A stretch of DNA of 64,000 nt from Thermoactinomyces vulgaris. GTDB taxonomy: Bacteria; Bacillota; Bacilli; Thermoactinomycetales; Thermoactinomycetaceae. The DNA is taken from positions 354,900 to 418,899 of the forward strand of contig NZ_REFP01000007.1 in assembly GCF_003688725.1 (NCBI RefSeq), in the 5' to 3' direction. This document shows positions 1-64,000 of the stretch, piece after piece. How positions within the stretch are numbered: the stretch's first letter is position 1; the number at the start of each line of letters is the position of its first letter. A program made the position numbers and the translations under genes. The notes beneath the pieces are model-generated. The model did no database searches and had not been told where the DNA came from. It was given only the letters and a program-made list of their open reading frames with translations.

Positions 1-144
1 TTGTACGGCTGGATCATCTGGCAATGGACGCGCACCCGGTTGACCGGCCGGCGCCTGGCTTGGTGGAGTTCGCTTTCTTTTTTATCCATCTTGCTGAATT
101 ATTTCATTACCCGGACAGGTGTTTCCTTTCATCAATGGTTCTGA
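1..144 (+). CDS. hemX: HemX-like cytochrome c assembly family protein, C-terminal end
   Basis: Partial gene: only the last 47 codons lie in the window, ending with TGA at 142-144. The residues are rich in Trp, Leu and Arg. They form one probable membrane helix (SSLSFLSILLNYFI) followed by a short polar tail ending SFHQWF. That fits the C-terminus of the HemX/CcsA-type membrane protein, which in Bacillus sits between hemA and hemC and influences GluTR levels. The call rests mainly on position, since the next genes are the siroheme and haem genes in the usual order. The family cannot be confirmed from so short a piece. Confidence 0.6.
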   Translation: MYGWIIWQWTRTRLTGRRLAWWSSLSFLSILLNYFITRTGVSFHQWF

Positions 145-166
145 GAGCGGAAGGAGCACGACAAAG

Positions 167-898
167 ATGAGACAACCCTATGCCATGATGATTGATCTGA
201 GAGGAAAGCCCTGTTTGGTGGTGGGAGGAGGAAAAGTGGCCGGGCGCAAAGTGAAGACGTTGATCGATGCCGGGGCTCATGTCAAAGTGGTGAGTCCGGC
301 AATCACGCCCATGATCAAATATTGGGCGCTTTCCAGAAAAGTGGAATGGTTCGCCCGGCCTTACCAACAAGAGGATGGTGCAGGCCAATTTTTGGTGGTT
401 GCCGCCACCGATGATCCGGGTGTCAACCGGACTGTTTATTGTCATGCAAAGATGCGCGATCAATGGATTAACGTTGTTGATCAGCCCGGGCTTTGCAATT
501 TTACGATCCCTGCGGTATTGACACGGGGGAAACTGCAAATCGCCATTTCCACGCAAGGGGCAAGCCCGTCCGTGGCCAAGAAAATCCGCCGCGAACTGGA
601 AGATGCCTATGGCGAGGAATATGAGCTTTATTTGGACCTGGTGCAAGAGATGCGGCAGAAAATTCAAGTCCAAGTCACGGAGAAACGGATCCGGTACCAG
701 CTGTACAAAGAATTGGCATCGGACCGGTGGATTGAAGCTTGCCGCCGAAATCCGGACGGGGTTCACCGTGAAATGGCGGAATGGTTGGAAAACATGATTT
801 TAAGCGGAGCGAAGGAGAAAGGAGGGTCTGTGGCATGCGGACGCTTGTGGCAGGAACAAGACGAAGTGAGTTGGCACTTACACAAACCCATTGGGTGA
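167..898 (+). CDS. Precorrin-2 dehydrogenase / sirohydrochlorin ferrochelatase-like protein (siroheme branch)
   Basis: A 243-residue protein of the Met8/YlnF/CysG N-terminal type, which oxidises precorrin-2 with NAD to sirohydrochlorin and in some members inserts iron. The N-terminus has the Rossmann motif GGGKVAGRK (residues 20-28). It is followed by a TDDPGVNR segment and STQGASPSVAKKIRRELE, the family's conserved S-x-x-G-x-SP block. The start is ATG 167, preceded by AAGGAG at 151-156; an upstream in-frame ATG at 119 lies inside hemX. The C-terminal 20 residues are encoded in the 64 bases shared with hemC, so the two are probably translationally coupled. It supplies the siroheme side branch of the operon. 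Confidence 0.9.
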   Translation: MRQPYAMMIDLRGKPCLVVGGGKVAGRKVKTLIDAGAHVKVVSPAITPMIKYWALSRKVEWFARPYQQEDGAGQFLVVAATDDPGVNRTVYCHAKMRDQWINVVDQPGLCNFTIPAVLTRGKLQIAISTQGASPSVAKKIRRELEDAYGEEYELYLDLVQEMRQKIQVQVTEKRIRYQLYKELASDRWIEACRRNPDGVHREMAEWLENMILSGAKEKGGSVACGRLWQEQDEVSWHLHKPIG

Positions 899-1761
899 TG
901 GAACACTTGAAGGAATTGGAACCGGGATTGGATATCCGGGTGAAAAAAATTGTAACTAAAGGCGATCGCATTTTAAATGTCACCTTGTCCAAAGTGGGCG
1001 GCAAAGGATTGTTTGTAAAAGAAATTGAACAAGCTTTGTTGGATGGGAAAATTGATTTTGCCGTACACAGCATGAAAGACATGCCTTCTGAAATGCCTCC
1101 GGGATTGGTGATCGGGGCGGTTCCGGTAAGGGAAACACCGACAGATGCCCTGTTATCCATCGACGGAAGAACATTGGATGAACTCCCGTCCGGAGCGGTG
1201 GTGGGAACCAGCAGTTTGAGGCGCCAGGCGCAAATTCTGGCTTATCGTCCGGATTTGAAAGTGGAACCGGTGCGGGGCAATTTGCAAACGCGAATCCGCA
1301 AGATGCAAGAAGGCCAGTTTGATGCCATTATTTTGGCGACTTCCGGATTGAAAAGGATGGACTGGGAAAACAAAATTTGCCAGGAGTTAACCGCGGATGT
1401 CATGCTGCCGGCGGTCGGGCAAGGGGCTTTGGCTGTCCAGTGCCGTGCGGATGATGAAGAGCTTTTGTCTGTTTTACAGCGGTTAAATCATGAGGAAACG
1501 AACAAAGCCGTTTCTGCCGAACGGTCTTTTTTGCATGCTTTTCAAGGCGGATGCCATTTGCCGATTGCGGCTCATGCTGTATTGGATCAAGATGAAATTC
1601 ATTTGACCGGTCTGGTTGCCGATCCCGGGGGACAAGACGTGATCAAAAAAAGCATCCGTGGGAAAGATCCCGAAAAGCTCGGAAAAGATTTGGCGGCATC
1701 TTTAAAAGAAGAAGGGGCCGGTCGTCTGTTGGAAACCGTGCGGGAGGGGCTTAAGATATGA
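835..1761 (+). CDS. hemC: Porphobilinogen deaminase (hydroxymethylbilane synthase)
   Basis: HemC condenses four porphobilinogen molecules into hydroxymethylbilane in the cytosol. The 308-residue product starts RTLVAGTRRSELALTQT, carries the GTSSLRRQAQ substrate-binding segment and has the cofactor cysteine in FQGGCHLP (Cys about 240), which holds the dipyrromethane primer. ATG 835 is chosen because the family begins here and a GGAGGG lies just upstream. The start lies inside the preceding siroheme gene, giving a 64-base overlap. The stop overlaps the next gene (ATGA), so hemC and cobA-hemD are coupled. Confidence 0.97.
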   Translation: MRTLVAGTRRSELALTQTHWVMEHLKELEPGLDIRVKKIVTKGDRILNVTLSKVGGKGLFVKEIEQALLDGKIDFAVHSMKDMPSEMPPGLVIGAVPVRETPTDALLSIDGRTLDELPSGAVVGTSSLRRQAQILAYRPDLKVEPVRGNLQTRIRKMQEGQFDAIILATSGLKRMDWENKICQELTADVMLPAVGQGALAVQCRADDEELLSVLQRLNHEETNKAVSAERSFLHAFQGGCHLPIAAHAVLDQDEIHLTGLVADPGGQDVIKKSIRGKDPEKLGKDLAASLKEEGAGRLLETVREGLKI

Positions 1762-3275
1762 CCGGTATGGTTTATCTGGTTGGAGCGGGTCCCTGGGATC
1801 CGGGCCTGATCACCGTCAAGGGATTAAAGGCGCTGAAAAAAGCGGATGTGATCATTTATGACCGGTTGGCCAACCCCCAGCTTTTGAATCATGCAAAAGA
1901 GAATGTCGAACGGATTTATGTGGGAAAATCATCCGACCATCATACACACACCCAGGAAGAGATCAATGATCTGCTGGTTGAAAAGGCCAAACAAGGATTG
2001 ACGGTGGTCCGGCTGAAAGGCGGGGATCCTTTTGTTTTCGGACGCGGTGGGGAAGAGGCCGAACGTTGCGTGGAAGAAGGCATTCCTTTTGAAGTGATCC
2101 CCGGCATCACCTCTGCCATTGCCGTTCCGGCTTATGCAGGGATTCCGGTCACCCATCGGGATATGAATGCATCGTTTTCGGTAGTCACCGGGTATGAACG
2201 GAAAGAAAAAAATGAACCCTCCGTTTCTTTTGCTTCCCTGGCCAAAGCAACCGAAACCCAGGTTTTTTTGATGGGGGTCAAAAATCTTCCCTATATCGTT
2301 GAACGGTTGAGAAAATACGGAAGATCCGGCGATACGCCGGTGGCTTTGATCCGTTGGGGAACCAAAATGGAACAGGAAACTTTGACCGGCACGCTGGAGG
2401 ATATTGTTGAAAAGGCGGAAGAACGAAAATTCCGCCCGCCGGCGGTGATTGTGGTCGGGGAAGTGGTCCGCCTGCGTGAAAAGCTGGCATGGTTTGAACA
2501 AAAACCATTGTTTGGCAAACGGGTTTTAGTTACCCGGGCGCGTGAGCAAAGCCAAAGCTTGTCGGAGAAGATTCATGAATTGGGAGGAGAATCGCTGGAG
2601 TTTCCGGTGATCAAAATCACCCGTCCGAAACGCCAGGCATTTCTCGATCAGTCCCTCCGCCACCTTCATGAGTATGATTGGATTATCTTTACCAGTGTCA
2701 ACGGGGTGAAATTTTTCTTTTCGCGACTGCGCGAGTTAAAGATCGATATCCGTCAAATGGGCAAAGCGAAGATCGCCGCCATCGGCCCGAAAACGGCAGA
2801 AGCCTTGTGGGAAAAAGGGTTGCTCGTTGACGTGATTCCCGAAGAATACCAGGCGGAAGGGTTGATTGAAAGTCTTCGCCACCAAGTCAAAGCGGGAGAA
2901 AAAATCTTATTGCCCCGTGCCAACATCGCCCGCAAAATTTTAGCGGTCAAGCTGGCTGAGATGGGTTGTGAAGTGACCGATGCCGATGCATATGACACGG
3001 AGACAGAAACTGGAAATGTGAGTGAAATCGTTGAGGGGTTACGGGAAGGAACGATTCATGTGATTACTTTCACAAGTCCTTCCACGGTCCGGAACTTTGT
3101 CCGGTCCCTGCAAACGGTGGAAAAAGATGTGCCTTCATTACTAAAAGGGGTGCACATTGTCTGCATCGGCCCGATTACGGCTCAAACGGCCGGGGAATTG
3201 GGATTGAAAGTGGACGGCATTGCCAAAGAGTACACCATTGAAGGATTGGTGGAAGTATTGAAGCAGTTGCCATAA
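1758..3275 (+). CDS. cobA-hemD: Fused uroporphyrinogen-III C-methyltransferase / uroporphyrinogen-III synthase (CobA-HemD)
   Basis: A 505-residue two-domain enzyme. Residues 1-245 are a SUMT methyltransferase that uses SAM to make precorrin-2; visible blocks are [19 protein letters not shown] and [20 protein letters not shown]. Residues about 255-505 are a HemD-type synthase ([38 protein letters not shown]) that closes hydroxymethylbilane to uroporphyrinogen III. One protein therefore makes the branch-point metabolite and commits part of it to siroheme. An oddity is the first glycine-rich loop, which reads GAGPWDP, with Trp13 where I expect Gly (GPGDP). ATG 1758 overlaps the hemC stop by four bases. 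Confidence 0.94.
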
Positions 3276-3300
3276 GGTTGTTAGAAGGAGGATGAAATCA

Positions 3301-4272
3301 GTGGCTTCATTTATTCGTCATCGCCGTTTGCGCATGAATGAAAACATCCGGTCTCTGGTGAGAGAAACACATTTAAAAATCGATGATTTGATTTATCCGT
3401 TTTTTGTTATCGAAGGAACGGGGATCAAACAGGAAGTCCCCTCCATGCCGGGCGTTTATCAATATTCTTTGGACCGTCTTCACGAGGAAATGGATGAAGT
3501 GGTGAAACTTGGAATCCGTTCGGTTTTGGTTTTTGGCATTCCGGCACATAAGGATGAATGCGGATCTCAAGCTGATGATGAGCACGGGATTGTCCAGGAA
3601 GCGATCCGGTATCTGAAAAAAGAATACCCGTCCCTGTATGTGATTGCAGATACCTGCTTGTGTGAATATACTTCCCACGGCCATTGCGGAGTGGTGGAAA
3701 ACGGGCAGGTGCTAAACGATCCGTCCCTGGAACGGTTGGTTTCCACGGCCGTTTCGCAAGCCGAGGCGGGAGCGGATATGATTGCTCCTTCCAATATGAT
3801 GGACGGGTTTGTTTATGCCATTCGTGAAGGGCTGGACAAAGCCGGATTTGAAAACGTGCCAATCATGTCCTATGCCGTCAAGTATGCTTCCGGTTACTAC
3901 GGACCGTTCCGTGATGCGGCACAATCGGCTCCGGGATTCGGGGACCGGCGTTCTTACCAGATGGATCCGGCCAATATTCGGGAAGCCATGCGTGAAGCCG
4001 CATCCGACGTGGCAGAAGGCGCCGATCTGCTCATTGTAAAACCGGGATTGGCTTATTTGGATGTGCTGCAACGGGTTCGTGAACGTTTTGATCTGCCGGT
4101 GGTGGCTTATAATGTAAGCGGGGAGTATTCCATGGTCAAAGCGGCGGCCATCAACGGTTGGATCAATGAAAAAGAAGTGGTGATGGAAAGCATGCTGGCA
4201 TTTAAACGTGCCGGTGCGGATTTGATCATTACTTATCATGCCAAAGATTTGGCCCGTTGGCTGAAAGAATGA
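3301..4272 (+). CDS. hemB: Delta-aminolevulinic acid dehydratase (porphobilinogen synthase)
   Basis: HemB joins two 5-aminolevulinate molecules into porphobilinogen. The 323-residue product has the zinc cluster region [14 protein letters not shown], the [18 protein letters not shown] segment with the first active-site lysine, and [12 protein letters not shown] with the Schiff-base lysine. An AAGGAGG at 3285-3291 directly abuts an ATG at 3292 with no spacing. GTG 3301 sits at the ideal 9-base distance and gives the normal family N-terminus ([10 protein letters not shown]), so GTG 3301 is preferred. It lies 25 bases after cobA-hemD and is clearly in the same operon. Confidence 0.95.
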
Positions 4273-4291
4273 TTTTTCGCATGCCGGGTTT

Positions 4292-4318
4292 CAACCAGCC
4301 GGTCCATCCGGCTGGTTG
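4292..4318. terminator. Strong hairpin after hemB
   Basis: Perfect 11-bp arms (CAACCAGCCGG at 4292-4302, CCGGCTGGTTG at 4308-4318) around a 5-base loop. It is followed by ATTTGCC rather than a T-run, so it may be a weak terminator, a pause or an mRNA end-stabilising stem rather than a full intrinsic terminator. Confidence 0.5.
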
Positions 4319-4320
4319 AT

Positions 4321-4348
4321 TTGCCGGATGCGGGTTTTGCGTTACAAT
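4321..4348 (+). promoter_or_regulatory. Candidate sigma-A promoter for hemL
   Basis: TTGCCG (4321-4326), a 16-base spacer and TACAAT (4343-4348), lying between the hemB hairpin and the hemL start. It would let hemL be transcribed apart from the upstream genes. Confidence 0.45.
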
Positions 4349-4401
4349 ACAGACAGCGCTTTTACATATCGCTCAAGAACATGAAAAAAGGTGGGTCCGT
4401 T

Positions 4402-5694
4402 ATGCGTCTTTCTTTTGAACGATCCGTTGCCGATTACCAGGAAGCGGTGAAAGTGATCCCAGGCGGTGTCAACAGCCCGGTTCGCGCTTTTAAATCGGTG
4501 GATATGAACCCGATTTTTATTGAACAAGGGCAAGGTTCCGTGGTGACGGATGTCGACGGGAACCGGTACATCGACTATATTTGTTCCTGGGGGCCGCTCA
4601 TCTTGGGACATGCCCATCCCGATGTTGTCAGGAAAGTGAAAGAAACGGCAGAAAAAGGAACCAGTTTCGGGGCGCCGACGGAACTGGAAACGAAAATGGC
4701 CAAGATGGTTACCGAGCGGATGCCTTCCGTGGATATCGTGCGCATGGTCAATTCCGGAACCGAAGCCACGATGAGCGCCATCCGCTTGGCACGCGCTTAT
4801 ACCAAAAGGACGAAAATCTTGAAGTTTGAAGGAAGTTATCACGGGCACTCGGACAGTTTGTTGATTAAAGCAGGTTCCGGGGTGGCCACGCTCGGGCTTC
4901 CGGACAGCCCCGGTGTTCCGATGGATTTGGCCCAATCGACGTTAACCGTTCCGTATAATGATTTGGACAGTGTCCGGCTGGCTTTTGAAAAATTCGGCGA
5001 AGAGATTGCCGCGGTGATTGTCGAACCGGTTGCGGGCAATATGGGCGTGGTTCCGCCTCAGCCCGGCTTTTTGGAAGGAATCCGGGAAATCACCGAACAA
5101 TATGGAACCGTCCTGATTTTTGACGAAGTGATGACCGGCTTCCGCGTGGATTATTACTCCGCCCAAGGGCGTTATAACGTCATGCCCGATCTGACCACCA
5201 TGGGGAAAGTGATCGGCGGCGGTTTGCCGGTGGGGGCTTTCGGCGGCAAACGCGAGATCATGGAGATGATTGCTCCGGTCGGCCCGGTTTACCAAGCCGG
5301 CACTTTGTCCGGAAACCCGTTGGCCATGGCAGCCGGTACGGCCACCTTGGAAGCCATGACCCCGCAAGCTTATGAGGAGCTGGAGAAGAAAGGGGCCATG
5401 TTGGAAGAAGGAATGAAACAAAATGCTGAAGAAGCCGGCGTGCCGCATCATATCAACCGGGTCGGTTCCATGGTTTGTCTCTTCTTTACCGATGAAAAAG
5501 TGACCAGCTATGAACAGGCCAAATCGTCCGATACCGGTTTGTTTGCTTCGTACTACAAAAACATGCTGGAAGAAGGGATTTTGTTGGCGCCTTCCCAATT
5601 CGAGGGCATGTTTGTCTCGATGGCCCACAGCGAATCGGACATTGAGCGCACCATCGAAGCAAACCGGCGTGCACTGAAAAAACTGTCCAAATGA
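4402..5694 (+). CDS. hemL: Glutamate-1-semialdehyde 2,1-aminomutase
   Basis: HemL converts glutamate-1-semialdehyde to 5-aminolevulinate with PLP, completing the C5 route begun by HemA upstream of the window. The 430-residue protein starts [14 protein letters not shown] and has [12 protein letters not shown]. The PLP-binding lysine lies in [18 protein letters not shown] (Lys about 269) and the cofactor-aspartate motif in [14 protein letters not shown] 4402 is preferred over ATG 4381 because AAAGGTGGG precedes it at a good distance and the family begins here. It is the last haem gene and is followed by a terminator. Confidence 0.96.
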
Positions 5695-5704
5695 ATATGA
5701 TCCC

Positions 5705-5740
5705 AAGGCTGCCGGAATGAGGCCGGCAGCCTTTGTTTTT
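5705..5740 (+). terminator. Intrinsic terminator of hemL
   Basis: AAGGCTGCCGG at 5705-5715 pairs with CCGGCAGCCTT at 5723-5733 and is followed by TTGTTTTT. Confidence 0.85.
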
Positions 5741-5760
5741 GAAAAAACATTGAACCGTGA

Positions 5761-5806
5761 AGAGACGGCAGTTGCAGAAGAATTGACGTCTCTTTTTTTG
5801 TTTTTT
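5761..5806 (+). terminator. Possible second terminator
   Basis: AGAGACG (5761-5767) and CGTCTCT (5787-5793) flank a 19-base loop and are followed by a long T-run. The loop is long, so this may be only a backup terminator. Confidence 0.45.
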
Positions 5807-5869
5807 CAACCTCCTGTCCAAAAGAACCGGTTATAACCGGAAAGGAATTGCATATAGTTTACTAATATC

Positions 5870-5899
5870 CCAAACGACGGGTACTGTGATGTCGTTTGG
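5870..5899 (+). repeat. Inverted repeat in the spoVID leader
   Basis: CCAAACGAC at 5870-5878 and GTCGTTTGG at 5891-5899 are perfect 9-bp arms around a 12-base loop. The stem ends about 18 bases before the spoVID Shine-Dalgarno. There is no T-run, so it is not a terminator. A further perfect 14-bp palindrome lies at 5827-5840. Confidence 0.6.
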
Positions 5900-5929
5900 T
5901 GAAGAAAATCCTCAAAAGGAGGGAATCAA

Positions 5930-7159
5930 ATGGAAGATCAATTCACTCAGCTTCGCTTCGACATTTCGGAGAAGGTGCGTTTACATCCGCAACAACCGGG
6001 AATCGATACCCTCCTGGAACTGGACTTATATCCGGACGTAGAGATAAAAGACGAGGGTCAACATTTAAAAATCCAAGGTTATTTGCGTTTAAACGGCGTT
6101 TATGTAGGGGAAGAACAAACCGCTGAAGAGGAAAGCGGGGCCTTACATAACGGGAGAGTGGAGGAAGAAACCAATGAACTGGCTTATGTGATTCCGGTGG
6201 AAATCACGCTTCCTGCCGACAGAGCAGAGCAGTCCCGGATTTCCGCGGAAGTGGAGACATTTGATTATGAAGTCCTGTCTCCATTTGAATTGAAGATTGA
6301 AGCGATTTTAATGATTGACGGTTTGCTTCCCGAAAGCAGCCATGAGGAAGAAGAGCAAAGCGGGGAAAATGTGCAAAAATATCCGGTTTTCTCCGGATCG
6401 ACGGCTCAACCTTTAACCATTGCCGGGGAAGACGGGAACAAGGAGGCGGCAGAGAAAGAGGAGGATCCTTCGGAGGCTGTTGCACAGCGGCAAGCACAGG
6501 AAGAGGAACCGGCCCGTGAAACCGGCGAAAGAAAGGCTGAGGATGTAAGAGAAGAAAAAGCCAAGGAGGAAGTAAAGGAGACGAAAGAAGTTTCGGAACC
6601 GGCTTTGCACGAGCTGGCACAACCGGAAAAAGAACCGGAAGAGAAAGAAAGCAAAGAGGTTGTACAGGAAATTAAACTGTCACCCAAAGATTTCTGGTAT
6701 GAAAGACAAAAATCCAAGCAAATGGAATTGAAACCGGAGGAAGATTTGATCCCCGCCGAAACAGCGGAAGAGGAACACCCTGTCCAAGAGAAGGTGGAGG
6801 TGCCGAAACAGGAAGATGACACACCGGAACCGGTTCTTGCCGAAGAGGAAGGCACTGTAGAAGAGGAAGGCACTACGGAAGATTCTGCTGACGGGGAAGA
6901 AAGGGATGAATCTGGTGAAGCCCGGAGCAAGGCCGAGTGGATCCGCTGGTTGGTTCATGGAAAGGAAGAACATTTTGTTCCGATCAAAATGGTGATCGTG
7001 CAAGAAGATGAGACCATTGACCAGGTGGCTGGCAAGTATGAGGTGTCTGCCGACGAGATTGTGAATAAAAACCGGTTGACAACGGACCGGCTGGAGCCCG
7101 GGCAAATCTTGCAAGTCCCCGTAAAACCGACCGAATCGCACGAAAAAAGGGAAGCTTAG
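5930..7159 (+). CDS. spoVID: Spore coat/encasement protein SpoVID with C-terminal LysM domain
   Basis: A 409-residue morphogenetic protein that, by homology, acts in the mother cell to wrap coat proteins around the forespore. Residues about 5-60 (QLRFDISEKVRLHP, LLELDLYPDVEI) match the SpoVID N-terminal region. The middle third is a long, very acidic Glu/Lys-rich segment of low complexity. Residues about 348-397 form a LysM domain (VIVQEDETIDQVAGKYEVS, LEPGQILQVP). ATG 5930 follows AAAGGAGGG. Its place directly after hemL and before ysxE is as in B. subtilis. A possible sigma-E -10 (CATATAGT, 5851-5858) lies upstream, but its -35 is poor. Confidence 0.93.
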   Translation: MEDQFTQLRFDISEKVRLHPQQPGIDTLLELDLYPDVEIKDEGQHLKIQGYLRLNGVYVGEEQTAEEESGALHNGRVEEETNELAYVIPVEITLPADRAEQSRISAEVETFDYEVLSPFELKIEAILMIDGLLPESSHEEEEQSGENVQKYPVFSGSTAQPLTIAGEDGNKEAAEKEEDPSEAVAQRQAQEEEPARETGERKAEDVREEKAKEEVKETKEVSEPALHELAQPEKEPEEKESKEVVQEIKLSPKDFWYERQKSKQMELKPEEDLIPAETAEEEHPVQEKVEVPKQEDDTPEPVLAEEEGTVEEEGTTEDSADGEERDESGEARSKAEWIRWLVHGKEEHFVPIKMVIVQEDETIDQVAGKYEVSADEIVNKNRLTTDRLEPGQILQVPVKPTESHEKREA

Positions 7160-7170
7160 TGCCGGAAAAA

Positions 7171-7210
7171 ACAAGAAAACCCGAAAAGCCCGGGAAATTC
7201 ATTTTCTTGT
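7171..7210. repeat. Inverted repeat between spoVID and ysxE
   Basis: ACAAGAAAA at 7171-7179 and TTTTCTTGT at 7202-7210 are perfect 9-bp arms around a 22-base interior. No T-run follows. It could be an RNA stem between two co-transcribed genes. Confidence 0.4.
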
Positions 7211-7274
7211 GCCGATGAAGAATTTCCAAACCGGTTTTCGGTATTCGTTTGGAGTGGGGAGAGGAGGATGTGGA

Positions 7275-8294
7275 TTGGATTTCACCCGTAATGATGAATG
7301 GAAAATGGCTTGTGACCAGTATGGTTGGCAACCGGTCCGGGTGGAAGGAGACGGGCGGGTCTTCAAAGTGACGTTGCCGGACCGGGAATTGGGGCTGAAA
7401 AGATCGGGGGCCTCATATGAAAAATTGATGCTGCTTCACCGGATTTTGGAAAAAATGAACCATCAGGGGTTTGTGCACACGTTGCCTTGGGAGTTGACCC
7501 CGGAAGGTGAGCCCGTCGTACGCACCCGTACAAGCTGTTGGTATGCGGTTCCGTGGAAAGAAAAAGGGGCGGACGAAGTATCCGCACAGGATGTGGTCAT
7601 GGGATTGGCGCATTTGCATCGCTTTTCGGAGCCGGTCTTGAAAGATTATCCGGAATTGGCGGGAAAAACGGACGAACGGTTGATCGACGAGTGGGAGGAG
7701 AAACGGCGGGATTTGAAAAGTTACCAGGAACAAATCCGCGCAAGGGAATTTCCGTCCCCCTTTGATCAGTCGGCAGAGCAAATCTTCAAACAGCTGGACC
7801 AATCGCTCTCGTTTGCGATCCGGGGCATGAAGCGCTATCTGGAATCGGAAGATGGTGCTCCCCCGCGTTACGCCCTTTGCCACATCCGCATTCATCCAAG
7901 CAACATTGTCGCGGATCAAGAAAACTTTTATTTTATTGATTTTGACCATGCCGGGGTGGATTCGCCGGTGCGTGACCTGGCACTGGCGGTGGAACGCCTC
8001 AGTGATCCGTCCGATCCGAAAAATTCGCCTTCGGCACTGATTCAGGCCTATGAAGAGATTTGCCCCCTCCGGCCCAAGGAAAAAAAGCTGCTCGGATTAT
8101 ATTTGTCCTATCCGGAACGGCTTCTAAAGACTCTCCGGATTTATTATCATGATCCCAAGCTTTTAAATGATGAGCCCGAAGCAGTTTCACGCTTGGAAAA
8201 AGAGATGGCCCGGTATGAAAAAAACAAGGTTTTGGTTCGCCGGTTGTGGACGAACAGAAAAAAAGGAAAGGCAAATAAAGAAATACGCAGATAA
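7275..8294 (+). CDS. ysxE: CotS-family spore coat protein (YsxE-like, kinase fold)
   Basis: A 339-residue protein of the CotS/YsxE/YutH group, which has an aminoglycoside-phosphotransferase/choline-kinase fold. It has an N-terminal lobe with GRVFKVTLPDRELGLKR. The catalytic-loop region is CHIRIHPSNIVADQENFYFIDFDHA, where His-x-x-x-Asn and the D-F-D metal motif are recognisable; the usual HxD aspartate is replaced (HIRIHPSN). TTG 7275 is preferred because GAGGAGG at 7261-7267 precedes it by seven bases and the family starts close to the YGW segment; the first upstream in-frame start (ATG 7209) has no good Shine-Dalgarno. As in B. subtilis it follows spoVID, suggesting joint mother-cell expression in coat assembly. 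The substrate is unknown. Confidence 0.87.
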   Translation: MDFTRNDEWKMACDQYGWQPVRVEGDGRVFKVTLPDRELGLKRSGASYEKLMLLHRILEKMNHQGFVHTLPWELTPEGEPVVRTRTSCWYAVPWKEKGADEVSAQDVVMGLAHLHRFSEPVLKDYPELAGKTDERLIDEWEEKRRDLKSYQEQIRAREFPSPFDQSAEQIFKQLDQSLSFAIRGMKRYLESEDGAPPRYALCHIRIHPSNIVADQENFYFIDFDHAGVDSPVRDLALAVERLSDPSDPKNSPSALIQAYEEICPLRPKEKKLLGLYLSYPERLLKTLRIYYHDPKLLNDEPEAVSRLEKEMARYEKNKVLVRRLWTNRKKGKANKEIRR

Positions 8295-8307
8295 ACGAAG
8301 AATAAAT

Positions 8308-8334
8308 CCGGGATCTCCCGGTTTTTTGTTTTTT
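8308..8334 (+). terminator. Intrinsic terminator of spoVID-ysxE
   Basis: Palindrome CCGGGATCTCCCGG (8308-8321) followed directly by TTTTTTGTTTTTT. Confidence 0.85.
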
Positions 8335-8530
8335 GTCACTATTCAAGCGCTCTTTTGATGATAAACTTATTATCAGTCATTTGCATCTCATGGAAGACCG
8401 ATTTAAGATACAATCGTTTAAAAGCGAAGGAATTTGTTTCGGATGCTGGACAGATACGTACAAAATGTGGAGAATAGGAATATGTTACAATGAAAAGACT
8501 TCGGATGCTGACAGGAAGGGGTTTATTCAC

Positions 8531-8692
8531 TTGAGAGCAGTTAAAATGATCGTGAAAAAAACTTACAAAGGTGTGTTGTTCTTAACTTTTCTCAGTATCC
8601 TGTTGTTGTGCACAGTGTTGCTTTTGGCTTTTTTGGCTGATCCCCAGGCGATGTATGAATTTATTAAACAAACGTTTGGCGTCCGTTCATAA
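8531..8692 (+). CDS. Small single-pass membrane protein, unknown function
   Basis: A 53-residue protein starting at TTG 8531, with GGAAGGGG at 8514-8521 nine bases upstream. It has a basic N-terminus (KMIVKKTYK), one hydrophobic helix at about residues 14-36 and a short polar tail ending FIKQTFGVRS. The frame stays open upstream to 8333, but that part has no ribosome site and unlike composition, so it is left out. A TACAAT at about 8486 could be a -10. It stands alone between two terminators and I do not recognise the family. ATG 8546 is a possible alternative start. Confidence 0.5.
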   Translation: MRAVKMIVKKTYKGVLFLTFLSILLLCTVLLLAFLADPQAMYEFIKQTFGVRS

Positions 8693-8719
8693 AAGGGAAT
8701 CATGGATTTGTCTTTTTGA

Positions 8720-8744
8720 AACGGCGATATCGCCGTTTTTTATT
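8720..8744 (+). terminator. Intrinsic terminator
   Basis: Perfect 18-bp palindrome AACGGCGATATCGCCGTT (8720-8737) followed by TTTTATT. It ends the small membrane protein transcript before the valS promoter. Confidence 0.8.
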
Positions 8745-8759
8745 CAAATGGGGTATAGT

Positions 8760-8791
8760 TTGACGCAAAGTTGGAAAACGTGTAATATAAT
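8760..8791 (+). promoter_or_regulatory. Promoter of the valS T-box transcript
   Basis: TTGACG at 8760-8765 is followed after 17 bases by TAATAT (8783-8788), which overlaps a TATAAT at 8786-8791. Transcription would begin close to 8797, just at the T-box leader. Confidence 0.65.
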
Positions 8792-8796
8792 AGTCA

Positions 8797-9060
8797 ATAT
8801 CTGATGTGAATGGGAAATGCGAAGACGGAGAAGAGTAGACGGATTAAAGCAGTCAGAGAGAGAAACCCTTGGCTGAAAGGTTTCTTCTGCATTTAACCGT
8901 TGAACGTCGCTCTTGAGCAGGTTGTCTGAAAGGTTGACGAAACCGTGTAAGATAACCCGGTTCCAGCCGTTATCTGGTCAGAGTGCACTAATTTTTTAAT
9001 TAGTGAATAAAGGTGGTACCGCGAAAAGACCTTTCGTCCTTTGTTGGCGAAGGTTTTTTT
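8797..9060 (+). ncRNA. T-box leader (tRNA-Val responsive) of valS
   Basis: The T-box sequence AAGGTGGTACCGCG lies at 9010-9023. Its UGGU bulge can pair with an ACCA tRNA end, as expected for tRNA-Val. Stem I features are AGTA (about 8835), AGAGAG and CTGAAAG loops, and a specifier-loop region TGAACGTCGCTC in which GTC at 8906-8908 reads as a valine codon. The terminator stem is ACCTTTCGTCC (9029-9039) with GGCGAAGGT (9046-9054) and a T-run to 9061. Uncharged tRNA-Val should favour the antiterminator and switch on valS. The leader fills most of the 404-base gap before valS. Confidence 0.93.
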
Positions 9061-9096
9061 TATTTTCGGAAGAAAGGCGAGCAGGAGGTTGATAAA

Positions 9097-11736
9097 ATGT
9101 CGACGATGCCAAAAACGTATGACCCGAAACAGGCAGAATCCAAATGGTATGATTATTGGATGAAAGGCGGGTATTTTCAAGCGGGAGAAGACCCGGATAA
9201 AGAACCGTTCACCATTGTGATTCCGCCGCCGAACGTAACGGGGAATTTGCACATCGGCCATGCCTTGAACAACACCTTACAAGATATTTTGATCCGTTTT
9301 AAACGGATGCAGGGATATGATGCATTGTGGTTGCCGGGGATGGATCACGCGGGAATTGCCACTCAATCCCGTGTGGAAGCGAAACTCCGGGAAGAAGGAG
9401 TCAGCCGCCATGAGCTGGGACGGGAAAAGTTTTTGGACGTTGTATGGCGGTGGAAGGATGAGTATTCCAAAAACATCGCCAATCAATGGCGGAAAATGGG
9501 GTTGTCGTTGGACTACAGCCGGGAGCGCTTTACGCTGGATGAAGGGCTTTCGGAAGCGGTCAAAGAAGTGTTTGTCAAGTTGTACGAAAAAGGCCTGATT
9601 TACCGCGGGGAATACATTATCAACTGGGATCCGGTTGCCAAGACGGCCCTGTCGGACATTGAAGTGATTCACAAAGAGGTGCAAGGCGCCTTGTATCACA
9701 TCCGGTATCCGCTGGCAGACGGTTCCGGATCGGTGCAAGTGGCCACCACCCGACCGGAAACGATGCTCGGGGACACGGCATTGGCGGTTCACCCGGATGA
9801 CGAGCGCTACCAACATTTGATCGGCAAGGAAGTGGTTCTGCCGCTTACCGGACGCAAAATTCCGGTGATTGCCGATGAATATGTGGATCAGGAATTTGGG
9901 ACCGGGGTTGTCAAAATCACGCCGGCCCATGACCCGAATGACTTTGAAGTGGGCAATCGCCACGAACTGCCACGGATTTTGGTGATGGATGAATCCGGGA
10001 AAATGAACGAAAATGCCGGCAAGTACCAAGGCATGGACCGGTTTGACTGCCGCAAACAAGTCGTCAAAGATCTGGAGAACGAAGGGTACCTGATCCGGGT
10101 GGAAGAACATGTGCATTCGGTCGGGCACAGCGAACGTTCGGGCGCGGTGGTGGAACCGTATCTTTCCACCCAATGGTTTGTGGCCATGAAGCCGCTCGCA
10201 CAACGGGCGATTCAGGCTCAGAAAAAAGGCGAAGGCGTCCGTTTTGTACCAGAACGTTTTGAAAAGATCTATTTCAACTGGATCGAAAATGTGCGGGATT
10301 GGTGCATTTCGCGGCAACTGTGGTGGGGACACCGGATTCCGGCATGGTACTGCGGCCAATGCAGTGAGATGACGGTGGCACGTGAGGAACCAAAGACTTG
10401 CCCGCATTGCGGAAGCGATCAGTTAAAGCAGGATGAAGACGTCCTGGATACATGGTTCAGTTCCGGACTCTGGCCGTTTTCCACATTGGGGTGGCCGGAA
10501 GAAACCGGGGACTTAAAACGGTACTATCCGACGGATGTTTTATTGACGGGATATGATATCATTTACTTCTGGGTTGCCCGCATGATCTTTTTGGCACTGG
10601 AATTCACTGATGACATTCCGTTTAAAAATGTCCTGTTCACCGGCTTGGTCCGGGACGCGGAAGGTCGGAAAATGTCCAAGTCGCTCGGGAACGGGATCGA
10701 TCCGATGGAAGTGATTGACCAATACGGTGCCGATGCCATGCGGTACATGTTGTCGACCGGTTGCACGCCGGGAAATGATCAGCGTTTCCGCTTTGAACGC
10801 GTGGAAGCGGCAAGAAACTTTGCGAACAAAATCTGGAACGCTTCCCGTTTCGCCCTGATGCACCTGGAGGGAGTCGAAGAAGATGATCTTTCCTTGACCG
10901 GCCCGTTTTCAACGGCCGACCAGTGGATTCTGCATCGCCTGAACGAAACGGTCCGGGATGTGACCAGGCTCTTGAATCGTTTTGATTTTGGAGAAGCGGG
11001 ACGGGTGCTGTACAACTTTATTTGGGATGAGTTTTGTGATTGGTATATCGAGTTTGCCAAACTTCCTCTTTACGGTGAAGATGAAGAGGCGAAAAGAGTC
11101 ACCCGGTCTGTGTTGGTTCATGTTCTGGACCAATCCCTCAAATTGTTGCATCCCATGATGCCGTTCATCACGGAAGAAATTTGGCAGCATTTGCCGGTGA
11201 AAGGCGAAAGCATTATGATCGCCCCGTGGCCGGTGGAAGATGAACAGTTCGAATCCGCGCAAGCGGTTCGGCAGATGCGGGTGTTGATTGAAATCATCCG
11301 GTCGGTGCGCAATATCCGGGCGGAAATGGACGTTCCGGCCAAACGGCAAATCGAGCTTTTGATCCGTCCGGACGGTGACATGGAAGAAACCATCCGGAAG
11401 CACGAATCGGCGATTAAAAAATTGTGCGGTGTCGACCGGTTAACGATTGATTCCGGTCTCAAACGGCCGCAAAAATCCATGACGGATGTGGTGACCGGCG
11501 CCGAGATATTCTTGCCGCTTGCCGGAATGGTGGATGTGGAACAAACCATTGCCCGTCTGAAAGCCGAATTGAAAAAATTAAATGCCGAAGTGGAAAGAGT
11601 GGAGAAAAAACTGGCAAACCCCGGCTTTGTTTCCAAAGCACCCGCTGAAGTGGTCGGGAAAGAACGGAAAAAAGGTGAAGAGTATAAAGAAAAACGAGAG
11701 AAAGTGCTCGCCCGTTTGAAGGAAATGGAAGGATGA
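9097..11736 (+). CDS. valS: Valyl-tRNA synthetase
   Basis: An 879-residue class Ia synthetase that charges tRNA-Val and edits threonine. It has HIGH at residues 52-55 (NLHIGHALN), the CP1 editing region with [17 protein letters not shown] at 525-529 and a C-terminal coiled-coil arm rich in Lys/Glu (about residues 810-879). A CxxC...CxxC zinc-like knuckle (YCGQC, CPHCG) lies around residue 430. ATG 9097 is chosen with AGGAGG at 9083-9088; the upstream in-frame ATG at 9013 lies inside the T-box. The size and order are typical of bacterial ValS. Confidence 0.98.
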
Positions 11737-11740
11737 CAAA

Positions 11741-11765
11741 GGGGAGGGTTCTCCCCTCCCCGTTT
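11741..11765 (+). terminator. Possible weak terminator after valS
   Basis: GGGGAGGG (11741-11748) pairs with CCCTCCCC (11754-11761). Only GTTTC follows, so read-through into folC is likely. Confidence 0.4.
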
Positions 11766-11856
11766 CATATTGACGGATGGCCGGATAACAGGCAAAATGG
11801 ACAAAGTGAATGTATTCTTATTAATTAAAATAGTTTTGGAAAGAAGCTGAGGGAGA

Positions 11857-13200
11857 ATGACTCAATTCGAAACAGCTCAAGAAGTATTTGCTTGGATGGA
11901 ACAAACATGTGCCAAAACCATTCAACCGGGACTGGAACGCATGGAATGGATGCTGGAGCGGTTGGATCATCCTGAACGTAGGTTGAAATTTATTCATATT
12001 GCAGGTACCAACGGGAAAGGTTCAACTGCTGCCATGATTGCATCGGTACTAAAAGAAGCCGGTTTTTCGGTGGGGATGTTTGTTTCTCCTTATGTCCTTT
12101 CATGGCATGAACGAATTCAATTTGACGGACAACCGATGGATGAATCTTCTTTTGTTCGCTGGGTCAATGAATTAAAGCCGCTGATCGAAAAAATGGCGGA
12201 AGAAGGGCCGGGGGCCCCGTCTCATTTTGAATTTTGGACTTTGGTATCATTATGTTATTTTGCAAAAGAAGCCTGCCCTTGGTTTGTGGTGTGGGAAACC
12301 GGGATGGGAGGACGATTTGACTCCACCAATGTGGTGTACCCGTTGGTATCCGTGATCACCGAAATCGGTTATGATCACAAAAAGTGGCTGGGCGAAACGT
12401 TGGAAGAGATCGCAACGGAAAAAGCGGGGATTATCAAACCCGGAGTGCCTGTGATATGCGGCAGCGAAAAAGAAGAAGCACTGTCCGTCATCAAACGTGT
12501 TGCCAAAGACAAACATTCCCGATTATATATGTATAATGAAGATTTTTCTGTCATCGCACATCATCAGGGTCTGGATGAACAAAGATTCACGTTTCAAAAT
12601 GTGTATCGCGAGCTGGAAAATCTTTCGCTCCCGCTGGCCGGGGATCATCAGTTGCAAAATGCGGCAACGGCATTGATGACGTTGGAAATTTTGCGCCAAA
12701 ATTATGCAACGGTCATCGAGCCGGAGCATTACATCAACGGATTGAAAAAAACAGCGTGGCCGGGCCGGTTGGAAAAAGCGGGTGACCAGCCGCACATCCG
12801 ACTGGACGGCGCTCACAATACAGAGGGGATCAAGGCGCTGGTTCAAACCATAAAAAAATATGGATCCCGTTATCGCCGAATCGGTTTTATGATTGCCATG
12901 ATGAAAGACAAACCGGTCAGGGAAATGTTGGAGCACCTTGCGCAAACAGCTGACTTTGTTGTGACAACCTCGCTTGAGGAGCATGCTCGTTCCCTTGAGG
13001 CGGAGGAACTGGCTCGCATGTTGAAAGAAATCAATCCGGATTTAAATGTGGTGCCCGTCCAAGGAGAACAAGATGCACTTCACGTATTCCTGAACCAATT
13101 GGATGATGATGATTTAGGCATTGTGGCCGGATCGCTGTATTTGGTTTCTGCAGTGCGGCCGTTATTGATGAACCATGGGGGAAGACAGGGACTTACATGA
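11857..13200 (+). CDS. folC: Folylpolyglutamate synthase / dihydrofolate synthase
   Basis: A 447-residue Mur-ligase-family enzyme that adds glutamates to folates, using ATP. The P-loop AGTNGKGST lies at residues 49-57. It also has SPYVLSWHERIQ, the WETGMGGRFDSTN motif and the RLDGAHNTEG signature of the second domain. ATG 11857 has GGGAG very close (1 base), which is tight, but the alignment to the family supports this start. It follows valS as in B. subtilis and overlaps the first possible murC start. Confidence 0.95.
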   Translation: MTQFETAQEVFAWMEQTCAKTIQPGLERMEWMLERLDHPERRLKFIHIAGTNGKGSTAAMIASVLKEAGFSVGMFVSPYVLSWHERIQFDGQPMDESSFVRWVNELKPLIEKMAEEGPGAPSHFEFWTLVSLCYFAKEACPWFVVWETGMGGRFDSTNVVYPLVSVITEIGYDHKKWLGETLEEIATEKAGIIKPGVPVICGSEKEEALSVIKRVAKDKHSRLYMYNEDFSVIAHHQGLDEQRFTFQNVYRELENLSLPLAGDHQLQNAATALMTLEILRQNYATVIEPEHYINGLKKTAWPGRLEKAGDQPHIRLDGAHNTEGIKALVQTIKKYGSRYRRIGFMIAMMKDKPVREMLEHLAQTADFVVTTSLEEHARSLEAEELARMLKEINPDLNVVPVQGEQDALHVFLNQLDDDDLGIVAGSLYLVSAVRPLLMNHGGRQGLT

Positions 13201-13217
13201 AGGTTGGTGATTTCACG

Positions 13218-14603
13218 ATGAATAGTCAAAAAAGGGTTCACTTTGTAGGAATTGGCGGATATGGCATGAGTGCCATTGCACGGGTTCTTTTGGACTTGGG
13301 TTATCAGGTGTCCGGTTCGGATGTGGCCGAAAACGCATTGGTGAAAAACCTGATGGAGCGCGGAGCCGAGGTTTCGATCGGGCACTCGGCTGAGCATGTT
13401 CACGGGGCGGACATCGTTGTCTATTCTTCAAGCATTTCTCCGGACAATGTGGAACGGGTGGCGGCCAAAGAACAAGGGATTGAAGTGCTTCACCGTTCTC
13501 AAATGTTGGCTCGCCTTTTAAATGACAAAAAAGGGATCGCTGTTGCAGGGGCTCATGGAAAAACAACCACTTCCTCCATGGTTGCCCAGACGCTGGAATT
13601 GTGCGGAGTGGATCCGACCTATATCATCGGTGGAGAGATTGTTGCCTTGAAAGGAAATGCCAAAGCCGGCCGGAGCGATTATGTCGTCGCCGAAGCGGAC
13701 GAAAGCGACGGGTCTTTCCTGGAGTATTATCCGCATCTGGCTGTCGTGACCAATATTGAAGCGGATCATCTTGAAAATTATGGCGGCGATTTTGAAAACT
13801 TGAAAAAGGCGTACCGTTCCTTCCTCAATCAGGTAAGGCCGGACGGTGCGGCAGTGCTGTTTTGGGACGATGGATATGTCCGGGAAATGGCGGATGATGT
13901 AAATGGCCGTATCATCACGTATGCCATTGAACGCGATGCGGATTACCGGGCGGTGAACATCCGCGAAAATTTGCGTCAGATTCAGTTTACCGTTGTGCGC
14001 GGGGAGGAAGTTTTGGGGGATGTGCTGTTAAACATCCCGGGACGCCACAATGTGGCCAATGCTTTGGCGGCCGTCATTGTCTGCTTGGAAGCCGGGGTGC
14101 CGTTTGAGCAAATTGTGAAAGCGTTGTTCCGTTTTCAGGGAGCCAAACGCCGCTTCCAAGTGATTGGCGAAGAACAAGACATCTTGATTGTGGATGATTA
14201 TGCCCATCATCCGACCGAAATCCAAGCCACATTAAAAGGGGCAAAGGCGCTCGACCGCCGGATGGTTGTGGTCTTCCAGCCGCAGCGGTATTCACGCACG
14301 CATTTATTGATGAATGAATTCAGCCAGGCTTTTTACGATGCAGATGAAGTGATCATCAATACAATTTATGCACCGCCCGGCGAGCAACCGATTCCCGGCG
14401 TCACCGCCGAGCGTTTGGCCGAACTGATCAAGCAAAACAGCAATGCCAATACACGGTTTTTGGCCACCAAAGAAGAAGTGGTTGAATATCTGGTTCAACA
14501 TCTGAAGCCCAACGATTTGGTGATGACCATGGGAGCCGGCGATATTTGGCGGGTGGCTCACATGCTGAAAGATGAATTGCAAAAAGAACGGGTGAATGAG
14601 TAA
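13218..14603 (+). CDS. murC: UDP-N-acetylmuramate--L-alanine ligase
   Basis: MurC adds L-alanine to UDP-MurNAc, the first step of the peptidoglycan stem peptide. The 461-residue protein has VHFVGIGGYGMSAIA at the N-terminus, the ATP loop GAHGKTTT at residues 111-118, EADESDGSFL, TNIEADHLE, and DDYAHHPTEIQATL in the C-terminal domain. ATG 13218 is chosen because GGTTGGTGA precedes it by seven bases and the GIGG motif then sits near the terminus; ATG 13197, which overlaps the folC stop, is an alternative. In B. subtilis murC lies elsewhere, so its position behind folC is a local rearrangement. It ends with a clear terminator. Confidence 0.96.
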   Translation: MNSQKRVHFVGIGGYGMSAIARVLLDLGYQVSGSDVAENALVKNLMERGAEVSIGHSAEHVHGADIVVYSSSISPDNVERVAAKEQGIEVLHRSQMLARLLNDKKGIAVAGAHGKTTTSSMVAQTLELCGVDPTYIIGGEIVALKGNAKAGRSDYVVAEADESDGSFLEYYPHLAVVTNIEADHLENYGGDFENLKKAYRSFLNQVRPDGAAVLFWDDGYVREMADDVNGRIITYAIERDADYRAVNIRENLRQIQFTVVRGEEVLGDVLLNIPGRHNVANALAAVIVCLEAGVPFEQIVKALFRFQGAKRRFQVIGEEQDILIVDDYAHHPTEIQATLKGAKALDRRMVVVFQPQRYSRTHLLMNEFSQAFYDADEVIINTIYAPPGEQPIPGVTAERLAELIKQNSNANTRFLATKEEVVEYLVQHLKPNDLVMTMGAGDIWRVAHMLKDELQKERVNE

Positions 14604-14622
14604 CAATTCATAGCGGAGTCGG

Positions 14623-14652
14623 AAAAGAGCCGGTATTTCATCGGCTCTTTTT
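14623..14652 (+). terminator. Intrinsic terminator of murC
   Basis: AAAAGAGCCG (14623-14632) pairs with CGGCTCTTTT (14642-14651), followed by T. Confidence 0.85.
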
Positions 14653-14702
14653 CTGCAGGAAGGATTTATGCTATGCTTTGCATGAGGAAGGAGGAGAGAC
14701 CG

Positions 14703-15344
14703 ATGAAGTCAGGAAAATGGCTTACGTTGATTTTGATCGGCATGTTGGCCGTTTTGGCCGGATGCAGTGCCGGCGATCGTCCGGCAGAAGAAACCCAAAC
14801 CGGACAAAGTGCCGCATCCGATAATGATGTGTCCGATCTGAATTGGAGGGTCCCTTCATTTACATATACCAATCAAAACAACGAAACCGTCGGGTTGGAT
14901 GATTTGAAGGGAAAAGTATGGCTGGCCGACCTTATCTTCACGCGTTGTCCCAATGTTTGTCCGCCGATGACAGCAAACATGTCCAAAGTTCAAGAAGCTC
15001 TGAAACAAGCCGGGGTGGAAGCGGAAATCGTATCTTTCACGGTGGACCCGGAACATGATCAACCGGAACAGTTGCGGGAGTTTGCCGAAAAGCACCATGC
15101 CGATTTGAATTCATGGCACTTTTTGACCGGTTATTCCCTGGAGGAGATCCAAAAGCTGACCCGGGAGGCTTTTAAGGGTTCCATCTCTCAGCAGGAAGGG
15201 CCGTCCCCCGATGTTCCGCTTTTGATCAATCACCCGACACAATTTTATCTGATTGACCAAAACGGGAAAGTCGTGAAATTTTATGACGGATTGAAGCCGG
15301 ACGCTGACCGGATCATTCAGGATATTAAAAACTTGCAAAAATAA
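14703..15344 (+). CDS. SCO1/SenC-family copper-binding lipoprotein
   Basis: A 213-residue lipoprotein with signal peptide and lipobox LAGC (Cys21), so it should be anchored outside the membrane. The thioredoxin-like SCO domain has the CPNVC copper/redox pair (Cys82, Cys86) in FTRCPNVCPPM, VDPEHDQPEQL, and a histidine in NHPTQFYLID as the third ligand candidate. SCO proteins deliver copper to the CuA site of cytochrome c oxidase or act as thiol reductants. ATG 14703 has GGAGGAGAG just upstream. It is a single-gene unit between two terminators, comparable to B. subtilis YpmQ. Confidence 0.92.
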   Translation: MKSGKWLTLILIGMLAVLAGCSAGDRPAEETQTGQSAASDNDVSDLNWRVPSFTYTNQNNETVGLDDLKGKVWLADLIFTRCPNVCPPMTANMSKVQEALKQAGVEAEIVSFTVDPEHDQPEQLREFAEKHHADLNSWHFLTGYSLEEIQKLTREAFKGSISQQEGPSPDVPLLINHPTQFYLIDQNGKVVKFYDGLKPDADRIIQDIKNLQK

Positions 15345-15376
15345 AAGGCTTGAGATGATTCTCAAGCCTTTTTTTT
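15345..15376. terminator. Bidirectional terminator between the SCO gene and ecsB
   Basis: AAGGCTTGAGA (15345-15355) pairs with TCTCAAGCCTT (15360-15370) with a T-run to 15376. An A-run on the other side lets it work on the minus strand as well. Confidence 0.88.
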
Positions 15377-16604
15377 AACGGGAGTTGATGAGACGTTCCC
15401 CTTGGCGGGGCAAATAAAGAAAACTGAGCGCCGAGCTGAACAAGGCACCGGCGATGATCCACAACAAGCATTCCAGGGTTGACAATGCATCAACCCCCCA
15501 AGCGAATAACGCAATCCATAAGGTTTGGATTCCCAGGTTTACCCATCCGATGAACGTCAACCCTTTTGCCCATTGAGCGGCTGAGAGGGGATATAACCGG
15601 CGAATGCCCGGGTATTGTTTCGGATCTGCCAATTGCGGCAATTGCTTGATGAACATCCAGACACAGGCGACATAGACGCCCGCGCTCACCCATCGGTTTG
15701 GAAAGATCCCGATCAAGATCATGGCCCAGATGAGCAGGCGGATCTGAATGGAAAACAGCTCGCTTTTCCGAAAAAAGGTGCGCCAATACAAATAAGAAGA
15801 TGCTTTTTGCCAAGACCAACTGGGAAGGAGCCGGATCAGCCATGTCCGTTTCTTGACAGGGGTTTTGAGCCGCGGCATGTCCATAAACAGGCCGGCCAGC
15901 GAATGATAACGGGCTAACGTTTTTGTTTCCGTTTTCTGCATCAACCGCCAGGGATAGGGATAGGCGGGAGCCTTTCGGTAAATGGCAAAGGCTAAAAGCA
16001 CAAGGCCGATGAGCATGCCTGACGCGAGGATTCCCTGCTGATGCAAAAAAGCATAAGCGGCCCCGCCGTTGAAAAGAAAGCGGATTCCGGTCACCAGACG
16101 CACTTGATGCACGGGAAGCAAAACGGTTAACCGCATTTGCCACCATTCGGCGAAGATGTTTGCCACTTGGATGACGGCAAAAAAGATAAAGGAGGCAAAA
16201 AAGAACCCATGGCTTTTCCAAACCGCGAGATAAACCGGATAAACCAGCAGGGTGAAAATGGCCAGGTGAATCAGATGGATGGCTGTGCTGTAGATCAATC
16301 CGGCCCGAAAATATGGCTTCATCCGGGTTTCCAGAGGCAGAAGAAAAACGGAATCCGCCGGTTGAATCCATGTGCGGATCCGGCTGGATGTCAAGAGCAA
16401 GGCATAAGGAAGGGTTAACAAAAGTTCGATCGGAAAATCGGGGGGCAGCCAGATCAGGAATTGTTCGTAAGCAAAATACACAGCAATGAATAAGATTCCC
16501 AGAAAAAGGGGCGTCCCCCCGCCGCTGGCCACCATCCGGATGCGTTGCATGGCAGCCAACCAGGAATTTTTCATTCGGTCATAAAAAAGTTTACCGGTAT
16601 TCAT
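15375..16604 (-). CDS. ecsB: ABC transporter permease EcsB
   Basis: A 409-residue integral membrane protein with about eight to ten hydrophobic segments, for example GTPLFLGILFIAVYFAYEQF near residue 35 and the C-terminal CLLWIIAGALFSSALSFLYL. The size and the adjacent EcsA-type ATPase fit EcsB, the membrane half of an exporter that affects protein secretion, processing and, in B. subtilis, sporulation and competence. The start overlaps the ecsA stop by four bases, so translation is coupled. The substrate is not established by the sequence. Confidence 0.85.
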   Translation of the reverse strand: MNTGKLFYDRMKNSWLAAMQRIRMVASGGGTPLFLGILFIAVYFAYEQFLIWLPPDFPIELLLTLPYALLLTSSRIRTWIQPADSVFLLPLETRMKPYFRAGLIYSTAIHLIHLAIFTLLVYPVYLAVWKSHGFFFASFIFFAVIQVANIFAEWWQMRLTVLLPVHQVRLVTGIRFLFNGGAAYAFLHQQGILASGMLIGLVLLAFAIYRKAPAYPYPWRLMQKTETKTLARYHSLAGLFMDMPRLKTPVKKRTWLIRLLPSWSWQKASSYLYWRTFFRKSELFSIQIRLLIWAMILIGIFPNRWVSAGVYVACVWMFIKQLPQLADPKQYPGIRRLYPLSAAQWAKGLTFIGWVNLGIQTLWIALFAWGVDALSTLECLLWIIAGALFSSALSFLYLPRQGERLINSR

Positions 16605-17335
16605 GATCGCTTCCCTTCTATCGCCAACATAAACAATTCATCCAATGCCTTGTTTCGGGTTCCTGCCTGCCGGTTCATCTCGGACAAGGTTCCGGAGAAG
16701 CGCACTTCGCCTTCATGAAGCAATACAAAGCGCTCACAATGTTTTTCGGCCGTTTCCAAAATGTGTGTGGACATTAAAATGCCCATCCCCTCTTTTTTTC
16801 CTTCTTCCAACAATTGGAGCAAAGAACGGATGGCCAGCGGATCCAACCCGACAAAGGGTTCGTCGATGATCAAAAAACGGGGGCGGACCAAGAAAGCGCA
16901 CAAGATCATGATTTTTTGCTGCATTCCTTTGGAAAAATTGTCCGGAAACCAGTTTTTCACTTTGTTCATCCGAAAACGTTCCAGCAAGGCCCCTGCGCGC
17001 TGTTTAAACTCTTCCCGAGACAATTGATAAGCACCGGCTGTCAGTTCCAGGTGCTCCCATAAAGTGAGTTCTTCATAAAATTGCGGGGTTTCCGGGATAT
17101 AAGCGAGTTGGGACCGGAACGATTTCGGATTTTCTGACAACGTGTGCCCGTTGATGGTGACGGTGCCGGAAAAAGGGGTGACAAGGCCCAGGATATTTTT
17201 GATGGTGGTGCTCTTTCCGGCGCCGTTCAATCCGATGAGGCCCACCATTTCACCGGGTTTCACCGAAAAATTGACATTTTTGATGACCGGATGTTGACGG
17301 GCATATCCACCGTAAAGTTGTTTGACTGAAAGCAT
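16601..17335 (-). CDS. ecsA: ABC transporter ATP-binding protein EcsA
   Basis: A 244-residue ATPase with Walker A GLNGAGKST (35-43), signature FSKGMQQK, Walker B FLIIDEPFVGLD and the H-loop STHILETAEKH. The N-terminus LSVKQLYGGYARQHPVIKNV is EcsA-like. An AAAGGAGT lies seven bases before the ATG on the minus strand. It powers the EcsB permease encoded immediately downstream. The pair sits between murC/SCO and the prepilin genes. Confidence 0.92.
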   Translation of the reverse strand: MLSVKQLYGGYARQHPVIKNVNFSVKPGEMVGLIGLNGAGKSTTIKNILGLVTPFSGTVTINGHTLSENPKSFRSQLAYIPETPQFYEELTLWEHLELTAGAYQLSREEFKQRAGALLERFRMNKVKNWFPDNFSKGMQQKIMILCAFLVRPRFLIIDEPFVGLDPLAIRSLLQLLEEGKKEGMGILMSTHILETAEKHCERFVLLHEGEVRFSGTLSEMNRQAGTRNKALDELFMLAIEGKRS

Positions 17336-17500
17336 AAAATACTCCTTTATGCATTGAAAAATGGATATGGTTTACCATTAGTTTGCGTGAAAAAAGAAAG
17401 GATTGCAAGCAGGGAAATGATCCGCGGATGGAAAGGAAATTTCAAAATAAAGTAGAATTGGTAAAAATTGTTGATGTTTTTTGCGGGAGGAGGGAAGCGG

Positions 17501-18472
17501 ATGCTTTTGGAGGAAGCCGTTCATCTTGCCTTGAAAGAAGGCGCGACCGATTTGCATTACATTGAGGGGGAGCATCCTTGTGTGCGGGTGAACGGGAAGG
17601 TCTTTGTTTTGTGTGCCGGCCGGGGAAAAAGAGAAGAAATTGAAAAGTGCATGGCATCCGGGGCCGATCCGGCGAGGGAGTCGGATTTCAAATGGTATTC
17701 AGGTCATCACCGGGCGAGGGTCCATTGTTATCAAAAACAAGAACGGCTGGCGCTGGCCATCCGCTTTTTGCCGGATCGCATTCCGACTCCGAAAGAGCTT
17801 CATCTTCCCCCGGTGCTGTATCAAAAAGTGATGTTTCAAACCGGTTTGCTGTTGGTCACGGGCCCGACCGGAAGCGGAAAAACGACAACGCTGGCTTCCT
17901 TGATCCAGGAATTGAATCGTACGGAAGCCTTACATATCCTGACTTTGGAAGATCCGATCGAGTATCTCCATGCGTCAAAAAAGTCGCTGGTCATCCAACG
18001 GGAAATCGGGAAAGACACCGAAAGTTATGTAAGCGGCATGTTGTCCGCTTTGCGGCAAGGTCCGGATGTGATCATGGTCGGGGAGTTAAGAGACACTGAA
18101 AGCATCATGGCCGCCCTTCACCTTGCCGAAACGGGGAAACGGGTCATGGCCACTTTCCATGCCGGGAATGTGGAAAAAGCGATTTACCGGGTCATTGACA
18201 GTTTTCCCGCGGATCGGCAAAGATGGGTGCGGTCACAACTGGCTGCTTCGCTGTCGGCAGTGGTGGCACAAAAGATGGCCGGACCAAACGGCAGGCAGAA
18301 GCGGCCAGTGTTTGAAGTTTTGTTGAACCATCGTTCTGTTGCCCATCTGATTCGAAATGGCGAGATCCACCAGCTCCCTTCCGTGATGCAGGCTCATCAG
18401 GCTTCAGGCATGCAGACCATGGAAATGGAATTGAGAAAATTGCAAGAGGAAGGAATCAGTTGCATTGAATGA
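17501..18472 (+). CDS. PilT-type secretion/retraction ATPase
   Basis: A 323-residue hexameric AAA-like ATPase of the PilT/GspE group. Walker A is GPTGSGKTT (121-129), the Asp box follows in LEDPIEYLH, Walker B is GPDVIMVGELRD, and the His-box region reads ATFHAGNVEKA. A VAHLIRNGEIHQLPSVMQ segment near the C-terminus resembles the AIRNLIRE motif of retraction ATPases, which argues for PilT over assembly ATPases. ATG 17501 has GGGAGGAGGG upstream. It overlaps the prepilin peptidase gene, so the two are co-expressed. B. subtilis lacks such a gene beside comC. No pilin gene is in the window. Confidence 0.86.
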   Translation: MLLEEAVHLALKEGATDLHYIEGEHPCVRVNGKVFVLCAGRGKREEIEKCMASGADPARESDFKWYSGHHRARVHCYQKQERLALAIRFLPDRIPTPKELHLPPVLYQKVMFQTGLLLVTGPTGSGKTTTLASLIQELNRTEALHILTLEDPIEYLHASKKSLVIQREIGKDTESYVSGMLSALRQGPDVIMVGELRDTESIMAALHLAETGKRVMATFHAGNVEKAIYRVIDSFPADRQRWVRSQLAASLSAVVAQKMAGPNGRQKRPVFEVLLNHRSVAHLIRNGEIHQLPSVMQAHQASGMQTMEMELRKLQEEGISCIE

Positions 18473-19166
18473 ATTTGGATGGATGACGGCGGTCTTGAGC
18501 GGAATTGTTGCTTATTGGATTCCCGGGCTGGCTTATTGGATCGGATCGGGAAAAGTCGGGGAGCCAGTGCGTTATTCATTCCGTTTGAAACCATTGTACC
18601 GGGTTTTCTTCGCCATCTTTTCCGCCGGCTTGTCATGGGTGGTTCAATGGAAGCTGGGGACCGGTTGGGAAAGTTGGATGGCGACGGTGCTGGTTTGGTT
18701 GTTATTGGTGATAGCATTGACCGACATCTGGTTTTTTCTGATTCCCGATGTGGTCACTTACAGCGGGTTTTTCCTTTTTATGTCGTGGCGTTTCTTTATG
18801 GATGGAACCCATGTGCCCGTTTATTTGACCGGAGGATTTTTCATCACGTCGGGGTTGTCTCTGGTAAGCTGGATCAGCCGCGGGCTGGGTTGGGGCGATG
18901 TCAAGCTGGTCGCCATGGCATCCTGGGTGATTGAATGGCCGCAACTTTTGTTGTCCATCTGGTTAGCTACACTGAGTTCCATGCTTCATGTGACCGGACG
19001 TCTCCAAACCCGGGGGAGGGCGGCCATCCGTGAACCGCTTCCTTTCGGTCCTCATTTGGCCGTCGGAATGATCCTTTCTTTATTGTGCGGGGATATGCTC
19101 CGGGATTGGTACGGGGAACAGTTTTTGCAATTTTCCTGCCCTGTTTTGGTTCTATCGTTCCTATGA
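18465..19166 (+). CDS. Prepilin peptidase (type IV leader peptidase, A24 family), short form
   Basis: A 233-residue polytopic membrane aspartyl protease. Catalytic aspartates are Asp87 (ALTDIWFFLIPD) and Asp145 in the GWGD motif (142-145), followed by VKL. PFGPHLAVGM near the C-terminus is also typical. The N-terminal CxxC cytoplasmic methylase region of ComC/PilD is missing, so it may cleave prepilins without N-methylation. TTG 18465 is chosen with GAGGAAGG upstream; it overlaps the PilT-type gene by eight bases. Its place between folC and spoIIB corresponds to comC in B. subtilis. Confidence 0.88.
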   Translation: MNEFGWMTAVLSGIVAYWIPGLAYWIGSGKVGEPVRYSFRLKPLYRVFFAIFSAGLSWVVQWKLGTGWESWMATVLVWLLLVIALTDIWFFLIPDVVTYSGFFLFMSWRFFMDGTHVPVYLTGGFFITSGLSLVSWISRGLGWGDVKLVAMASWVIEWPQLLLSIWLATLSSMLHVTGRLQTRGRAAIREPLPFGPHLAVGMILSLLCGDMLRDWYGEQFLQFSCPVLVLSFL

Positions 19167-19213
19167 ATTCATAAACTATATTAACAGGATGATAGAGAGG
19201 GGGCAGTCAATCC

Positions 19214-20329
19214 ATGGAAAAACTGAGAAAATCTCAAGTGCAAGTGCATAAAACCGGATTAAAGGTAAGGCTCCAAACCAGACCGGTAGCTGCAAAGCCG
19301 AAGCATGACTGTTCCGTCACAGCGGAAACCAAACCGCTGAACAAGCCGAAAACAAAAACGCAAAAGCCGTTTTTGGAACCATGGCTGAAAATGAAAAATT
19401 TGACGGCAGGAAGCGTGTGGCCGTGGGAAAAGGCAAAGAATGAAAAACGGGTGATTCAGTGGGCTTCCCCGAACAATCCGTTTCATCATAAAAGAACCGG
19501 GAAAAAAAGGCGGTTCAGCCCTGCCTGGCAAATGATATGTTCGGCCGGGGCCGCGCTGGTGATCGGCACCGTCATGGGACTTTCCGTGTTGAATTTGTTT
19601 TTTAACGAAAATGCCACGTTTTCCAACCGCACCATTGATTCTCATCTCAATCCGCCGGCGGATGCGGGGGGGAAAGAAACGCCGGTACCGGAACCAACCG
19701 GCCGTTCCCAGTCTCTTCCCCCGCTTCAGACCGTGATGTTGCAGGCGGGAAGTTATGAAGAAAAAGCTGGAGCGGAAAAAGCGATGAATCAATTCCGGGT
19801 GCAAGGGTTGGCCGCCGTGATGTCGGAACAAGCTCCGTACCGGATTTATCTGGGGATGGCGCCTGACCGGGATCTGGCGTTAAAATTGTCGGCGATTTAT
19901 CAGGAACAGGATGTCTCCGTCTATTTGAAGGAAGTCCAATTACAAGGAGAAGCGGCATTGGATCCGGAAGTGAACCAAGTACTTCTGGATACATTGAAAC
20001 AAGGAAACAACCTGGTGCAACAACTAAGCAGCCTGTCAGCCGGTGCCATCCGGGGGAAGGCACAGCAGGAAACACCGCTGAAGGTGCCGGGGGGGTTATC
20101 TGAACAATTCCAAAACTTCGTCGTCCGGATGCAATCGGTGAAAGGAAAACTCCCGGGTGACGCCAAGGAATCGGCAGACAAGATGATCCAAGCGTTGGAT
20201 CAGGCCGTGCAAAGCGGGTTGGCTGCACAAAAAAATCCCGGACAGGCGCTTCTGTGGCAGATGCAAGAGGGGTTGATCCGGTATACGGTTGGTTACGAGA
20301 AATTGATTCAATCCTTAAAAGAACAATGA
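19214..20329 (+). CDS. spoIIB: SpoIIB-like sporulation protein with SPOR domain
   Basis: A 371-residue bitopic membrane protein. It has a basic cytoplasmic N-terminal region of about 105 residues, one transmembrane helix at about 108-130, a linker, and a SPOR domain at about 171-240 (TVMLQAGSYEEKAGAEKA, YRIYLGMAPDRDLA). The SPOR domain binds denuded septal peptidoglycan. The remaining C-terminal part (240-371) is predicted helical and unassigned. Its position just before maf, radC and mreB is that of B. subtilis spoIIB, which helps septal wall thinning during engulfment. ATG 19214 has AGAGGGGG about eleven bases upstream. Confidence 0.8.
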   Translation: MEKLRKSQVQVHKTGLKVRLQTRPVAAKPKHDCSVTAETKPLNKPKTKTQKPFLEPWLKMKNLTAGSVWPWEKAKNEKRVIQWASPNNPFHHKRTGKKRRFSPAWQMICSAGAALVIGTVMGLSVLNLFFNENATFSNRTIDSHLNPPADAGGKETPVPEPTGRSQSLPPLQTVMLQAGSYEEKAGAEKAMNQFRVQGLAAVMSEQAPYRIYLGMAPDRDLALKLSAIYQEQDVSVYLKEVQLQGEAALDPEVNQVLLDTLKQGNNLVQQLSSLSAGAIRGKAQQETPLKVPGGLSEQFQNFVVRMQSVKGKLPGDAKESADKMIQALDQAVQSGLAAQKNPGQALLWQMQEGLIRYTVGYEKLIQSLKEQ

Positions 20330-20419
20330 AATTTTTTGGTCGAATGGCTCCAAGGGCATTTGGAATCTTGTTGTAGAGCTTGCCATCTGATAAACTAAAA
20401 AATGATATATGAATTGACG

Positions 20420-20446
20420 GCACCCCGCGAAAGCGGGTGCTTTTTT
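20420..20446 (+). terminator. Intrinsic terminator of spoIIB
   Basis: GCACCCCGC-GAAA-GCGGGTGC (one bulged C) followed by TTTTTT. Confidence 0.8.
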
Positions 20447-20525
20447 CCTTGATAAGACAATCTGTAAATTTTTGGAAATTGATTATAACGTTGGCTGGTT
20501 TTTGTTTTCAGGCAGGTGTTCATGG

Positions 20526-21125
20526 ATGGATATGAAACGCGAAATCGTTTTGGCTTCCGGATCTCCTCGCAGAAGAGAATTGCTTGCTCGTTTTGGAGTT
20601 CCGTTTCGTGTTCAAACAAGCCACATTGATGAGAACAAGGATTTACCCGGTTTGCCGGAAAGAGTTGTGGAAGAACTGGCAAGGCGCAAAGGGAAGGCGG
20701 TTGCCGCCGGATGCCGGGATGCATTGGTTATCGGAGCAGATACAGTGGTTGTGTTTAACGGAAACATTTTGGGAAAGCCGAAAGATGAACAGGATGCCGC
20801 TTCCATGTTGAGGATGTTGTCAGGAAAAGAGCATCAGGTTTATTCCGGTCTTTCTGTGATCACCGTTGATCAGGGAGAAATCACGAGAGAGGTTGTATCG
20901 CACCGGATGACGCGTGTTTGGATGCGACCGCTTTCCGATGAGAAAATCAAATGGTATGTGAACACGAAAGAGCCTTTAGATAAAGCTGGAGCTTACGGAA
21001 TCCAAGGGTTGGGAGCTTGTTTGGTGGACCGGATTGAAGGATGCTTTTTTAATGTGGTCGGCATGTCTTTGTCCCTCTTGGATGAAATGCTGACCGAAAC
21101 CGGTTATACCCTTGCACAGGATTAA
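20526..21125 (+). CDS. maf: Maf-family nucleoside triphosphate pyrophosphatase
   Basis: A 199-residue house-cleaning pyrophosphatase active on dTTP/UTP-type or modified nucleotides. It has LASGSPRRRELL near the N-terminus, the GADTVV catalytic block, KPKDEQDAASML and GIQGLGACLVDRIEGCFFNVVG. ATG 20526 lies seven bases after AGGTG; ATG 20532 is an alternative. It is followed by radC and mreB, the conserved Bacillus order, where Maf has been linked to septum formation. Confidence 0.94.
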   Translation: MDMKREIVLASGSPRRRELLARFGVPFRVQTSHIDENKDLPGLPERVVEELARRKGKAVAAGCRDALVIGADTVVVFNGNILGKPKDEQDAASMLRMLSGKEHQVYSGLSVITVDQGEITREVVSHRMTRVWMRPLSDEKIKWYVNTKEPLDKAGAYGIQGLGACLVDRIEGCFFNVVGMSLSLLDEMLTETGYTLAQD

Positions 21126-21214
21126 CGTCGGAGATTCATCTCTGCTGCCCTTTGACAACTTGGTTCAATCCTCCGGGAGGAAGGAGTGGAGCGGCCGGCA
21201 GAGGAGGATGGAAG

Positions 21215-21922
21215 ATGAAGGAACCGAAAAATTCTTTGCCGATGTTAAAAGATGTTCCGGAGGAAGAAAGACCCCGTGAGCGGATGTTGCGCTTCGGGCC
21301 GGAGAAGTTGTCCAATGCGGAGTTGTTGGCTCTTTTGCTTCGGACGGGAAGCACGGGAGAATCGGTCATGGTGCTGGCGCAACGTGTGTTGAGCAAAACG
21401 GGGGGTCTGAAAGCCCTCACACAAATCTCACTCCAAGAATTGATGCAAATTCATGGCATCGGCCTTGCCAAAGCCGTGCAAATCATGGCAGGGGTTGAAC
21501 TCGGGCAACGGATTTCAAGGTTGCTGCCTGAGGAACGGTATGCCATACATTCCCCGCAAGATGCTGCCCGCTACGTCATGGAAGAGCTTCGTTTTCTGAA
21601 ACAGGAACATTTCGTTTGCCTTTTTTTAAACACCAAGTATCAAGTCATCGGAAAACAGTGCATTTTTAAAGGGAGTTTAAATGCCTCTGTTGTACATCCC
21701 CGGGAAATCTTCCATGAAGCGATCCGTTTCAGTGCTGCGGCAATCGTTTGTGTACATAATCATCCCAGCGGGGACCCGACCCCCAGCCCGGAAGATCTCG
21801 AAGTGACGGAGAGGTTGGTGGAAGCTGGGAAATTAATGGGGATTGAAATTCTGGATCACCTGATTATCGGGGATCAATTGTATATGAGCATGCGTGAGCA
21901 CGGCATGATTCCGGAGGAATGA
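21215..21922 (+). CDS. radC: RadC/YsxA family JAB1-MPN domain protein
   Basis: A 235-residue protein. The N-terminal part has a helix-hairpin-helix region (LMQIHGIGLAKAVQIMAGVELG). The C-terminal part is a JAMM-like domain with the metal motif HNHPSGDPTPSPEDLEVT. The biochemical role is unsettled; despite its name a repair function is not proven. ATG 21215 has GAGGAGG (21201-21207) seven bases upstream; longer in-frame starts lack this. It lies directly before mreB, 43 bases away. Confidence 0.94.
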   Translation: MKEPKNSLPMLKDVPEEERPRERMLRFGPEKLSNAELLALLLRTGSTGESVMVLAQRVLSKTGGLKALTQISLQELMQIHGIGLAKAVQIMAGVELGQRISRLLPEERYAIHSPQDAARYVMEELRFLKQEHFVCLFLNTKYQVIGKQCIFKGSLNASVVHPREIFHEAIRFSAAAIVCVHNHPSGDPTPSPEDLEVTERLVEAGKLMGIEILDHLIIGDQLYMSMREHGMIPEE

Positions 21923-21965
21923 CCGGCGATGAATCAGATCAGGTATCATGGGGAGGAGGAATTTT

Positions 21966-23024
21966 ATGTTTGGCGGTTTTGTCAAAGATTTGGGAATTGA
22001 TTTGGGGACGGCCAACACCTTGGTATATGTCAAAGGGGAAGGAATCGTGGTCCGGGAGCCGTCCGTGGTGGCCATGGAATCGGGAACCGGAGAAATCAAA
22101 GCGGTGGGAAATGCAGCCAAACTCATGATCGGGCGCACCCCCGGTAACATTGTTGCGATCCGCCCGATGAAAGATGGTGTGATTGCGGATTACACCACCA
22201 CGGCAACCATGATGGAGTATTTTATCAAAAAAGCGATGGATCAAAAGATGATCATTCCCCGTAAGCCGAATGTGATGGTCTGCATTCCGTCAGGGGTGAC
22301 CCCCGTTGAAAAGCGGGCGGTGGAACAAGCATCGACGCGGGCCGGAGCCAAAGAGGCTTACACGATTGAAGAACCCTTTGCGGCGGCCATCGGGGCCGGT
22401 CTGCCCGTATGGGAGCCGACCGGGAGCATGGTGGTGGATATCGGCGGCGGCACCACCGAAGTGGCGGTCATTTCCCTCGGGGGAATCGTGACGTGCCAGT
22501 CGTTGCGGGTGGCCGGCGACAAAATGGATGAAGCGATCATCCAATATATCCGCCGGAAGCATAACTTATTGATTGGCGAGCGGACGGCGGAAATGCTGAA
22601 ATTGGAGATTGGCTCGGCGATTCCGACCGATGATGATTCCGGCAAGGAAGAACGGGAAATCAAAGGAAGGGATTTGCTCACCGGTCTTCCCAGAAAAATT
22701 TCCATCACTTCGAGAGAAATTGCGGAAGCCTTGTCCGAAACGGTCAGAGAGATTATCAATGCCGTGAAATTGACTTTGGAAGAAACCCCGCCGGAGCTTG
22801 CGGCCGATATTTTGGAACGCGGGATTACGTTAACCGGGGGAGGGGCTTTGCTTCGCAATATCGATGAATGTTTGCATCAGGAGACCCACATGCCCGTGAT
22901 GATCGCGGAAAACCCGCTGGATTGCGTGGCGATTGGGACGGGTGCTTCTTTGGAGCATCTTGATAAATTGAATCCGAAAAATCAATCCGGTTATCTGGAG
23001 TCGTTTCGGAAACGTTTTTATTAA
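21966..23024 (+). CDS. mreB: Rod shape-determining protein MreB
   Basis: A 352-residue bacterial actin that polymerises under the membrane and guides lateral wall synthesis. It has the phosphate-1 motif [31 protein letters not shown] (phosphate 2) and [13 protein letters not shown] (adenosine motif). ATG 21966 follows GGAGGAGG. It begins the mreBCD-minCD run and so is probably expressed with them. Confidence 0.98.
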
Positions 23025-23039
23025 AGGGTTGTGAAATGG

Positions 23040-23855
23040 ATGAGGCGCAGTACCAATCGGTTTCTAATTGTGATGGCCCTTGTTGTTGCGATCTTTCTGA
23101 CTGTCAATGTGACACGGGGGGAAAGGGGAACGCTTACGGCACCGGAAAGCTGGTTCATCAACGGCTTCGGATGGATCCAATCCTTGATTCATCTCCCTGT
23201 CCAACCCCTTCTTGCGGCGGGAAATGAAGAAGAAAGCCCCGAAACCGCCATGATGAAATTGAAAGTTCAAGCGCAAAACCTGGAAAAGGAAAATGAGGAG
23301 CTGAAAAAGCTTCTCGGCTACAAAAAAGAGCATCCGATGGATACCATTACGGCCCGGGTGGCTTACCGCAATCCGGACCGTTGGAATAACCGGCTGGTGA
23401 TTAACCGGGGCTCGGAAGACGGTGTCGAGCCCAAAATGCCGGTCATCACTTCCGAGGGATTGATCGGACGGGTGGAAAATGTGACAAAGTACATGTCCGA
23501 AATTCAGCTGTTGACGGATTCCGAAGGAGGCCCCGGGATTGCAGCGGTGATTCAGACCGGTTCGGAGGAAGTGTTGGGAATTGTCGAGGGGTATGATCCC
23601 CGGAAAAAATGTTTGATTTTAAATAAAGTCTCCGTCACCGCCCGGCCGAAGAAAGGACAAATGGTGGTGACTTCCCGGTTATCGGATGTTTATCCGGGGG
23701 GGATTTTGATCGGTACCGTCGACGATGTGAAAATGAGTGAAGGAAAAGTTGAACAGGTGGTTTACGTCAAACCGTCCGCATCGTTTGAGAATCTGGATTT
23801 TGTCATGGTGGTGAAAGATCCGGAGAAATTACAATTAAATCAGCTTCAGAAATAA
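23040..23855 (+). CDS. mreC: Rod shape-determining protein MreC
   Basis: A 271-residue bitopic protein. It has an N-terminal membrane helix (FLIVMALVVAIFLTVNV), a coiled coil at about 70-100 (LKVQAQNLEKENEELKKLL) and an extracellular beta-rich domain with RVAYRNPDRWNNRLVINRGSEDGV and GLIGRVENV. It links MreB to the wall synthases. GTG 23031 is in frame, but ATG 23040 has better spacing from AAAGGG. It is 15 bases after mreB. Confidence 0.95.
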   Translation: MRRSTNRFLIVMALVVAIFLTVNVTRGERGTLTAPESWFINGFGWIQSLIHLPVQPLLAAGNEEESPETAMMKLKVQAQNLEKENEELKKLLGYKKEHPMDTITARVAYRNPDRWNNRLVINRGSEDGVEPKMPVITSEGLIGRVENVTKYMSEIQLLTDSEGGPGIAAVIQTGSEEVLGIVEGYDPRKKCLILNKVSVTARPKKGQMVVTSRLSDVYPGGILIGTVDDVKMSEGKVEQVVYVKPSASFENLDFVMVVKDPEKLQLNQLQK

Positions 23856-23885
23856 AAACATACCGGGAACAGGAGGGGAAAATCG

Positions 23886-24416
23886 ATGAAAAAATACTTC
23901 GTCGCTTTTCTCTCCTTCCTATTTATATTGGAAGGATCCAAATTGCAGTTATTGCTCCCTCAATCTTGGGGGAGCACTTTTGTCATGATTCCGGCATTGG
24001 TGGTAAGTGGTTTGATTTCTATTTCTTTCTATTTGCCGCGCCGTTATGTATTATTGATCAGTTTTATCTTCGGATTGTTCCATGATATTGTTTACGGGCC
24101 GGCCATCGGGATCAAAGCGTTCACGTTCCCTCTTGTCGCATACGGCACTTATCTGTTATCCGGCGCTTTCTCGTTGTATCAATGGATCGCAGGGATCACC
24201 TTCTTTTTGGGGCAATCCGCATATTTTATCATCCTCTATGGATGGTATTGGTTGTTTGGTTTTGCAAAGATGGATTTTTCTTATGCCTTTTGGCTCCATA
24301 TCGTTCCGTCCATCCTGTTGAATTTGTTGCTGGCCTATCTCATTCATCAGCCGATCCGCTGGATCTATCAGAAAAAACGAAATCGCTCCATTATCTTTGA
24401 CACGATTTTGCGTTAA
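23886..24416 (+). CDS. mreD: Rod shape-determining protein MreD
   Basis: A 176-residue membrane protein with about five hydrophobic helices. It includes the family's GLFHDIVYGPAIGIKAF segment and a basic C-terminus (YQKKRNRS). It completes the MreBCD elongation complex. ATG 23886 follows AGGAGGGG. The order mreB-mreC-mreD-minC-minD is conserved in Bacillus. Confidence 0.93.
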   Translation: MKKYFVAFLSFLFILEGSKLQLLLPQSWGSTFVMIPALVVSGLISISFYLPRRYVLLISFIFGLFHDIVYGPAIGIKAFTFPLVAYGTYLLSGAFSLYQWIAGITFFLGQSAYFIILYGWYWLFGFAKMDFSYAFWLHIVPSILLNLLLAYLIHQPIRWIYQKKRNRSIIFDTILR

Positions 24417-24492
24417 GCCTTTAAAGCGCGACACGGATGGAAGGAAAATAAAGGGAGAAAGCGAAATCAATAGTGAGGCGGGTGACGTCAAG

Positions 24493-25173
24493 ATGGGTAA
24501 AGTGTTAAAACCGGGCGTAACGATCAAAGGCACCAAAGACGGCCTTCTCTTCTATCTCGATGATTCGCGTCCCTTTTCAGCTGTATTGGAAGAGTTAAAA
24601 CATAAGCTGGAAAACACGCAAGCCGCAAATATTTGGGATGGTCCTGACATGAAAGTCATCATCAAACTGGGGGAGCGGCAGATTACCCGGACGGAAGAAA
24701 AGTCGATACGCGCATTGTTCTCCAAGCGAAAGAACTTGATTATTCACGAATTCCAGTCGGAAGGAAAGCATTATCTGCAAAGGGAAGAAGATGAGATTGA
24801 AGTCAAATCGGGGACGGTGCGTTCCGGTCAAGTGTTGGTACATAGCGGAAATCTCCTTTTTCTGGGGGATGTGAATCCGGGCGGAACGATTCAATGCACG
24901 GGAAGCATTTATGTATTGGGGGCGTTGAGGGGGCTGGCCCATGCCGGATGTGAGGGAGATGAAAATGCCATCATCGTCGCATCGGTTTTGCGTCCCACAC
25001 AGCTTCGCATTGCAGATGTGATTTCCCGCCCGCCGGATCGTTGGGACGAGGCCGAAGTGGGAATGCGTTTTGCTTATTTGTCGGATCATCAAATTGCTGT
25101 GGAGAAAATTCATCTTCTGGGGCAGTTGCGTCCGGAATTCGAGTGGAAAACAAACAGACGGCGTTTTTTATAG
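24493..25173 (+). CDS. minC: Septum site-determining protein MinC
   Basis: A 226-residue FtsZ inhibitor. The N-terminal domain (TIKGTKDGLLFYLDD, DMKVIIKLGERQIT) is followed by the C-terminal beta-helix with GTVRSGQVLVHSGNLLFLGDVNPGGTIQCTGS, which dimerises and binds MinD. ATG 24493 is chosen because it gives the normal N-terminus; the frame is open 32 codons further upstream into mreD. The ribosome site (GCGGGTGA) is weak. It acts at the membrane with MinD to block polar septa. Confidence 0.95.
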   Translation: MGKVLKPGVTIKGTKDGLLFYLDDSRPFSAVLEELKHKLENTQAANIWDGPDMKVIIKLGERQITRTEEKSIRALFSKRKNLIIHEFQSEGKHYLQREEDEIEVKSGTVRSGQVLVHSGNLLFLGDVNPGGTIQCTGSIYVLGALRGLAHAGCEGDENAIIVASVLRPTQLRIADVISRPPDRWDEAEVGMRFAYLSDHQIAVEKIHLLGQLRPEFEWKTNRRRFL

Positions 25174-25199
25174 ATGACAGATGGTTTGGAGGGTGAGCA

Positions 25200-25994
25200 T
25201 TGGGAGAGAGTGTTCTTGTAACCTCGGGCAAAGGGGGCGTGGGGAAATCGACGACTTCGGTCAATATTGGAACCGCCCTTGCTTTGTCCGGGAAAAAAGT
25301 GTGTTTGGTCGATGCAGATATTGGTCTTCGAAATCTGGATGTATTGATGGGATTGGAGAACCGGATCATTTATGACCTGATTGACGTGTTGGAGAAGAAA
25401 TGCCGGATTGAACAGGCTTTGATCAAGGATAAGCGTTGTGATGAGCTTTATTTGATGCCGGCCGCCCAAACGCGGGATAAAACCGCCGTTTCCAGAAAAC
25501 AAATGCGTTGGTTGATTGCCGAATTAAAAGAGCAATTTGATTATGTGTTCATTGACTGCCCGGCGGGCATTGATGTCGGTTTTAAAAACGCCGTATCCGG
25601 TGCGGATGCGGCAATTGTCGTCACCACACCCGAAAATGCGGCCATCCGGGATGCGGACCGGGTGATCGGTTTATTGGAAAAAGAGGAAGTGGCGGCACCG
25701 AAATTGGTGGTAAACCGGTTGCGCAAGCAAATGGCCAGAGACGGAAGCATGATGGATGTTGATGAAGTCGTGGCGGTCCTGGCCGTGGATCTTCTGGGGG
25801 TGGTTCCCGATGATGAGCAGGTGATCCGGGCCGGGCACACGGGCGAACCGATCGTTTATGACCATCGGAATCCAGCCGGAAAAGCATACCGGAATATCGC
25901 GCGCCGGATTCAGGGGGAAATGGTTCCCCTCATGGTTTTGGAAAAAGAAGCCGGCGTGTTCACCAAAATGAAAAAATGGTTGGGATTTGCTTGA
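25200..25994 (+). CDS. minD: Septum site-determining ATPase MinD
   Basis: A 264-residue deviant Walker ATPase. It has SGKGGVGKST near residue 10, DADIGLRNLD, FIDCPAGID and a C-terminal amphipathic membrane-targeting helix (VFTKMKKWLGF). It brings MinC to the membrane. The start is TTG 25200, with GGAGGGTGA seven bases upstream. It is the last gene before a terminator. Confidence 0.97.
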   Translation: MGESVLVTSGKGGVGKSTTSVNIGTALALSGKKVCLVDADIGLRNLDVLMGLENRIIYDLIDVLEKKCRIEQALIKDKRCDELYLMPAAQTRDKTAVSRKQMRWLIAELKEQFDYVFIDCPAGIDVGFKNAVSGADAAIVVTTPENAAIRDADRVIGLLEKEEVAAPKLVVNRLRKQMARDGSMMDVDEVVAVLAVDLLGVVPDDEQVIRAGHTGEPIVYDHRNPAGKAYRNIARRIQGEMVPLMVLEKEAGVFTKMKKWLGFA

Positions 25995-26006
25995 TGCGAC
26001 AAACGA

Positions 26007-26032
26007 AGCAGGCCGGGACGGTCTGCTTTTTT
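26007..26032 (+). terminator. Intrinsic terminator of the mre-min run
   Basis: AGCAGGCC pairs with GGTCTGCT (one G-U pair) around a GGAC-containing loop and is followed by TTTTTT. Confidence 0.8.
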
Positions 26033-26060
26033 CATATTCCGGATGGGTTGGACATATATT
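26032..26060 (+). promoter_or_regulatory. Sigma-E-like promoter of spoIVFAB
   Basis: TCATATT at 26032-26038 matches the sigma-E -35 consensus (KMATATT) at every position. After 14 bases, CATATATT at 26053-26060 matches the -10 consensus (CATACANT) at seven of eight. Transcription would start near 26067, leaving a leader of about 24 bases. In B. subtilis the spoIVF operon is sigma-E dependent, in line with this. Confidence 0.7.
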
Positions 26061-26090
26061 GATGAAAAATGGACAAACGGGTGATAACCT

Positions 26091-26849
26091 ATGGCCAGTG
26101 AACATGAGTGGGTTCGGCAAATTCGAAAAAGACGGGAGCAACAATGGCGTCAGATGAATAAGATCAGAGAACGGAATCTTGCCGGAAACCGCTTGGAATC
26201 CGGTTCGGTCCCGTGGTATCAGGCATCCGTGAAACAGCCGGAGGAAAACAAAGCCAAACGCAAACCGCTCCAATCATTTTTGAATCAGTGGATCATTGTG
26301 ATGATTTTGTTTTTGGCAACCGCCGCGGTTTATTCGTTGCCGTCTGCCCGGACCGCTCCTGTGAAACATTGGATATCCCGGTCGCTCACAGAGGAATTTC
26401 AATTCGCAACCGTGTTGGACTGGTATCAAAAATATGCCGCCGGATCCCCGGCGTTGTTGCCTGCCTTTTCGGGGAACCATCAAGAAAAAAAAGAGGAGCA
26501 GTGGACTGCCCCGGTGGCGGGGAAAATAGCCTTGCCGTTTGATGAGAAACGAAAAGGAGTGGTTCTCGTCACCCCGGAGTCGGCCAAAGTGGTGGCTGCG
26601 GGAGAGGGAAGGGTTCAATTTACAGGGTATAAAGAAGGACTTGGCAACACCATCATTATTCAGCATGCCAACGGGACCGAAACATGGTACGGCTGGTTGG
26701 AAGATATGAAAGTAAAAGAAAAAGACTGGGTTCAAAAAGGAAAAGAGATTGGTACGGTCAAAAAGATGGAGAATCAATCCTTTTTCTATTTTGCCATCCG
26801 GAAAAATAAAGCATTCATCAATCCGGTGAGCGTGATTCCGTTTGATTAA
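26091..26849 (+). CDS. spoIVFA: Stage IV sporulation protein SpoIVFA
   Basis: A 252-residue regulator that holds and inhibits the SpoIVFB protease in the outer forespore membrane. It has a basic N-terminus (EHEWVRQIRKRREQQWRQ), one transmembrane helix near 65-83 and a C-terminal LytM/M23-like domain (VVAAGEGRVQFTGYKEGLGNTIIIQHANG). The zinc ligands of true M23 peptidases are lost: the second motif reads YGW instead of Y-x-H, and no HxxxD is seen. It is therefore a structural, non-enzymatic domain, as in known SpoIVFA. ATG 26091 follows GGGTGA. It overlaps spoIVFB by eight bases. Confidence 0.92.
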   Translation: MASEHEWVRQIRKRREQQWRQMNKIRERNLAGNRLESGSVPWYQASVKQPEENKAKRKPLQSFLNQWIIVMILFLATAAVYSLPSARTAPVKHWISRSLTEEFQFATVLDWYQKYAAGSPALLPAFSGNHQEKKEEQWTAPVAGKIALPFDEKRKGVVLVTPESAKVVAAGEGRVQFTGYKEGLGNTIIIQHANGTETWYGWLEDMKVKEKDWVQKGKEIGTVKKMENQSFFYFAIRKNKAFINPVSVIPFD

Positions 26850-27708
26850 GCGGATGGTTCCGGTGCCCGTTCGAATTCATCCTTTGTTTTGGCTCATTGT
26901 CTGTTCAGCGGTATGGACAGGCTATTTTATTGAGATCATCACTTTGTTTGTGCTGGTGTTGATTCATGAATTGGGCCATGCCGCCGCTGCCGGTGCATTC
27001 GGCTGGAGGGTGGATTCCATTGAGCTGTTGCCGTTTGGCGGTGTGGTGAAAACCGATGAATGGGGAACGGTGCCGTCCCGGGAAGAGATGACCGTCGCTT
27101 TGGCCGGACCGTTTCAACATATCCTGATGATCCTCATCAGTTTGTTTTTCTTCCGGCAAGGATGGTGGACAAAGGAGTGGACAGAATATTTTATCCAAGG
27201 GAATCTCATGATCGCCGGGTTTAACCTGTTGCCTGTCTATCCTTTGGACGGGGGGCGTGTTTTTCTTTCGGCGCTCAGTTATTTTTTCCCGTACCGGTTT
27301 TGCCTTCACTTTACACTGTGGACGGGAATGGCCGGGTCGCTGGCATTGTGCGTGCTGGCCCTTTTTTGGTCACCCGGGGGGATTTTGGTTCACTTGCTGA
27401 TCCTCGGCATCTTTTTGTTTTATTCCAATTTGCGGATGTTCAGGCAGAAAAATATCCATTTTGTCCGTTTTCTTCTCTTTCGGCGTCATCATCCCGATCT
27501 GTCCCGCCCGGTCAAAAAGTTGCGCATGAAACCCGACACCCGTTTGAATGAGGTGATTTTAAAGCTCTGTAAAGAAAAATACCATGTTTTGGAGATTGTG
27601 GATCAAAACGGGGAACTGGTAAGTATTTTGCCCGAAGAATGGCTGCTCGATGCTTACATGTCTTGTCCGTACGGCAAAACAACCATCAAGGAATGGTTTG
27701 CGTCATGA
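26842..27708 (+). CDS. spoIVFB: Stage IV sporulation intramembrane metalloprotease SpoIVFB
   Basis: A 288-residue site-2-type protease that cleaves pro-sigma-K in the mother cell. The zinc motif HELGH is at residues 42-46 and the third ligand Asp136 lies in PVYPLDGGRV. It has about six hydrophobic helices and a C-terminal CBS-like domain (about 215-285). TTG 26842 is used; ATG 26854 has no ribosome site. Coupling to spoIVFA by overlap fits a one-to-one complex. The sigK and bofA genes are not in the window. Confidence 0.94.
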   Translation: MIKRMVPVPVRIHPLFWLIVCSAVWTGYFIEIITLFVLVLIHELGHAAAAGAFGWRVDSIELLPFGGVVKTDEWGTVPSREEMTVALAGPFQHILMILISLFFFRQGWWTKEWTEYFIQGNLMIAGFNLLPVYPLDGGRVFLSALSYFFPYRFCLHFTLWTGMAGSLALCVLALFWSPGGILVHLLILGIFLFYSNLRMFRQKNIHFVRFLLFRRHHPDLSRPVKKLRMKPDTRLNEVILKLCKEKYHVLEIVDQNGELVSILPEEWLLDAYMSCPYGKTTIKEWFAS

Positions 27709-27737
27709 AATTGGGTGGAGTTGGAAGCGAAAACACT

Positions 27738-27767
27738 TTGACAATTTCCATTGGAATGTGCTAAGAT
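27738..27767 (+). promoter_or_regulatory. Promoter of rplU-prp-rpmA
   Basis: TTGACA (27738-27743), 18-base spacer, TAAGAT (27762-27767). Confidence 0.7.
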
Positions 27768-27771
27768 AAGC

Positions 27772-27855
27772 GTTGTTGTTATCACCGCTCACAACAGGAT
27801 TCCAAAAGGCTTGATGCCTTTCCTGCTGGTGGCGAGTCTCTATTTAAGAGGAGGA
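27772..27855 (+). ncRNA. L21 leader (ribosomal protein autoregulatory leader)
   Basis: The region between the promoter and rplU contains ATCACCGCTCACAACAGG and a stem AAAAGGC-TTGAT-GCCTTT flanked by CAGGA/TCCTG. It resembles the L21 leader known upstream of rplU in Bacillales, thought to bind L21 and limit its own expression. The call rests on position and these motifs; the fold was not computed. Confidence 0.65.
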
Positions 27856-27861
27856 TTGGAA

Positions 27862-28176
27862 ATGTACGCTGTAATCGAAACAGGTGGCAAACAATATCGC
27901 GTGGAGAAAGACAGTGTTCTCTACATTGAAAAACTGGATGCACAAGAAGGGGAAACCGTCACCTTTGATAAAGTTTTGCTGGTGAATGACGGTGAACAAG
28001 TCAAAGTGGGAACCCCTCTGGTGGAAGGTGCAAAAGTAACCGGTAAAGTATTGAAACATGGAAAAGGAAAAAAAATCACCGTGTTTAAATATAAACCGAA
28101 AAAGAATTACAAACGGAAAAAAGGGCATCGTCAGCCGTTTACCAAAGTGGTCATCAGCGGCATTGAAGCCCAATGA
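27862..28176 (+). CDS. rplU: 50S ribosomal protein L21
   Basis: A 104-residue protein starting [19 protein letters not shown], with the basic [19 protein letters not shown] segment near the C-terminus. Both are typical of L21, which binds 23S rRNA. ATG 27862 follows GAGGAGG; the frame upstream runs into the leader RNA. Its last codon overlaps the prp start (ATGA). Confidence 0.98.
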
Positions 28177-28511
28177 TCCAGGTTCGGGTGAAGCGTGACG
28201 GCCAAAACCGTGTGAAACGGGTGTTGATTACCGGGCATGCCGATTATGGCGAGTATGGAAAAGATATTGTGTGTGCCGCTGTTTCCGGCATTTCCATCGG
28301 CATGGTGAATGCCATTGAACAAATGTTTGGTGTCCAGGTTCATCGTGATGATGATGGAGACGGGAAAATTGATTGTTTTTTGCCGGATCAGGTGAAAGAT
28401 CCTGATACTCGTGAAAAAATCGGCTTGTTGCTGGAAGCGATGGTCGTCTCACTCGAAAACGTGGCAGAAGCCTATTCTTCTTATGTTAGAATAAGTGATT
28501 GGAAATCATAA
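28173..28511 (+). CDS. prp: Ribosomal-processing cysteine protease Prp
   Basis: A 112-residue cysteine protease (YsxB/Prp family) that removes the N-terminal extension of L27 in Firmicutes. The catalytic pair His22 and Cys34 is present in [18 protein letters not shown] (residues 21-38). It lies between rplU, which it overlaps by four bases, and rpmA, its substrate gene. The matching cleavage signal is visible in L27. Confidence 0.95.
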
Positions 28512-28533
28512 TGAACAGAAAGAGGTGGACATG

Positions 28534-28842
28534 ATGCTGAAACTTAACCTGCAATGCTTTGCTTCGAAAAAAGGTGTGGGTTCCACAAAAAACGGTCGGG
28601 ACAGCATTTCCAAACGTCTGGGTGTAAAACGCGGAGACGGCCAATTCGTATTGGCTGGAAATATTTTGGTTCGTCAACGCGGAACCAAAATTTACCCGGG
28701 TTTGAATGTCGGCCGTGGCGGAGACGACACCTTGTTTGCGAAAGCTGACGGAATCGTACGTTTCGAGCGTATGGGACGCAACAAAAAACGCGTCAGCATC
28801 ATTCCGGTTGCAGAAAAAGAAGCAGCCGCTGCACGTGCGTAA
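28534..28842 (+). CDS. rpmA: 50S ribosomal protein L27 with Prp-cleaved N-terminal extension
   Basis: A 102-residue protein. Its first nine residues, MLKLNLQCF, are the Firmicutes extension that Prp removes before Ala10 ([15 protein letters not shown]). The cleaved N-terminus then reaches the peptidyl-transferase centre. Cys8 replaces the usual first Phe of the QFF motif. ATG 28534 is preferred to ATG 28531 because spacing from AGAGGTGG is better and the motif then starts exactly as in the family. Confidence 0.97.
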
Positions 28843-28869
28843 GATTGAATTTCAAATAGCATTCCAATG

Positions 28870-28916
28870 AAAGGTAAGCATTGTTCGTCGTCGGGCAAGT
28901 GCTTACCTTTTATTTA
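28870..28916 (+). terminator. Intrinsic terminator of rplU-prp-rpmA
   Basis: AAGGTAAGCA (28871-28880) pairs with TGCTTACCTT (28900-28909), followed by TTATTTAT. The loop is 19 bases. Confidence 0.75.
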
Positions 28917-28998
28917 TGGGTTTTTCTTTCAGGGGCAATCTTGTACAATAAATGGCAAAGCAAAATTTCGGATATACATAAGATGGGAGAGGTTTATT

Positions 28999-31028
<2,030 letters not shown>

Positions 31029-31030
<2 letters not shown>

Positions 31031-31060
31031 AAAAGCAACCGGTGATCCGGTTGCTTTTTT
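31029..31060. terminator. Bidirectional terminator after obg
   Basis: AAAAAAGCAACCGG (31029-31042) and CCGGTTGCTTTTTT (31047-31060) form a perfect stem with T-runs on both strands. It ends obg and the convergent secreted-protein gene. Confidence 0.9.
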
Positions 31061-31439
31061 ATTGGCGGATGATCCCGGTGGCATGGGAAGGACGGGCGTT
31101 TTCGTCCGAGGTCTGATCCAGTTTGAACATGAATTTACCTTCATCATGCGCAATCTTTTGTATTTTCTTTGTGCCCGGCGGGACCTCTCCCTCGGCGATG
31201 GTCGGACATTCCAAATGGTCACAGTAGGTAAATACATAGAAATAGATCGGAGAAGGGCCGTCATTTTGTATTTCCATGGTCATGGTTCCTTTTTCAAGGT
31301 GAAACCAATCGGTCCAGGATGAGGGCTGGGACTGGTTCGGGGTTAATGTCAAAGAATGTTCAACCGGAAATGAAAAGCCTACTGAAAAACAAACGAGTAA
31401 GAGGATGGAGAAAATTTTTGTTTTCCAGAGTTGTTGCAT
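31059..31439 (-). CDS. Small secreted protein, unknown function
   Basis: A 126-residue protein with a signal peptide (KTKIFSILLLVCFSVGFSFPVE) and a predicted beta-rich mature part (GTMTMEIQNDGPSPIYFYVFTYCDHLECPTI). Two cysteines in YCDHLEC could form a disulfide outside the cell. Start ATG 31439 has GGTGGTGAT upstream on the minus strand. I do not recognise the family; a small extracellular adhesion-like or COG-less protein is all that can be said. It lies downstream of the phosphatase gene in the same direction. Confidence 0.6.
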   Translation of the reverse strand: MQQLWKTKIFSILLLVCFSVGFSFPVEHSLTLTPNQSQPSSWTDWFHLEKGTMTMEIQNDGPSPIYFYVFTYCDHLECPTIAEGEVPPGTKKIQKIAHDEGKFMFKLDQTSDENARPSHATGIIRQ

Positions 31440-31489
31440 TTCATCACCACCTTGCTCTATTTAGTATAAGCAGGATTGGATGGAATATG

Positions 31490-31512
31490 AAAGGGAAACC
31501 GGACAGTTTCCC
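31490..31512 (-). terminator. Possible terminator of the phosphatase gene
   Basis: GGGAAAC (31493-31499) and GTTTCCC (31506-31512) form a 7-bp stem. On the minus strand it is followed by TTTC, a weak T-tract. Confidence 0.45.
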
Positions 31513-31518
31513 GAAAAT

Positions 31519-31989
31519 TTAGTGAAGGTTATGTTCCTTTTTGATGAAATTAAGTAAATTTTTACATCCTTCGCTGACTAAATCATAGGTTTCTTGAAAA
31601 TTGCCGGTGTACCACGGATCGGGCACTTCGGTGTAAGAAGTCCCGGGAATAAAGTCGACAAACCGGTAAATTTTGTGATCCGGGTCCGGAGCCAAACGCT
31701 TCAAATCGCGCACGTTATGGTTATCCATGCCGATGATATAGGTGAAAGCGGAAAAGTCGTCCCGCTTTACTTGACGAGCTGAGATGCCTTCAAAGGAGAT
31801 CCCGGCTTCGGTTAATTTTTTTTGCGTTCCACGGTGAGGGGGTTCTCCGGTATGCCAGTCCCCGGTGCCGGCTGAGTCTGTTTGGATTTCCTGATCCAGC
31901 CCTTCTTCTTTGACCAGATGGCGGAACACGGCCTCGGCCATGGGGGAACGGCAAATGTTGCCCAGGCAGACAAACAGTACTGAAATCAT
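31519..31989 (-). CDS. Low-molecular-weight protein-tyrosine/arginine phosphatase
   Basis: A 156-residue phosphatase with the CX5R P-loop VCLGNICRS (Cys8 nucleophile, Arg14). It also has the acid-base aspartate loop VPDPWYTGN and an IIGMDNHNVRDL segment typical of the family (YfkJ/YwlE group). Whether it acts on phospho-Tyr or phospho-Arg depends on a P-loop residue; here Ile12 follows Asn11, which I read as the Tyr-type. ATG 31989 is preferred over the in-frame TTG 31995 because of spacing from AAAGGAG. Confidence 0.92.
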   Translation of the reverse strand: MISVLFVCLGNICRSPMAEAVFRHLVKEEGLDQEIQTDSAGTGDWHTGEPPHRGTQKKLTEAGISFEGISARQVKRDDFSAFTYIIGMDNHNVRDLKRLAPDPDHKIYRFVDFIPGTSYTEVPDPWYTGNFQETYDLVSEGCKNLLNFIKKEHNLH

Positions 31990-32061
31990 TGACAAATCGC
32001 TCCTTTTGATTGCAAATGATCGCAGATTTTATCATAACACGAAAAAATATATGAAAAAAGC

Positions 32062-32091
32062 TTGCTTGAAAACGTTCTCAAAGATTAAAAT
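32062..32091 (+). promoter_or_regulatory. Promoter with embedded cre-like site, pheB operon
   Basis: TTGCTT (32062-32067), 18-base spacer, TAAAAT (32086-32091). Inside it TTGAAAACGTTCTCAA (32066-32081) matches the CcpA cre consensus WTGNAANCGNWNNCW at every defined position and is nearly palindromic. CcpA binding here would block RNA polymerase. Confidence 0.5.
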
Positions 32092-32137
32092 GTCCGTATA
32101 TAGAAAACATTTGTTTTTTAATGGAGGACAGTTGGGT

Positions 32138-32581
32138 ATGTCAGAAGATATATTCGCATTGGTTCGTGTGGATATGCTTCCTGAAGCCATCCAGAAAACA
32201 TTGGAAGTGAAAAAATTGCTTGAAACCAAAGAAGTGACCAAGGTGCAGGAAGCAGTGGAAAAAGTGGGATTGAGCCGCAGTTCGTTCTACAAATATAAAA
32301 ACGGTGTTTTTCCGTTTAACGCGATGGTGAAAGAAAAGATTGTCACCATTGCCTTGACGCTGGAACACCGGGCAGGGGTTTTGTCCCAAGTGCTCCAATA
32401 TATGGCCGGTATGAACACCAGTGTCCTGACCATCAACCAGACCATTCCCTTGCAAGGGGAAGCCACGGTGTCGATGTCCGTGGATACCACGCAGATGGAA
32501 GCCGATATCCAAACCGTTTTGCACGGGCTTTCCCGTTTGGATGGTGTGCGGCGGGCCGCCGTTGTCGGATCCGGCGAGTAA
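32138..32581 (+). CDS. pheB: ACT domain-containing protein PheB
   Basis: A 147-residue protein, the same length as B. subtilis PheB. The N-terminal half has a helix-turn-helix-like stretch (KVQEAVEKVGLSRSSFYKYK). Residues about 70-147 are an ACT domain (TIALTLEHRAGVLSQVLQYMAG), which normally binds an amino acid. A role as an amino-acid-responsive regulator is likely but not proven. ATG 32138 follows GGAGGACAG. It opens the pheB-thrC-thrB-pheA run. Confidence 0.9.
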   Translation: MSEDIFALVRVDMLPEAIQKTLEVKKLLETKEVTKVQEAVEKVGLSRSSFYKYKNGVFPFNAMVKEKIVTIALTLEHRAGVLSQVLQYMAGMNTSVLTINQTIPLQGEATVSMSVDTTQMEADIQTVLHGLSRLDGVRRAAVVGSGE

Positions 32582-32606
32582 AAAGTGAGTGAGGAGAGGA
32601 GCAAAG

Positions 32607-33698
32607 ATGAGAACAGGAATTTTGGAAAAGTACAGAGAGGATCTGCCGATCAACCCGGAGACGCCAAAGTTGACTTTGTACGAAGGAGAGACCCCGCTTT
32701 ATTATGCTGAAACATTATCCAAGGAATGGGGAGTCCGGTTGTATTTGAAATTTGAAGGCGCAAACCCGACCGGTTCCTTCAAAGACCGTGGCATGGTTTT
32801 GGCCATTGCCAAAGCAAAAGAAGAGGGAAGCAGGGCTGTGATTTGTGCATCGACGGGAAACACGGCCGCATCGGCAGCAGCCTATGCCGCCAAAATGGGC
32901 ATTCAATGTTTTGTAGTGGTGCCGGACGGGCATGTGGCCATGGGCAAGCTATCGCAGGCGGTCATGTACGGGGCCACGGTTTTGTCCGTGAAAGGAAATT
33001 TTGACCAAGCGCTGAAAGTGGTGCGTGACATCACGGAAACCCACCCCGTCACCTTGGTTAATTCGGTCAATCCGTACCGGATCGAAGGACAAAAAACCGC
33101 GGCATTTGAAATTGCGGAACAGTTGGGGAAAGCCCCGGATGTGTTGGCGATTCCGGTCGGAAATGCCGGCAATATCACGGCGTATTGGAAAGGATTCAAA
33201 GAGTATCACCAAAAAGGAATCATCCAAAACCTCCCGCAAATGTGGGGATTTGAAGCAGAAGGGGCAGCCGCCATTGTCCGAGGGGAACCGGTTGCCGAGC
33301 CGGAAACGGTGGCGACCGCAATCCGGATCGGAAATCCGGCCAGCTGGAAACAGGCGGTTCAAGCTGCGGATGAATCCAAAGGGTTGATTTCGGCCGTTAC
33401 AGACCGTGAAATGTTGTTTGCCTATCAAGAGATCGCCAAAAAAGAAGGAGTGTTTTGTGAACCGGCATCTGCCGCTTCCGTGGCCGGCGTGATGAAAATG
33501 CTCCGTTCGGGAAAAGGGAAACAAAAAACAGTGGTGTGCGTGTTGACGGGAAACGGCCTCAAGGATCCGCACACCGCCTTGGACACGGTTCAAGTAAAGC
33601 CGCGAGTCATCGCTTGTGAAAAGGAAGCGATTTTGGATTGTCTGTTTGAAAAAAACAAAAATCAGGGAGTTTTCCGTCATGAGTTTCTCTCCGTTTAG
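32607..33698 (+). CDS. thrC: Threonine synthase
   Basis: A 363-residue PLP enzyme that turns O-phosphohomoserine into threonine. The PLP lysine is Lys59 in [10 protein letters not shown]. Other blocks are [16 protein letters not shown] and [15 protein letters not shown] (phosphate-binding glycine loop). ATG 32607 follows GAGGAGAGGAG, 25 bases after pheB. The last 20 bases overlap thrB. The hom gene that normally precedes it is absent here. Confidence 0.96.
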
Positions 33699-34608
33699 GG
33701 TGAAAGTTCCGGGCAGCTCGGCCAATCTGGGTCCGGGATTTGATTCGATCGGGATGGCTCTGAATTGTTATCTGACGCTTTATTTTGAACCGTCACCCTG
33801 TTGGGAGATCACAGTCGGGGGAAAGCATGCCGGTCAAGTTTCCCGGGATGAGGATAACCTGATTGTCCGTGTCATCCGGGATGTCTCCCGGGAACAGGGC
33901 GTCTTTCTTCCGACTTTTAAGTTGCATATTGAAAATGACATTCCGGTGGCCAGAGGTTTGGGAAGCAGTGCAGCGGCGATTGTGGCCGGCCTCATGGCGG
34001 CCGATCATCTGCTAGGCATGAACTGGAGCCGCAAAGAATTGTTGAGAAGGGCCACGCTGTTGGAAGGGCATCCGGATAATGTCGGGGCTTCCCTTTTCGG
34101 AGGGGTGGTGATTGCCTCCTGGGATGGCCGGCGGGTGGAGGCGGTGGCATGCGAACCACCGGATATGCCCGTGATGACGATCATTCCGGAACAATCCCTG
34201 TTGACCCAAACGGCCCGCCGGGCGCTGCCGGATCAATATCCCCGGGATGATGCGGTGTTGGCAAGCAGCCGGGCCAATTTGCTGGTGGCGGCTCTGTTTT
34301 TGAAGCAGTGGGACTTGCTGAAAACGGCCATGCAGGATGCTTTTCATCAGCCCTACCGTGAAACGTTGATTCCCGGTTTGAAAGAAAGTTTAGACCAAGC
34401 AACTTCCCACGGTGCTTATGGGATTGCTTTAAGCGGGGCGGGACCGACCATGGTGGCTTTCGTGAATGACTGGATGGAGCTGGAACGGTTTTTCCGCCGG
34501 TTGTTTTATGATCTGAATGTGCCAGTCCGGATGGAAAAGATGTTTCCGGCTGGTCAAGGGGCGGCAGTGGAGTTGACAGCCAAAGAAAAACATAGTAAAT
34601 TCATTTGA
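33679..34608 (+). CDS. thrB: Homoserine kinase
   Basis: A 309-residue GHMP kinase. It has [19 protein letters not shown] near the N-terminus, the ATP loop [17 protein letters not shown] (about 89-105) and a C-terminal [11 protein letters not shown]. It makes O-phosphohomoserine for ThrC. ATG 33679 lies within the end of thrC, with AGGGAG nine bases upstream. It is 20 bases before pheA. Confidence 0.95.
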
Positions 34609-34628
34609 AAAATATAAGGAGTTTGTGC

Positions 34629-35522
34629 ATGGATAAACGTGTTGCCTATCTTGGACCTGTCGGAACGTTTAGTTATATGGCTGCAAAAGCTTTGTTCGCG
34701 CATGAAAAAGACATTCAATTCATGCCTTATGCTTCGATTCCCGATTGCCTGAAGGCCGCTCAAGAAAAAGAAGCCCGGTGGGCTGTCGTTCCGATTGAAA
34801 ATACCATTGAAGGATCGGTGAATTCCACACTGGATTGGCTGATTCACCATGTGGATCTGCCGGTTTGCGCTGAATTGGTTTATCCGATCACCCAGTGTAT
34901 CATGGGGCATCCGTCTGTCATCAACCGGGATCCGCATGAGATCAAGCGCATCTATTCCCATCCGCAGGGAATCGCCCAATGCGAGTTGACCCTCAGAAAA
35001 CGGTATCCTTGTGCCGGGTACAAGATGATGGAAAGCACGGCGCAAGCGGCGGAAATGGTTGCGGGGCATCCCGGGGAACCGTGGCTTGCCGTCGGTCCGG
35101 AAGCTGCCGCCCGAGAGTACGGGTTGCAAATCATACAGGAACATGCAGAAGATCATCCGAACAATTTTACCCGCTTTTTTGTTGTCAGCCGTGAAGAATC
35201 CTCTTCGTTCCCGGATTCCGACACCCGCAAAACCAGCTTGCAGGTCATCTTGCCTTCCGACTATCCGGGGGCGCTGTATCAAGTGTTGGCGGCTTTTTCC
35301 TGGCGCAAAGTGAATTTGACGCATATTGAGTCCAGGCCGACCAAAACGGGGCTGGGAAATTACTTCTTCTGGATCGATGCCGAGTTGCCGGTTGAACATG
35401 TCTTGATGCAGGGAGCCATCAAAGAGATTGAAGCGTTGGGATGCCAAGTTCGTGTTCTGGGGTCGTTCCCTTGTTTTTTCAAGGGAGTCGGAAAAACATT
35501 AGCGATCCACAAGAGAAGTTGA
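34629..35522 (+). CDS. pheA: Prephenate dehydratase
   Basis: A 297-residue enzyme making phenylpyruvate for phenylalanine. The catalytic domain (1-190) has YLGPVGTFSY, PIENTIEGSVNSTLD and the conserved NNFTRFFVV block. The ACT domain (about 205-285) has DYPGALYQVLAAFSW and the HIESRPTKTGLGNYFFWID allosteric motif, so feedback by phenylalanine is expected. ATG 34629 follows AAGGAG. No chorismate mutase domain is attached. Confidence 0.96.
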   Translation: MDKRVAYLGPVGTFSYMAAKALFAHEKDIQFMPYASIPDCLKAAQEKEARWAVVPIENTIEGSVNSTLDWLIHHVDLPVCAELVYPITQCIMGHPSVINRDPHEIKRIYSHPQGIAQCELTLRKRYPCAGYKMMESTAQAAEMVAGHPGEPWLAVGPEAAAREYGLQIIQEHAEDHPNNFTRFFVVSREESSSFPDSDTRKTSLQVILPSDYPGALYQVLAAFSWRKVNLTHIESRPTKTGLGNYFFWIDAELPVEHVLMQGAIKEIEALGCQVRVLGSFPCFFKGVGKTLAIHKRS

Positions 35523-35530
35523 GAAATTGT

Positions 35531-35559
35531 TTGACATCTGTAAACCGGCAGGGTATAAT
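35531..35559 (+). promoter_or_regulatory. Strong sigma-A promoter of ilvE
   Basis: TTGACA (35531-35536), 17-base spacer, TATAAT (35554-35559): full consensus. It drives the riboswitch leader. Confidence 0.88.
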
Positions 35560-35599
35560 GATTAAAAATTTATCGATAATGAATTTTCAGTTTAATCAG

Positions 35600-35745
35600 A
35601 AGGGTGCCTAGGGTTCCGTTCTTCGGTTGAAGAAGTCTGGACCGAGCGGCACCAACACCAACCGGTGTACACCGTGGGGATAAAAGCCTCCAGCGGCAGG
35701 TTCTGATTCTCAAGGATTGGAATTTGCCTCTGAGGGGCTTTTTAT
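35600..35745 (+). ncRNA. ykkC-family riboswitch (probably subtype 2a, ppGpp) with terminator, upstream of ilvE
   Basis: The aptamer closes by GGTGCC (35603-35608) with GGCACC (35648-35653). Inside are the family blocks CTAGGGTTCCG (35608-35618) and CTGGACCGAG (35637-35646). The 3' domain has ACACCGTGGGGATAAAAGCC (35669-35688). A terminator-like GCCTC-TGA-GGGGC with TTTTTAT follows (35726-35745); its 3' half can also pair with AAAAGCCTC of the aptamer, so the two folds are exclusive. The ykkC family includes guanidine (subtype 1), ppGpp (2a), PRPP (2b) and nucleotide (2c) sensors. A branched-chain aminotransferase downstream points to 2a. Confidence 0.82.
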
Positions 35746-35776
35746 CATAACATCCATTCCATAAGGAGTGTTTATT

Positions 35777-36688
35777 TTGACGGGGACTGAACGATGGATT
35801 TTCATGAATGGGGAATACAAACGAAAAGAAGAAGCATTCATTTCCGTTTTTGATCACGGTTTTTTGTATGGTGATGGTGTTTTTGAGGGGATCCGCGCTT
35901 ATGACGGAAAAGTTTTTAAGTTGAAAGAACATATTGACCGTTTATATGATTCAGCCAAATCCATTTTGTTGACGATTCCATATTCGAAGGAAGAAATGAG
36001 CCGCTTGGTTTGTGACACCGTGCGCCGGAACCAGCTCCGGGATGCTTATATCCGTTTGGTGGTGTCACGGGGAGTGGGGGATTTGGGGCTGGATCCGAAT
36101 AAATGCTCCCAATCGAGCGTCATCATTATCGCCGATCAGGTCCGGTTATTTCCCAATGAATATTATGAACAGGGAATTTCCATCATCACTGTTCCCACGA
36201 GGCGAAACATTCCCGATGCCCTGGATCCCAAGATCAAATCGCTCAATTACCTCAATAACATTCTGGTGAAAATCGAGGCCAATTTGGCCGGGGTTTCCGA
36301 AGCTTTGATGTTGAATTCTGAAGGGTATGTCGCGGAAGGATCCGGAGACAACATTTTCATCGTCAAAAACAACGTTTTATATACACCGCCCAGTTATATC
36401 GGGGCGCTTGAAGGGATCACCCGTGCCACCATTATGGATTTGGCCCGGCAAAAAGGGTATGAGGTCAAAGAACAGCCGTTTACAAGACATGATGTGTATG
36501 TGGCGGATGAAGTGTTCCTGACCGGAACGGCTGCCGAAGTCATCGGGGTTGTGGAAGTGGACGGACGAACCATTGGGGAAGGGGTTCCCGGAAAGGTGAC
36601 GAAAGAACTAAAAGAAGCGTTTGCGCAATATGCCCGCCAGGAAGGGGTTCCCGTCTACGAAAACAAAAAATTCGGAGTCGTGGGATAA
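35777..36688 (+). CDS. ilvE: Branched-chain amino acid aminotransferase
   Basis: A 303-residue class IV PLP transaminase for the last step of Leu, Ile and Val synthesis. It has VFDHGFLYGDGVFEGIRAY near the N-terminus, the PLP lysine in IKSLNYLNN (Lys about 154), EGSGDNIFIV and TGTAAEVIGVVEVDGR. TTG 35777 is chosen because AAGGAG (35763-35768) lies eight bases before; GTG 35768 overlaps that site. A single-gene unit controlled by the leader RNA. Confidence 0.95.
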   Translation: MTGTERWIFMNGEYKRKEEAFISVFDHGFLYGDGVFEGIRAYDGKVFKLKEHIDRLYDSAKSILLTIPYSKEEMSRLVCDTVRRNQLRDAYIRLVVSRGVGDLGLDPNKCSQSSVIIIADQVRLFPNEYYEQGISIITVPTRRNIPDALDPKIKSLNYLNNILVKIEANLAGVSEALMLNSEGYVAEGSGDNIFIVKNNVLYTPPSYIGALEGITRATIMDLARQKGYEVKEQPFTRHDVYVADEVFLTGTAAEVIGVVEVDGRTIGEGVPGKVTKELKEAFAQYARQEGVPVYENKKFGVVG

Positions 36689-36717
36689 TATCCCCTGCTC
36701 AATCAATGCCGGACATA

Positions 36718-36755
36718 AGCAAAGCCATGCTCTTTTGAGCATGGCTTTGCTTTTT
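36718..36755. terminator. Bidirectional terminator after ilvE
   Basis: AGCAAAGCCATGCTC, loop TTTT, GAGCATGGCTTTGCT, then TTTT. It serves ilvE and the convergent permease gene. Confidence 0.9.
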
Positions 36756-37738
36756 CAAGACAAAATGTCTTTTTGCACAAAGGTGATCCATGAGATGAAC
36801 AAAGCGGCCAAAGCCCAGATGCTTAAAATGAACAGGGAAAAGGGGAAACTCATGTCTTCCATCATCATCGGTTTTCCGGCCAAATAATCCGTCAGGCTTA
36901 AATGCGTGAATGCGAAGTATTTGAGGATATTCCACGACGGAGCCATTTGCATCAGCAGGTTGCCGGAGATGATGCCGGCCAACAAAATGCCGATGCCGGC
37001 CGCTGTACTTCTTACCAAAACGGAGACCATAAAAGATAGGGTGCCAACCACGATGCTGGAAAACCAAACGAGCCCGAAAGCCATAAAAATGTATTTCCAT
37101 TGCGGAATGAGACGGACATGTTCGGTCAGCAGCTGATCCCCCTGGATTTGAAAACCGGTTAAAACCGGCAGGGACCATCCCCGGTAGCCAAAGGCGATGC
37201 CGGAGATGACGTATCCGATGACCGCCGTCAGCAATAACAAAAGCGAAATCCCCAGTAACAGAGCAATATATTTGCTGAGTAAAATTTTCCACCGCGGAAC
37301 CGGCCGGGTTAAAAGCAGTTTGATGGTTCCCCGCACATATTCCCCGGAAACGATGTCAGAAGCCAATACGACCACCAATAACGGCAGGAACAGGGAAGAG
37401 GACTGTTCGATGAATTTTCTGAGGAATGTGGGGGCACCCGGAGCTGCCGGATTGATGTTGTGTTCCAAATAATATTGTTGCTGTTCAATATTGATTTTGG
37501 CCCATGTTTTCCACTCTTCCGGAATTCTGCTGGATGCCAGGCGGTTTTGCTGATCCACGATTTGTTGTTGTAATAACAAGCGCCAGTCGTCGGTTCCCGA
37601 TTGTTTGATCTGTTCCGCTGTATTTCGGTATTGCGCGTAAGTGAAAAGAGGGATTAAAATAAGCAAAATCAGCAAAATCACCAAAATCCGTTTGTTTTTT
37701 ATCATTTTCACGACTTCATTGTAAATCAAACGGTTCAA
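36755..37738 (-). CDS. ABC-2 type transporter permease
   Basis: A 327-residue membrane protein. An N-terminal helix (ILVILLILLILIPLFTYAQ) is followed by a roughly 100-residue extracytoplasmic loop. Five more helices follow from about residue 140, including the ABC-2 block ASDIVSGEYVRGTIKLLLTRPVPR. TTG 37738 is chosen with AAAGGGGGAT upstream and a four-base overlap with the ATPase gene stop. The long in-frame extension upstream lies inside the ATPase gene and is rejected. The substrate is unknown. Confidence 0.85.
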   Translation of the reverse strand: MNRLIYNEVVKMIKNKRILVILLILLILIPLFTYAQYRNTAEQIKQSGTDDWRLLLQQQIVDQQNRLASSRIPEEWKTWAKINIEQQQYYLEHNINPAAPGAPTFLRKFIEQSSSLFLPLLVVVLASDIVSGEYVRGTIKLLLTRPVPRWKILLSKYIALLLGISLLLLLTAVIGYVISGIAFGYRGWSLPVLTGFQIQGDQLLTEHVRLIPQWKYIFMAFGLVWFSSIVVGTLSFMVSVLVRSTAAGIGILLAGIISGNLLMQMAPSWNILKYFAFTHLSLTDYLAGKPMMMEDMSFPFSLFILSIWALAALFISWITFVQKDILS

Positions 37739-38664
37739 GAGGCATCCCCCTTTGTCAGGTTCATGTAAAGATCCTCCAATGTTTGTTTTCGGGGCGTGAT
37801 TTCCCACACTTGAATCTGGTGGTTTAATAAATATTGGTTGGTTTCGCTGATTTTCCCGGCAGGCATCTCCACCGACAAACGGGGACCGGGTTTTTTCTCG
37901 ATGTTTGTAACATAGGGAAGTTGTTTCAAACAATGCATCCCTAGGTCACAAGGGGTCACTTTCCACTCCACCCGTTCAAGGTCGCCGGCGGGGGGATGGA
38001 CCGGACCGGTGTAAATGAATTGTCCGTTTTGGATAATGGCCACCCGGTCACAGAGGGCTTGGATTTCATGCAAAATGTGGCTGGAAAGAAATACGCCGAT
38101 TCCTTCTTCATGGGCGAGCCGCCGGATGAAAGACCGCAAGTCGTGAATGCCGGACGGGTCGAGCCCGTTGGTCGGCTCATCCAGAATTAACAGCTTTGGC
38201 CGGTTTAACAAAGCCTGGGCAATCCCCAGCCGTTGTTTCATTCCCAGCGAGTAGGTTTTGACCGGATCGTGAATCCGTCCGGAAAGCCGCACTTGTTCGA
38301 TCACTTCATCAATCCGTTTTTTTGGAAGGCCGGCCATGCGCGCGAAAAATTCCAGATTCTCATACCCGGTTAAAGATGGGTACAATTCGGGATTTTCCAC
38401 GATACACCCGACATGGGAAATGGCTTTGGTAAACGATTTTTTCAGGTCGTGGCCGGCAATGTGGATGCTTCCTTCACTCGGGCGGACGAGTCCGACCAGC
38501 ATACGGATGGTTGTGGTTTTTCCGGCGCCGTTCGGGCCTAAAAAACCGAATATTTCTCCCGCACGGACTTCAAAGGAAAGATTTTGGACAATGTGCCGGC
38601 CGCGGATGATTTTGCCCAATCCTTGGATCGACAGCACCGTCTCATGAGTCAGCTTGTTCTGCAT
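37735..38664 (-). CDS. ABC transporter ATP-binding protein (CcmA/DrrA type)
   Basis: A 309-residue ATPase with Walker A GPNGAGKTT, signature SLGMKQRLGIA, Walker B LLILDEPTNGLD and H-loop SSHILHEIQ. The C-terminal 80 residues are a DrrA-like extension (RVEWKVTPCDLG, ITPRKQTLEDLYMNLT). It pairs with the ABC-2 permease just downstream. ATG 38664 has CGGAGGTGGG eight bases upstream. It overlaps the preceding hydrolase gene by 23 bases, so the three genes form one transcript. Confidence 0.92.
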   Translation of the reverse strand: MQNKLTHETVLSIQGLGKIIRGRHIVQNLSFEVRAGEIFGFLGPNGAGKTTTIRMLVGLVRPSEGSIHIAGHDLKKSFTKAISHVGCIVENPELYPSLTGYENLEFFARMAGLPKKRIDEVIEQVRLSGRIHDPVKTYSLGMKQRLGIAQALLNRPKLLILDEPTNGLDPSGIHDLRSFIRRLAHEEGIGVFLSSHILHEIQALCDRVAIIQNGQFIYTGPVHPPAGDLERVEWKVTPCDLGMHCLKQLPYVTNIEKKPGPRLSVEMPAGKISETNQYLLNHQIQVWEITPRKQTLEDLYMNLTKGDAS

Positions 38665-39454
38665 GGGATTTTCCCACCTCCGGGGATTCAAGGGTCATCA
38701 CTTGCCACAACCGATCGGCAATTTGTCTGTATCCTTGTTGGTTTGGATGGAAATGATCGCTGTAAAGATACGTTTCAGGATGTTTCCAGAACAAATCATA
38801 CACCGGAATGACAGTGACTTGCGGAAAAGATTGGGCGGTGGCCGTCAGGGTATCATTCCAATCTGCCACGATTTTGGATGTCAGTTCATTCCCTTTTAAA
38901 TCGGCAAACGGATTGTAGAGGCTGAGAAGATAAACGGAACCGTCCGGATTCAACTGCTGAATGTCTGACAAGATGGACACGAGATTTTTCCGGAAACGGT
39001 TTTCCCTTTTCGAAATGGCTTGGGGGTCGGTTTTTTCCAAGTCTTCGCTTCCGTGGAACAAATCATTGCCGCCGATGGTGATCACCAGCGCATCCGCTTC
39101 TTTGACAAATTCCCGGATGTGTGCTCTTTTTAATTGATCCCGCAAATGTTGGGAAGTTTGTCCCCGGACGCTTAAATTGATGGATTGGGAACGGGGAAAA
39201 TGGTGTTGCCACTTTTTTTGGATGATCCCGAAGTAACCTTGTCCGCTGTGGTCGCCGACTCCGCGGGTCAAGGAATCGCCGAGGCCTAGCAAAAGCTTTT
39301 TGCCCGGTTCCAGAGAAAGGGAGGCCGTTTCCGGCAGGGGTTGTTTTTTTTCAGGCGGTTTTACCATCTCGCGGATGGCCCATCCAAAACCGGCCAGCAT
39401 GAGACACAGGGACCCCCAGGTGAGGATATAGATGGACTTCAACCAAATGGACAT
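38642..39454 (-). CDS. Membrane-anchored SGNH/GDSL hydrolase
   Basis: A 270-residue esterase-like protein with an uncleaved signal anchor (IYILTWGSLCLMLAGFGWAI). SGNH blocks are GLGDSLTRGVGD (Ser61), a Gly in SVRGQTS, Asn in TIGGNDLF and the Asp/His pair in YSDHFHPNQQGY. It should act outside the cell on ester or acyl groups. ATG 39454 has AAGGAGGAG upstream. It is first in a three-gene unit with an ABC exporter. The B. subtilis spore-germination lipase LipC is a distant comparison only. Confidence 0.88.
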   Translation of the reverse strand: MSIWLKSIYILTWGSLCLMLAGFGWAIREMVKPPEKKQPLPETASLSLEPGKKLLLGLGDSLTRGVGDHSGQGYFGIIQKKWQHHFPRSQSINLSVRGQTSQHLRDQLKRAHIREFVKEADALVITIGGNDLFHGSEDLEKTDPQAISKRENRFRKNLVSILSDIQQLNPDGSVYLLSLYNPFADLKGNELTSKIVADWNDTLTATAQSFPQVTVIPVYDLFWKHPETYLYSDHFHPNQQGYRQIADRLWQVMTLESPEVGKSHAEQADS

Positions 39455-39580
39455 GGACGGGCTCCTCCTTATTGGTGATTGCAAAAGACTTTTTATGAAA
39501 CGCCTTATTTCTTTAAGCAAGAAAGTGTTTGTTCATGCATAGGATGATATTGATTCAGCCTTTATGAAGGGGGTTGTCCA

Positions 39581-40225
39581 ATGAAAATCCATATTGCCCG
39601 TGAAGGGGAGACATTGTGGGATATTGCTCAAAAGTATAATATACCGCTGGAACGGTTACAAGAATGGAATTCGGATTTGGCGGATACGGAGAAATTGCAA
39701 AGAGGTGAGAAAATCCGGATTCCCACCGGCAAAATTCCCCTGGCCGTTTCCAGACAGGACACCCGGGAAACCGCCGGACCGTCGGAAGTGAAGGAATTAC
39801 CCAAGGGGGAGCAGAAAGAACCGCATATCCAAGAGGAAGAAGATCCGCCTTTCCAAAAGGAGTCCGCCGAAAGTAGCGGTGTTGTGACAGAAGAATTACC
39901 CAAGCCGCCGTCTGTCGGTGAATTTTCGGAGTGGTCGCCGACGGTGTTGGACGATTCTTCCTCGTTTGTGACGGATTCGTCGTATTATGATGCTGAACCG
40001 AATCTTTCCTATTTGGATGCGCCGGCCCCTTATCCTGCTTATTGGCAAGGTTTTGCCCCGATGCTCCCGGTTCCGGTGTTTCAAGAGCCCTTTATGATAA
40101 GCAGCGCATGGCCTTTGCAACCTTTTTATCCGCCGCCTGTCCCGATGAACCATCCCGATGCCTATGGCAACCATATCGCCATGGAATACCGGGAATGGAA
40201 AGAAAGTTCTTCAAGTGTTGGATAA
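39581..40225 (+). CDS. safA: SafA-like spore coat morphogenetic protein with N-terminal LysM
   Basis: A 214-residue protein. Residues 1-48 are a LysM domain (IHIAREGETLWDIAQKYNI, LQRGEKIRIP). After an acidic linker (EKEEDPPF-like region, about 80-110), the C-terminal half is rich in Pro, Tyr and Ser (SYYDAEPNLSYLDAPAPYPAYW, FYPPPVPMNHPDAYG). SafA directs inner coat assembly and binds cortex peptidoglycan through LysM and SpoVID. ATG 39581 follows AGGGGG. A CATAGGAT at 39538-39545 could be a weak sigma-E -10. Confidence 0.82.
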   Translation: MKIHIAREGETLWDIAQKYNIPLERLQEWNSDLADTEKLQRGEKIRIPTGKIPLAVSRQDTRETAGPSEVKELPKGEQKEPHIQEEEDPPFQKESAESSGVVTEELPKPPSVGEFSEWSPTVLDDSSSFVTDSSYYDAEPNLSYLDAPAPYPAYWQGFAPMLPVPVFQEPFMISSAWPLQPFYPPPVPMNHPDAYGNHIAMEYREWKESSSSVG

Positions 40226-40242
40226 AGAATGAGGGAGAGCCG

Positions 40243-41190
40243 ATGATTCAACCCCATCCACTTCATATACAAAAGTTATTACATACACCAGTGCGGCGCA
40301 TCAGTCCTTACCGTAATAATTGGTGTATTGAGACCGATTTTATGTGGTGGATTGCAAAGCCTTTTGACGGCTTGAAAGCCAGTTGGCTGATACAAGTGGA
40401 TCGTGAACTGAGAGAGCGCGGCTTTCAGTCGATGCTTCCGATGATAACCGATGGTGAAAGTTGGATTCTTACCCCGTTTATTCAGGGAAAAACATGCAAT
40501 TATAACAATGTCAGTGAAGTCATCCGGATGATTCATACTTTGGCGTTTTTCCATCAGGCGGGCCGATATCTGAAAACGCCGCCGCCGTCAGGGGCGGCGT
40601 TTCTTTTGACTCACCGGTTGCAAAGGCGGTTGCAAAAATTTTATCAAATCCTCACACGAATGGATCAAATCGAAGACAAACGGTTGCGGGATCTTTTGTG
40701 CGAAGCCGGAACGGATTTTTATTTGGACGGCATCAAAGCTTGGGAGCGGCTGGAGCAAATCCCCTTTCAGGAATGGGTGGAACATGAGCGGATGCAACAC
40801 ATGCTGGCCCACCGCGATTTGGCGAGTCATAATTGGATGATGGACCAAGCGGGAAGATTGTGGCTGATCGACTTTGAAACGGCGGATTATGATGCGCAAG
40901 TGGGGGATCTCTGGCAAATGACGATGCGAATCCTGGCTGCAAACCAATTTCCGGATCAAGGATTGGCGACGGTTCTTCAGGCTTACCAGTCTGTTCGCCC
41001 TTTAAAGGCCATGGAAAAAGAGATTCTGGCCTGTTTATTTTTGTTTCCAAATGAATTTTTTCGGGAAATGATCGGGTTGGTGGAAAGAAAAAGAGGATAT
41101 GAAATCAAGGCTTCTTATCCATACCTCAAACAAATCGCAGTCAATAGAAAGAAATGGAAAAAACAAATTGCCGAATTCTTGTATTGGTAG
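40243..41190 (+). CDS. CotS/YutH-family spore coat protein (kinase fold)
   Basis: A 315-residue protein with the aminoglycoside-phosphotransferase fold. Unlike the ysxE-like product it keeps an intact catalytic loop, LAHRDLASHNWMMD, with HxD, and LIDFETADYD as the metal motif. The N-terminal ATP lobe is weak (WCIETDFMWWIAKP), with a possible lysine in IAKPF. ATG 40243 follows GAGGGAGAG. It lies 17 bases after safA, so the two are co-expressed. This makes a second LysM-protein/CotS-kinase pair in the window. The substrate is unknown. Confidence 0.85.
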   Translation: MIQPHPLHIQKLLHTPVRRISPYRNNWCIETDFMWWIAKPFDGLKASWLIQVDRELRERGFQSMLPMITDGESWILTPFIQGKTCNYNNVSEVIRMIHTLAFFHQAGRYLKTPPPSGAAFLLTHRLQRRLQKFYQILTRMDQIEDKRLRDLLCEAGTDFYLDGIKAWERLEQIPFQEWVEHERMQHMLAHRDLASHNWMMDQAGRLWLIDFETADYDAQVGDLWQMTMRILAANQFPDQGLATVLQAYQSVRPLKAMEKEILACLFLFPNEFFREMIGLVERKRGYEIKASYPYLKQIAVNRKKWKKQIAEFLYW

Positions 41191-41261
41191 TCCGATCGCG
41201 CTTATGTTATGATGTAGAGTGATTTTATCGAAGCCTTGTTCTTGCTTGAGGAGGCAAAAGA

Positions 41262-42113
41262 ATGAGAGTAGGACTTGCACAAATCAGACCACGCTTGGGG
41301 CGAGTGGATTTAAATCTGGAATTGCATGAGGAAATGATCCATCGGGCCCGGGAGGAACAGGTGGATCTTCTTATTTTTCCGGAACTCAGTCTGACAGGAT
41401 ACCAGTTGTTGGATCTGACATACGAAATGGCCAGAGATCCTTTTAGTCCTGAAATACAAGGGCTGATCCAATCCGCCGGTGATATGGATCTGGTGTTTGG
41501 TTTCGTGGAGCACAGCCCTGAACATATTTTGTATAACTCTGCAATTTATGCGACGGCCGGAAATTTGCATTATTTGTATCGAAAAGTGTATTTGCCTACA
41601 TACGGAATGTTTGATGAAGCTCGTTATTTTGGAAAAGGCGAATGGATTCGCAGCTTCCCGACCCGGTTTGGACAATTCGGCTTGTTGATTTGTGAAGATG
41701 TTTGGCACAGCTCTGCCCCTTATCTGCTGGCTCAGGACGGGGCGCAGGTAATGATTGTGTTGTCCAATGCCCCGGTGCGGGATGTCAGCAGCCCGGTACC
41801 GGGTTCCCAAAAATCATGGGATTTGATGCTGAGAAACAACGCTGTTTGCCACGGAAGTTACATGATTTATTGCAATCGCGTGGGAACCGAGGACGGAGTC
41901 ACTTTCTTCGGCGGTTCTCAAGTGGTGGATCCGTTTGGGGAAGTGGAAGCGCAAGCGGAACTGTTTACAGAGGATCTCATGATTGTTGACTTGGATCTGG
42001 ACAAGATCCGGAAAGCCCGTTTTCAACTTCCCGTGTTGCGGGATGAAAATTTGGACTTGACCATTCGTGAATTAAATCGCATCAGGCAAAAGCGGACTGG
42101 AGGGGGAAGCTGA
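41262..42113 (+). CDS. Carbon-nitrogen hydrolase, probable glutaminase subunit for NAD synthetase
   Basis: A 283-residue nitrilase-superfamily enzyme with the catalytic triad Glu41 (FPELSLTGYQ), Lys108 (YRKVYLPTYGMFDE) and Cys144 (LICEDVWHSS). The PTYGMFDEARYF and ICEDVW motifs are those of the glutaminase domain of glutamine-dependent NAD synthetase rather than of general amidases. Its gene lies two bases before nadE, whose product lacks that domain. It would supply ammonia from glutamine to NadE. ATG 41262 follows GAGGAGG. Confidence 0.9.
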   Translation: MRVGLAQIRPRLGRVDLNLELHEEMIHRAREEQVDLLIFPELSLTGYQLLDLTYEMARDPFSPEIQGLIQSAGDMDLVFGFVEHSPEHILYNSAIYATAGNLHYLYRKVYLPTYGMFDEARYFGKGEWIRSFPTRFGQFGLLICEDVWHSSAPYLLAQDGAQVMIVLSNAPVRDVSSPVPGSQKSWDLMLRNNAVCHGSYMIYCNRVGTEDGVTFFGGSQVVDPFGEVEAQAELFTEDLMIVDLDLDKIRKARFQLPVLRDENLDLTIRELNRIRQKRTGGGS

Positions 42114-42115
42114 TC

Positions 42116-42967
42116 ATGCAAATGATTGATGAGATGTTGGAAAAAGCGCCTTTTTTGCGCTTGGATGAAGAAGTGGCGACCCGTCTCTTGACAACCGCTT
42201 TGCGTGAAGAAGTGAACAAGGCTGGATTCGATAAAGTCATTGTCGGCTTGTCGGGGGGAATCGACTCTGCTTTGTCCTTGTATTTGTGTGTCAAAGCTTT
42301 CGGCGCGGAAAACGTGATCGCCGTGCGGATGCCGTATAAGACAAGCAGTCCGGCGAGTTTGGAAGATGCGCAACTGGCTATTGACGATACCGGTGTGGAA
42401 AGCTTGACCATTGATATCACCCCGCAGATTGATGCGTATTTTGAACGCGTTCCGGATGCGACGCCTTTGCGGCGCGGCAATAAGATGGCCCGGGAACGCA
42501 TGTCCATTTTATATGACTTATCCGCTCAATACGAAGCACTGGTGATCGGCACAAGCAACCGGACGGAATTGTTGTTGGGTTACGGCACCCAATACGGAGA
42601 TTCGGCCTCGGCCGTCAACCCGCTCGGGGACTTGTACAAAACCCAAGTCCGCCAGCTGGCGGCTTACCTGGGCGTGCCGGAGCCGATCATCGTCAAGCCG
42701 CCGAGTGCTGATTTATGGGAAGACCAAACCGACGAAGACGAACTCGGGTTTAACTATTTGGACGTTGACCGGCTCTTGTATTACATGATTGACCGGCAAT
42801 ATACCCTGGAGCAATTGCAAGCCCTCCAGTTTGATGATGCATTTATTCGTCAGGTGAGTAAACGGATCATCCGCAATCAGTATAAACGGACGATGCCGGT
42901 GATTATCAAATTGAGCGAACGGACGGTCGGCATCGATTTCCGTTATTTACGGGATTGGGGATCGTAA
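42116..42967 (+). CDS. nadE: NAD synthetase, synthetase domain only
   Basis: A 283-residue ATP-pyrophosphatase that amidates nicotinic acid adenine dinucleotide to NAD. The P-loop SGGIDS is at 46-51. GTSNRTELLLGYGTQYGDSAS and PPSADLWEDQTDEDELG are the family's NaAD- and ATP-binding blocks. No nitrilase domain is fused; the neighbouring gene encodes one. ATG 42116 has GGAGGGGGA upstream; ATG 42122 is possible. Acts in the last step of NAD synthesis. Confidence 0.96.
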   Translation: MQMIDEMLEKAPFLRLDEEVATRLLTTALREEVNKAGFDKVIVGLSGGIDSALSLYLCVKAFGAENVIAVRMPYKTSSPASLEDAQLAIDDTGVESLTIDITPQIDAYFERVPDATPLRRGNKMARERMSILYDLSAQYEALVIGTSNRTELLLGYGTQYGDSASAVNPLGDLYKTQVRQLAAYLGVPEPIIVKPPSADLWEDQTDEDELGFNYLDVDRLLYYMIDRQYTLEQLQALQFDDAFIRQVSKRIIRNQYKRTMPVIIKLSERTVGIDFRYLRDWGS

Positions 42968-42989
42968 TTTGCAAGGGGAGTGATGGAGG

Positions 42990-43748
42990 ATGGCAGGGCA
43001 TTCCAAATGGAAAAATATTCAACATCGCAAAGGGCGTCAAGATGCGCTGAAAGGGAAAATTTTTGCCAAACTGGCACGTGAGATTTATGTGGCGGCCCGA
43101 AGCGGGGATAAAGATCCCGAGAACAATCACCAATTGCGGATTGCAATCGCCAAAGCCAAAGCCAAAAACATGCCCAATGAAAACATCGAACGTGCGATTA
43201 AAAAAGCCGCAGGCGGCGGAACAGGCGAAAATTATGAAGCGATTACTTATGAAGGTTATGGTCCGGGCGGAACGGCCATCATGGTGGAAGCTTTGACGGA
43301 CAACCGGAACCGGACCGCTGCCGATTTACGCCACATCTTTTCCAAAAACGGCGGAAACCTGGGTGAGTCCGGGTGTGTTTCGTGGATGTTTGAACGGAAA
43401 GGATTGCTGGTGATTGACCGGGATCAAACCGATCTGGATGAAGAAGAACTGATGCTGACCGTTTTGGAATGCGGTGCCGAGGATATCGAATCCACCGGGA
43501 AAAGCTATGAGGTGACCACTGCACCGGAAGAGTTTGAAACGGTCAAAGAAGCGTTGGAGAAAGAAGGGTTTTCTTTTTCCACGGCGGAAGTCACCTTTGT
43601 CCCGTCCAACAAAACAGAAATCCACGGAGACATCATCAAAAACGTGATTTCGCTCATTGATGCGTTGGAAGATCATGATGATGTGCAAAATGTTTATGCC
43701 AATTTTGAAGTGAACGATGAGGAATTGGCTGAATACATCCAGGATTGA
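42990..43748 (+). CDS. YebC/PmpR family protein
   Basis: A 252-residue protein with the invariant N-terminus AGHSKWKNIQHRKGRQDA and the GYGPGGTAIMVEALTDNRNRT and KNGGNLGESGCVSWMF blocks. Family members have been called DNA-binding regulators; more recent work links YebC proteins to translation of proline-rich stretches. The sequence does not decide between these. ATG 42990 follows GATGGAGG. Confidence 0.95.
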   Translation: MAGHSKWKNIQHRKGRQDALKGKIFAKLAREIYVAARSGDKDPENNHQLRIAIAKAKAKNMPNENIERAIKKAAGGGTGENYEAITYEGYGPGGTAIMVEALTDNRNRTAADLRHIFSKNGGNLGESGCVSWMFERKGLLVIDRDQTDLDEEELMLTVLECGAEDIESTGKSYEVTTAPEEFETVKEALEKEGFSFSTAEVTFVPSNKTEIHGDIIKNVISLIDALEDHDDVQNVYANFEVNDEELAEYIQD

Positions 43749-43779
43749 AGCCGTGTATATGCACACGGCCGTTTAGGAG

Positions 43780-43811
43780 GAGACCATCTGCCAATCGATG
43801 GTCTCTTTTTT
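43780..43811 (+). terminator. Intrinsic terminator after the YebC gene
   Basis: GAGACCATC (43780-43788) pairs with GATGGTCTC (43797-43805), then TTTTTT. A second small stem CCGTGT/ACACGG lies at 43751-43767. Confidence 0.88.
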
Positions 43812-44008
43812 GTGCGGGAGGGCGGCCGCGCACGTTTTTGCCGGAGGCTAGGAAGTAGACGGTTTCCCGCCTATGGAGGTGTGAGGCCGTTGGTTTGGGG
43901 GCTGATAAAACGTTGGTCGTTGGAGAAAATAAAAAGAAACAAAGTTCATGTCTTGTCATCATTCCATAAAATATACTGTAAGCCATTTTTGGAACAGGGG
44001 TTTTCTGG
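43812..44008. other. Intergenic stretch with GC-rich stems, no convincing gene
   Basis: GTGCG (43812-43816) and CGCAC (43828-43832) bracket a GGCGGCCGC core and are followed by GTTTTT. After that come AGACGGTTTCCCGCC (about 43857-43871) and a GGAGGT (43876-43881). The latter abuts a GTG with no spacing, so the open frame to 44039 is not credited. The stretch may hold a structured RNA or only a decayed end. Confidence 0.3.
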
Positions 44009-44182
44009 ATGGGAAGGATCTATTGGAACTTTGTGCTAGACAAGGCGATTCAAGAAGCTTTGGAGATACAAAGTGGTCAAGGAACCTGGGAAGAGTGGGA
44101 AAGCAGATGGCCGAAAGAGGTGAGAGAACAGGCCAAAAGGGAATTAAAAATTTTTGACATGTTGGGATGGAAGAAACGCTGA
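44009..44182 (+). CDS. 57-residue conserved-looking small protein, unknown
   Basis: Starts ATG 44009 (MGRIYWNFVLDKAIQEALEI) with AGGGG eight bases before, just after an in-frame TAA. It ends KIFDMLGWKKR at TGA 44180. The composition is gene-like: amphipathic helix at the N-terminus, a WEEWESRWPKEVREQAKREL helix rich in charge, and four tryptophans. There is no signal peptide or cysteine. It is followed by its own terminator and sits before ruvC, where Bacillus has bofC or small genes. I do not recognise the family. Confidence 0.6.
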   Translation: MGRIYWNFVLDKAIQEALEIQSGQGTWEEWESRWPKEVREQAKRELKIFDMLGWKKR

Positions 44183-44183
44183 C

Positions 44184-44204
44184 CGCTTCGGGAAGCGTTT
44201 TTTT
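44184..44204 (+). terminator. Intrinsic terminator of the 57-residue gene
   Basis: CGCTT-CGGG-AAGCG followed by seven T. Confidence 0.8.
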
Positions 44205-44329
44205 ATTGGGCTTTTTGCCGGAGGGAATCGGCGGTGGAAATCCTTGGCCAATTTGTACGGAGACTTGTGATATAATTAGTCATGGTTTAAGAATAAATGT
44301 TCGCTTTGTTCTGGGGAGGAACCACTGAG

Positions 44330-44839
44330 ATGCGTATTATGGGCATAGATCCGGGGATCGCCATCGTGGGATACGGCATCCTTGACAAACAGGGGAGCAC
44401 CCGGCTGGTAGATGTCGATTACGGCAGTATCCAAACGCCGGCCGGGATGCCGGTTCCCGCGCGTTTGAAGGAAATTTATGATGCTTGTACATTGCTTTTT
44501 TCCAAATACCGGCCCGACGTCGTGGCCATTGAAAAATTGTATTTCAACCGGAATGTGACGACGGCATTTACCGTCGGACAAGCAAGGGGCGTGATGATGC
44601 TGGCTGCGGAAGAGGCCGGGATCCCGATCACGGAGTATACCCCTTTGCAAGTGAAAATGGCTGTGGTGGGTTACGGAAAAGCAGACAAGAAGCAAGTGCA
44701 GGAAATGGTTAAATTGTTGCTTCATTTGCCGTCCGTGCCAAAACCGGACGATGTGGCGGATGCGCTAGCGATTGCCATTTGTGAAGCGCATTCTTCCGGA
44801 ACGGTGCAAAAATACAAAAAGTGGGGATTGAAGCGATGA
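44330..44839 (+). CDS. ruvC: Holliday junction resolvase RuvC
   Basis: A 169-residue RNase H-fold nuclease that cuts Holliday junctions with RuvAB. It has MGIDPG (Asp7), VAIEKLYFNRN (Glu), and DVADALAIAICEAH with the C-terminal acidic residues. ATG 44330 has GGGGAGGA upstream. B. subtilis and most Bacilli lack ruvC and use RecU, so its presence directly before ruvA is a useful lineage marker. It overlaps ruvA by four bases (ATGA). Confidence 0.96.
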   Translation: MRIMGIDPGIAIVGYGILDKQGSTRLVDVDYGSIQTPAGMPVPARLKEIYDACTLLFSKYRPDVVAIEKLYFNRNVTTAFTVGQARGVMMLAAEEAGIPITEYTPLQVKMAVVGYGKADKKQVQEMVKLLLHLPSVPKPDDVADALAIAICEAHSSGTVQKYKKWGLKR

Positions 44840-45438
44840 TCGATTTTGTGAAAGGGATAGTTCATTATCTGGAAGAGGATTATTTGGCGGTGGAAACAGG
44901 CGGAATCGGTTACCAGGTTTATGTGACGAAACCGTATGCCTATGAGCAGGAGGCGGAAGTGTTTTTGTACACCCATTTTGTGGTGCGGGAAGATGCCCAA
45001 CTGTTATACGGATTTGACACCAAACAAGAACGGGATTTGTTCCGCCTGCTGTTGGAAGTCTCCGGCATCGGCCCGAAAGCGGCGATGGGCATGCTTTCCG
45101 GAATGAAGCCGGATCAGTTGGTGCGGGCGATCCAAATGGAGGATGTCAAACAATTGACCCGGTTGCCGGGAGTGGGGAAAAAAACGGCTCAACGCCTGGT
45201 GTTGGATTTAAAAGACAAGTTGAAAAAGATTCATCTTCCGGATCTTGCGGTTGCATCCCCGATGCCCCGGTCCGTGCCGGCTGCAAAAGAAAGGGATGTG
45301 ATTGAAGCATTAAAGGTCCTTGGCTATAATGAAGAAGAAGCAAAATGGGCTGTACAGGAAGTGTTGAAAGGATCGGAAGAAGAGTTGGACACCGAAACAT
45401 GGATTAAACAGGCATTGAAGATCATGATGAACAGGTAG
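44836..45438 (+). CDS. ruvA: Holliday junction branch migration protein RuvA
   Basis: A 200-residue junction-binding subunit. The OB-fold N-terminus ([28 protein letters not shown]) is followed by helix-hairpin-helix motifs ([27 protein letters not shown]) and the C-terminal RuvB-contacting domain ([15 protein letters not shown]). It is coupled to ruvC by the ATGA overlap and lies 12 bases before ruvB. Confidence 0.97.
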
Positions 45439-45449
45439 GAGGGTCGGAC

Positions 45450-46448
45450 ATGGAAGAGAGGATCATCTCTGCCAAGGCGAACCATGACGATGAGATGGTC
45501 GAATACAGTCTGCGCCCTCGGTATTTTCACGAATATATAGGGCAAAAGCAGGTAAAAGAGAATCTGAAAGTATACATAGAAGCGGCCAAGATGCGCGGCG
45601 AGTCATTGGATCATGTGCTGCTGTACGGTCCGCCGGGACTCGGGAAAACCACGCTTTCCCAAATCATTGCCAATGAAATGGGCGTAAACATCCGGGTCAC
45701 CTCCGGCCCGGCCATTGAACGTCCGGGGGACTTGGCGGCGATTTTAACCAATCTGGAACCCAATGACTTGTTGTTTATCGATGAGATTCATCGTCTGAAT
45801 CGCTCGGTGGAAGAAGTTTTATATCCGGCGATGGAGGATTTTGCTTTGGACATTATGATCGGAAAAGGCCCCAGCGCCCGTTCGGTAAGGCTGGATCTTC
45901 CCCCGTTCACCTTGGTCGGGGCCACCACCCGGGCCGGTTCCCTGTCTTCGCCGTTGCGGGACCGGTTTGGGGTGATGAGCCGTCTGGAATTTTATTCGGT
46001 GGAAGAGTTGGCCTTAATTGTGGAGCGGGCGGCCGATTTGTTAAATGTCCGGGTGGTTGGAAACGGAGCCAGAGAGATTGCTTCCCGGGCGCGGGGAACG
46101 CCGCGGATAGCCAACCGGCTGTTAAAAAGGGTCCGGGATTTTGTCCAGGTTGAAGGTGACGGATTGATTACGGAAGAAGCCGCCCGGGATGCATTGGATC
46201 GCATTCAAGTGGACAAAATGGGGTTAGACCATGTGGACCACCGGCTCTTAATGACCATCATCGAAAAGTTCCGGGGCGGTCCCGTCGGCTTGGACACGCT
46301 GGCGGCCACGATCGGGGAAGAAGCGCACACGATTGAAGACGTATATGAACCGTATTTGATGCAAATCGGTTATTTGGAGCGCACCCCGAGGGGCCGGATG
46401 GTTACCAAACGATGTTACGAGCATTTTAACATGGAGTGGCCGAAATGA
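45450..46448 (+). CDS. ruvB: Holliday junction branch migration ATPase RuvB
   Basis: A 332-residue AAA+ motor. It has [13 protein letters not shown], Walker A GPPGLGKT (60-67), Walker [10 protein letters not shown], the sensor GATTRAG and the winged-helix C-terminus with [12 protein letters not shown] 45450 follows GGAGGG. The stop overlaps the DUF2905 gene. Confidence 0.98.
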
Positions 46449-46663
46449 ATCCTTTTGCAAAGACGTTGATTGTCATGGGCTTGGTTCTTGTGGTGATCGG
46501 GCTTCTCTGGCAAGTGGGAGGGAAGTATTTGCAGTTGGGCAAACTTCCCGGTGACATTGTGATCGAAAAAGGAAATACGCGGTTTTATTTCCCGATTGTC
46601 ACTTGCATTGTAATCAGCATTGTCTTATCGTTATTAAGCTATTTGTTTCGCCTGTTTCGATAG
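46445..46663 (+). CDS. DUF2905 family small membrane protein
   Basis: A 72-residue protein with two hydrophobic helices ([19 protein letters not shown] and [20 protein letters not shown]). The conserved [19 protein letters not shown] loop between them is the DUF2905 signature. ATG 46445 overlaps the ruvB stop by four bases, so it is coupled to the Holliday junction genes. The function is unknown; the genomic link with ruvB or queA recurs in Firmicutes. Confidence 0.88.
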
Positions 46664-46714
46664 GAACGGGCTTTTTTCTTTGAGCTTGGATGGAAGAAGG
46701 AAGGGAACGACGAA

Positions 46715-47749
46715 ATGGATGTATCCTTGTACGATTATCATTTGCCGAAAGAATTGATCGCACAAACTCCGGCCGAAAGGAGGGATGCCTCCCGGCTAAT
46801 GGTGGTGGACCGGAAAACATCACAAATCCGCCACGCGAAGTTTACAAATATCCTCGATTATCTCAATCCCGGGGATGTGCTTGTCTTAAATGACAGCCGT
46901 GTCCGCCCGGCCCGGTTAATCGGTGTGAAAGAAGAAACCGGTGCGAAGATTGAGCTGCTCTTGTTAAATCCGCTCGGAAATGACCGGTGGGAAGCATTGG
47001 TCCGCCCGGCAAAAAGGGTCAAACAGGGAACCGTGATACAATTCGGGGAAGGCCGGTTGAAAGCTGTCGCCCAAGAGCAGACGGAAGTGGCGGGCGGAAG
47101 GGTGTTTGCGTTGCAGTACGAAGAGGAGGATCTCGAAAAGTTGTTTGAACAACTGGGGCAAATGCCTCTTCCCCCGTATATCCATGAACAGCTGGACGAC
47201 CCGGAACGGTACCAGACCGTTTTTTCCAGAGTGGTCGGATCGGCAGCGGCCCCGACGGCAGGACTCCATTTCACGGAGGAGTTATTGGCCCAAATCCGTG
47301 AAAAAGGAGTCAAAGTGGTTTTCATCACGTTGCATGTGGGGCTTGGAACTTTTCGTCCTGTGACGGCCAAGCGGATTGAGGACCATCAGATGCATGCGGA
47401 ATACTATGAGATAAGCGGGGAGACCGCAAGAGAAATCAATGCCGCCAAACAGAGGGGAAATAAAGTGGTTGCTGTGGGAACCACCTGTGTGCGCACTTTG
47501 GAGACCGTGTACCGGAAATTAAACGGGGAAATCAAAAAAGATCAGGGCTGGACGGATATCTTCATTTATCCCGGGTTTCAGTTCGGTGTGGTGGACGGTC
47601 TTTTGACGAATTTCCATCTCCCGCAGTCCACCTTGCTGATGCTGGTGAGCGCTTTTGCCTCCCGTGAATTGATTTTGTCGGCTTATGAAGAAGCAGTGAA
47701 CCAACGATACCGGTTTTTCAGTTTCGGGGACGCGATGCTGATTCTTTAA
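46715..47749 (+). CDS. queA: S-adenosylmethionine:tRNA ribosyltransferase-isomerase
   Basis: A 344-residue enzyme that transfers and rearranges the ribosyl part of SAM onto preQ1-modified tRNA, giving epoxyqueuosine. It has [58 protein letters not shown] and [11 protein letters not shown] 46715 is preceded by GGAAGGGA. It precedes tgt, its pathway partner. Confidence 0.97.
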
Positions 47750-47767
47750 AAAGAGTTTACGAAAAGC

Positions 47768-47796
47768 TTGTTCTTGTTCATGGTGTTCTCTATAAT
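47768..47796 (+). promoter_or_regulatory. Candidate promoter of tgt
   Basis: TTGTTC (47768-47773), 17-base spacer, TATAAT (47791-47796). It would start transcription near 47803. Confidence 0.6.
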
Positions 47797-47802
47797 GTTT
47801 AG

Positions 47803-48990
<1,188 letters not shown>

Positions 48991-49004
48991 AGGAGGACCA
49001 ATTT

Positions 49005-49325
49005 ATGGGACAATGGGGTACGTTGATACCGCTTATTCTGATGTTTGTCGTGTTTTATTTTCTGTTGATCCGCCCACAGCAAAAACGGCAAAAAGAACGG
49101 ATGACCATGTTGAATGCTTTGAAAAAAGGTGACAAAGTGATCACCATCGGCGGGATTCACGGAACGATTGTGGATTTGACGGAAGACCGGGTGACGTTAA
49201 AAGTCAGTGACAATACCCGTTTGGTTTTTGAACGCTCTTCGGTGAATTCGGTGGTAACCGATGAGGATACAACCTCAGAGAAAGAAGAGAAGAAAAAAGA
49301 AGAAGCCAAAGAGGAATCCAAATAA
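49005..49325 (+). CDS. yajC: Preprotein translocase accessory subunit YajC
   Basis: A 106-residue single-pass protein. The N-terminal helix LIPLILMFVVFYFLLIRPQQKRQKE is the family signature, followed by LKKGDKVITIGGIHGTIVDL and an acidic-basic tail. It associates with SecDF, encoded 3.4 kb downstream. ATG 49005 follows AAGGAGGA. Confidence 0.95.
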   Translation: MGQWGTLIPLILMFVVFYFLLIRPQQKRQKERMTMLNALKKGDKVITIGGIHGTIVDLTEDRVTLKVSDNTRLVFERSSVNSVVTDEDTTSEKEEKKKEEAKEESK

Positions 49326-49329
49326 GGCC

Positions 49330-49365
49330 AAAAAGCTTCTGATCTTGTGATCAGAAGCTTTTTTT
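49330..49365. terminator. Bidirectional terminator after yajC
   Basis: AAAAGCTTCTGATC, loop TTGT, GATCAGAAGCTTTT, then TTT. It also lies just downstream of the convergent minus-strand gene. Confidence 0.9.
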
Positions 49366-49380
49366 GGTTTTACCGGGCAT

Positions 49381-49776
49381 TTAATCTTTTTTGGTTTGTA
49401 CCCCCATAACTCCTCCCAGTGCGCCTCCACCGAAGGAAAACAAGGAAAGCCAAAGCGGATGAATGGACGTCAGGCTGTCAAAAGCCAAAAAGGCGATGAG
49501 CAAGATGATCAGGGCATAGATGATTCCTTGAATCCCGCCGGCCATCCAACCGCGATGCTCCGATTTGCGGGCGGTGACAAAGCCTCCGCTTAACAAGGCG
49601 GCGAAATTCAACACATAGGCAATCATCGGGAGGCGGTGGGAGGACAAGGTGGAGTATTGCAAAAACAAGGTTACCATCAGCGAGCCCAAAAGGACAATTC
49701 CCCAGATGACGCATTGCCCGATGAGCCAGGGAGACCGGACGCCTTTTTTGGCGGAGTCGAAAAAAGCTTCTTTCAT
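49381..49776 (-). CDS. TIGR04086-type four-helix membrane protein (YrzE-like)
   Basis: A 131-residue protein with four hydrophobic helices (IGQCVIWGIVLLGSLMVTLFL, IAYVLNFAALLSGGFVTARK, WMAGGIQGIIYALIILLIAFLAF, WLSLFSFGGGALGGVMGVQ). The GGFVTARKS and GGALGGVMGV segments fit the TIGR04086 family. B. subtilis has yrzE at the same place between yajC and the DUF421 gene. The function is unknown. Confidence 0.8.
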   Translation of the reverse strand: MKEAFFDSAKKGVRSPWLIGQCVIWGIVLLGSLMVTLFLQYSTLSSHRLPMIAYVLNFAALLSGGFVTARKSEHRGWMAGGIQGIIYALIILLIAFLAFDSLTSIHPLWLSLFSFGGGALGGVMGVQTKKD

Positions 49777-49887
49777 TGCTTTTCCTCTCCTTTCTTTATT
49801 AATACATCCTTATGCCTGGTATTTTTTGAGCATTCATAAAGAGGGGGCATTTGGTCAAACTATGTTTTGAAAAGGAGGTGACCAAGG

Positions 49888-50556
49888 TTGATATGGACCA
49901 TCATTTTACGCACGGTATTTATCTATTTTTTCCTGCTTGTGATTATGAGATTGATGGGAAAAAGGGAGATCGGCAAACTGTCGGTGTTTGATCTGATTGT
50001 TTCGTTCATGATTGCCGATCTTTCCGCAATGGCGATCGATTCGGAAAAGCCCCTGTATATCGGCATTATCTCCATATTGACCTTGGCGATCTTTCAAGTG
50101 TTCATTTCCTATCTTTCTTTAAAAAGCAAAAAAATCAGAGAATGGGCGGACGGAAAGCCGGTGGTCATTGTGGAAAAGGGAAAAATCCTGGATGATCAGA
50201 TGGCCAAAGCCCGCTACAACATGGATGATCTGATGGTTCAACTGAGAGAGAAAAACATTGCCGATATTTCCGATGTGGAATTTGCGATCTTGGAAACCAC
50301 CGGGAAGTTAAGTGTTTTTCCAAAAGAAAAAAAGACTTCCGAAGAAAGCGTACATAAGTCCTTGCGTCCGTTTCAAATGCCGGTTCCACTCATTATTGAC
50401 GGGAAGGTCCAGGATGACGGGTTGAGACAAATCGGAAAAACCCGTTTCTGGCTGAAAAATGAGATTCAAAAACAAGGGTACCGGGATTTCAAAGAAATCT
50501 TTTATGCTTCTATAAACAACAATGGAAAACTGTTCATCGACCGGAAAGATTCTTAA
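49888..50556 (+). CDS. DUF421/YetF family membrane protein
   Basis: A 222-residue protein. Three helices occupy the first 80 residues, with RLMGKREIGKLSVFDLIVSFMIADLSAMAI as the family motif. The soluble C-terminal domain has KPVVIVEKGKILDDQMAKARYNMDDLMVQLREKNI. The start is TTG 49888; the ATG at 49893 is out of frame. The ribosome site AAAAGGAGGTGACC is an almost perfect match to the 16S tail. YetF-type proteins have been linked to spore or membrane functions, but the role is not fixed. Confidence 0.9.
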   Translation: MIWTIILRTVFIYFFLLVIMRLMGKREIGKLSVFDLIVSFMIADLSAMAIDSEKPLYIGIISILTLAIFQVFISYLSLKSKKIREWADGKPVVIVEKGKILDDQMAKARYNMDDLMVQLREKNIADISDVEFAILETTGKLSVFPKEKKTSEESVHKSLRPFQMPVPLIIDGKVQDDGLRQIGKTRFWLKNEIQKQGYRDFKEIFYASINNNGKLFIDRKDS

Positions 50557-50561
50557 ACTCC

Positions 50562-52130
50562 TTACTTAGGCAGGATCCGGGCAACCCACTTTCCGATCAA
50601 AGGAATACGCAAGACATCGTTTTTTTGGATGAGTGAAAAAAGAATCAAGCAGATTCCATAGGACAACAGGGTGACTCCGGCTTGGATGACGGTTTGGATC
50701 AGCATCGAATCCGAACCGCTGAAATTGCTGAAACGAAAAACCACCGCGGCGATGAAAATGGTTAAGGCCAGCTTTCCCCATTCCTTTATTTTCAGGTGAA
50801 ATGGAACCAGCTTGACGATATCGATGAAATGCAACGTCGTAACGATCAAAATGCCGCAGTTGATGGCAAGCGCCACTCCGTCGATGCCAAGTTCCGGCCG
50901 GGATGCGAGCATGAGAATGAGAATGGTTTTGAAAACGGCCCCGATGATGGAGTTGCGCATGGGTGCTTGTGCTTTGTCCAATCCCTGCAAGACCGAAGCG
51001 AACGGACCTTGCAAAGCATGAATCATGGTGAAAGGGGCCATGATCCGGATCAAGCGGGCGACATCCGGCTGGCGATACAACAGAATGGAAAGCGGTTCAG
51101 CCAAGAGATACAAAATCAGGGCACAAGGCGCGGTGACAATAAAAGATAACCGGATCGCTTGTTGCAAACGGTGCTCGATCAGCCGGTCATTCTTTTTTGC
51201 GGCCGCTTCACTGACAGCCGGAACCAATGACACGGACAAGGCGTAAGTGATGAACGCGGGAAAGAAGGTCAACGGGACGGCCATTCCTTCCAGTTGCCCG
51301 TATAAAGCGGTCGCTGTTGTTGTGGCAAATCCGGCCATGGCCAAACTTTGCGCTACGACGATCGGTTCGATGGCGTAAGAGAAAGAACCGATCATGCGGC
51401 TGGCTGTCACCGGAGCAGCTAAACGAAAAAGATCGCGGAAAGTTTGCCGGAAAGGTTTCCAACCCGGTTTCAAAAAGGTTTTGTCCAACTTTGGGCGGGT
51501 CGGATCTTTTTTGAAGGAACGGATCAAAAACATCATGCCGGCGAATTCACCGACCACCATTCCGAGCATGGCTCCGGCCGCGGCATATTCCACGCCGAAT
51601 TTCAATAAATAACCGGCGATGAGAAGGACGGTGAAGATGCGGACGAATTGTTCGACAATGGTTGAAATGGCATAAGGGCTCATATTTTGCCGCCCTTGAA
51701 AATAACCGCGGAATATGGATGAAATGGCAATGATCGGAATAATCGGGGCGATTCCGAGCAAGGTGTAAATGGCCCGTTCATCCGTGAGGAGCATCCGTGC
51801 AATCCATGGGGCTGCTATGAGAACGCCTCCGGTGACGATGGTGCTGGTTATGATGACGATAAATATCGAAATAATGAGAATGGAACGAATCCTTCCTTCT
51901 TGCTGTTTTGCTTCCGCTTCGGAGACGAGTTTGGAGATGGCCACCGGCAGTCCGGCGGTGGTGATCACGATGGTGAAGGACAAGATCGGAAACGCCATTT
52001 GAAACAGGCCCATTCCCTCATCGCCGATGATTCTGGACAGGGCAATCCGATAGATAAAACCGAGAATTTTGGTGATAAACCCGGCGCTGACCAAAACAAA
52101 AGTGCCGTATAAAAATCCTTTGCGCACCAT
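50562..52130 (-). CDS. spoVB: Stage V sporulation protein SpoVB (MOP-family flippase)
   Basis: A 522-residue membrane protein with about 14 helices. It has the N-terminal KGFLYGTFVLVSAGFITKILGFIYRI and the GLPVAISKLVSEAEAKQQEG segment of the polysaccharide flippase group. SpoVB is thought to move lipid-linked cortex precursors in sporulation. ATG 52130 has AAGGAGGGG upstream; the frame is open 33 codons further but lacks a start signal there. It ends six bases from the convergent DUF421 gene. Confidence 0.92.
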   Translation of the reverse strand: MVRKGFLYGTFVLVSAGFITKILGFIYRIALSRIIGDEGMGLFQMAFPILSFTIVITTAGLPVAISKLVSEAEAKQQEGRIRSILIISIFIVIITSTIVTGGVLIAAPWIARMLLTDERAIYTLLGIAPIIPIIAISSIFRGYFQGRQNMSPYAISTIVEQFVRIFTVLLIAGYLLKFGVEYAAAGAMLGMVVGEFAGMMFLIRSFKKDPTRPKLDKTFLKPGWKPFRQTFRDLFRLAAPVTASRMIGSFSYAIEPIVVAQSLAMAGFATTTATALYGQLEGMAVPLTFFPAFITYALSVSLVPAVSEAAAKKNDRLIEHRLQQAIRLSFIVTAPCALILYLLAEPLSILLYRQPDVARLIRIMAPFTMIHALQGPFASVLQGLDKAQAPMRNSIIGAVFKTILILMLASRPELGIDGVALAINCGILIVTTLHFIDIVKLVPFHLKIKEWGKLALTIFIAAVVFRFSNFSGSDSMLIQTVIQAGVTLLSYGICLILFSLIQKNDVLRIPLIGKWVARILPK

Positions 52131-52159
52131 CACGCCCCTCCTTCGCTGATTCCTATTTA

Positions 52160-52188
52160 AACGTATGAGTTGCTGGGACAACTCATGA
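52160..52188 (-). promoter_or_regulatory. Candidate sigma-E promoter of spoVB, inside an inverted repeat
   Basis: On the minus strand TCATGAG (52188-52182), 14-base spacer, CATACGTT (52167-52160). The -10 matches seven of eight consensus positions, the -35 four of seven. The site coincides with a perfect inverted repeat ATGAGTTG (52165-52172) / CAACTCAT (52179-52186). Confidence 0.4.
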
Positions 52189-52317
52189 CAAAAATGTTTA
52201 ACAGCAAAATTTTTCAACAGGGCTTGCATGAATGCCCACAGAGTTGTTAACTAAAATAAGTAGGATTTTTGGGAAACCTTTCAGAATAATACCTTTAAAA
52301 CGGGATGTGAATGCGAA

Positions 52318-52632
52318 GTGAGAAAGAAACAAGGTCCTTTGAAACCGGTGGGAAGTTATCAGAAGGATTCTGTCGAACTGATGCCTGAGCATGAGCTGAT
52401 GCAATGCATTGAAGAGTTGTGCAACAGCAAAGCCAGGGAATTTCGGATGTATGGTTATGAAAATGTGACGGGTGAGCAGGTTTGGGCTTGTGTCTCTGAA
52501 AATTACCGCAGGGGATGGCCCCGGCTGAACCGGCTGGTGAATGACATCATTTCTTTGAAAGCAAACCGCTTTATGAACTGGTTGATGTTATCGGTATACA
52601 AGGATGATGATGACAAGAATGAAAAGAAATAA
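52318..52632 (+). CDS. comN: ComN-like post-transcriptional regulator
   Basis: A 104-residue protein with LMQCIEELCNSKAREFRMYGYENVTGEQVWACVSE, matching the ComN/YrzD family that in B. subtilis acts on comE mRNA and lies between spoVB and secDF. The tail is acidic and basic (KDDDDKNEKK). GTG 52318 is used; the ribosome site is weak, and ATG 52381 is an alternative giving an 83-residue form that still keeps the domain. Confidence 0.78.
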   Translation: MRKKQGPLKPVGSYQKDSVELMPEHELMQCIEELCNSKAREFRMYGYENVTGEQVWACVSENYRRGWPRLNRLVNDIISLKANRFMNWLMLSVYKDDDDKNEKK

Positions 52633-52665
52633 ACGACAGCCGCGATCCCGCTGTCGTCTTTTTTT
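52633..52665 (+). terminator. Intrinsic terminator of comN
   Basis: ACGACAGC (52633-52640) pairs with GCTGTCGT (52650-52657), then a T-run. Confidence 0.85.
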
Positions 52666-52671
52666 GCAAAA

Positions 52672-52700
52672 TTGACATGGCTTTTGGATGCAGGGATAAT
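52672..52700 (+). promoter_or_regulatory. Promoter of secD-secF
   Basis: TTGACA (52672-52677), 17-base spacer, GATAAT (52695-52700). Confidence 0.75.
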
Positions 52701-52739
52701 TAAAATTACGGTGTTTTATACATAAAAGGAGGACAAGGA

Positions 52740-53969
52740 ATGAGGGTGCGAAAAGTCAATATCGTCGTATTTATCCTCCTGGTGGTTGCAATTTTCGGCT
52801 TGGCGGCCACAACTACCGGTTATATATGGAAACATGTCACATTGGGCTTGGATTTGCAAGGCGGATTTGAAGTGTTATATGAGGCGGAGCCCGGACAAAA
52901 AGTGAATACGGAGATTTTGAAAGACACCGCCGCGGCCTTAAACAGCCGGATCAATGTCCTGGGCGTGTCGGAACCGGATATCACCATTGAACCGCCCAAT
53001 CGCATCCGGGTGCAACTGGCCGGAGTCAAAGACCAAAACAAAGCACGGGAATTGCTGGGGAAACAGGCGAAGCTCACCTTCCGCGATGCTTCGGGGAAAG
53101 TGTTGCTGGAGGGAAGCGATTTGAAGGAAAAAGGGGCAAAAGTCGATTATGACCAGATGGGACAGCCGGTTGTCACGTTGCAACTGAAAAATGCGGATAA
53201 ATTCGCCAAGATCACCCGTGAACATCTGGGACAACCGATTGCCATTTATTTGGACGAGCAGCAGCTCAGCGCACCGGTGGTTCAGCAAGTGATCACCGGG
53301 GGAACGGCACAAATCACCGGCCAAAAGGATACGGAGGAAGCACAACAACTGGCCGATCTGTTGAATGCCGGTGCCATTCCGTTGAAAATGAAGGAAATTC
53401 AAAGCCATTCCGTGGATGCCAGCCTTGGGGAAGACTCCTTGAGGGACAGTCTCATCGCCGGGGCTTATGCCGTGGTTGCGATCTTTATTTTCATGATCGG
53501 TTTTTACCGGTTGCCGGGATTTGTGGCGGTTACGACCCTGGTGGCTTATTCGTATTTGCTGCTGTTGACTTTCATGGTGATGGGCGTGACCTTAACCCTG
53601 CCGGGGATTGCCGCGTTTATTCTGGGGATCGGAATGGCGGTGGATGCCAATATCATTATGAATGAGCGGATTCGTGAGGAAATGCGTGTCGGCAAAAGCA
53701 TGAAAGCATCCGTCCGTGCCGGTTCCAAACGTTCTTTCTTGACCATTTTCGATGCGAACATTACCACCATCATTGCCGGAGCGGTGTTGTTTATCTTCGG
53801 AAGTGCCGGTGTCAAAGGGTTCTCGGTGACACTGATTGCCGGTATTCTCGTCAGCTTTGTGACGGCGGTGGCGCTTTCCCGGATCATGATGAATTTGCTG
53901 GTCCGGTCCAACTTGCTGAAAAGCCCGGTTTGGTTCAGGGTGAGAGAGGATGAGATCAGTGATCTATAA
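52740..53969 (+). CDS. secD: Protein translocase subunit SecD
   Basis: A 409-residue RND-type protein. It has an N-terminal helix, LGLDLQGGFEVLYEA (D1 motif), a periplasmic-type P1 domain (about 45-225) and five C-terminal helices with IGMAVDANIIMNERIREE (D4-like motif). With SecF it uses the proton gradient to pull secreted proteins through SecYEG. ATG 52740 follows AAAGGAGGA. It is separate from secF here, unlike the fused SecDF of B. subtilis. Confidence 0.96.
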   Translation: MRVRKVNIVVFILLVVAIFGLAATTTGYIWKHVTLGLDLQGGFEVLYEAEPGQKVNTEILKDTAAALNSRINVLGVSEPDITIEPPNRIRVQLAGVKDQNKARELLGKQAKLTFRDASGKVLLEGSDLKEKGAKVDYDQMGQPVVTLQLKNADKFAKITREHLGQPIAIYLDEQQLSAPVVQQVITGGTAQITGQKDTEEAQQLADLLNAGAIPLKMKEIQSHSVDASLGEDSLRDSLIAGAYAVVAIFIFMIGFYRLPGFVAVTTLVAYSYLLLLTFMVMGVTLTLPGIAAFILGIGMAVDANIIMNERIREEMRVGKSMKASVRAGSKRSFLTIFDANITTIIAGAVLFIFGSAGVKGFSVTLIAGILVSFVTAVALSRIMMNLLVRSNLLKSPVWFRVREDEISDL

Positions 53970-54870
53970 GTTTGATATTGTGAAGCATCGAAAAAAGATT
54001 TTTATCCTGACGCTGTTGATCGTGGCGGTTTCCATCATTTCGCTGTTCGTTCGGGGGCTCAACCTGGGAGTCGATTTTGTCAGCGGAACCCGGCTGGACA
54101 TTCATGTGAAGCCAAATGTGGATCTGGAAAAAGCACGGACCGTTTTGACCGGACTCGGGTATCACGATCCGGATGTCCGCACGGGTGGATCGGAAAATGA
54201 GTTTGTTTTTTTCCGGGTCAGCCATAGCATGGAGCGAAACCAGATCAATCAGATTGAAGCGGCTTTTGAAAAGGCCTTTCAAACCGACGTGAATATTCAG
54301 GCCCAGACCGTGAGTCCGGTGGTCGGGCGGGAAACGGCCATGAACGCCATCAAAGCGGTTCTCATCGCCTCCATTTTCATCATTATTTATGTGGCGATTC
54401 GCTTTGAATTCCGGTTTGCTGTTTCCGCCGTGTTGGCATTGCTGTATGATGTCATGTTTGTGGTCGGAACCTTTTCCCTCTTTCAGATCGAGGTGGATTT
54501 GGTTTTCATCGCCGCGGTGCTGACCATTGTGGGATATTCGATCAACGATACCATTGTGATATTTGACCGGATCCGCGAAAACATGAAACAGGAAAATCCC
54601 GCCAAATGGGATGACTTGGCGGCGATTGTGAATAACAGCATCATGCAAACGCTGGTCCGTTCCATCAACACCGTGTTAACGGTGGTGTTTGCCGCTCTTC
54701 TTTTGTGGTTGTTGGGCGGAGAAAGCATCCGGAATTTCTCGCTGGCCCTTCTCTTGGGATTGATTTCGGGTGCCTATTCTTCCATCTTTGTGGCCAGCCC
54801 GCTCTGGGTCACTTGGAAATGGAAATCGATGCAAAAAAAGCATCCTTCCAAAAAAGCCGTGACGGAATAA
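53959..54870 (+). CDS. secF: Protein translocase subunit SecF
   Basis: A 303-residue partner of SecD. It has an N-terminal helix, GLNLGVDFVSGTRLDI (motif like SecD D1), and five later helices with VGYSINDTIVIFDRIREN. GTG 53959 is preferred because AGAGAGG precedes it by about ten bases; ATG 53950 directly abuts that site. It overlaps secD by 11 bases, so expression is coupled one to one. Confidence 0.95.
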   Translation: MIYKFDIVKHRKKIFILTLLIVAVSIISLFVRGLNLGVDFVSGTRLDIHVKPNVDLEKARTVLTGLGYHDPDVRTGGSENEFVFFRVSHSMERNQINQIEAAFEKAFQTDVNIQAQTVSPVVGRETAMNAIKAVLIASIFIIIYVAIRFEFRFAVSAVLALLYDVMFVVGTFSLFQIEVDLVFIAAVLTIVGYSINDTIVIFDRIRENMKQENPAKWDDLAAIVNNSIMQTLVRSINTVLTVVFAALLLWLLGGESIRNFSLALLLGLISGAYSSIFVASPLWVTWKWKSMQKKHPSKKAVTE

Positions 54871-54987
54871 AAATGCACCGGAGAAGCCATGTCCTTTCCA
54901 TGGCTTCTTTTTTGGGGCTTTTTTTCTGTCTTCTGACCGTTTTTCTTTGTGCTATAATGGTTAGCGCGAAGAGAGAGGTGTTCGGTC

Positions 54988-57408
54988 ATGTTGCATGCAA
55001 GAGCAAGGTGGGATGTGGAGCCGGTGGATGAGGATTTAAGCGAAGCGATGTCTAAAGAACTGGACATTCATCCCATCATTTCAAAAATGCTGATTCGCCG
55101 GGGGGTCAAAGAGATCCCGGAGGCCCGCCGTTTTTTAAATCCTTCCCTTGCCGACCTGAATGATCCTTTCCTGCTGGATGGAATGGAAACCGCTGTCCAA
55201 AGAATTCGCCAGGCCCTCAGGGACAAAGAGCCTATACTTGTTTACGGGGATTATGATGTGGACGGCGTCAGCAGCACCTGTTTGATGCTGAAAACGCTCC
55301 GGCGGTTGGGGGCAACCGTGGATTACTATATTCCCCATCGTTTCCGGGAAGGATACGGGATCAATCAAGAGGCCTTAAAACAAGCCAAGGAGCGCGGTTT
55401 CCGTCTCGTTCTTTCAGTGGATACGGGGATTGCCGCGGTCAAGGAGGCGGCTTATGCCAAAGAGTTGGGATTGGATCTCATTATTACTGATCACCATGAA
55501 CCCCAGGAAACGCTGCCGGATGCATTGGCGGTGATCAATCCGAAGAAGCCGGGATGCCCCTATCCTTTTAAAATGCTTGCCGGGGTCGGTGTCGCTTTCA
55601 AACTGGCCACAGCCTTGTTGCAAGAGGTGCCGGAAGAGTGGCTGGACATCGCTGCATTGGGAACCATTGCCGATCTGGTTCCGCTGGTTGAGGAAAATCG
55701 CATTTTGGCCTGTTACGGATTGAAGAGAATGAGCCAGACGGTTCATATTGGATTGAAAGCTTTGATTCAGGCTTGCGATATTGATCATGACGTGTCGGCT
55801 AGTCATGTGGGATACCTGCTCGGTCCCCGGATCAATGCATGCGGACGGTTGGACACAGCGGACACGGCGGTCCGTTTGCTGATGACGGAGGACCCGGAAG
55901 AAGCGGAATCCCTTGCGGGAGAACTGGATGTGCTCAATCGAAAACGGCAACAATTGGTGGATGAGATGACCCTGGAAGCAGTGGAAGAGATTGAGAAGAA
56001 TCCGGACAAGCACAAGTATGTGATTGTCGTCGCCCGCCCGGGATGGAATGTGGGCGTGGTCGGCATTGTCGCGTCCCGGTTGGTCGAAAAATATTACCGG
56101 CCGGTTGTGGTGTTGGGAATCGACGAAGAAAAACAAACGGCCAAGGGATCAGCGAGAAGCATTCAAGGATTTCATTTGTTTCAAGCTTTGTCCGAGTGTA
56201 AAGAATGGTTGCCCGAATTTGGCGGACACGAAATGGCTGCGGGAATGACGCTGGAGGCCCGCAACATTTCCAAACTGCATGAGCGGCTTTCGTTGTTGGC
56301 GAAAGAACGGATCCGCCCGGAAGATTACGTGCCGCTCAAATGGGCGGAAGGAGAATTGGATGCCGAGCAAATCGGGGCAGACCTCATTGAACAGCTGGAG
56401 ATCCTGGCTCCGTTTGGAGTGGGAAATCCACAGCCGCTGTTTATTGTAAAAGAAATGCCTGTCGCGCGGATTCAGCGCATGGGAAGGGAACAAGAACATG
56501 TCAAATTGTATTTGAACCGGAAGAACGGGATCTTAAGCGCGGTCGGTTTTCGCATGGGGGATCAGGCTGACGGGCTCACTCCCCACGGCCGGATCCGTTT
56601 GCTCGGTGAGCTGGAGATGAATGAATGGAACGGCCACAGAGCTCCCCAAATCATTATCCGGGATATGGAGGTCCGCCATCTGCAAGTGTTTGATTTCAGA
56701 AGCAACCGGAAAGAATGGTCGCAGCTTGCCGGATTGAACCCGGAAGAAATATGTTTTATCTGTTCCAACGGCTCAACGCTGTTTAAACAATTGTCCCAAT
56801 CGACGAATCGAATCGTGGTGACATGGGAAGAGCTGATGGATAAAAAGCAACAGGAAAGCATGAAGCAAGCCAAACATCTGGTCTTGGCGGAATCGCCCCC
56901 GACATTGGAGGTGTTTCGTAACCGCTTGAAAGACGGACGGGAAGCGGAACGGATTTATGTCATGTTCGGGGATAAAGAGTTTGATCATTTGTTGCCGAAA
57001 ACCCCTTCCCGTGAAGATTTTTCAAAGTTGTACCGGGTGATTGCAGGGAAAGGGAAGATCTCCCTGCGCAAATATATGTCTTCGCTGATGCGGGTGACAG
57101 GATTGCAAAAGCGTGTCATTTCTTTTATGATTCAAGTGTTTGAAGAATTAGGGTTTGTCAGCTTGGATCAGGAAGATTTGATCGTCCATGAAAACCCGGC
57201 CAAGAGGTCGCTGATGGAATCCAAAACATATCAACACCAAAGAGAACGGGAACGGGTTTTGGAGACACTGGTTTATTCAAGCTATAAAGATTTGTGCCGT
57301 TATTTGTTTGAAACGATTTCTTTTACACACATGGGAGGATATACAGATGGATTTCAAAGAAAAGATTCGAGTGATTCCAGACTTTCCGCAACCGGGGGTG
57401 CGGTTTAA
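54988..57408 (+). CDS. recJ: Single-stranded-DNA-specific exonuclease RecJ
   Basis: An 806-residue 5'-3' exonuclease for recombination and mismatch repair. The DHH domain has [16 protein letters not shown] and ITDHHEPQE. The DHHA1 domain has [14 protein letters not shown] and [15 protein letters not shown]. The Firmicutes-type C-terminal extension (about 575-780) contains [12 protein letters not shown] and a helical end. ATG 54988 follows GAGAGAGGTG. The last 20 codons overlap apt in another frame and the tail ([16 protein letters not shown]) is probably unstructured. Confidence 0.95.
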
Positions 57409-57862
57409 AGATATCACCACGCTGTTAAAAGATGGAAAAGCTTACAAAGAAGCCATTGATCAGATTGCCCGCCAACTGGAAGGAAAAGAAATTGATCTCA
57501 TTGTCGGGCCGGAGGCGAGGGGGTTTGTCATCGGTGCTCCTTTGGCATATGCCTTGGGAGTGGGATTTGTACCGGTGCGCAAGTCTGGAAAGTTGCCGTA
57601 TGAAACGGTGGAAACCACATACAGCTTGGAATACGGAAAAGATGCGTTGGCAATGCACAAAGATGCCATTGTTCCAGGGCAAAAAGTATTGGTTGCCGAT
57701 GATTTGCTGGCAACGGGCGGAACCATTTCCGCCACATTGGAATTGATTCAGCAATTGGGCGGAGATCCGGTGGGAGCGGCCTTTTTTGTGGAACTGGGTT
57801 ATCTTGGCGGAAGAGATAAATTGAAAGGATTGGATATCATTTCATTGGTTCGCTATGACTAA
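57347..57862 (+). CDS. apt: Adenine phosphoribosyltransferase
   Basis: A 171-residue purine salvage enzyme that makes AMP from adenine and PRPP. It has [35 protein letters not shown] and the PRPP motif [16 protein letters not shown] 57347 follows GGGAGGAT and lies inside the recJ end, a 62-base overlap. In B. subtilis relA follows apt; here terminators and the azoreductase region follow. Confidence 0.96.
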
Positions 57863-57900
57863 AGCCGGCGGATCCCCCCCGGTTAGACCCGGCCGTTTTT
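57863..57900 (+). terminator. Weak terminator after apt
   Basis: AGCCGG (about 57863) can pair with CCGGC (57889-57893) and TTTTT follows. The interior is long and C-rich. Confidence 0.4.
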
Positions 57901-57913
57901 GCATGGCCATTTC

Positions 57914-57952
57914 ACGCACATAGCAGATTTTGTCTGCATGTGCGTTTTTTTG
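57914..57952 (+). terminator. Strong intrinsic terminator of recJ-apt
   Basis: ACGCACAT...ATGTGCGT with an inner GCAGA/TCTGC stem (57914-57945), then TTTTTTG. Confidence 0.9.
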
Positions 57953-58003
57953 TGCTTGTTTTGCAAGATTTAATAAAAAAACAGAATAATGTATTATAAC
58001 AAA

Positions 58004-58035
58004 CTGTTGCACAACAGAAACTGTTGTAATATAAT
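58004..58035 (+). promoter_or_regulatory. Promoter with three interlocked half-sites (operator-like)
   Basis: TTGCAC (58007-58012), 17-base spacer, TATAAT (58030-58035). Overlapping it are CTGTTG (58004), CAACAG (58012) and CTGTTG (58021), giving two interlocked inverted repeats: CTGTTG-CA-CAACAG and ACAACAG-AAA-CTGTTGT. A dimeric repressor here would occlude polymerase. Confidence 0.6.
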
Positions 58036-58070
58036 ATGTTCAAACACAACATTCGGATGGAGGGGTTTTC

Positions 58071-58199
58071 GTGGAGTCCCAACACGCTCCTGAACAACAA
58101 GAAGTCCGTTGCGAACAGTGCGGGGCCGTTTTGAAGCAGGAAGAGGAAGCCAGTCCGGAAGAACAGGTTCATTACTACTTGTTAAAATATTACGAATAA
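58071..58199 (+). CDS. 42-residue small protein with one CxxC knuckle
   Basis: Starts GTG 58071 with GGAGGGG seven bases upstream and encodes MESQHAPEQQEVRCEQCGAV, ending HYYLLKYYE. One CEQC pair (Cys14, Cys17) could bind half a zinc site, with a partner chain or His36 supplying the rest. The tail is tyrosine-rich. A good promoter upstream and a terminator downstream support a real gene. I do not recognise the family. Confidence 0.65.
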   Translation: MESQHAPEQQEVRCEQCGAVLKQEEEASPEEQVHYYLLKYYE

Positions 58200-58227
58200 A
58201 ACCAAAAAGCATTCACTTTTGATAAAA

Positions 58228-58253
58228 AAACCGGCGTTTTGCCGGCTTTTTTT
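58228..58253 (+). terminator. Intrinsic terminator of the 42-residue gene
   Basis: CCGGC-GTTTT-GCCGG (58231-58245) followed by CTTTTTTT. Confidence 0.85.
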
Positions 58254-58346
58254 ATTTTTGTTGATGGTTTTATTCTAAAAGAATGGTATATTTGATGAGT
58301 ACAGAAATGTTCCGTGCATTTTTTTAAGATTTGGGGGTTGTCATCC

Positions 58347-58997
58347 ATGGCTACTCTGCTTTATATTACATCAAACCCGAAACAAGAATCGGAATCAGTG
58401 AGCTTGCAAATAGGCAGGGCGTTTTTGAATGCCTATGAGCTTTCCAATCCTTTTGATGAAATCATTAAATTGGATGTTTACCGGGATGAGATCCCGCTTT
58501 TGGATGTGGAAGTGTTTGATGCGTGGGCCAAAATGAAAGAGAGTGTTCCGCTTTCTTTGTCAGAAAGAAAAAAGCTGGCCAGAATCAATGAATTGGCCGA
58601 CCAGTTTGTCATGGCCGACAAATATGTGTTTGTCACCCCGATGTGGAATTTCGGGGTGCCTCCCATGTTGAAAGCTTATATTGACCTCATTTGCATGGCC
58701 GGCAAAACCTTTCGTTATACCGAAGAAGGATCTGTCGGCTTGTTGGTGGGAAAAAAAGCGGTACATATCCAGGCGCGAGGGGGGATTTATTCACACGGGG
58801 CGATGAAAGCGATGGAATATGGAGACAGTTATTTGCGCATGGTGCTCGGTTTTATGGGGATTTATGATGTGAAATCGATCATTGCGGAAGGTACGGCCGA
58901 TCCGTCTCAATACCAGGAGATTATCAATCAGGCCAAGCAATTGGCAAAGCGAACGGCAGTGGAATTCGCCAAACCAGTGGGCGAAGGCATGACCTGA
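58347..58997 (+). CDS. azoR: FMN-dependent NADH-azoreductase 1
   Basis: A 216-residue flavodoxin-fold NAD(P)H oxidoreductase that reduces azo dyes and quinones by two electrons. It has TLLYITSNPKQESESVS (FMN phosphate loop), [27 protein letters not shown] and ARGGIYSHGAM. ATG 58347 is preferred to the upstream in-frame ATG 58314; GGGGGTTG precedes it. A second copy follows 90 bases downstream, with about half its residues alike by eye. Confidence 0.93.
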   Translation: MATLLYITSNPKQESESVSLQIGRAFLNAYELSNPFDEIIKLDVYRDEIPLLDVEVFDAWAKMKESVPLSLSERKKLARINELADQFVMADKYVFVTPMWNFGVPPMLKAYIDLICMAGKTFRYTEEGSVGLLVGKKAVHIQARGGIYSHGAMKAMEYGDSYLRMVLGFMGIYDVKSIIAEGTADPSQYQEIINQAKQLAKRTAVEFAKPVGEGMT

Positions 58998-59049
58998 GGA
59001 AGGAAATTTTTTTAAGTTGACTTGATTAATTATATATATTAAGCTTCTT

Positions 59050-59062
59050 ACTAAAGGTTAGT
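59050..59062. repeat. Operator-like inverted repeat before azoR2
   Basis: ACTAA-AGG-TTAGT at 59050-59062, nested in a wider GCTTCT (59043-59048) / AGAAGC (59069-59074) pair that reaches the ribosome site. Placed between possible promoter elements (TTGACT 59017) and the start, it could bind a MarR/HxlR-type sensor or form an RNA stem. Confidence 0.45.
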
Positions 59063-59087
59063 TTATACAGAAGCAGGAGGAACAGCA

Positions 59088-59720
59088 GTGGCTAAAATTT
59101 TATACATCACAGCAAATCCGAAACCGGAAAACGAAGCCTTCAGCTTGCGCTTGGGAAAAGCGTTCTTGGAAAAAGTAAAAGAAATCAGTCCGGAAGATGA
59201 AATCATTGAATTGGATTTATACAAGGCTGACATTCCGTTTCTGGATGAGGATGTCTTTAGCGGATGGGGAAAATTGGCTCAAAATCAAAGCCTGACCCCC
59301 GAAGAAGAACAAAAAGTCAACCGGCTCAACGAATTGGTTGACCAATTTGTGGATGCGGACAAGTATGTGTTTGTCACCCCGATGTGGAACTTGTCCTTCC
59401 CACCGCGCTTGAAACTATATATTGATGCCATTTGCATGGCCGGAAAAACATTCAAATACACGGAAAACGGCTCGGTTGGTCTCCTTGAAGGGAGAAAAGC
59501 CGTTCATTTGCATGCACGCGGCGGCGTTTATTCCGAAGGTCCCGCCCGGGAATTGGAGTTTGCGGATCGCTACCTCCGTGCGATTTTGGGCTTTATCGGA
59601 ATCACCGATGTTCAGTCTGTTGTTGCTGAAGGGATGGCAGCCAATCCGCAAGAAGCTGAGTCCATTTTTGCAAAAGCTGTGGAACAAGTGCCACAAGCAG
59701 CTGCTCGGTTTGTTGAGTGA
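59088..59720 (+). CDS. azoR: FMN-dependent NADH-azoreductase 2
   Basis: A 210-residue paralogue of the preceding gene. It has [58 protein letters not shown] and [13 protein letters not shown]. The start is GTG 59088, after AGGAGGA. It has its own upstream palindrome and a downstream terminator, so the two copies may be induced apart, as known for azoR1/azoR2 in B. subtilis (quinone and thiol stress). Confidence 0.94.
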
Positions 59721-59733
59721 GCCATTTGATTTT

Positions 59734-59760
59734 TGCGCCTTCAAAAGGCGCATTTTTTTT
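59734..59760 (+). terminator. Intrinsic terminator of azoR2
   Basis: TGCGCCTT (59734-59741) with AAGGCGCA (59745-59752), then eight T. Confidence 0.88.
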
Positions 59761-59905
59761 ATGGAATGGTTGTTTCGCTTGTGGCAGGAACTTCGATCTG
59801 ATCGGCGGTAAAAGGTTTTGTCGGATTTGAAAGAAAAATCATGCAACAGGCGATAAAAAACAAAAATCCCAACGACAAACCGGAAATAATCAGATCTTTA
59901 TTCAC
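59759..59905 (-). CDS. 48-residue single-helix membrane protein, unknown
   Basis: GTG 59905 to TAA 59759 on the minus strand encodes MNKDLIISGLSLGFLFFIAC, a membrane helix to about residue 27, and a polar tail (PTKPFTADQIEVPATSETTIP). AGGCAGG lies nine bases upstream. The hydrophobic block and polar tail look gene-like, but no clear promoter is seen and no family is recognised. It is convergent with azoR2. Confidence 0.45.
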   Translation of the reverse strand: MNKDLIISGLSLGFLFFIACCMIFLSNPTKPFTADQIEVPATSETTIP

Positions 59906-60117
59906 ATTTGAAAACCTGCCTTTAAAATGGTTTCTGTTTTATTTAGACTGATTTTACCCTGGCCGGGTTGCAACAAATATGAAAAAATTGTTGCGGTCCG
60001 TGTGTCCGCCGGAGGAGAATGAATTATCAGAATCATTGATTTAGACAAAAAACTAAATATTTTGTTAAAATAGAAATTGGATCTGACTATTATGCGAATG
60101 AATGGGGAGGCGAGGCC

Positions 60118-61275
60118 ATGCCCTTTTATCATCATTTGGGACAATTGCCCCCAAAGCGGCATATTCAATTCCGCCAGCCTGACGGCAGTCTTTACCGGGA
60201 ACAGGTGATGGGGACCAAAGGATTTTCCGGGATCCAATCCATTTTGTATCATATTCATCCTCCGACACAGGTGAGTGAAGCCAAGTGGATCCGCCCGTGG
60301 TCGATTCCGGTGGAGGAAGAAGGTGCCCAACGGCACCGGCATTTTATCACTTTTCAAACCAAAGCGGGAAAAGACCCCGTGGAAGGGCGCGTGTATTGGC
60401 TGGTCAATGAGGATGTGGCGATTGCCACGGTTCGGCCAGTGGAAGAGATGAATTATTTTTTTCGCAACAGTGACGGCGATGAAATCCTTTTTGTGCATGA
60501 AGGTGAAGGGGTGCTGGAGACGGTTTTCGGCGACCTTCCGTATTCCCCGGGGGATTACCTGGTCATTCCGGTCGGCACCACCTGGCGACTCAACATGAAA
60601 GATCAAAACCAGCGTTTTTTGGTGATCGAATCCACCGGGGAAATCACGACCCCCCGCCGCTATCGGAATGAGTTTGGCCAATTGTTGGAACACAGTCCGT
60701 TTTGCGAAAGGGACATACGGGTGCCGGAGACGTTGAACCCCCGGGATGAAAAAGGGGAATTTGAAGTCCGGGTCAAGGTGCGCGGCGGGCTTCATGCCTA
60801 TATTTATGATTTTCACCCGTTTGACGTGATCGGATGGGACGGCTATTTGTATCCATGGGCCTTCAGTATTCATGATTTTGAGCCGATCACCGGCTCCATC
60901 CATCAGCCGCCGCCGGTCCATCAAACGTTTGCCGGCACCAACTTTGTGGTTTGTTCCTTTGTCCCGCGCATGTATGATTATCATCCGCTGGCGATCCCGG
61001 CTCCTTATTATCACAGCAATGTCCACAGCGATGAGGTGCTGTATTATGTGAAAGGAAATTTCATGAGCCGGCGCGGCATCCATGAAGGTTCCCTGACGTT
61101 GCATCCTTGCGGTTTGCCTCACGGTCCGCATCCCAATAAAGCCGAGGAAAGCATCGGAAAAGATAGAACGGAAGAGTTGGCGGTGATGATTGACACATTC
61201 CGGCCGCTGAAAGTAACCAAGGCAGCCTTGGACATGGAAGACCGGCAATATATGTACAGTTGGCTGCCGGAATAG
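60118..61275 (+). CDS. Homogentisate 1,2-dioxygenase-like ring-cleavage enzyme
   Basis: A 385-residue cupin dioxygenase of the HgmA type. It has EEMNYFFRNSDGDEILFVHEGEG (first cupin), GDYLVIPVGTTWRL, and iron ligands expected in HSNVHSDEVLYYVKGNF and LHPCGLPHGPHP. Homogentisate dioxygenases are usually about 430-445 residues; this shorter form is the one found in Bacillales, and substrates other than homogentisate are possible. ATG 60118 follows GGGGAGGCGAGG. No other homogentisate pathway gene (hppD, maiA, fahA) is in the window. Confidence 0.85.
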   Translation: MPFYHHLGQLPPKRHIQFRQPDGSLYREQVMGTKGFSGIQSILYHIHPPTQVSEAKWIRPWSIPVEEEGAQRHRHFITFQTKAGKDPVEGRVYWLVNEDVAIATVRPVEEMNYFFRNSDGDEILFVHEGEGVLETVFGDLPYSPGDYLVIPVGTTWRLNMKDQNQRFLVIESTGEITTPRRYRNEFGQLLEHSPFCERDIRVPETLNPRDEKGEFEVRVKVRGGLHAYIYDFHPFDVIGWDGYLYPWAFSIHDFEPITGSIHQPPPVHQTFAGTNFVVCSFVPRMYDYHPLAIPAPYYHSNVHSDEVLYYVKGNFMSRRGIHEGSLTLHPCGLPHGPHPNKAEESIGKDRTEELAVMIDTFRPLKVTKAALDMEDRQYMYSWLPE

Positions 61276-61285
61276 AAAGGGGAGA

Positions 61286-61951
61286 ATGATGCAGCTGGAT
61301 CCTGGGCGGTTGAGTCAAAAGGAAAATTATAAATGGTTGATCGGAACGGTGTTGCCCCGTCCCATCGCCTTTGTGACGTCCATCAGTGCCTCCGGGGTTG
61401 TGAATGCGGCCCCGTTCAGTTTTTTTAATGTGGTGGCCACCGAACCTCCGATGGTGGGGTTTGCTTGTATGCGCAAGCCGGACGGGGAAATGAAAGACAC
61501 GGCGAAAAATATCATCGGTCAACGGGAGTTTGTTGTTCACACCGTAAGCGAGGAAAATGTGGCTTTGGTGAATGAAACCGCAGTAGACTTTCCGCCGGAT
61601 CAAAGTGAAGCGGAAAAAGTCGGGCTTCATTTGCTCCCGGCGACCGTGGTTCGGGTTCCCCGGATTCAAGAGGCAAAAATTCACATGGAATGCAGATTGC
61701 ACTGCCATTTGCCGATCGGGGGAAACGGGCGGCATCCCAATGCGGATTTTCTGATCGGGGAAGTGGTTTGGGTGCATCTGGATGAAGGGCTGTATGATCA
61801 AGGGAAAGTGGACACCGGTGCACTGAAACCGGTGGGGCGGATGGCAGGAAGGACATACGTGAAAGGGGGAGACATGTTTTCCATGCCCCGGCTTTCCTAT
61901 GATCAGTGGCTGTTAAAACACAAAAAAGCCGGGGCGAATAACCCCGGCTGA
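61286..61951 (+). CDS. Flavin reductase-like FMN-binding protein
   Basis: A 221-residue split-barrel flavoprotein. It has WLIGTVLPRPIAFVTSISASGVVNAAPFSFFNVVATEPPMVGF, the FMN-binding core, and a GRMAGRTYVKGGDMFSMPR C-terminal segment. It may supply reduced flavin or itself act on an aromatic or quinone compound. It starts ten bases after the dioxygenase gene, so the two work in one pathway. ATG 61286 follows AGGGGAG; ATG 61289 is adjacent. Confidence 0.88.
   Translation: MMQLDPGRLSQKENYKWLIGTVLPRPIAFVTSISASGVVNAAPFSFFNVVATEPPMVGFACMRKPDGEMKDTAKNIIGQREFVVHTVSEENVALVNETAVDFPPDQSEAEKVGLHLLPATVVRVPRIQEAKIHMECRLHCHLPIGGNGRHPNADFLIGEVVWVHLDEGLYDQGKVDTGALKPVGRMAGRTYVKGGDMFSMPRLSYDQWLLKHKKAGANNPG
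61922..61949 (-). terminator. Intrinsic terminator of typA (minus strand)
   Basis: AGCCGGGG (61927-61934) with CCCCGGCT (61942-61949). Read on the minus strand it is followed by six T, so it serves typA. It overlaps the end of the flavin reductase gene. Confidence 0.8.
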
Positions 61952-61988
61952 CTGCGAACGGATTGGGCCAGACAGTTATGGTCCGGAT

Positions 61989-63806
61989 TCATTTCTTGTG
62001 TTTGCGGGCCCGGTCCCGTTCGTTTTTCTTCAATAATTTTTTGCGCAAGCGGAATGTTTTGGGAGTGATCTCCAAAAGTTCATCCTCTTTCATGATTTCA
62101 AGTGCATCATCGATGGAGAGTTGGCGCGGCGTGTCCAGACGGAGCGCTTCTTCCGCGGTGGCGCGCCGGATGCTGGTCAAATGTTTTTTCTTGCATACAT
62201 TGACTTCCAGATCTGTTTCGCGGATATGTTGCCCCACAACCATTCCTTCATAAACTTCCGTGCCGGGAGTGATGTAAAGCTGTCCGCGTTCCTGGGCTGC
62301 ATGAAGGGCATAGGTGGTGGCCGTTCCCGATTCCCAGGCGATCAGGGAGCCGTGATCATATGCCTCGATGTCTCCGGCATAAGGTTCATAACCATGAAAC
62401 ATCGTATTGATCATCGCTTCCCCGTGCGTCGCCGTTAAAAGTTGCAACCGGAAGCCGAGCAGTCCCCGTGACGGGACTTTGTATGTGAAACGGATGTTTC
62501 TGCTGTCCAACACCACCATATCCTGCAATTGTCCTTTTCGTTTACCGAGCAATTCCACGACGGCTCCTTGTTGCTCCGAGCTGGTTTCAATTTCTACGAT
62601 CTCATAAGGTTCCAGCTTGATTCCGTTCTCTTCTTTCAGGATCACTTCCGGCTTGCTCACTTGGAATTCATAACCTTCCCGGCGCATGTTTTCGATCAAA
62701 ATGCTTAAATGAAGTTCACCTCTGCCGGATACCAGGAAGTGATCCGCCGAATCCGTCTCTTCAACACGTAATGCCACATCTCTTTCCGTTTCACGCATCA
62801 GGCGCTCACGAATTTTTCGCGATGTGAGAAATTCACCGTCTTGTCCGGCGAAGGGACTGGTGTTGATCCCGATCATCATGCGCAAAGTGGGTTCCTCCAC
62901 TTTGATGGGGGAAAGCGGTTCCGGATGATCCGGATCGGTGAGCGTGTCCCCGATTCCGACTTCACCAAGGCCGGTGATGGCAATGATGTCTCCGGCACTG
63001 GCCCGTTGGACTTCCATGCGGTTTAATCCTTGGTGTGTGAAAACTTGTCCTGCTTTCACGGTGCGTTTTTCGCCGTTTTGCGGAAGCAAGGCAAGGGTTT
63101 GGTTCTTTTGTATGGTTCCCCGGTTTAAGCGGCCGATGACAATCTGCCCTTTGTAATCGTCATAATCCAGCAAAGTGGCTTGTATCTGTGCAGGCCCGTC
63201 CGGATCGGCCACAGGAGCCGGAAGTTGCTCGATGATGGTGTCCAGAAGCGGCTCCATGGTCGGTTTCAGTTCCTCCGGAGAAAAACCGGAGGAACCGGTC
63301 AGGCCGCTCGCGTACACAATGGGGAAATCACATTGTTCTTCCGAGGCCCCCAAGTCGATAAACAGGTCAAATGTCTGGTTGATCACTTCTTCCGGTCGGG
63401 CGCTTGGACGATCGATTTTATTGACGACCACAATGGCTTTGTGTCCGCGTTCCAGCGCTTTTTTCAACACAAACTTGGTTTGCGGCATGGGTCCTTCAGT
63501 GGCATCCACAAGCAGCAGAACGCCGTCGACCATATTCATCACCCGTTCCACTTCTCCACCGAAGTCGGCGTGGCCGGGGGTGTCGACAATATTGATTTTG
63601 ATGTCTTTATAATGAATGGCTGTATTTTTAGACAAGATGGTGATTCCGCGTTCCCGTTCCAAGTCGTTGGAGTCCATGACCCGTTCTTCGACTTGTTCGT
63701 TTTCCCGGAAGATATGGCTTTGTCTTAACATGGCATCCACAAGCGTTGTTTTTCCATGATCCACATGAGCAATGATCGCGATGTTTCGAATGTTTTCCGG
63801 TTTCAT
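61989..63806 (-). CDS. typA: Ribosome-associated GTPase TypA/BipA
   Basis: A 605-residue translational GTPase. It has [43 protein letters not shown], an EF-G-like domain III ([26 protein letters not shown]) and the TypA-specific C-terminus ([17 protein letters not shown]). It helps 50S assembly and growth under stress and cold. Start ATG 63806 is forced, since an in-frame stop lies just upstream. No Shine-Dalgarno stands at normal distance; see the leader hairpin entry. Confidence 0.97.
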
Positions 63807-63846
63807 TCTGTTGTGGGGTCACACGGACCCCAACCCCCTTTTCCTT
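63807..63846 (-). promoter_or_regulatory. typA leader: distant Shine-Dalgarno with intervening hairpin
   Basis: On the minus strand AAAAGGGGG is followed by TT, then a hairpin GGGGTC-CGTGT-GACCCC, then ACAACAGA and the ATG. With the hairpin folded, the Shine-Dalgarno is about ten bases from the start; unfolded it is 27 bases away. Confidence 0.55.
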
Positions 63847-63868
63847 TAACTTGAAAAATATTTACAAA

Positions 63869-63896
63869 CGAAATCGTATCACAGGATATGATTTCG
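63869..63896. repeat. 28-bp inverted repeat between typA and the next gene
   Basis: CGAAATCGTATC (63869-63880) and GATATGATTTCG (63885-63896) pair with a single mismatch around ACAG. It overlaps possible promoter elements of both divergent genes (for example TTGAAA 63851 with a 17-base spacer to TCGTAT). Confidence 0.55.
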
Positions 63897-63928
63897 CGCC
63901 AGCAGGATGATGGAGGGTGTGGAGAGGA

Positions 63929-64000
63929 TTGGATCGGTATCAATACTTGAAATGGTTTTTTCAAAGGGAAAAAAAGAGCTATTTGCTGGGAATTGTCGCA
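63929..64000 (+). CDS. Start of a probable ABC transporter (exporter type), partial
   Basis: The first 24 codons from TTG 63929 (LDRYQYLKWFFQREKKSYLL then GIVA) reach the window edge. GGAGGG lies eleven bases before the start, with a second GGAGAGG directly abutting it. The residues resemble the N-terminus of fused ABC exporters (YheI type), a basic stretch followed by the beginning of a hydrophobic helix. Too short to be sure. Confidence 0.5.
   Translation, partial: MDRYQYLKWFFQREKKSYLLGIVA

Follow-up and report, generated by a model that had tools for sequence, protein, structure and literature searches.

The gap between the end of pheA (position 35522) and the TTG start codon of ilvE (35777), within the 64,000-nucleotide stretch of Thermoactinomyces vulgaris DNA analysed here (the window), contains a promoter, an aptamer of the ykkC type and a terminator. 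We are highly confident that these elements form a single ppGpp riboswitch (ykkC subtype 2a) controlling ilvE by transcription antitermination. The parts of the leader, its subtype and the mutual exclusion of its folds were established computationally; ppGpp as the ligand and the ON direction of the response we infer from the named relatives described below.

All elements lie on the forward strand. The promoter, of the sigma-A type (TTGACA-17-TATAAT, 35531–35559), agrees with the consensus at 12 of 12 positions; a preliminary description of this DNA had noted a consensus promoter here. At the scan threshold of 9/12, chance alone would yield 0.9 sites in the window, so the weight rests on the full 12/12 match. 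The transcription start is estimated near 35567. The ilvE gene (35777–36688), preceded by the ribosome-binding site AAGGAG (35763–35768), encodes a branched-chain amino acid aminotransferase, as evidenced by matches of its product to the family profiles NF006185 (500.6 bits, cut-off 363) and TIGR01122 (353.8 bits, cut-off 245.55). The TTG start is our choice; the listing of open reading frames begins the gene at GTG 35768. The next long open reading frame is on the opposite strand, so ilvE is probably the sole gene controlled by the leader. A six-pair hairpin, CATTCC/GGAGTG (35755–35770), encloses the ribosome-binding site; it could provide added translational control or be a chance pairing.

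The whole aptamer occupies positions 35594–35708. The 5' strand of P1, GGTGCC (35603–35608), pairs with 35648–35653 at six of six positions, which bears out the GGTGCC/GGCACC closure reported earlier. The conserved block CTAGGGTTCCG (35608–35618) forms the 5' side of P1a and is followed by the P1b hairpin TTCTTC/GAAGAA (35619–35634) and by a segment (35637–35653) comprising the block CTGGACCGAGCG (35637–35648), with the diagnostic base C35647, and the P1 3' strand. Next come the P2 hairpin ACACC/GGTGT (35655–35668) and the P3 region (35669–35696), which includes the block GGGATAAAAGCC (35677–35688). The core ykkC fold and its conserved blocks are present in the leader, and the three blocks stand in the order given in the preliminary description. 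All seven P3 pairs found in relatives are possible, but only three of the seven are present in predicted folds, which speaks somewhat against the assignment. The folding z-score of the leader is −5.4, with none of 200 shuffled sequences equally stable.

The ends of the aptamer are joined by a helix that the preliminary description lacked, P0, in which AATCAGAA (35594–35601) pairs with TTCTGATT (35701–35708) by eight of eight Watson-Crick pairs. Because P0 belongs to the aptamer, the latter begins at 35594; the interval 35600–35745 proposed previously gave the right location, with a start too far 3'. A long intrinsic terminator hairpin with a T-run (35680–35745), the tip of which (35726–35738, with the T-run) is listed by a terminator scan, shares the P0 3' strand as part of its 5' arm. 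This hairpin, the competing terminator that had been proposed, excludes both P0 and P3.

Searches against Rfam release 15 returned Guanidine-I as the sole riboswitch family for the leader, at 55.5 bits (E 5.2e-9) and under the gathering score of 63. Subtyping by Rfam was dropped, and subtype models had to be built. In total, 155 loci were gathered, 76 of them matches in 40 of 61 genomes (window included) and 79 found by a DNA pattern, and grouped by their downstream genes. The labels derive from protein clusters and denote gene contexts, not assays; the cluster names are our reading, with one representative checked per name (ilvE, ilvB, purE, purB, purL, purK, xanthine phosphoribosyltransferase, NCS2 permease, SMR, EamA and natA-like ABC protein). 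Among these, L052 scored slightly below the purB cut-off, L075 was called purL from two Pfam domains, and the natA-like label rests on a general ABC match. A downstream-gene label was lacking for 22 loci; from the 133 labelled ones, two unparsable loci (L023 and L099) and L083, a duplicate of L116, were removed. The remaining 130 comprise 49 BCAA (window included), 58 purine, 14 SMR and 9 EamA loci.

Three covariance models were built from these sets. Of 33 BCAA rows from outside the window's family that passed a 95% identity filter, 32 were used in the BCAA model (R1), a locus with a long insert (L151) being dropped; the purine model (R2) includes 32 of 53 rows and the SMR model (R3) 13 rows. 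Out of the 155 loci, 50 sources were scored with all three. Comparison of subtype models had been suggested as a check in the preliminary description, and its outcome for the window is 120.9 bits with the BCAA (ppGpp, 2a) model (E 1.3e-32 over 50 sources), 79.9 bits with the purine (PRPP, 2b) model and 49.1 bits with the SMR-built guanidine-I model. As controls, all five left-out members of the window's family favour the BCAA model, and the purine model is favoured by all 22 matches in 21 purine loci that were withheld from training, some of these loci having near relatives in the training set. The guanidine-like loci L002, L006, L008 (almost identical to a training row) and L011 favour the SMR model, and three EamA loci weakly favour the purine model. 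Six unlabelled loci (L041, L050, L066, L079, L085 and L152) score best with the BCAA model, L050 and L152 by margins of 1 and 3 bits. L085 precedes ilvC, and L041 and L050 precede genes of the glutamate synthase type; both kinds of gene belong to the 2a gene set as described in PMC5912903 and PMC7266159.

A riboswitch for PRPP (2b) standing before ilvE by chance would share the fold and most of the conserved blocks, and the 2b model does find the window. Its score is, however, 41 bits below that of the 2a model, the Rfam search of the window at cut-off listed no purine riboswitch, and the downstream gene is ilvE, which belongs to the genes expected for 2a (BCAA or glutamate synthesis genes, or natA). 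Individual bases point the same way. According to PMC6031431, G96 is conserved in PRPP aptamers and not in ppGpp aptamers; judging from the residue numbers given there, it corresponds to the third base after GCC. This base is G in 58/58 purine and 14/14 SMR loci, but C (C35691) in the window, and among the 49 BCAA loci (window included) it is T in 32, G in 9, C in 5 and A in 3; the column was counted from the 5' side, and linker lengths differ among loci. Since nine BCAA loci carry G, the PRPP-type base alone is not decisive, and separation of ppGpp from PRPP aptamers by this single position was rejected as insufficient. The base opening P1, a feature chosen once the data had been seen, is G in 49/49 BCAA loci (window included) and in 0/58 purine loci. 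Taken with the scores, these observations make a PRPP riboswitch very improbable.

Position 49 bears on guanidine-I, the identity suggested by the Rfam name. As described in PMC6031431, guanidine-I aptamers have A at one position (A46/C49), where subtypes 2a and 2b have a pyrimidine. The base of the window is C (C35647). Both subtype-2 contexts are uniform in this respect, with C in 37 and T in 12 of 49 BCAA loci (window included) and C in 31 and T in 27 of 58 purine loci; the loci found by DNA pattern were preselected for C or T here, and the 46 BCAA and 7 purine loci that come from the unselected search all have C or T as well. The 14 SMR loci have A in 12, G in one and T in one. The locus with T (L092) was among those preselected for C/T and so is not counted against guanidine-I, and the 13 unselected parsed SMR loci all have A or G where the window has C. 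Although Rfam does report its ykkC-type family here, the match lies below the gathering score, the SMR-built model gives the lowest of the three scores, the leader has P0, and the gene that follows is ilvE. We regard a guanidine-I riboswitch as the least credible of the alternatives, with next to no chance of being correct. The reading as a ppGpp subtype, put forward in the preliminary description, is supported by the scores, the pyrimidine typical of subtype 2, the lack of the PRPP-specific G, P0 and the gene context.

PMC6031431 describes an end helix like P0, which the guanidine aptamer lacks and which takes part in the expression platform. Across the 32 BCAA rows, from which the window's family is excluded, two-sided changes occur in four of seven P0 pairs, and RNAalifold found P0 unprompted on the same rows. 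By covariation measures, the structure as a whole surpasses all 500 shuffles and every slid version of itself; the shuffle count does not translate into a probability, because the BCAA rows are related.

Another specificity within subtype 2, such as for nucleoside diphosphates (2c), for an unknown ligand or with a strong bias towards pppGpp or pGpp, is improbable, if somewhat less so than PRPP. The score comparison spans the 2a, 2b and guanidine-I models only, and a Clostridiales natA relative of subtype 2a is reported in PMC12373219 to prefer pppGpp about 10-fold; for pGpp, PMC10112252 indicates that no binding study with RNA effectors existed by the time of that paper. Against this, the margin of the scores favours the BCAA set, and the genes associated with 2c are NUDIX and HAD hydrolases according to PMC7266159, as opposed to ilvE here.

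The proposed ppGpp switch would operate as follows. RNA polymerase would start near 35567 and make the aptamer first. At high ppGpp (or pppGpp) in amino acid starvation, the ligand would bind P1a/P3/P0 and keep P0 shut; TTCTGATT (35701–35708) and the P3 strands would then stay in the aptamer, and ilvE would be transcribed. With the ligand absent, those bases would enter the hairpin 35680–35745 and transcription would stop. Sharing of the P0 3' strand with the terminator argues for an ON switch. In minimum-energy folds of the growing transcript, calculated for ends at every third base, P1 and P2 are always formed, and P0 has all its pairs in transcripts ending at 35708 to 35726 and is absent from 35729 onwards, coinciding with the appearance of the terminator 3' arm. 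At full length the free terminator fold (−70.3 kcal/mol) is 11 kcal/mol lower than the best fold with P0 and P1 forced (−59.2 kcal/mol), so the choice between the folds is probably made during transcription, with the ligand holding P0. PMC10687018 presents probing of growing chains for a ppGpp riboswitch of a different bacterium, in which a helix is stabilised by ppGpp against folding of the terminator; the helix named P1 in that account is taken as P0 here.

A terminator-like hairpin is found in 49/49 BCAA loci, the calls for L021 and L143–L145 resting on a short early hairpin. In 46/49 loci the terminator pairs with the P0 3' strand over at least four bases, as against 93/392 shuffled tails, which favours the mechanism; that roughly one shuffled tail in four shows such overlap counts against it. 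The overlap in the three other loci amounts to 1 base of the P0 strand in L110 and 3 bases each in L027 and L132.

Riboswitches of this kind preceding ilvE have been described previously. The ilvE RNA of Thermosediminibacter oceani binds ppGpp and pppGpp, and the ilvE riboswitch of Desulfitobacterium hafniense controls termination, as reported in PMC10112252; the latter was also used as a reporter (PMC12373219). Both are assigned to ykkC subtype 2a by Sherlock et al. (2018), as cited in PMC10112252 and PMC12373219. They share with the window the gene and the aptamer class, and D. hafniense ilvE also the action on transcription termination proposed here, but they belong to other bacteria and have had binding measured; the comparison with the window is by published description. 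The window leader therefore adds a case to a known class, and appears to be an ordinary example of it, a solo ON riboswitch of the ppGpp class controlling ilvE. A narrow search combining Thermoactinomyces, riboswitch and ppGpp found no paper, which says little on the wider literature.

Further counterparts are the pheA-2a-ilvE loci of the window's order (for example L018, L020 and L026) and L083, which have the same aptamer and the same competing terminator, with pheA upstream where tested. They differ mainly in the length of the linker from P3 to CGG, and no difference of design was seen. L083, from Paenactinomyces guangxiensis, which we take to be a member of Thermoactinomycetaceae, has the same leader as genome G010 of the window's family. 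Aptamers of subtype 2a also occur before natA-like ABC transporter genes (L025, L114, L117 and L118); the genome of L025 (G009, of the window's family) has only distant ilvE-like matches, at 37% or less.

The T. vulgaris genome encodes one Rel-type synthetase and CodY. A second copy of the 2a aptamer was not found in it, the next R1 match having 11.4 bits (E 6.1), and no 2a aptamer was found at ilvB. The leader of ilvB matches the T-box model at 76.4 bits (E 8.7e-17), under the Rfam cut-off of 93. In relatives, all seven ilvB leaders tested out of 19 (L021, L121, L122, L125, L128, L130 and L132) have a T-box behind a 2a aptamer at a relaxed threshold, all T-boxes but that of L021 being under the Rfam cut-off; at that cut-off a T-box is seen in 1/16 ilvB loci. 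These tandems match the ppGpp/T-box AND gate described in PMC9481103. The ppGpp/T-box(Leu) tandems of that report have the same aptamer before BCAA genes; in the ilvE leader of the window, in contrast, Rfam listed no T-box.

There are 17 T-box matches in the genome, 11 of them before aminoacyl-tRNA synthetase genes; the remaining six precede ilvB, proB, proC and three genes without a name at the threshold used. The window does hold the valS T-box (8813–9044, 132.7 bits) and obg (29702–31030) pointed out earlier, which in our judgement are uninformative on the ligand. A ribosomal protein L21 leader is also found in the window (27777–27849, 38.3 bits).

Control of ilvE varies among 23 genomes of the family. 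Five, including that of the window, have a 2a aptamer before ilvE; in five others a close ilvE gene has T-box leaders (two in tandem in three of them: L198, L199 and L200), six have a close ilvE with neither element at the Rfam cut-off, and seven have no close ilvE. The order pheA-riboswitch-ilvE is conserved, pheA preceding the 2a-ilvE pair in 17 of the 18 loci examined out of 26 known (the window among them), both in the family and beyond it. pheA also precedes five of the six switchless ilvE genes (L190, L192, L193, L194 and L197), where no riboswitch was detected at the Rfam cut-off. As the pheA-ilvE neighbourhood is kept in these genomes with gaps of about 40–106 nt instead of 254, the ppGpp switch was probably lost from them.

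The ilvE genes with T-boxes (L195, L196, L198, L199 and L200) form one separate clade (support 100/99) in a tree with 12 of 26 inner branches weak, and in none of the five does pheA lie within the roughly 1.5 kb examined. Replacement of the riboswitch by a T-box in place is therefore unsupported. With confidence and doubt about evenly balanced, we suggest that the family wires ilvE in several ways: some members keep the old pheA-ppGpp riboswitch-ilvE arrangement, some have retained pheA-ilvE but lost the switch, and one clade has a divergent ilvE elsewhere, controlled by one or two T-boxes.

The Guanidine-I model of Rfam catches ppGpp-type RNAs under a misleading name. Overall, the leader supports the view of a direct action of the stringent response on a biosynthetic mRNA in the family of the window, beside CodY and T-boxes, and the presence of the switch in some related loci and its absence from others provide a natural comparison. 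If the proposed history of ilvE control is true, this control would have moved between general starvation and tRNA-specific signals on a short evolutionary scale.
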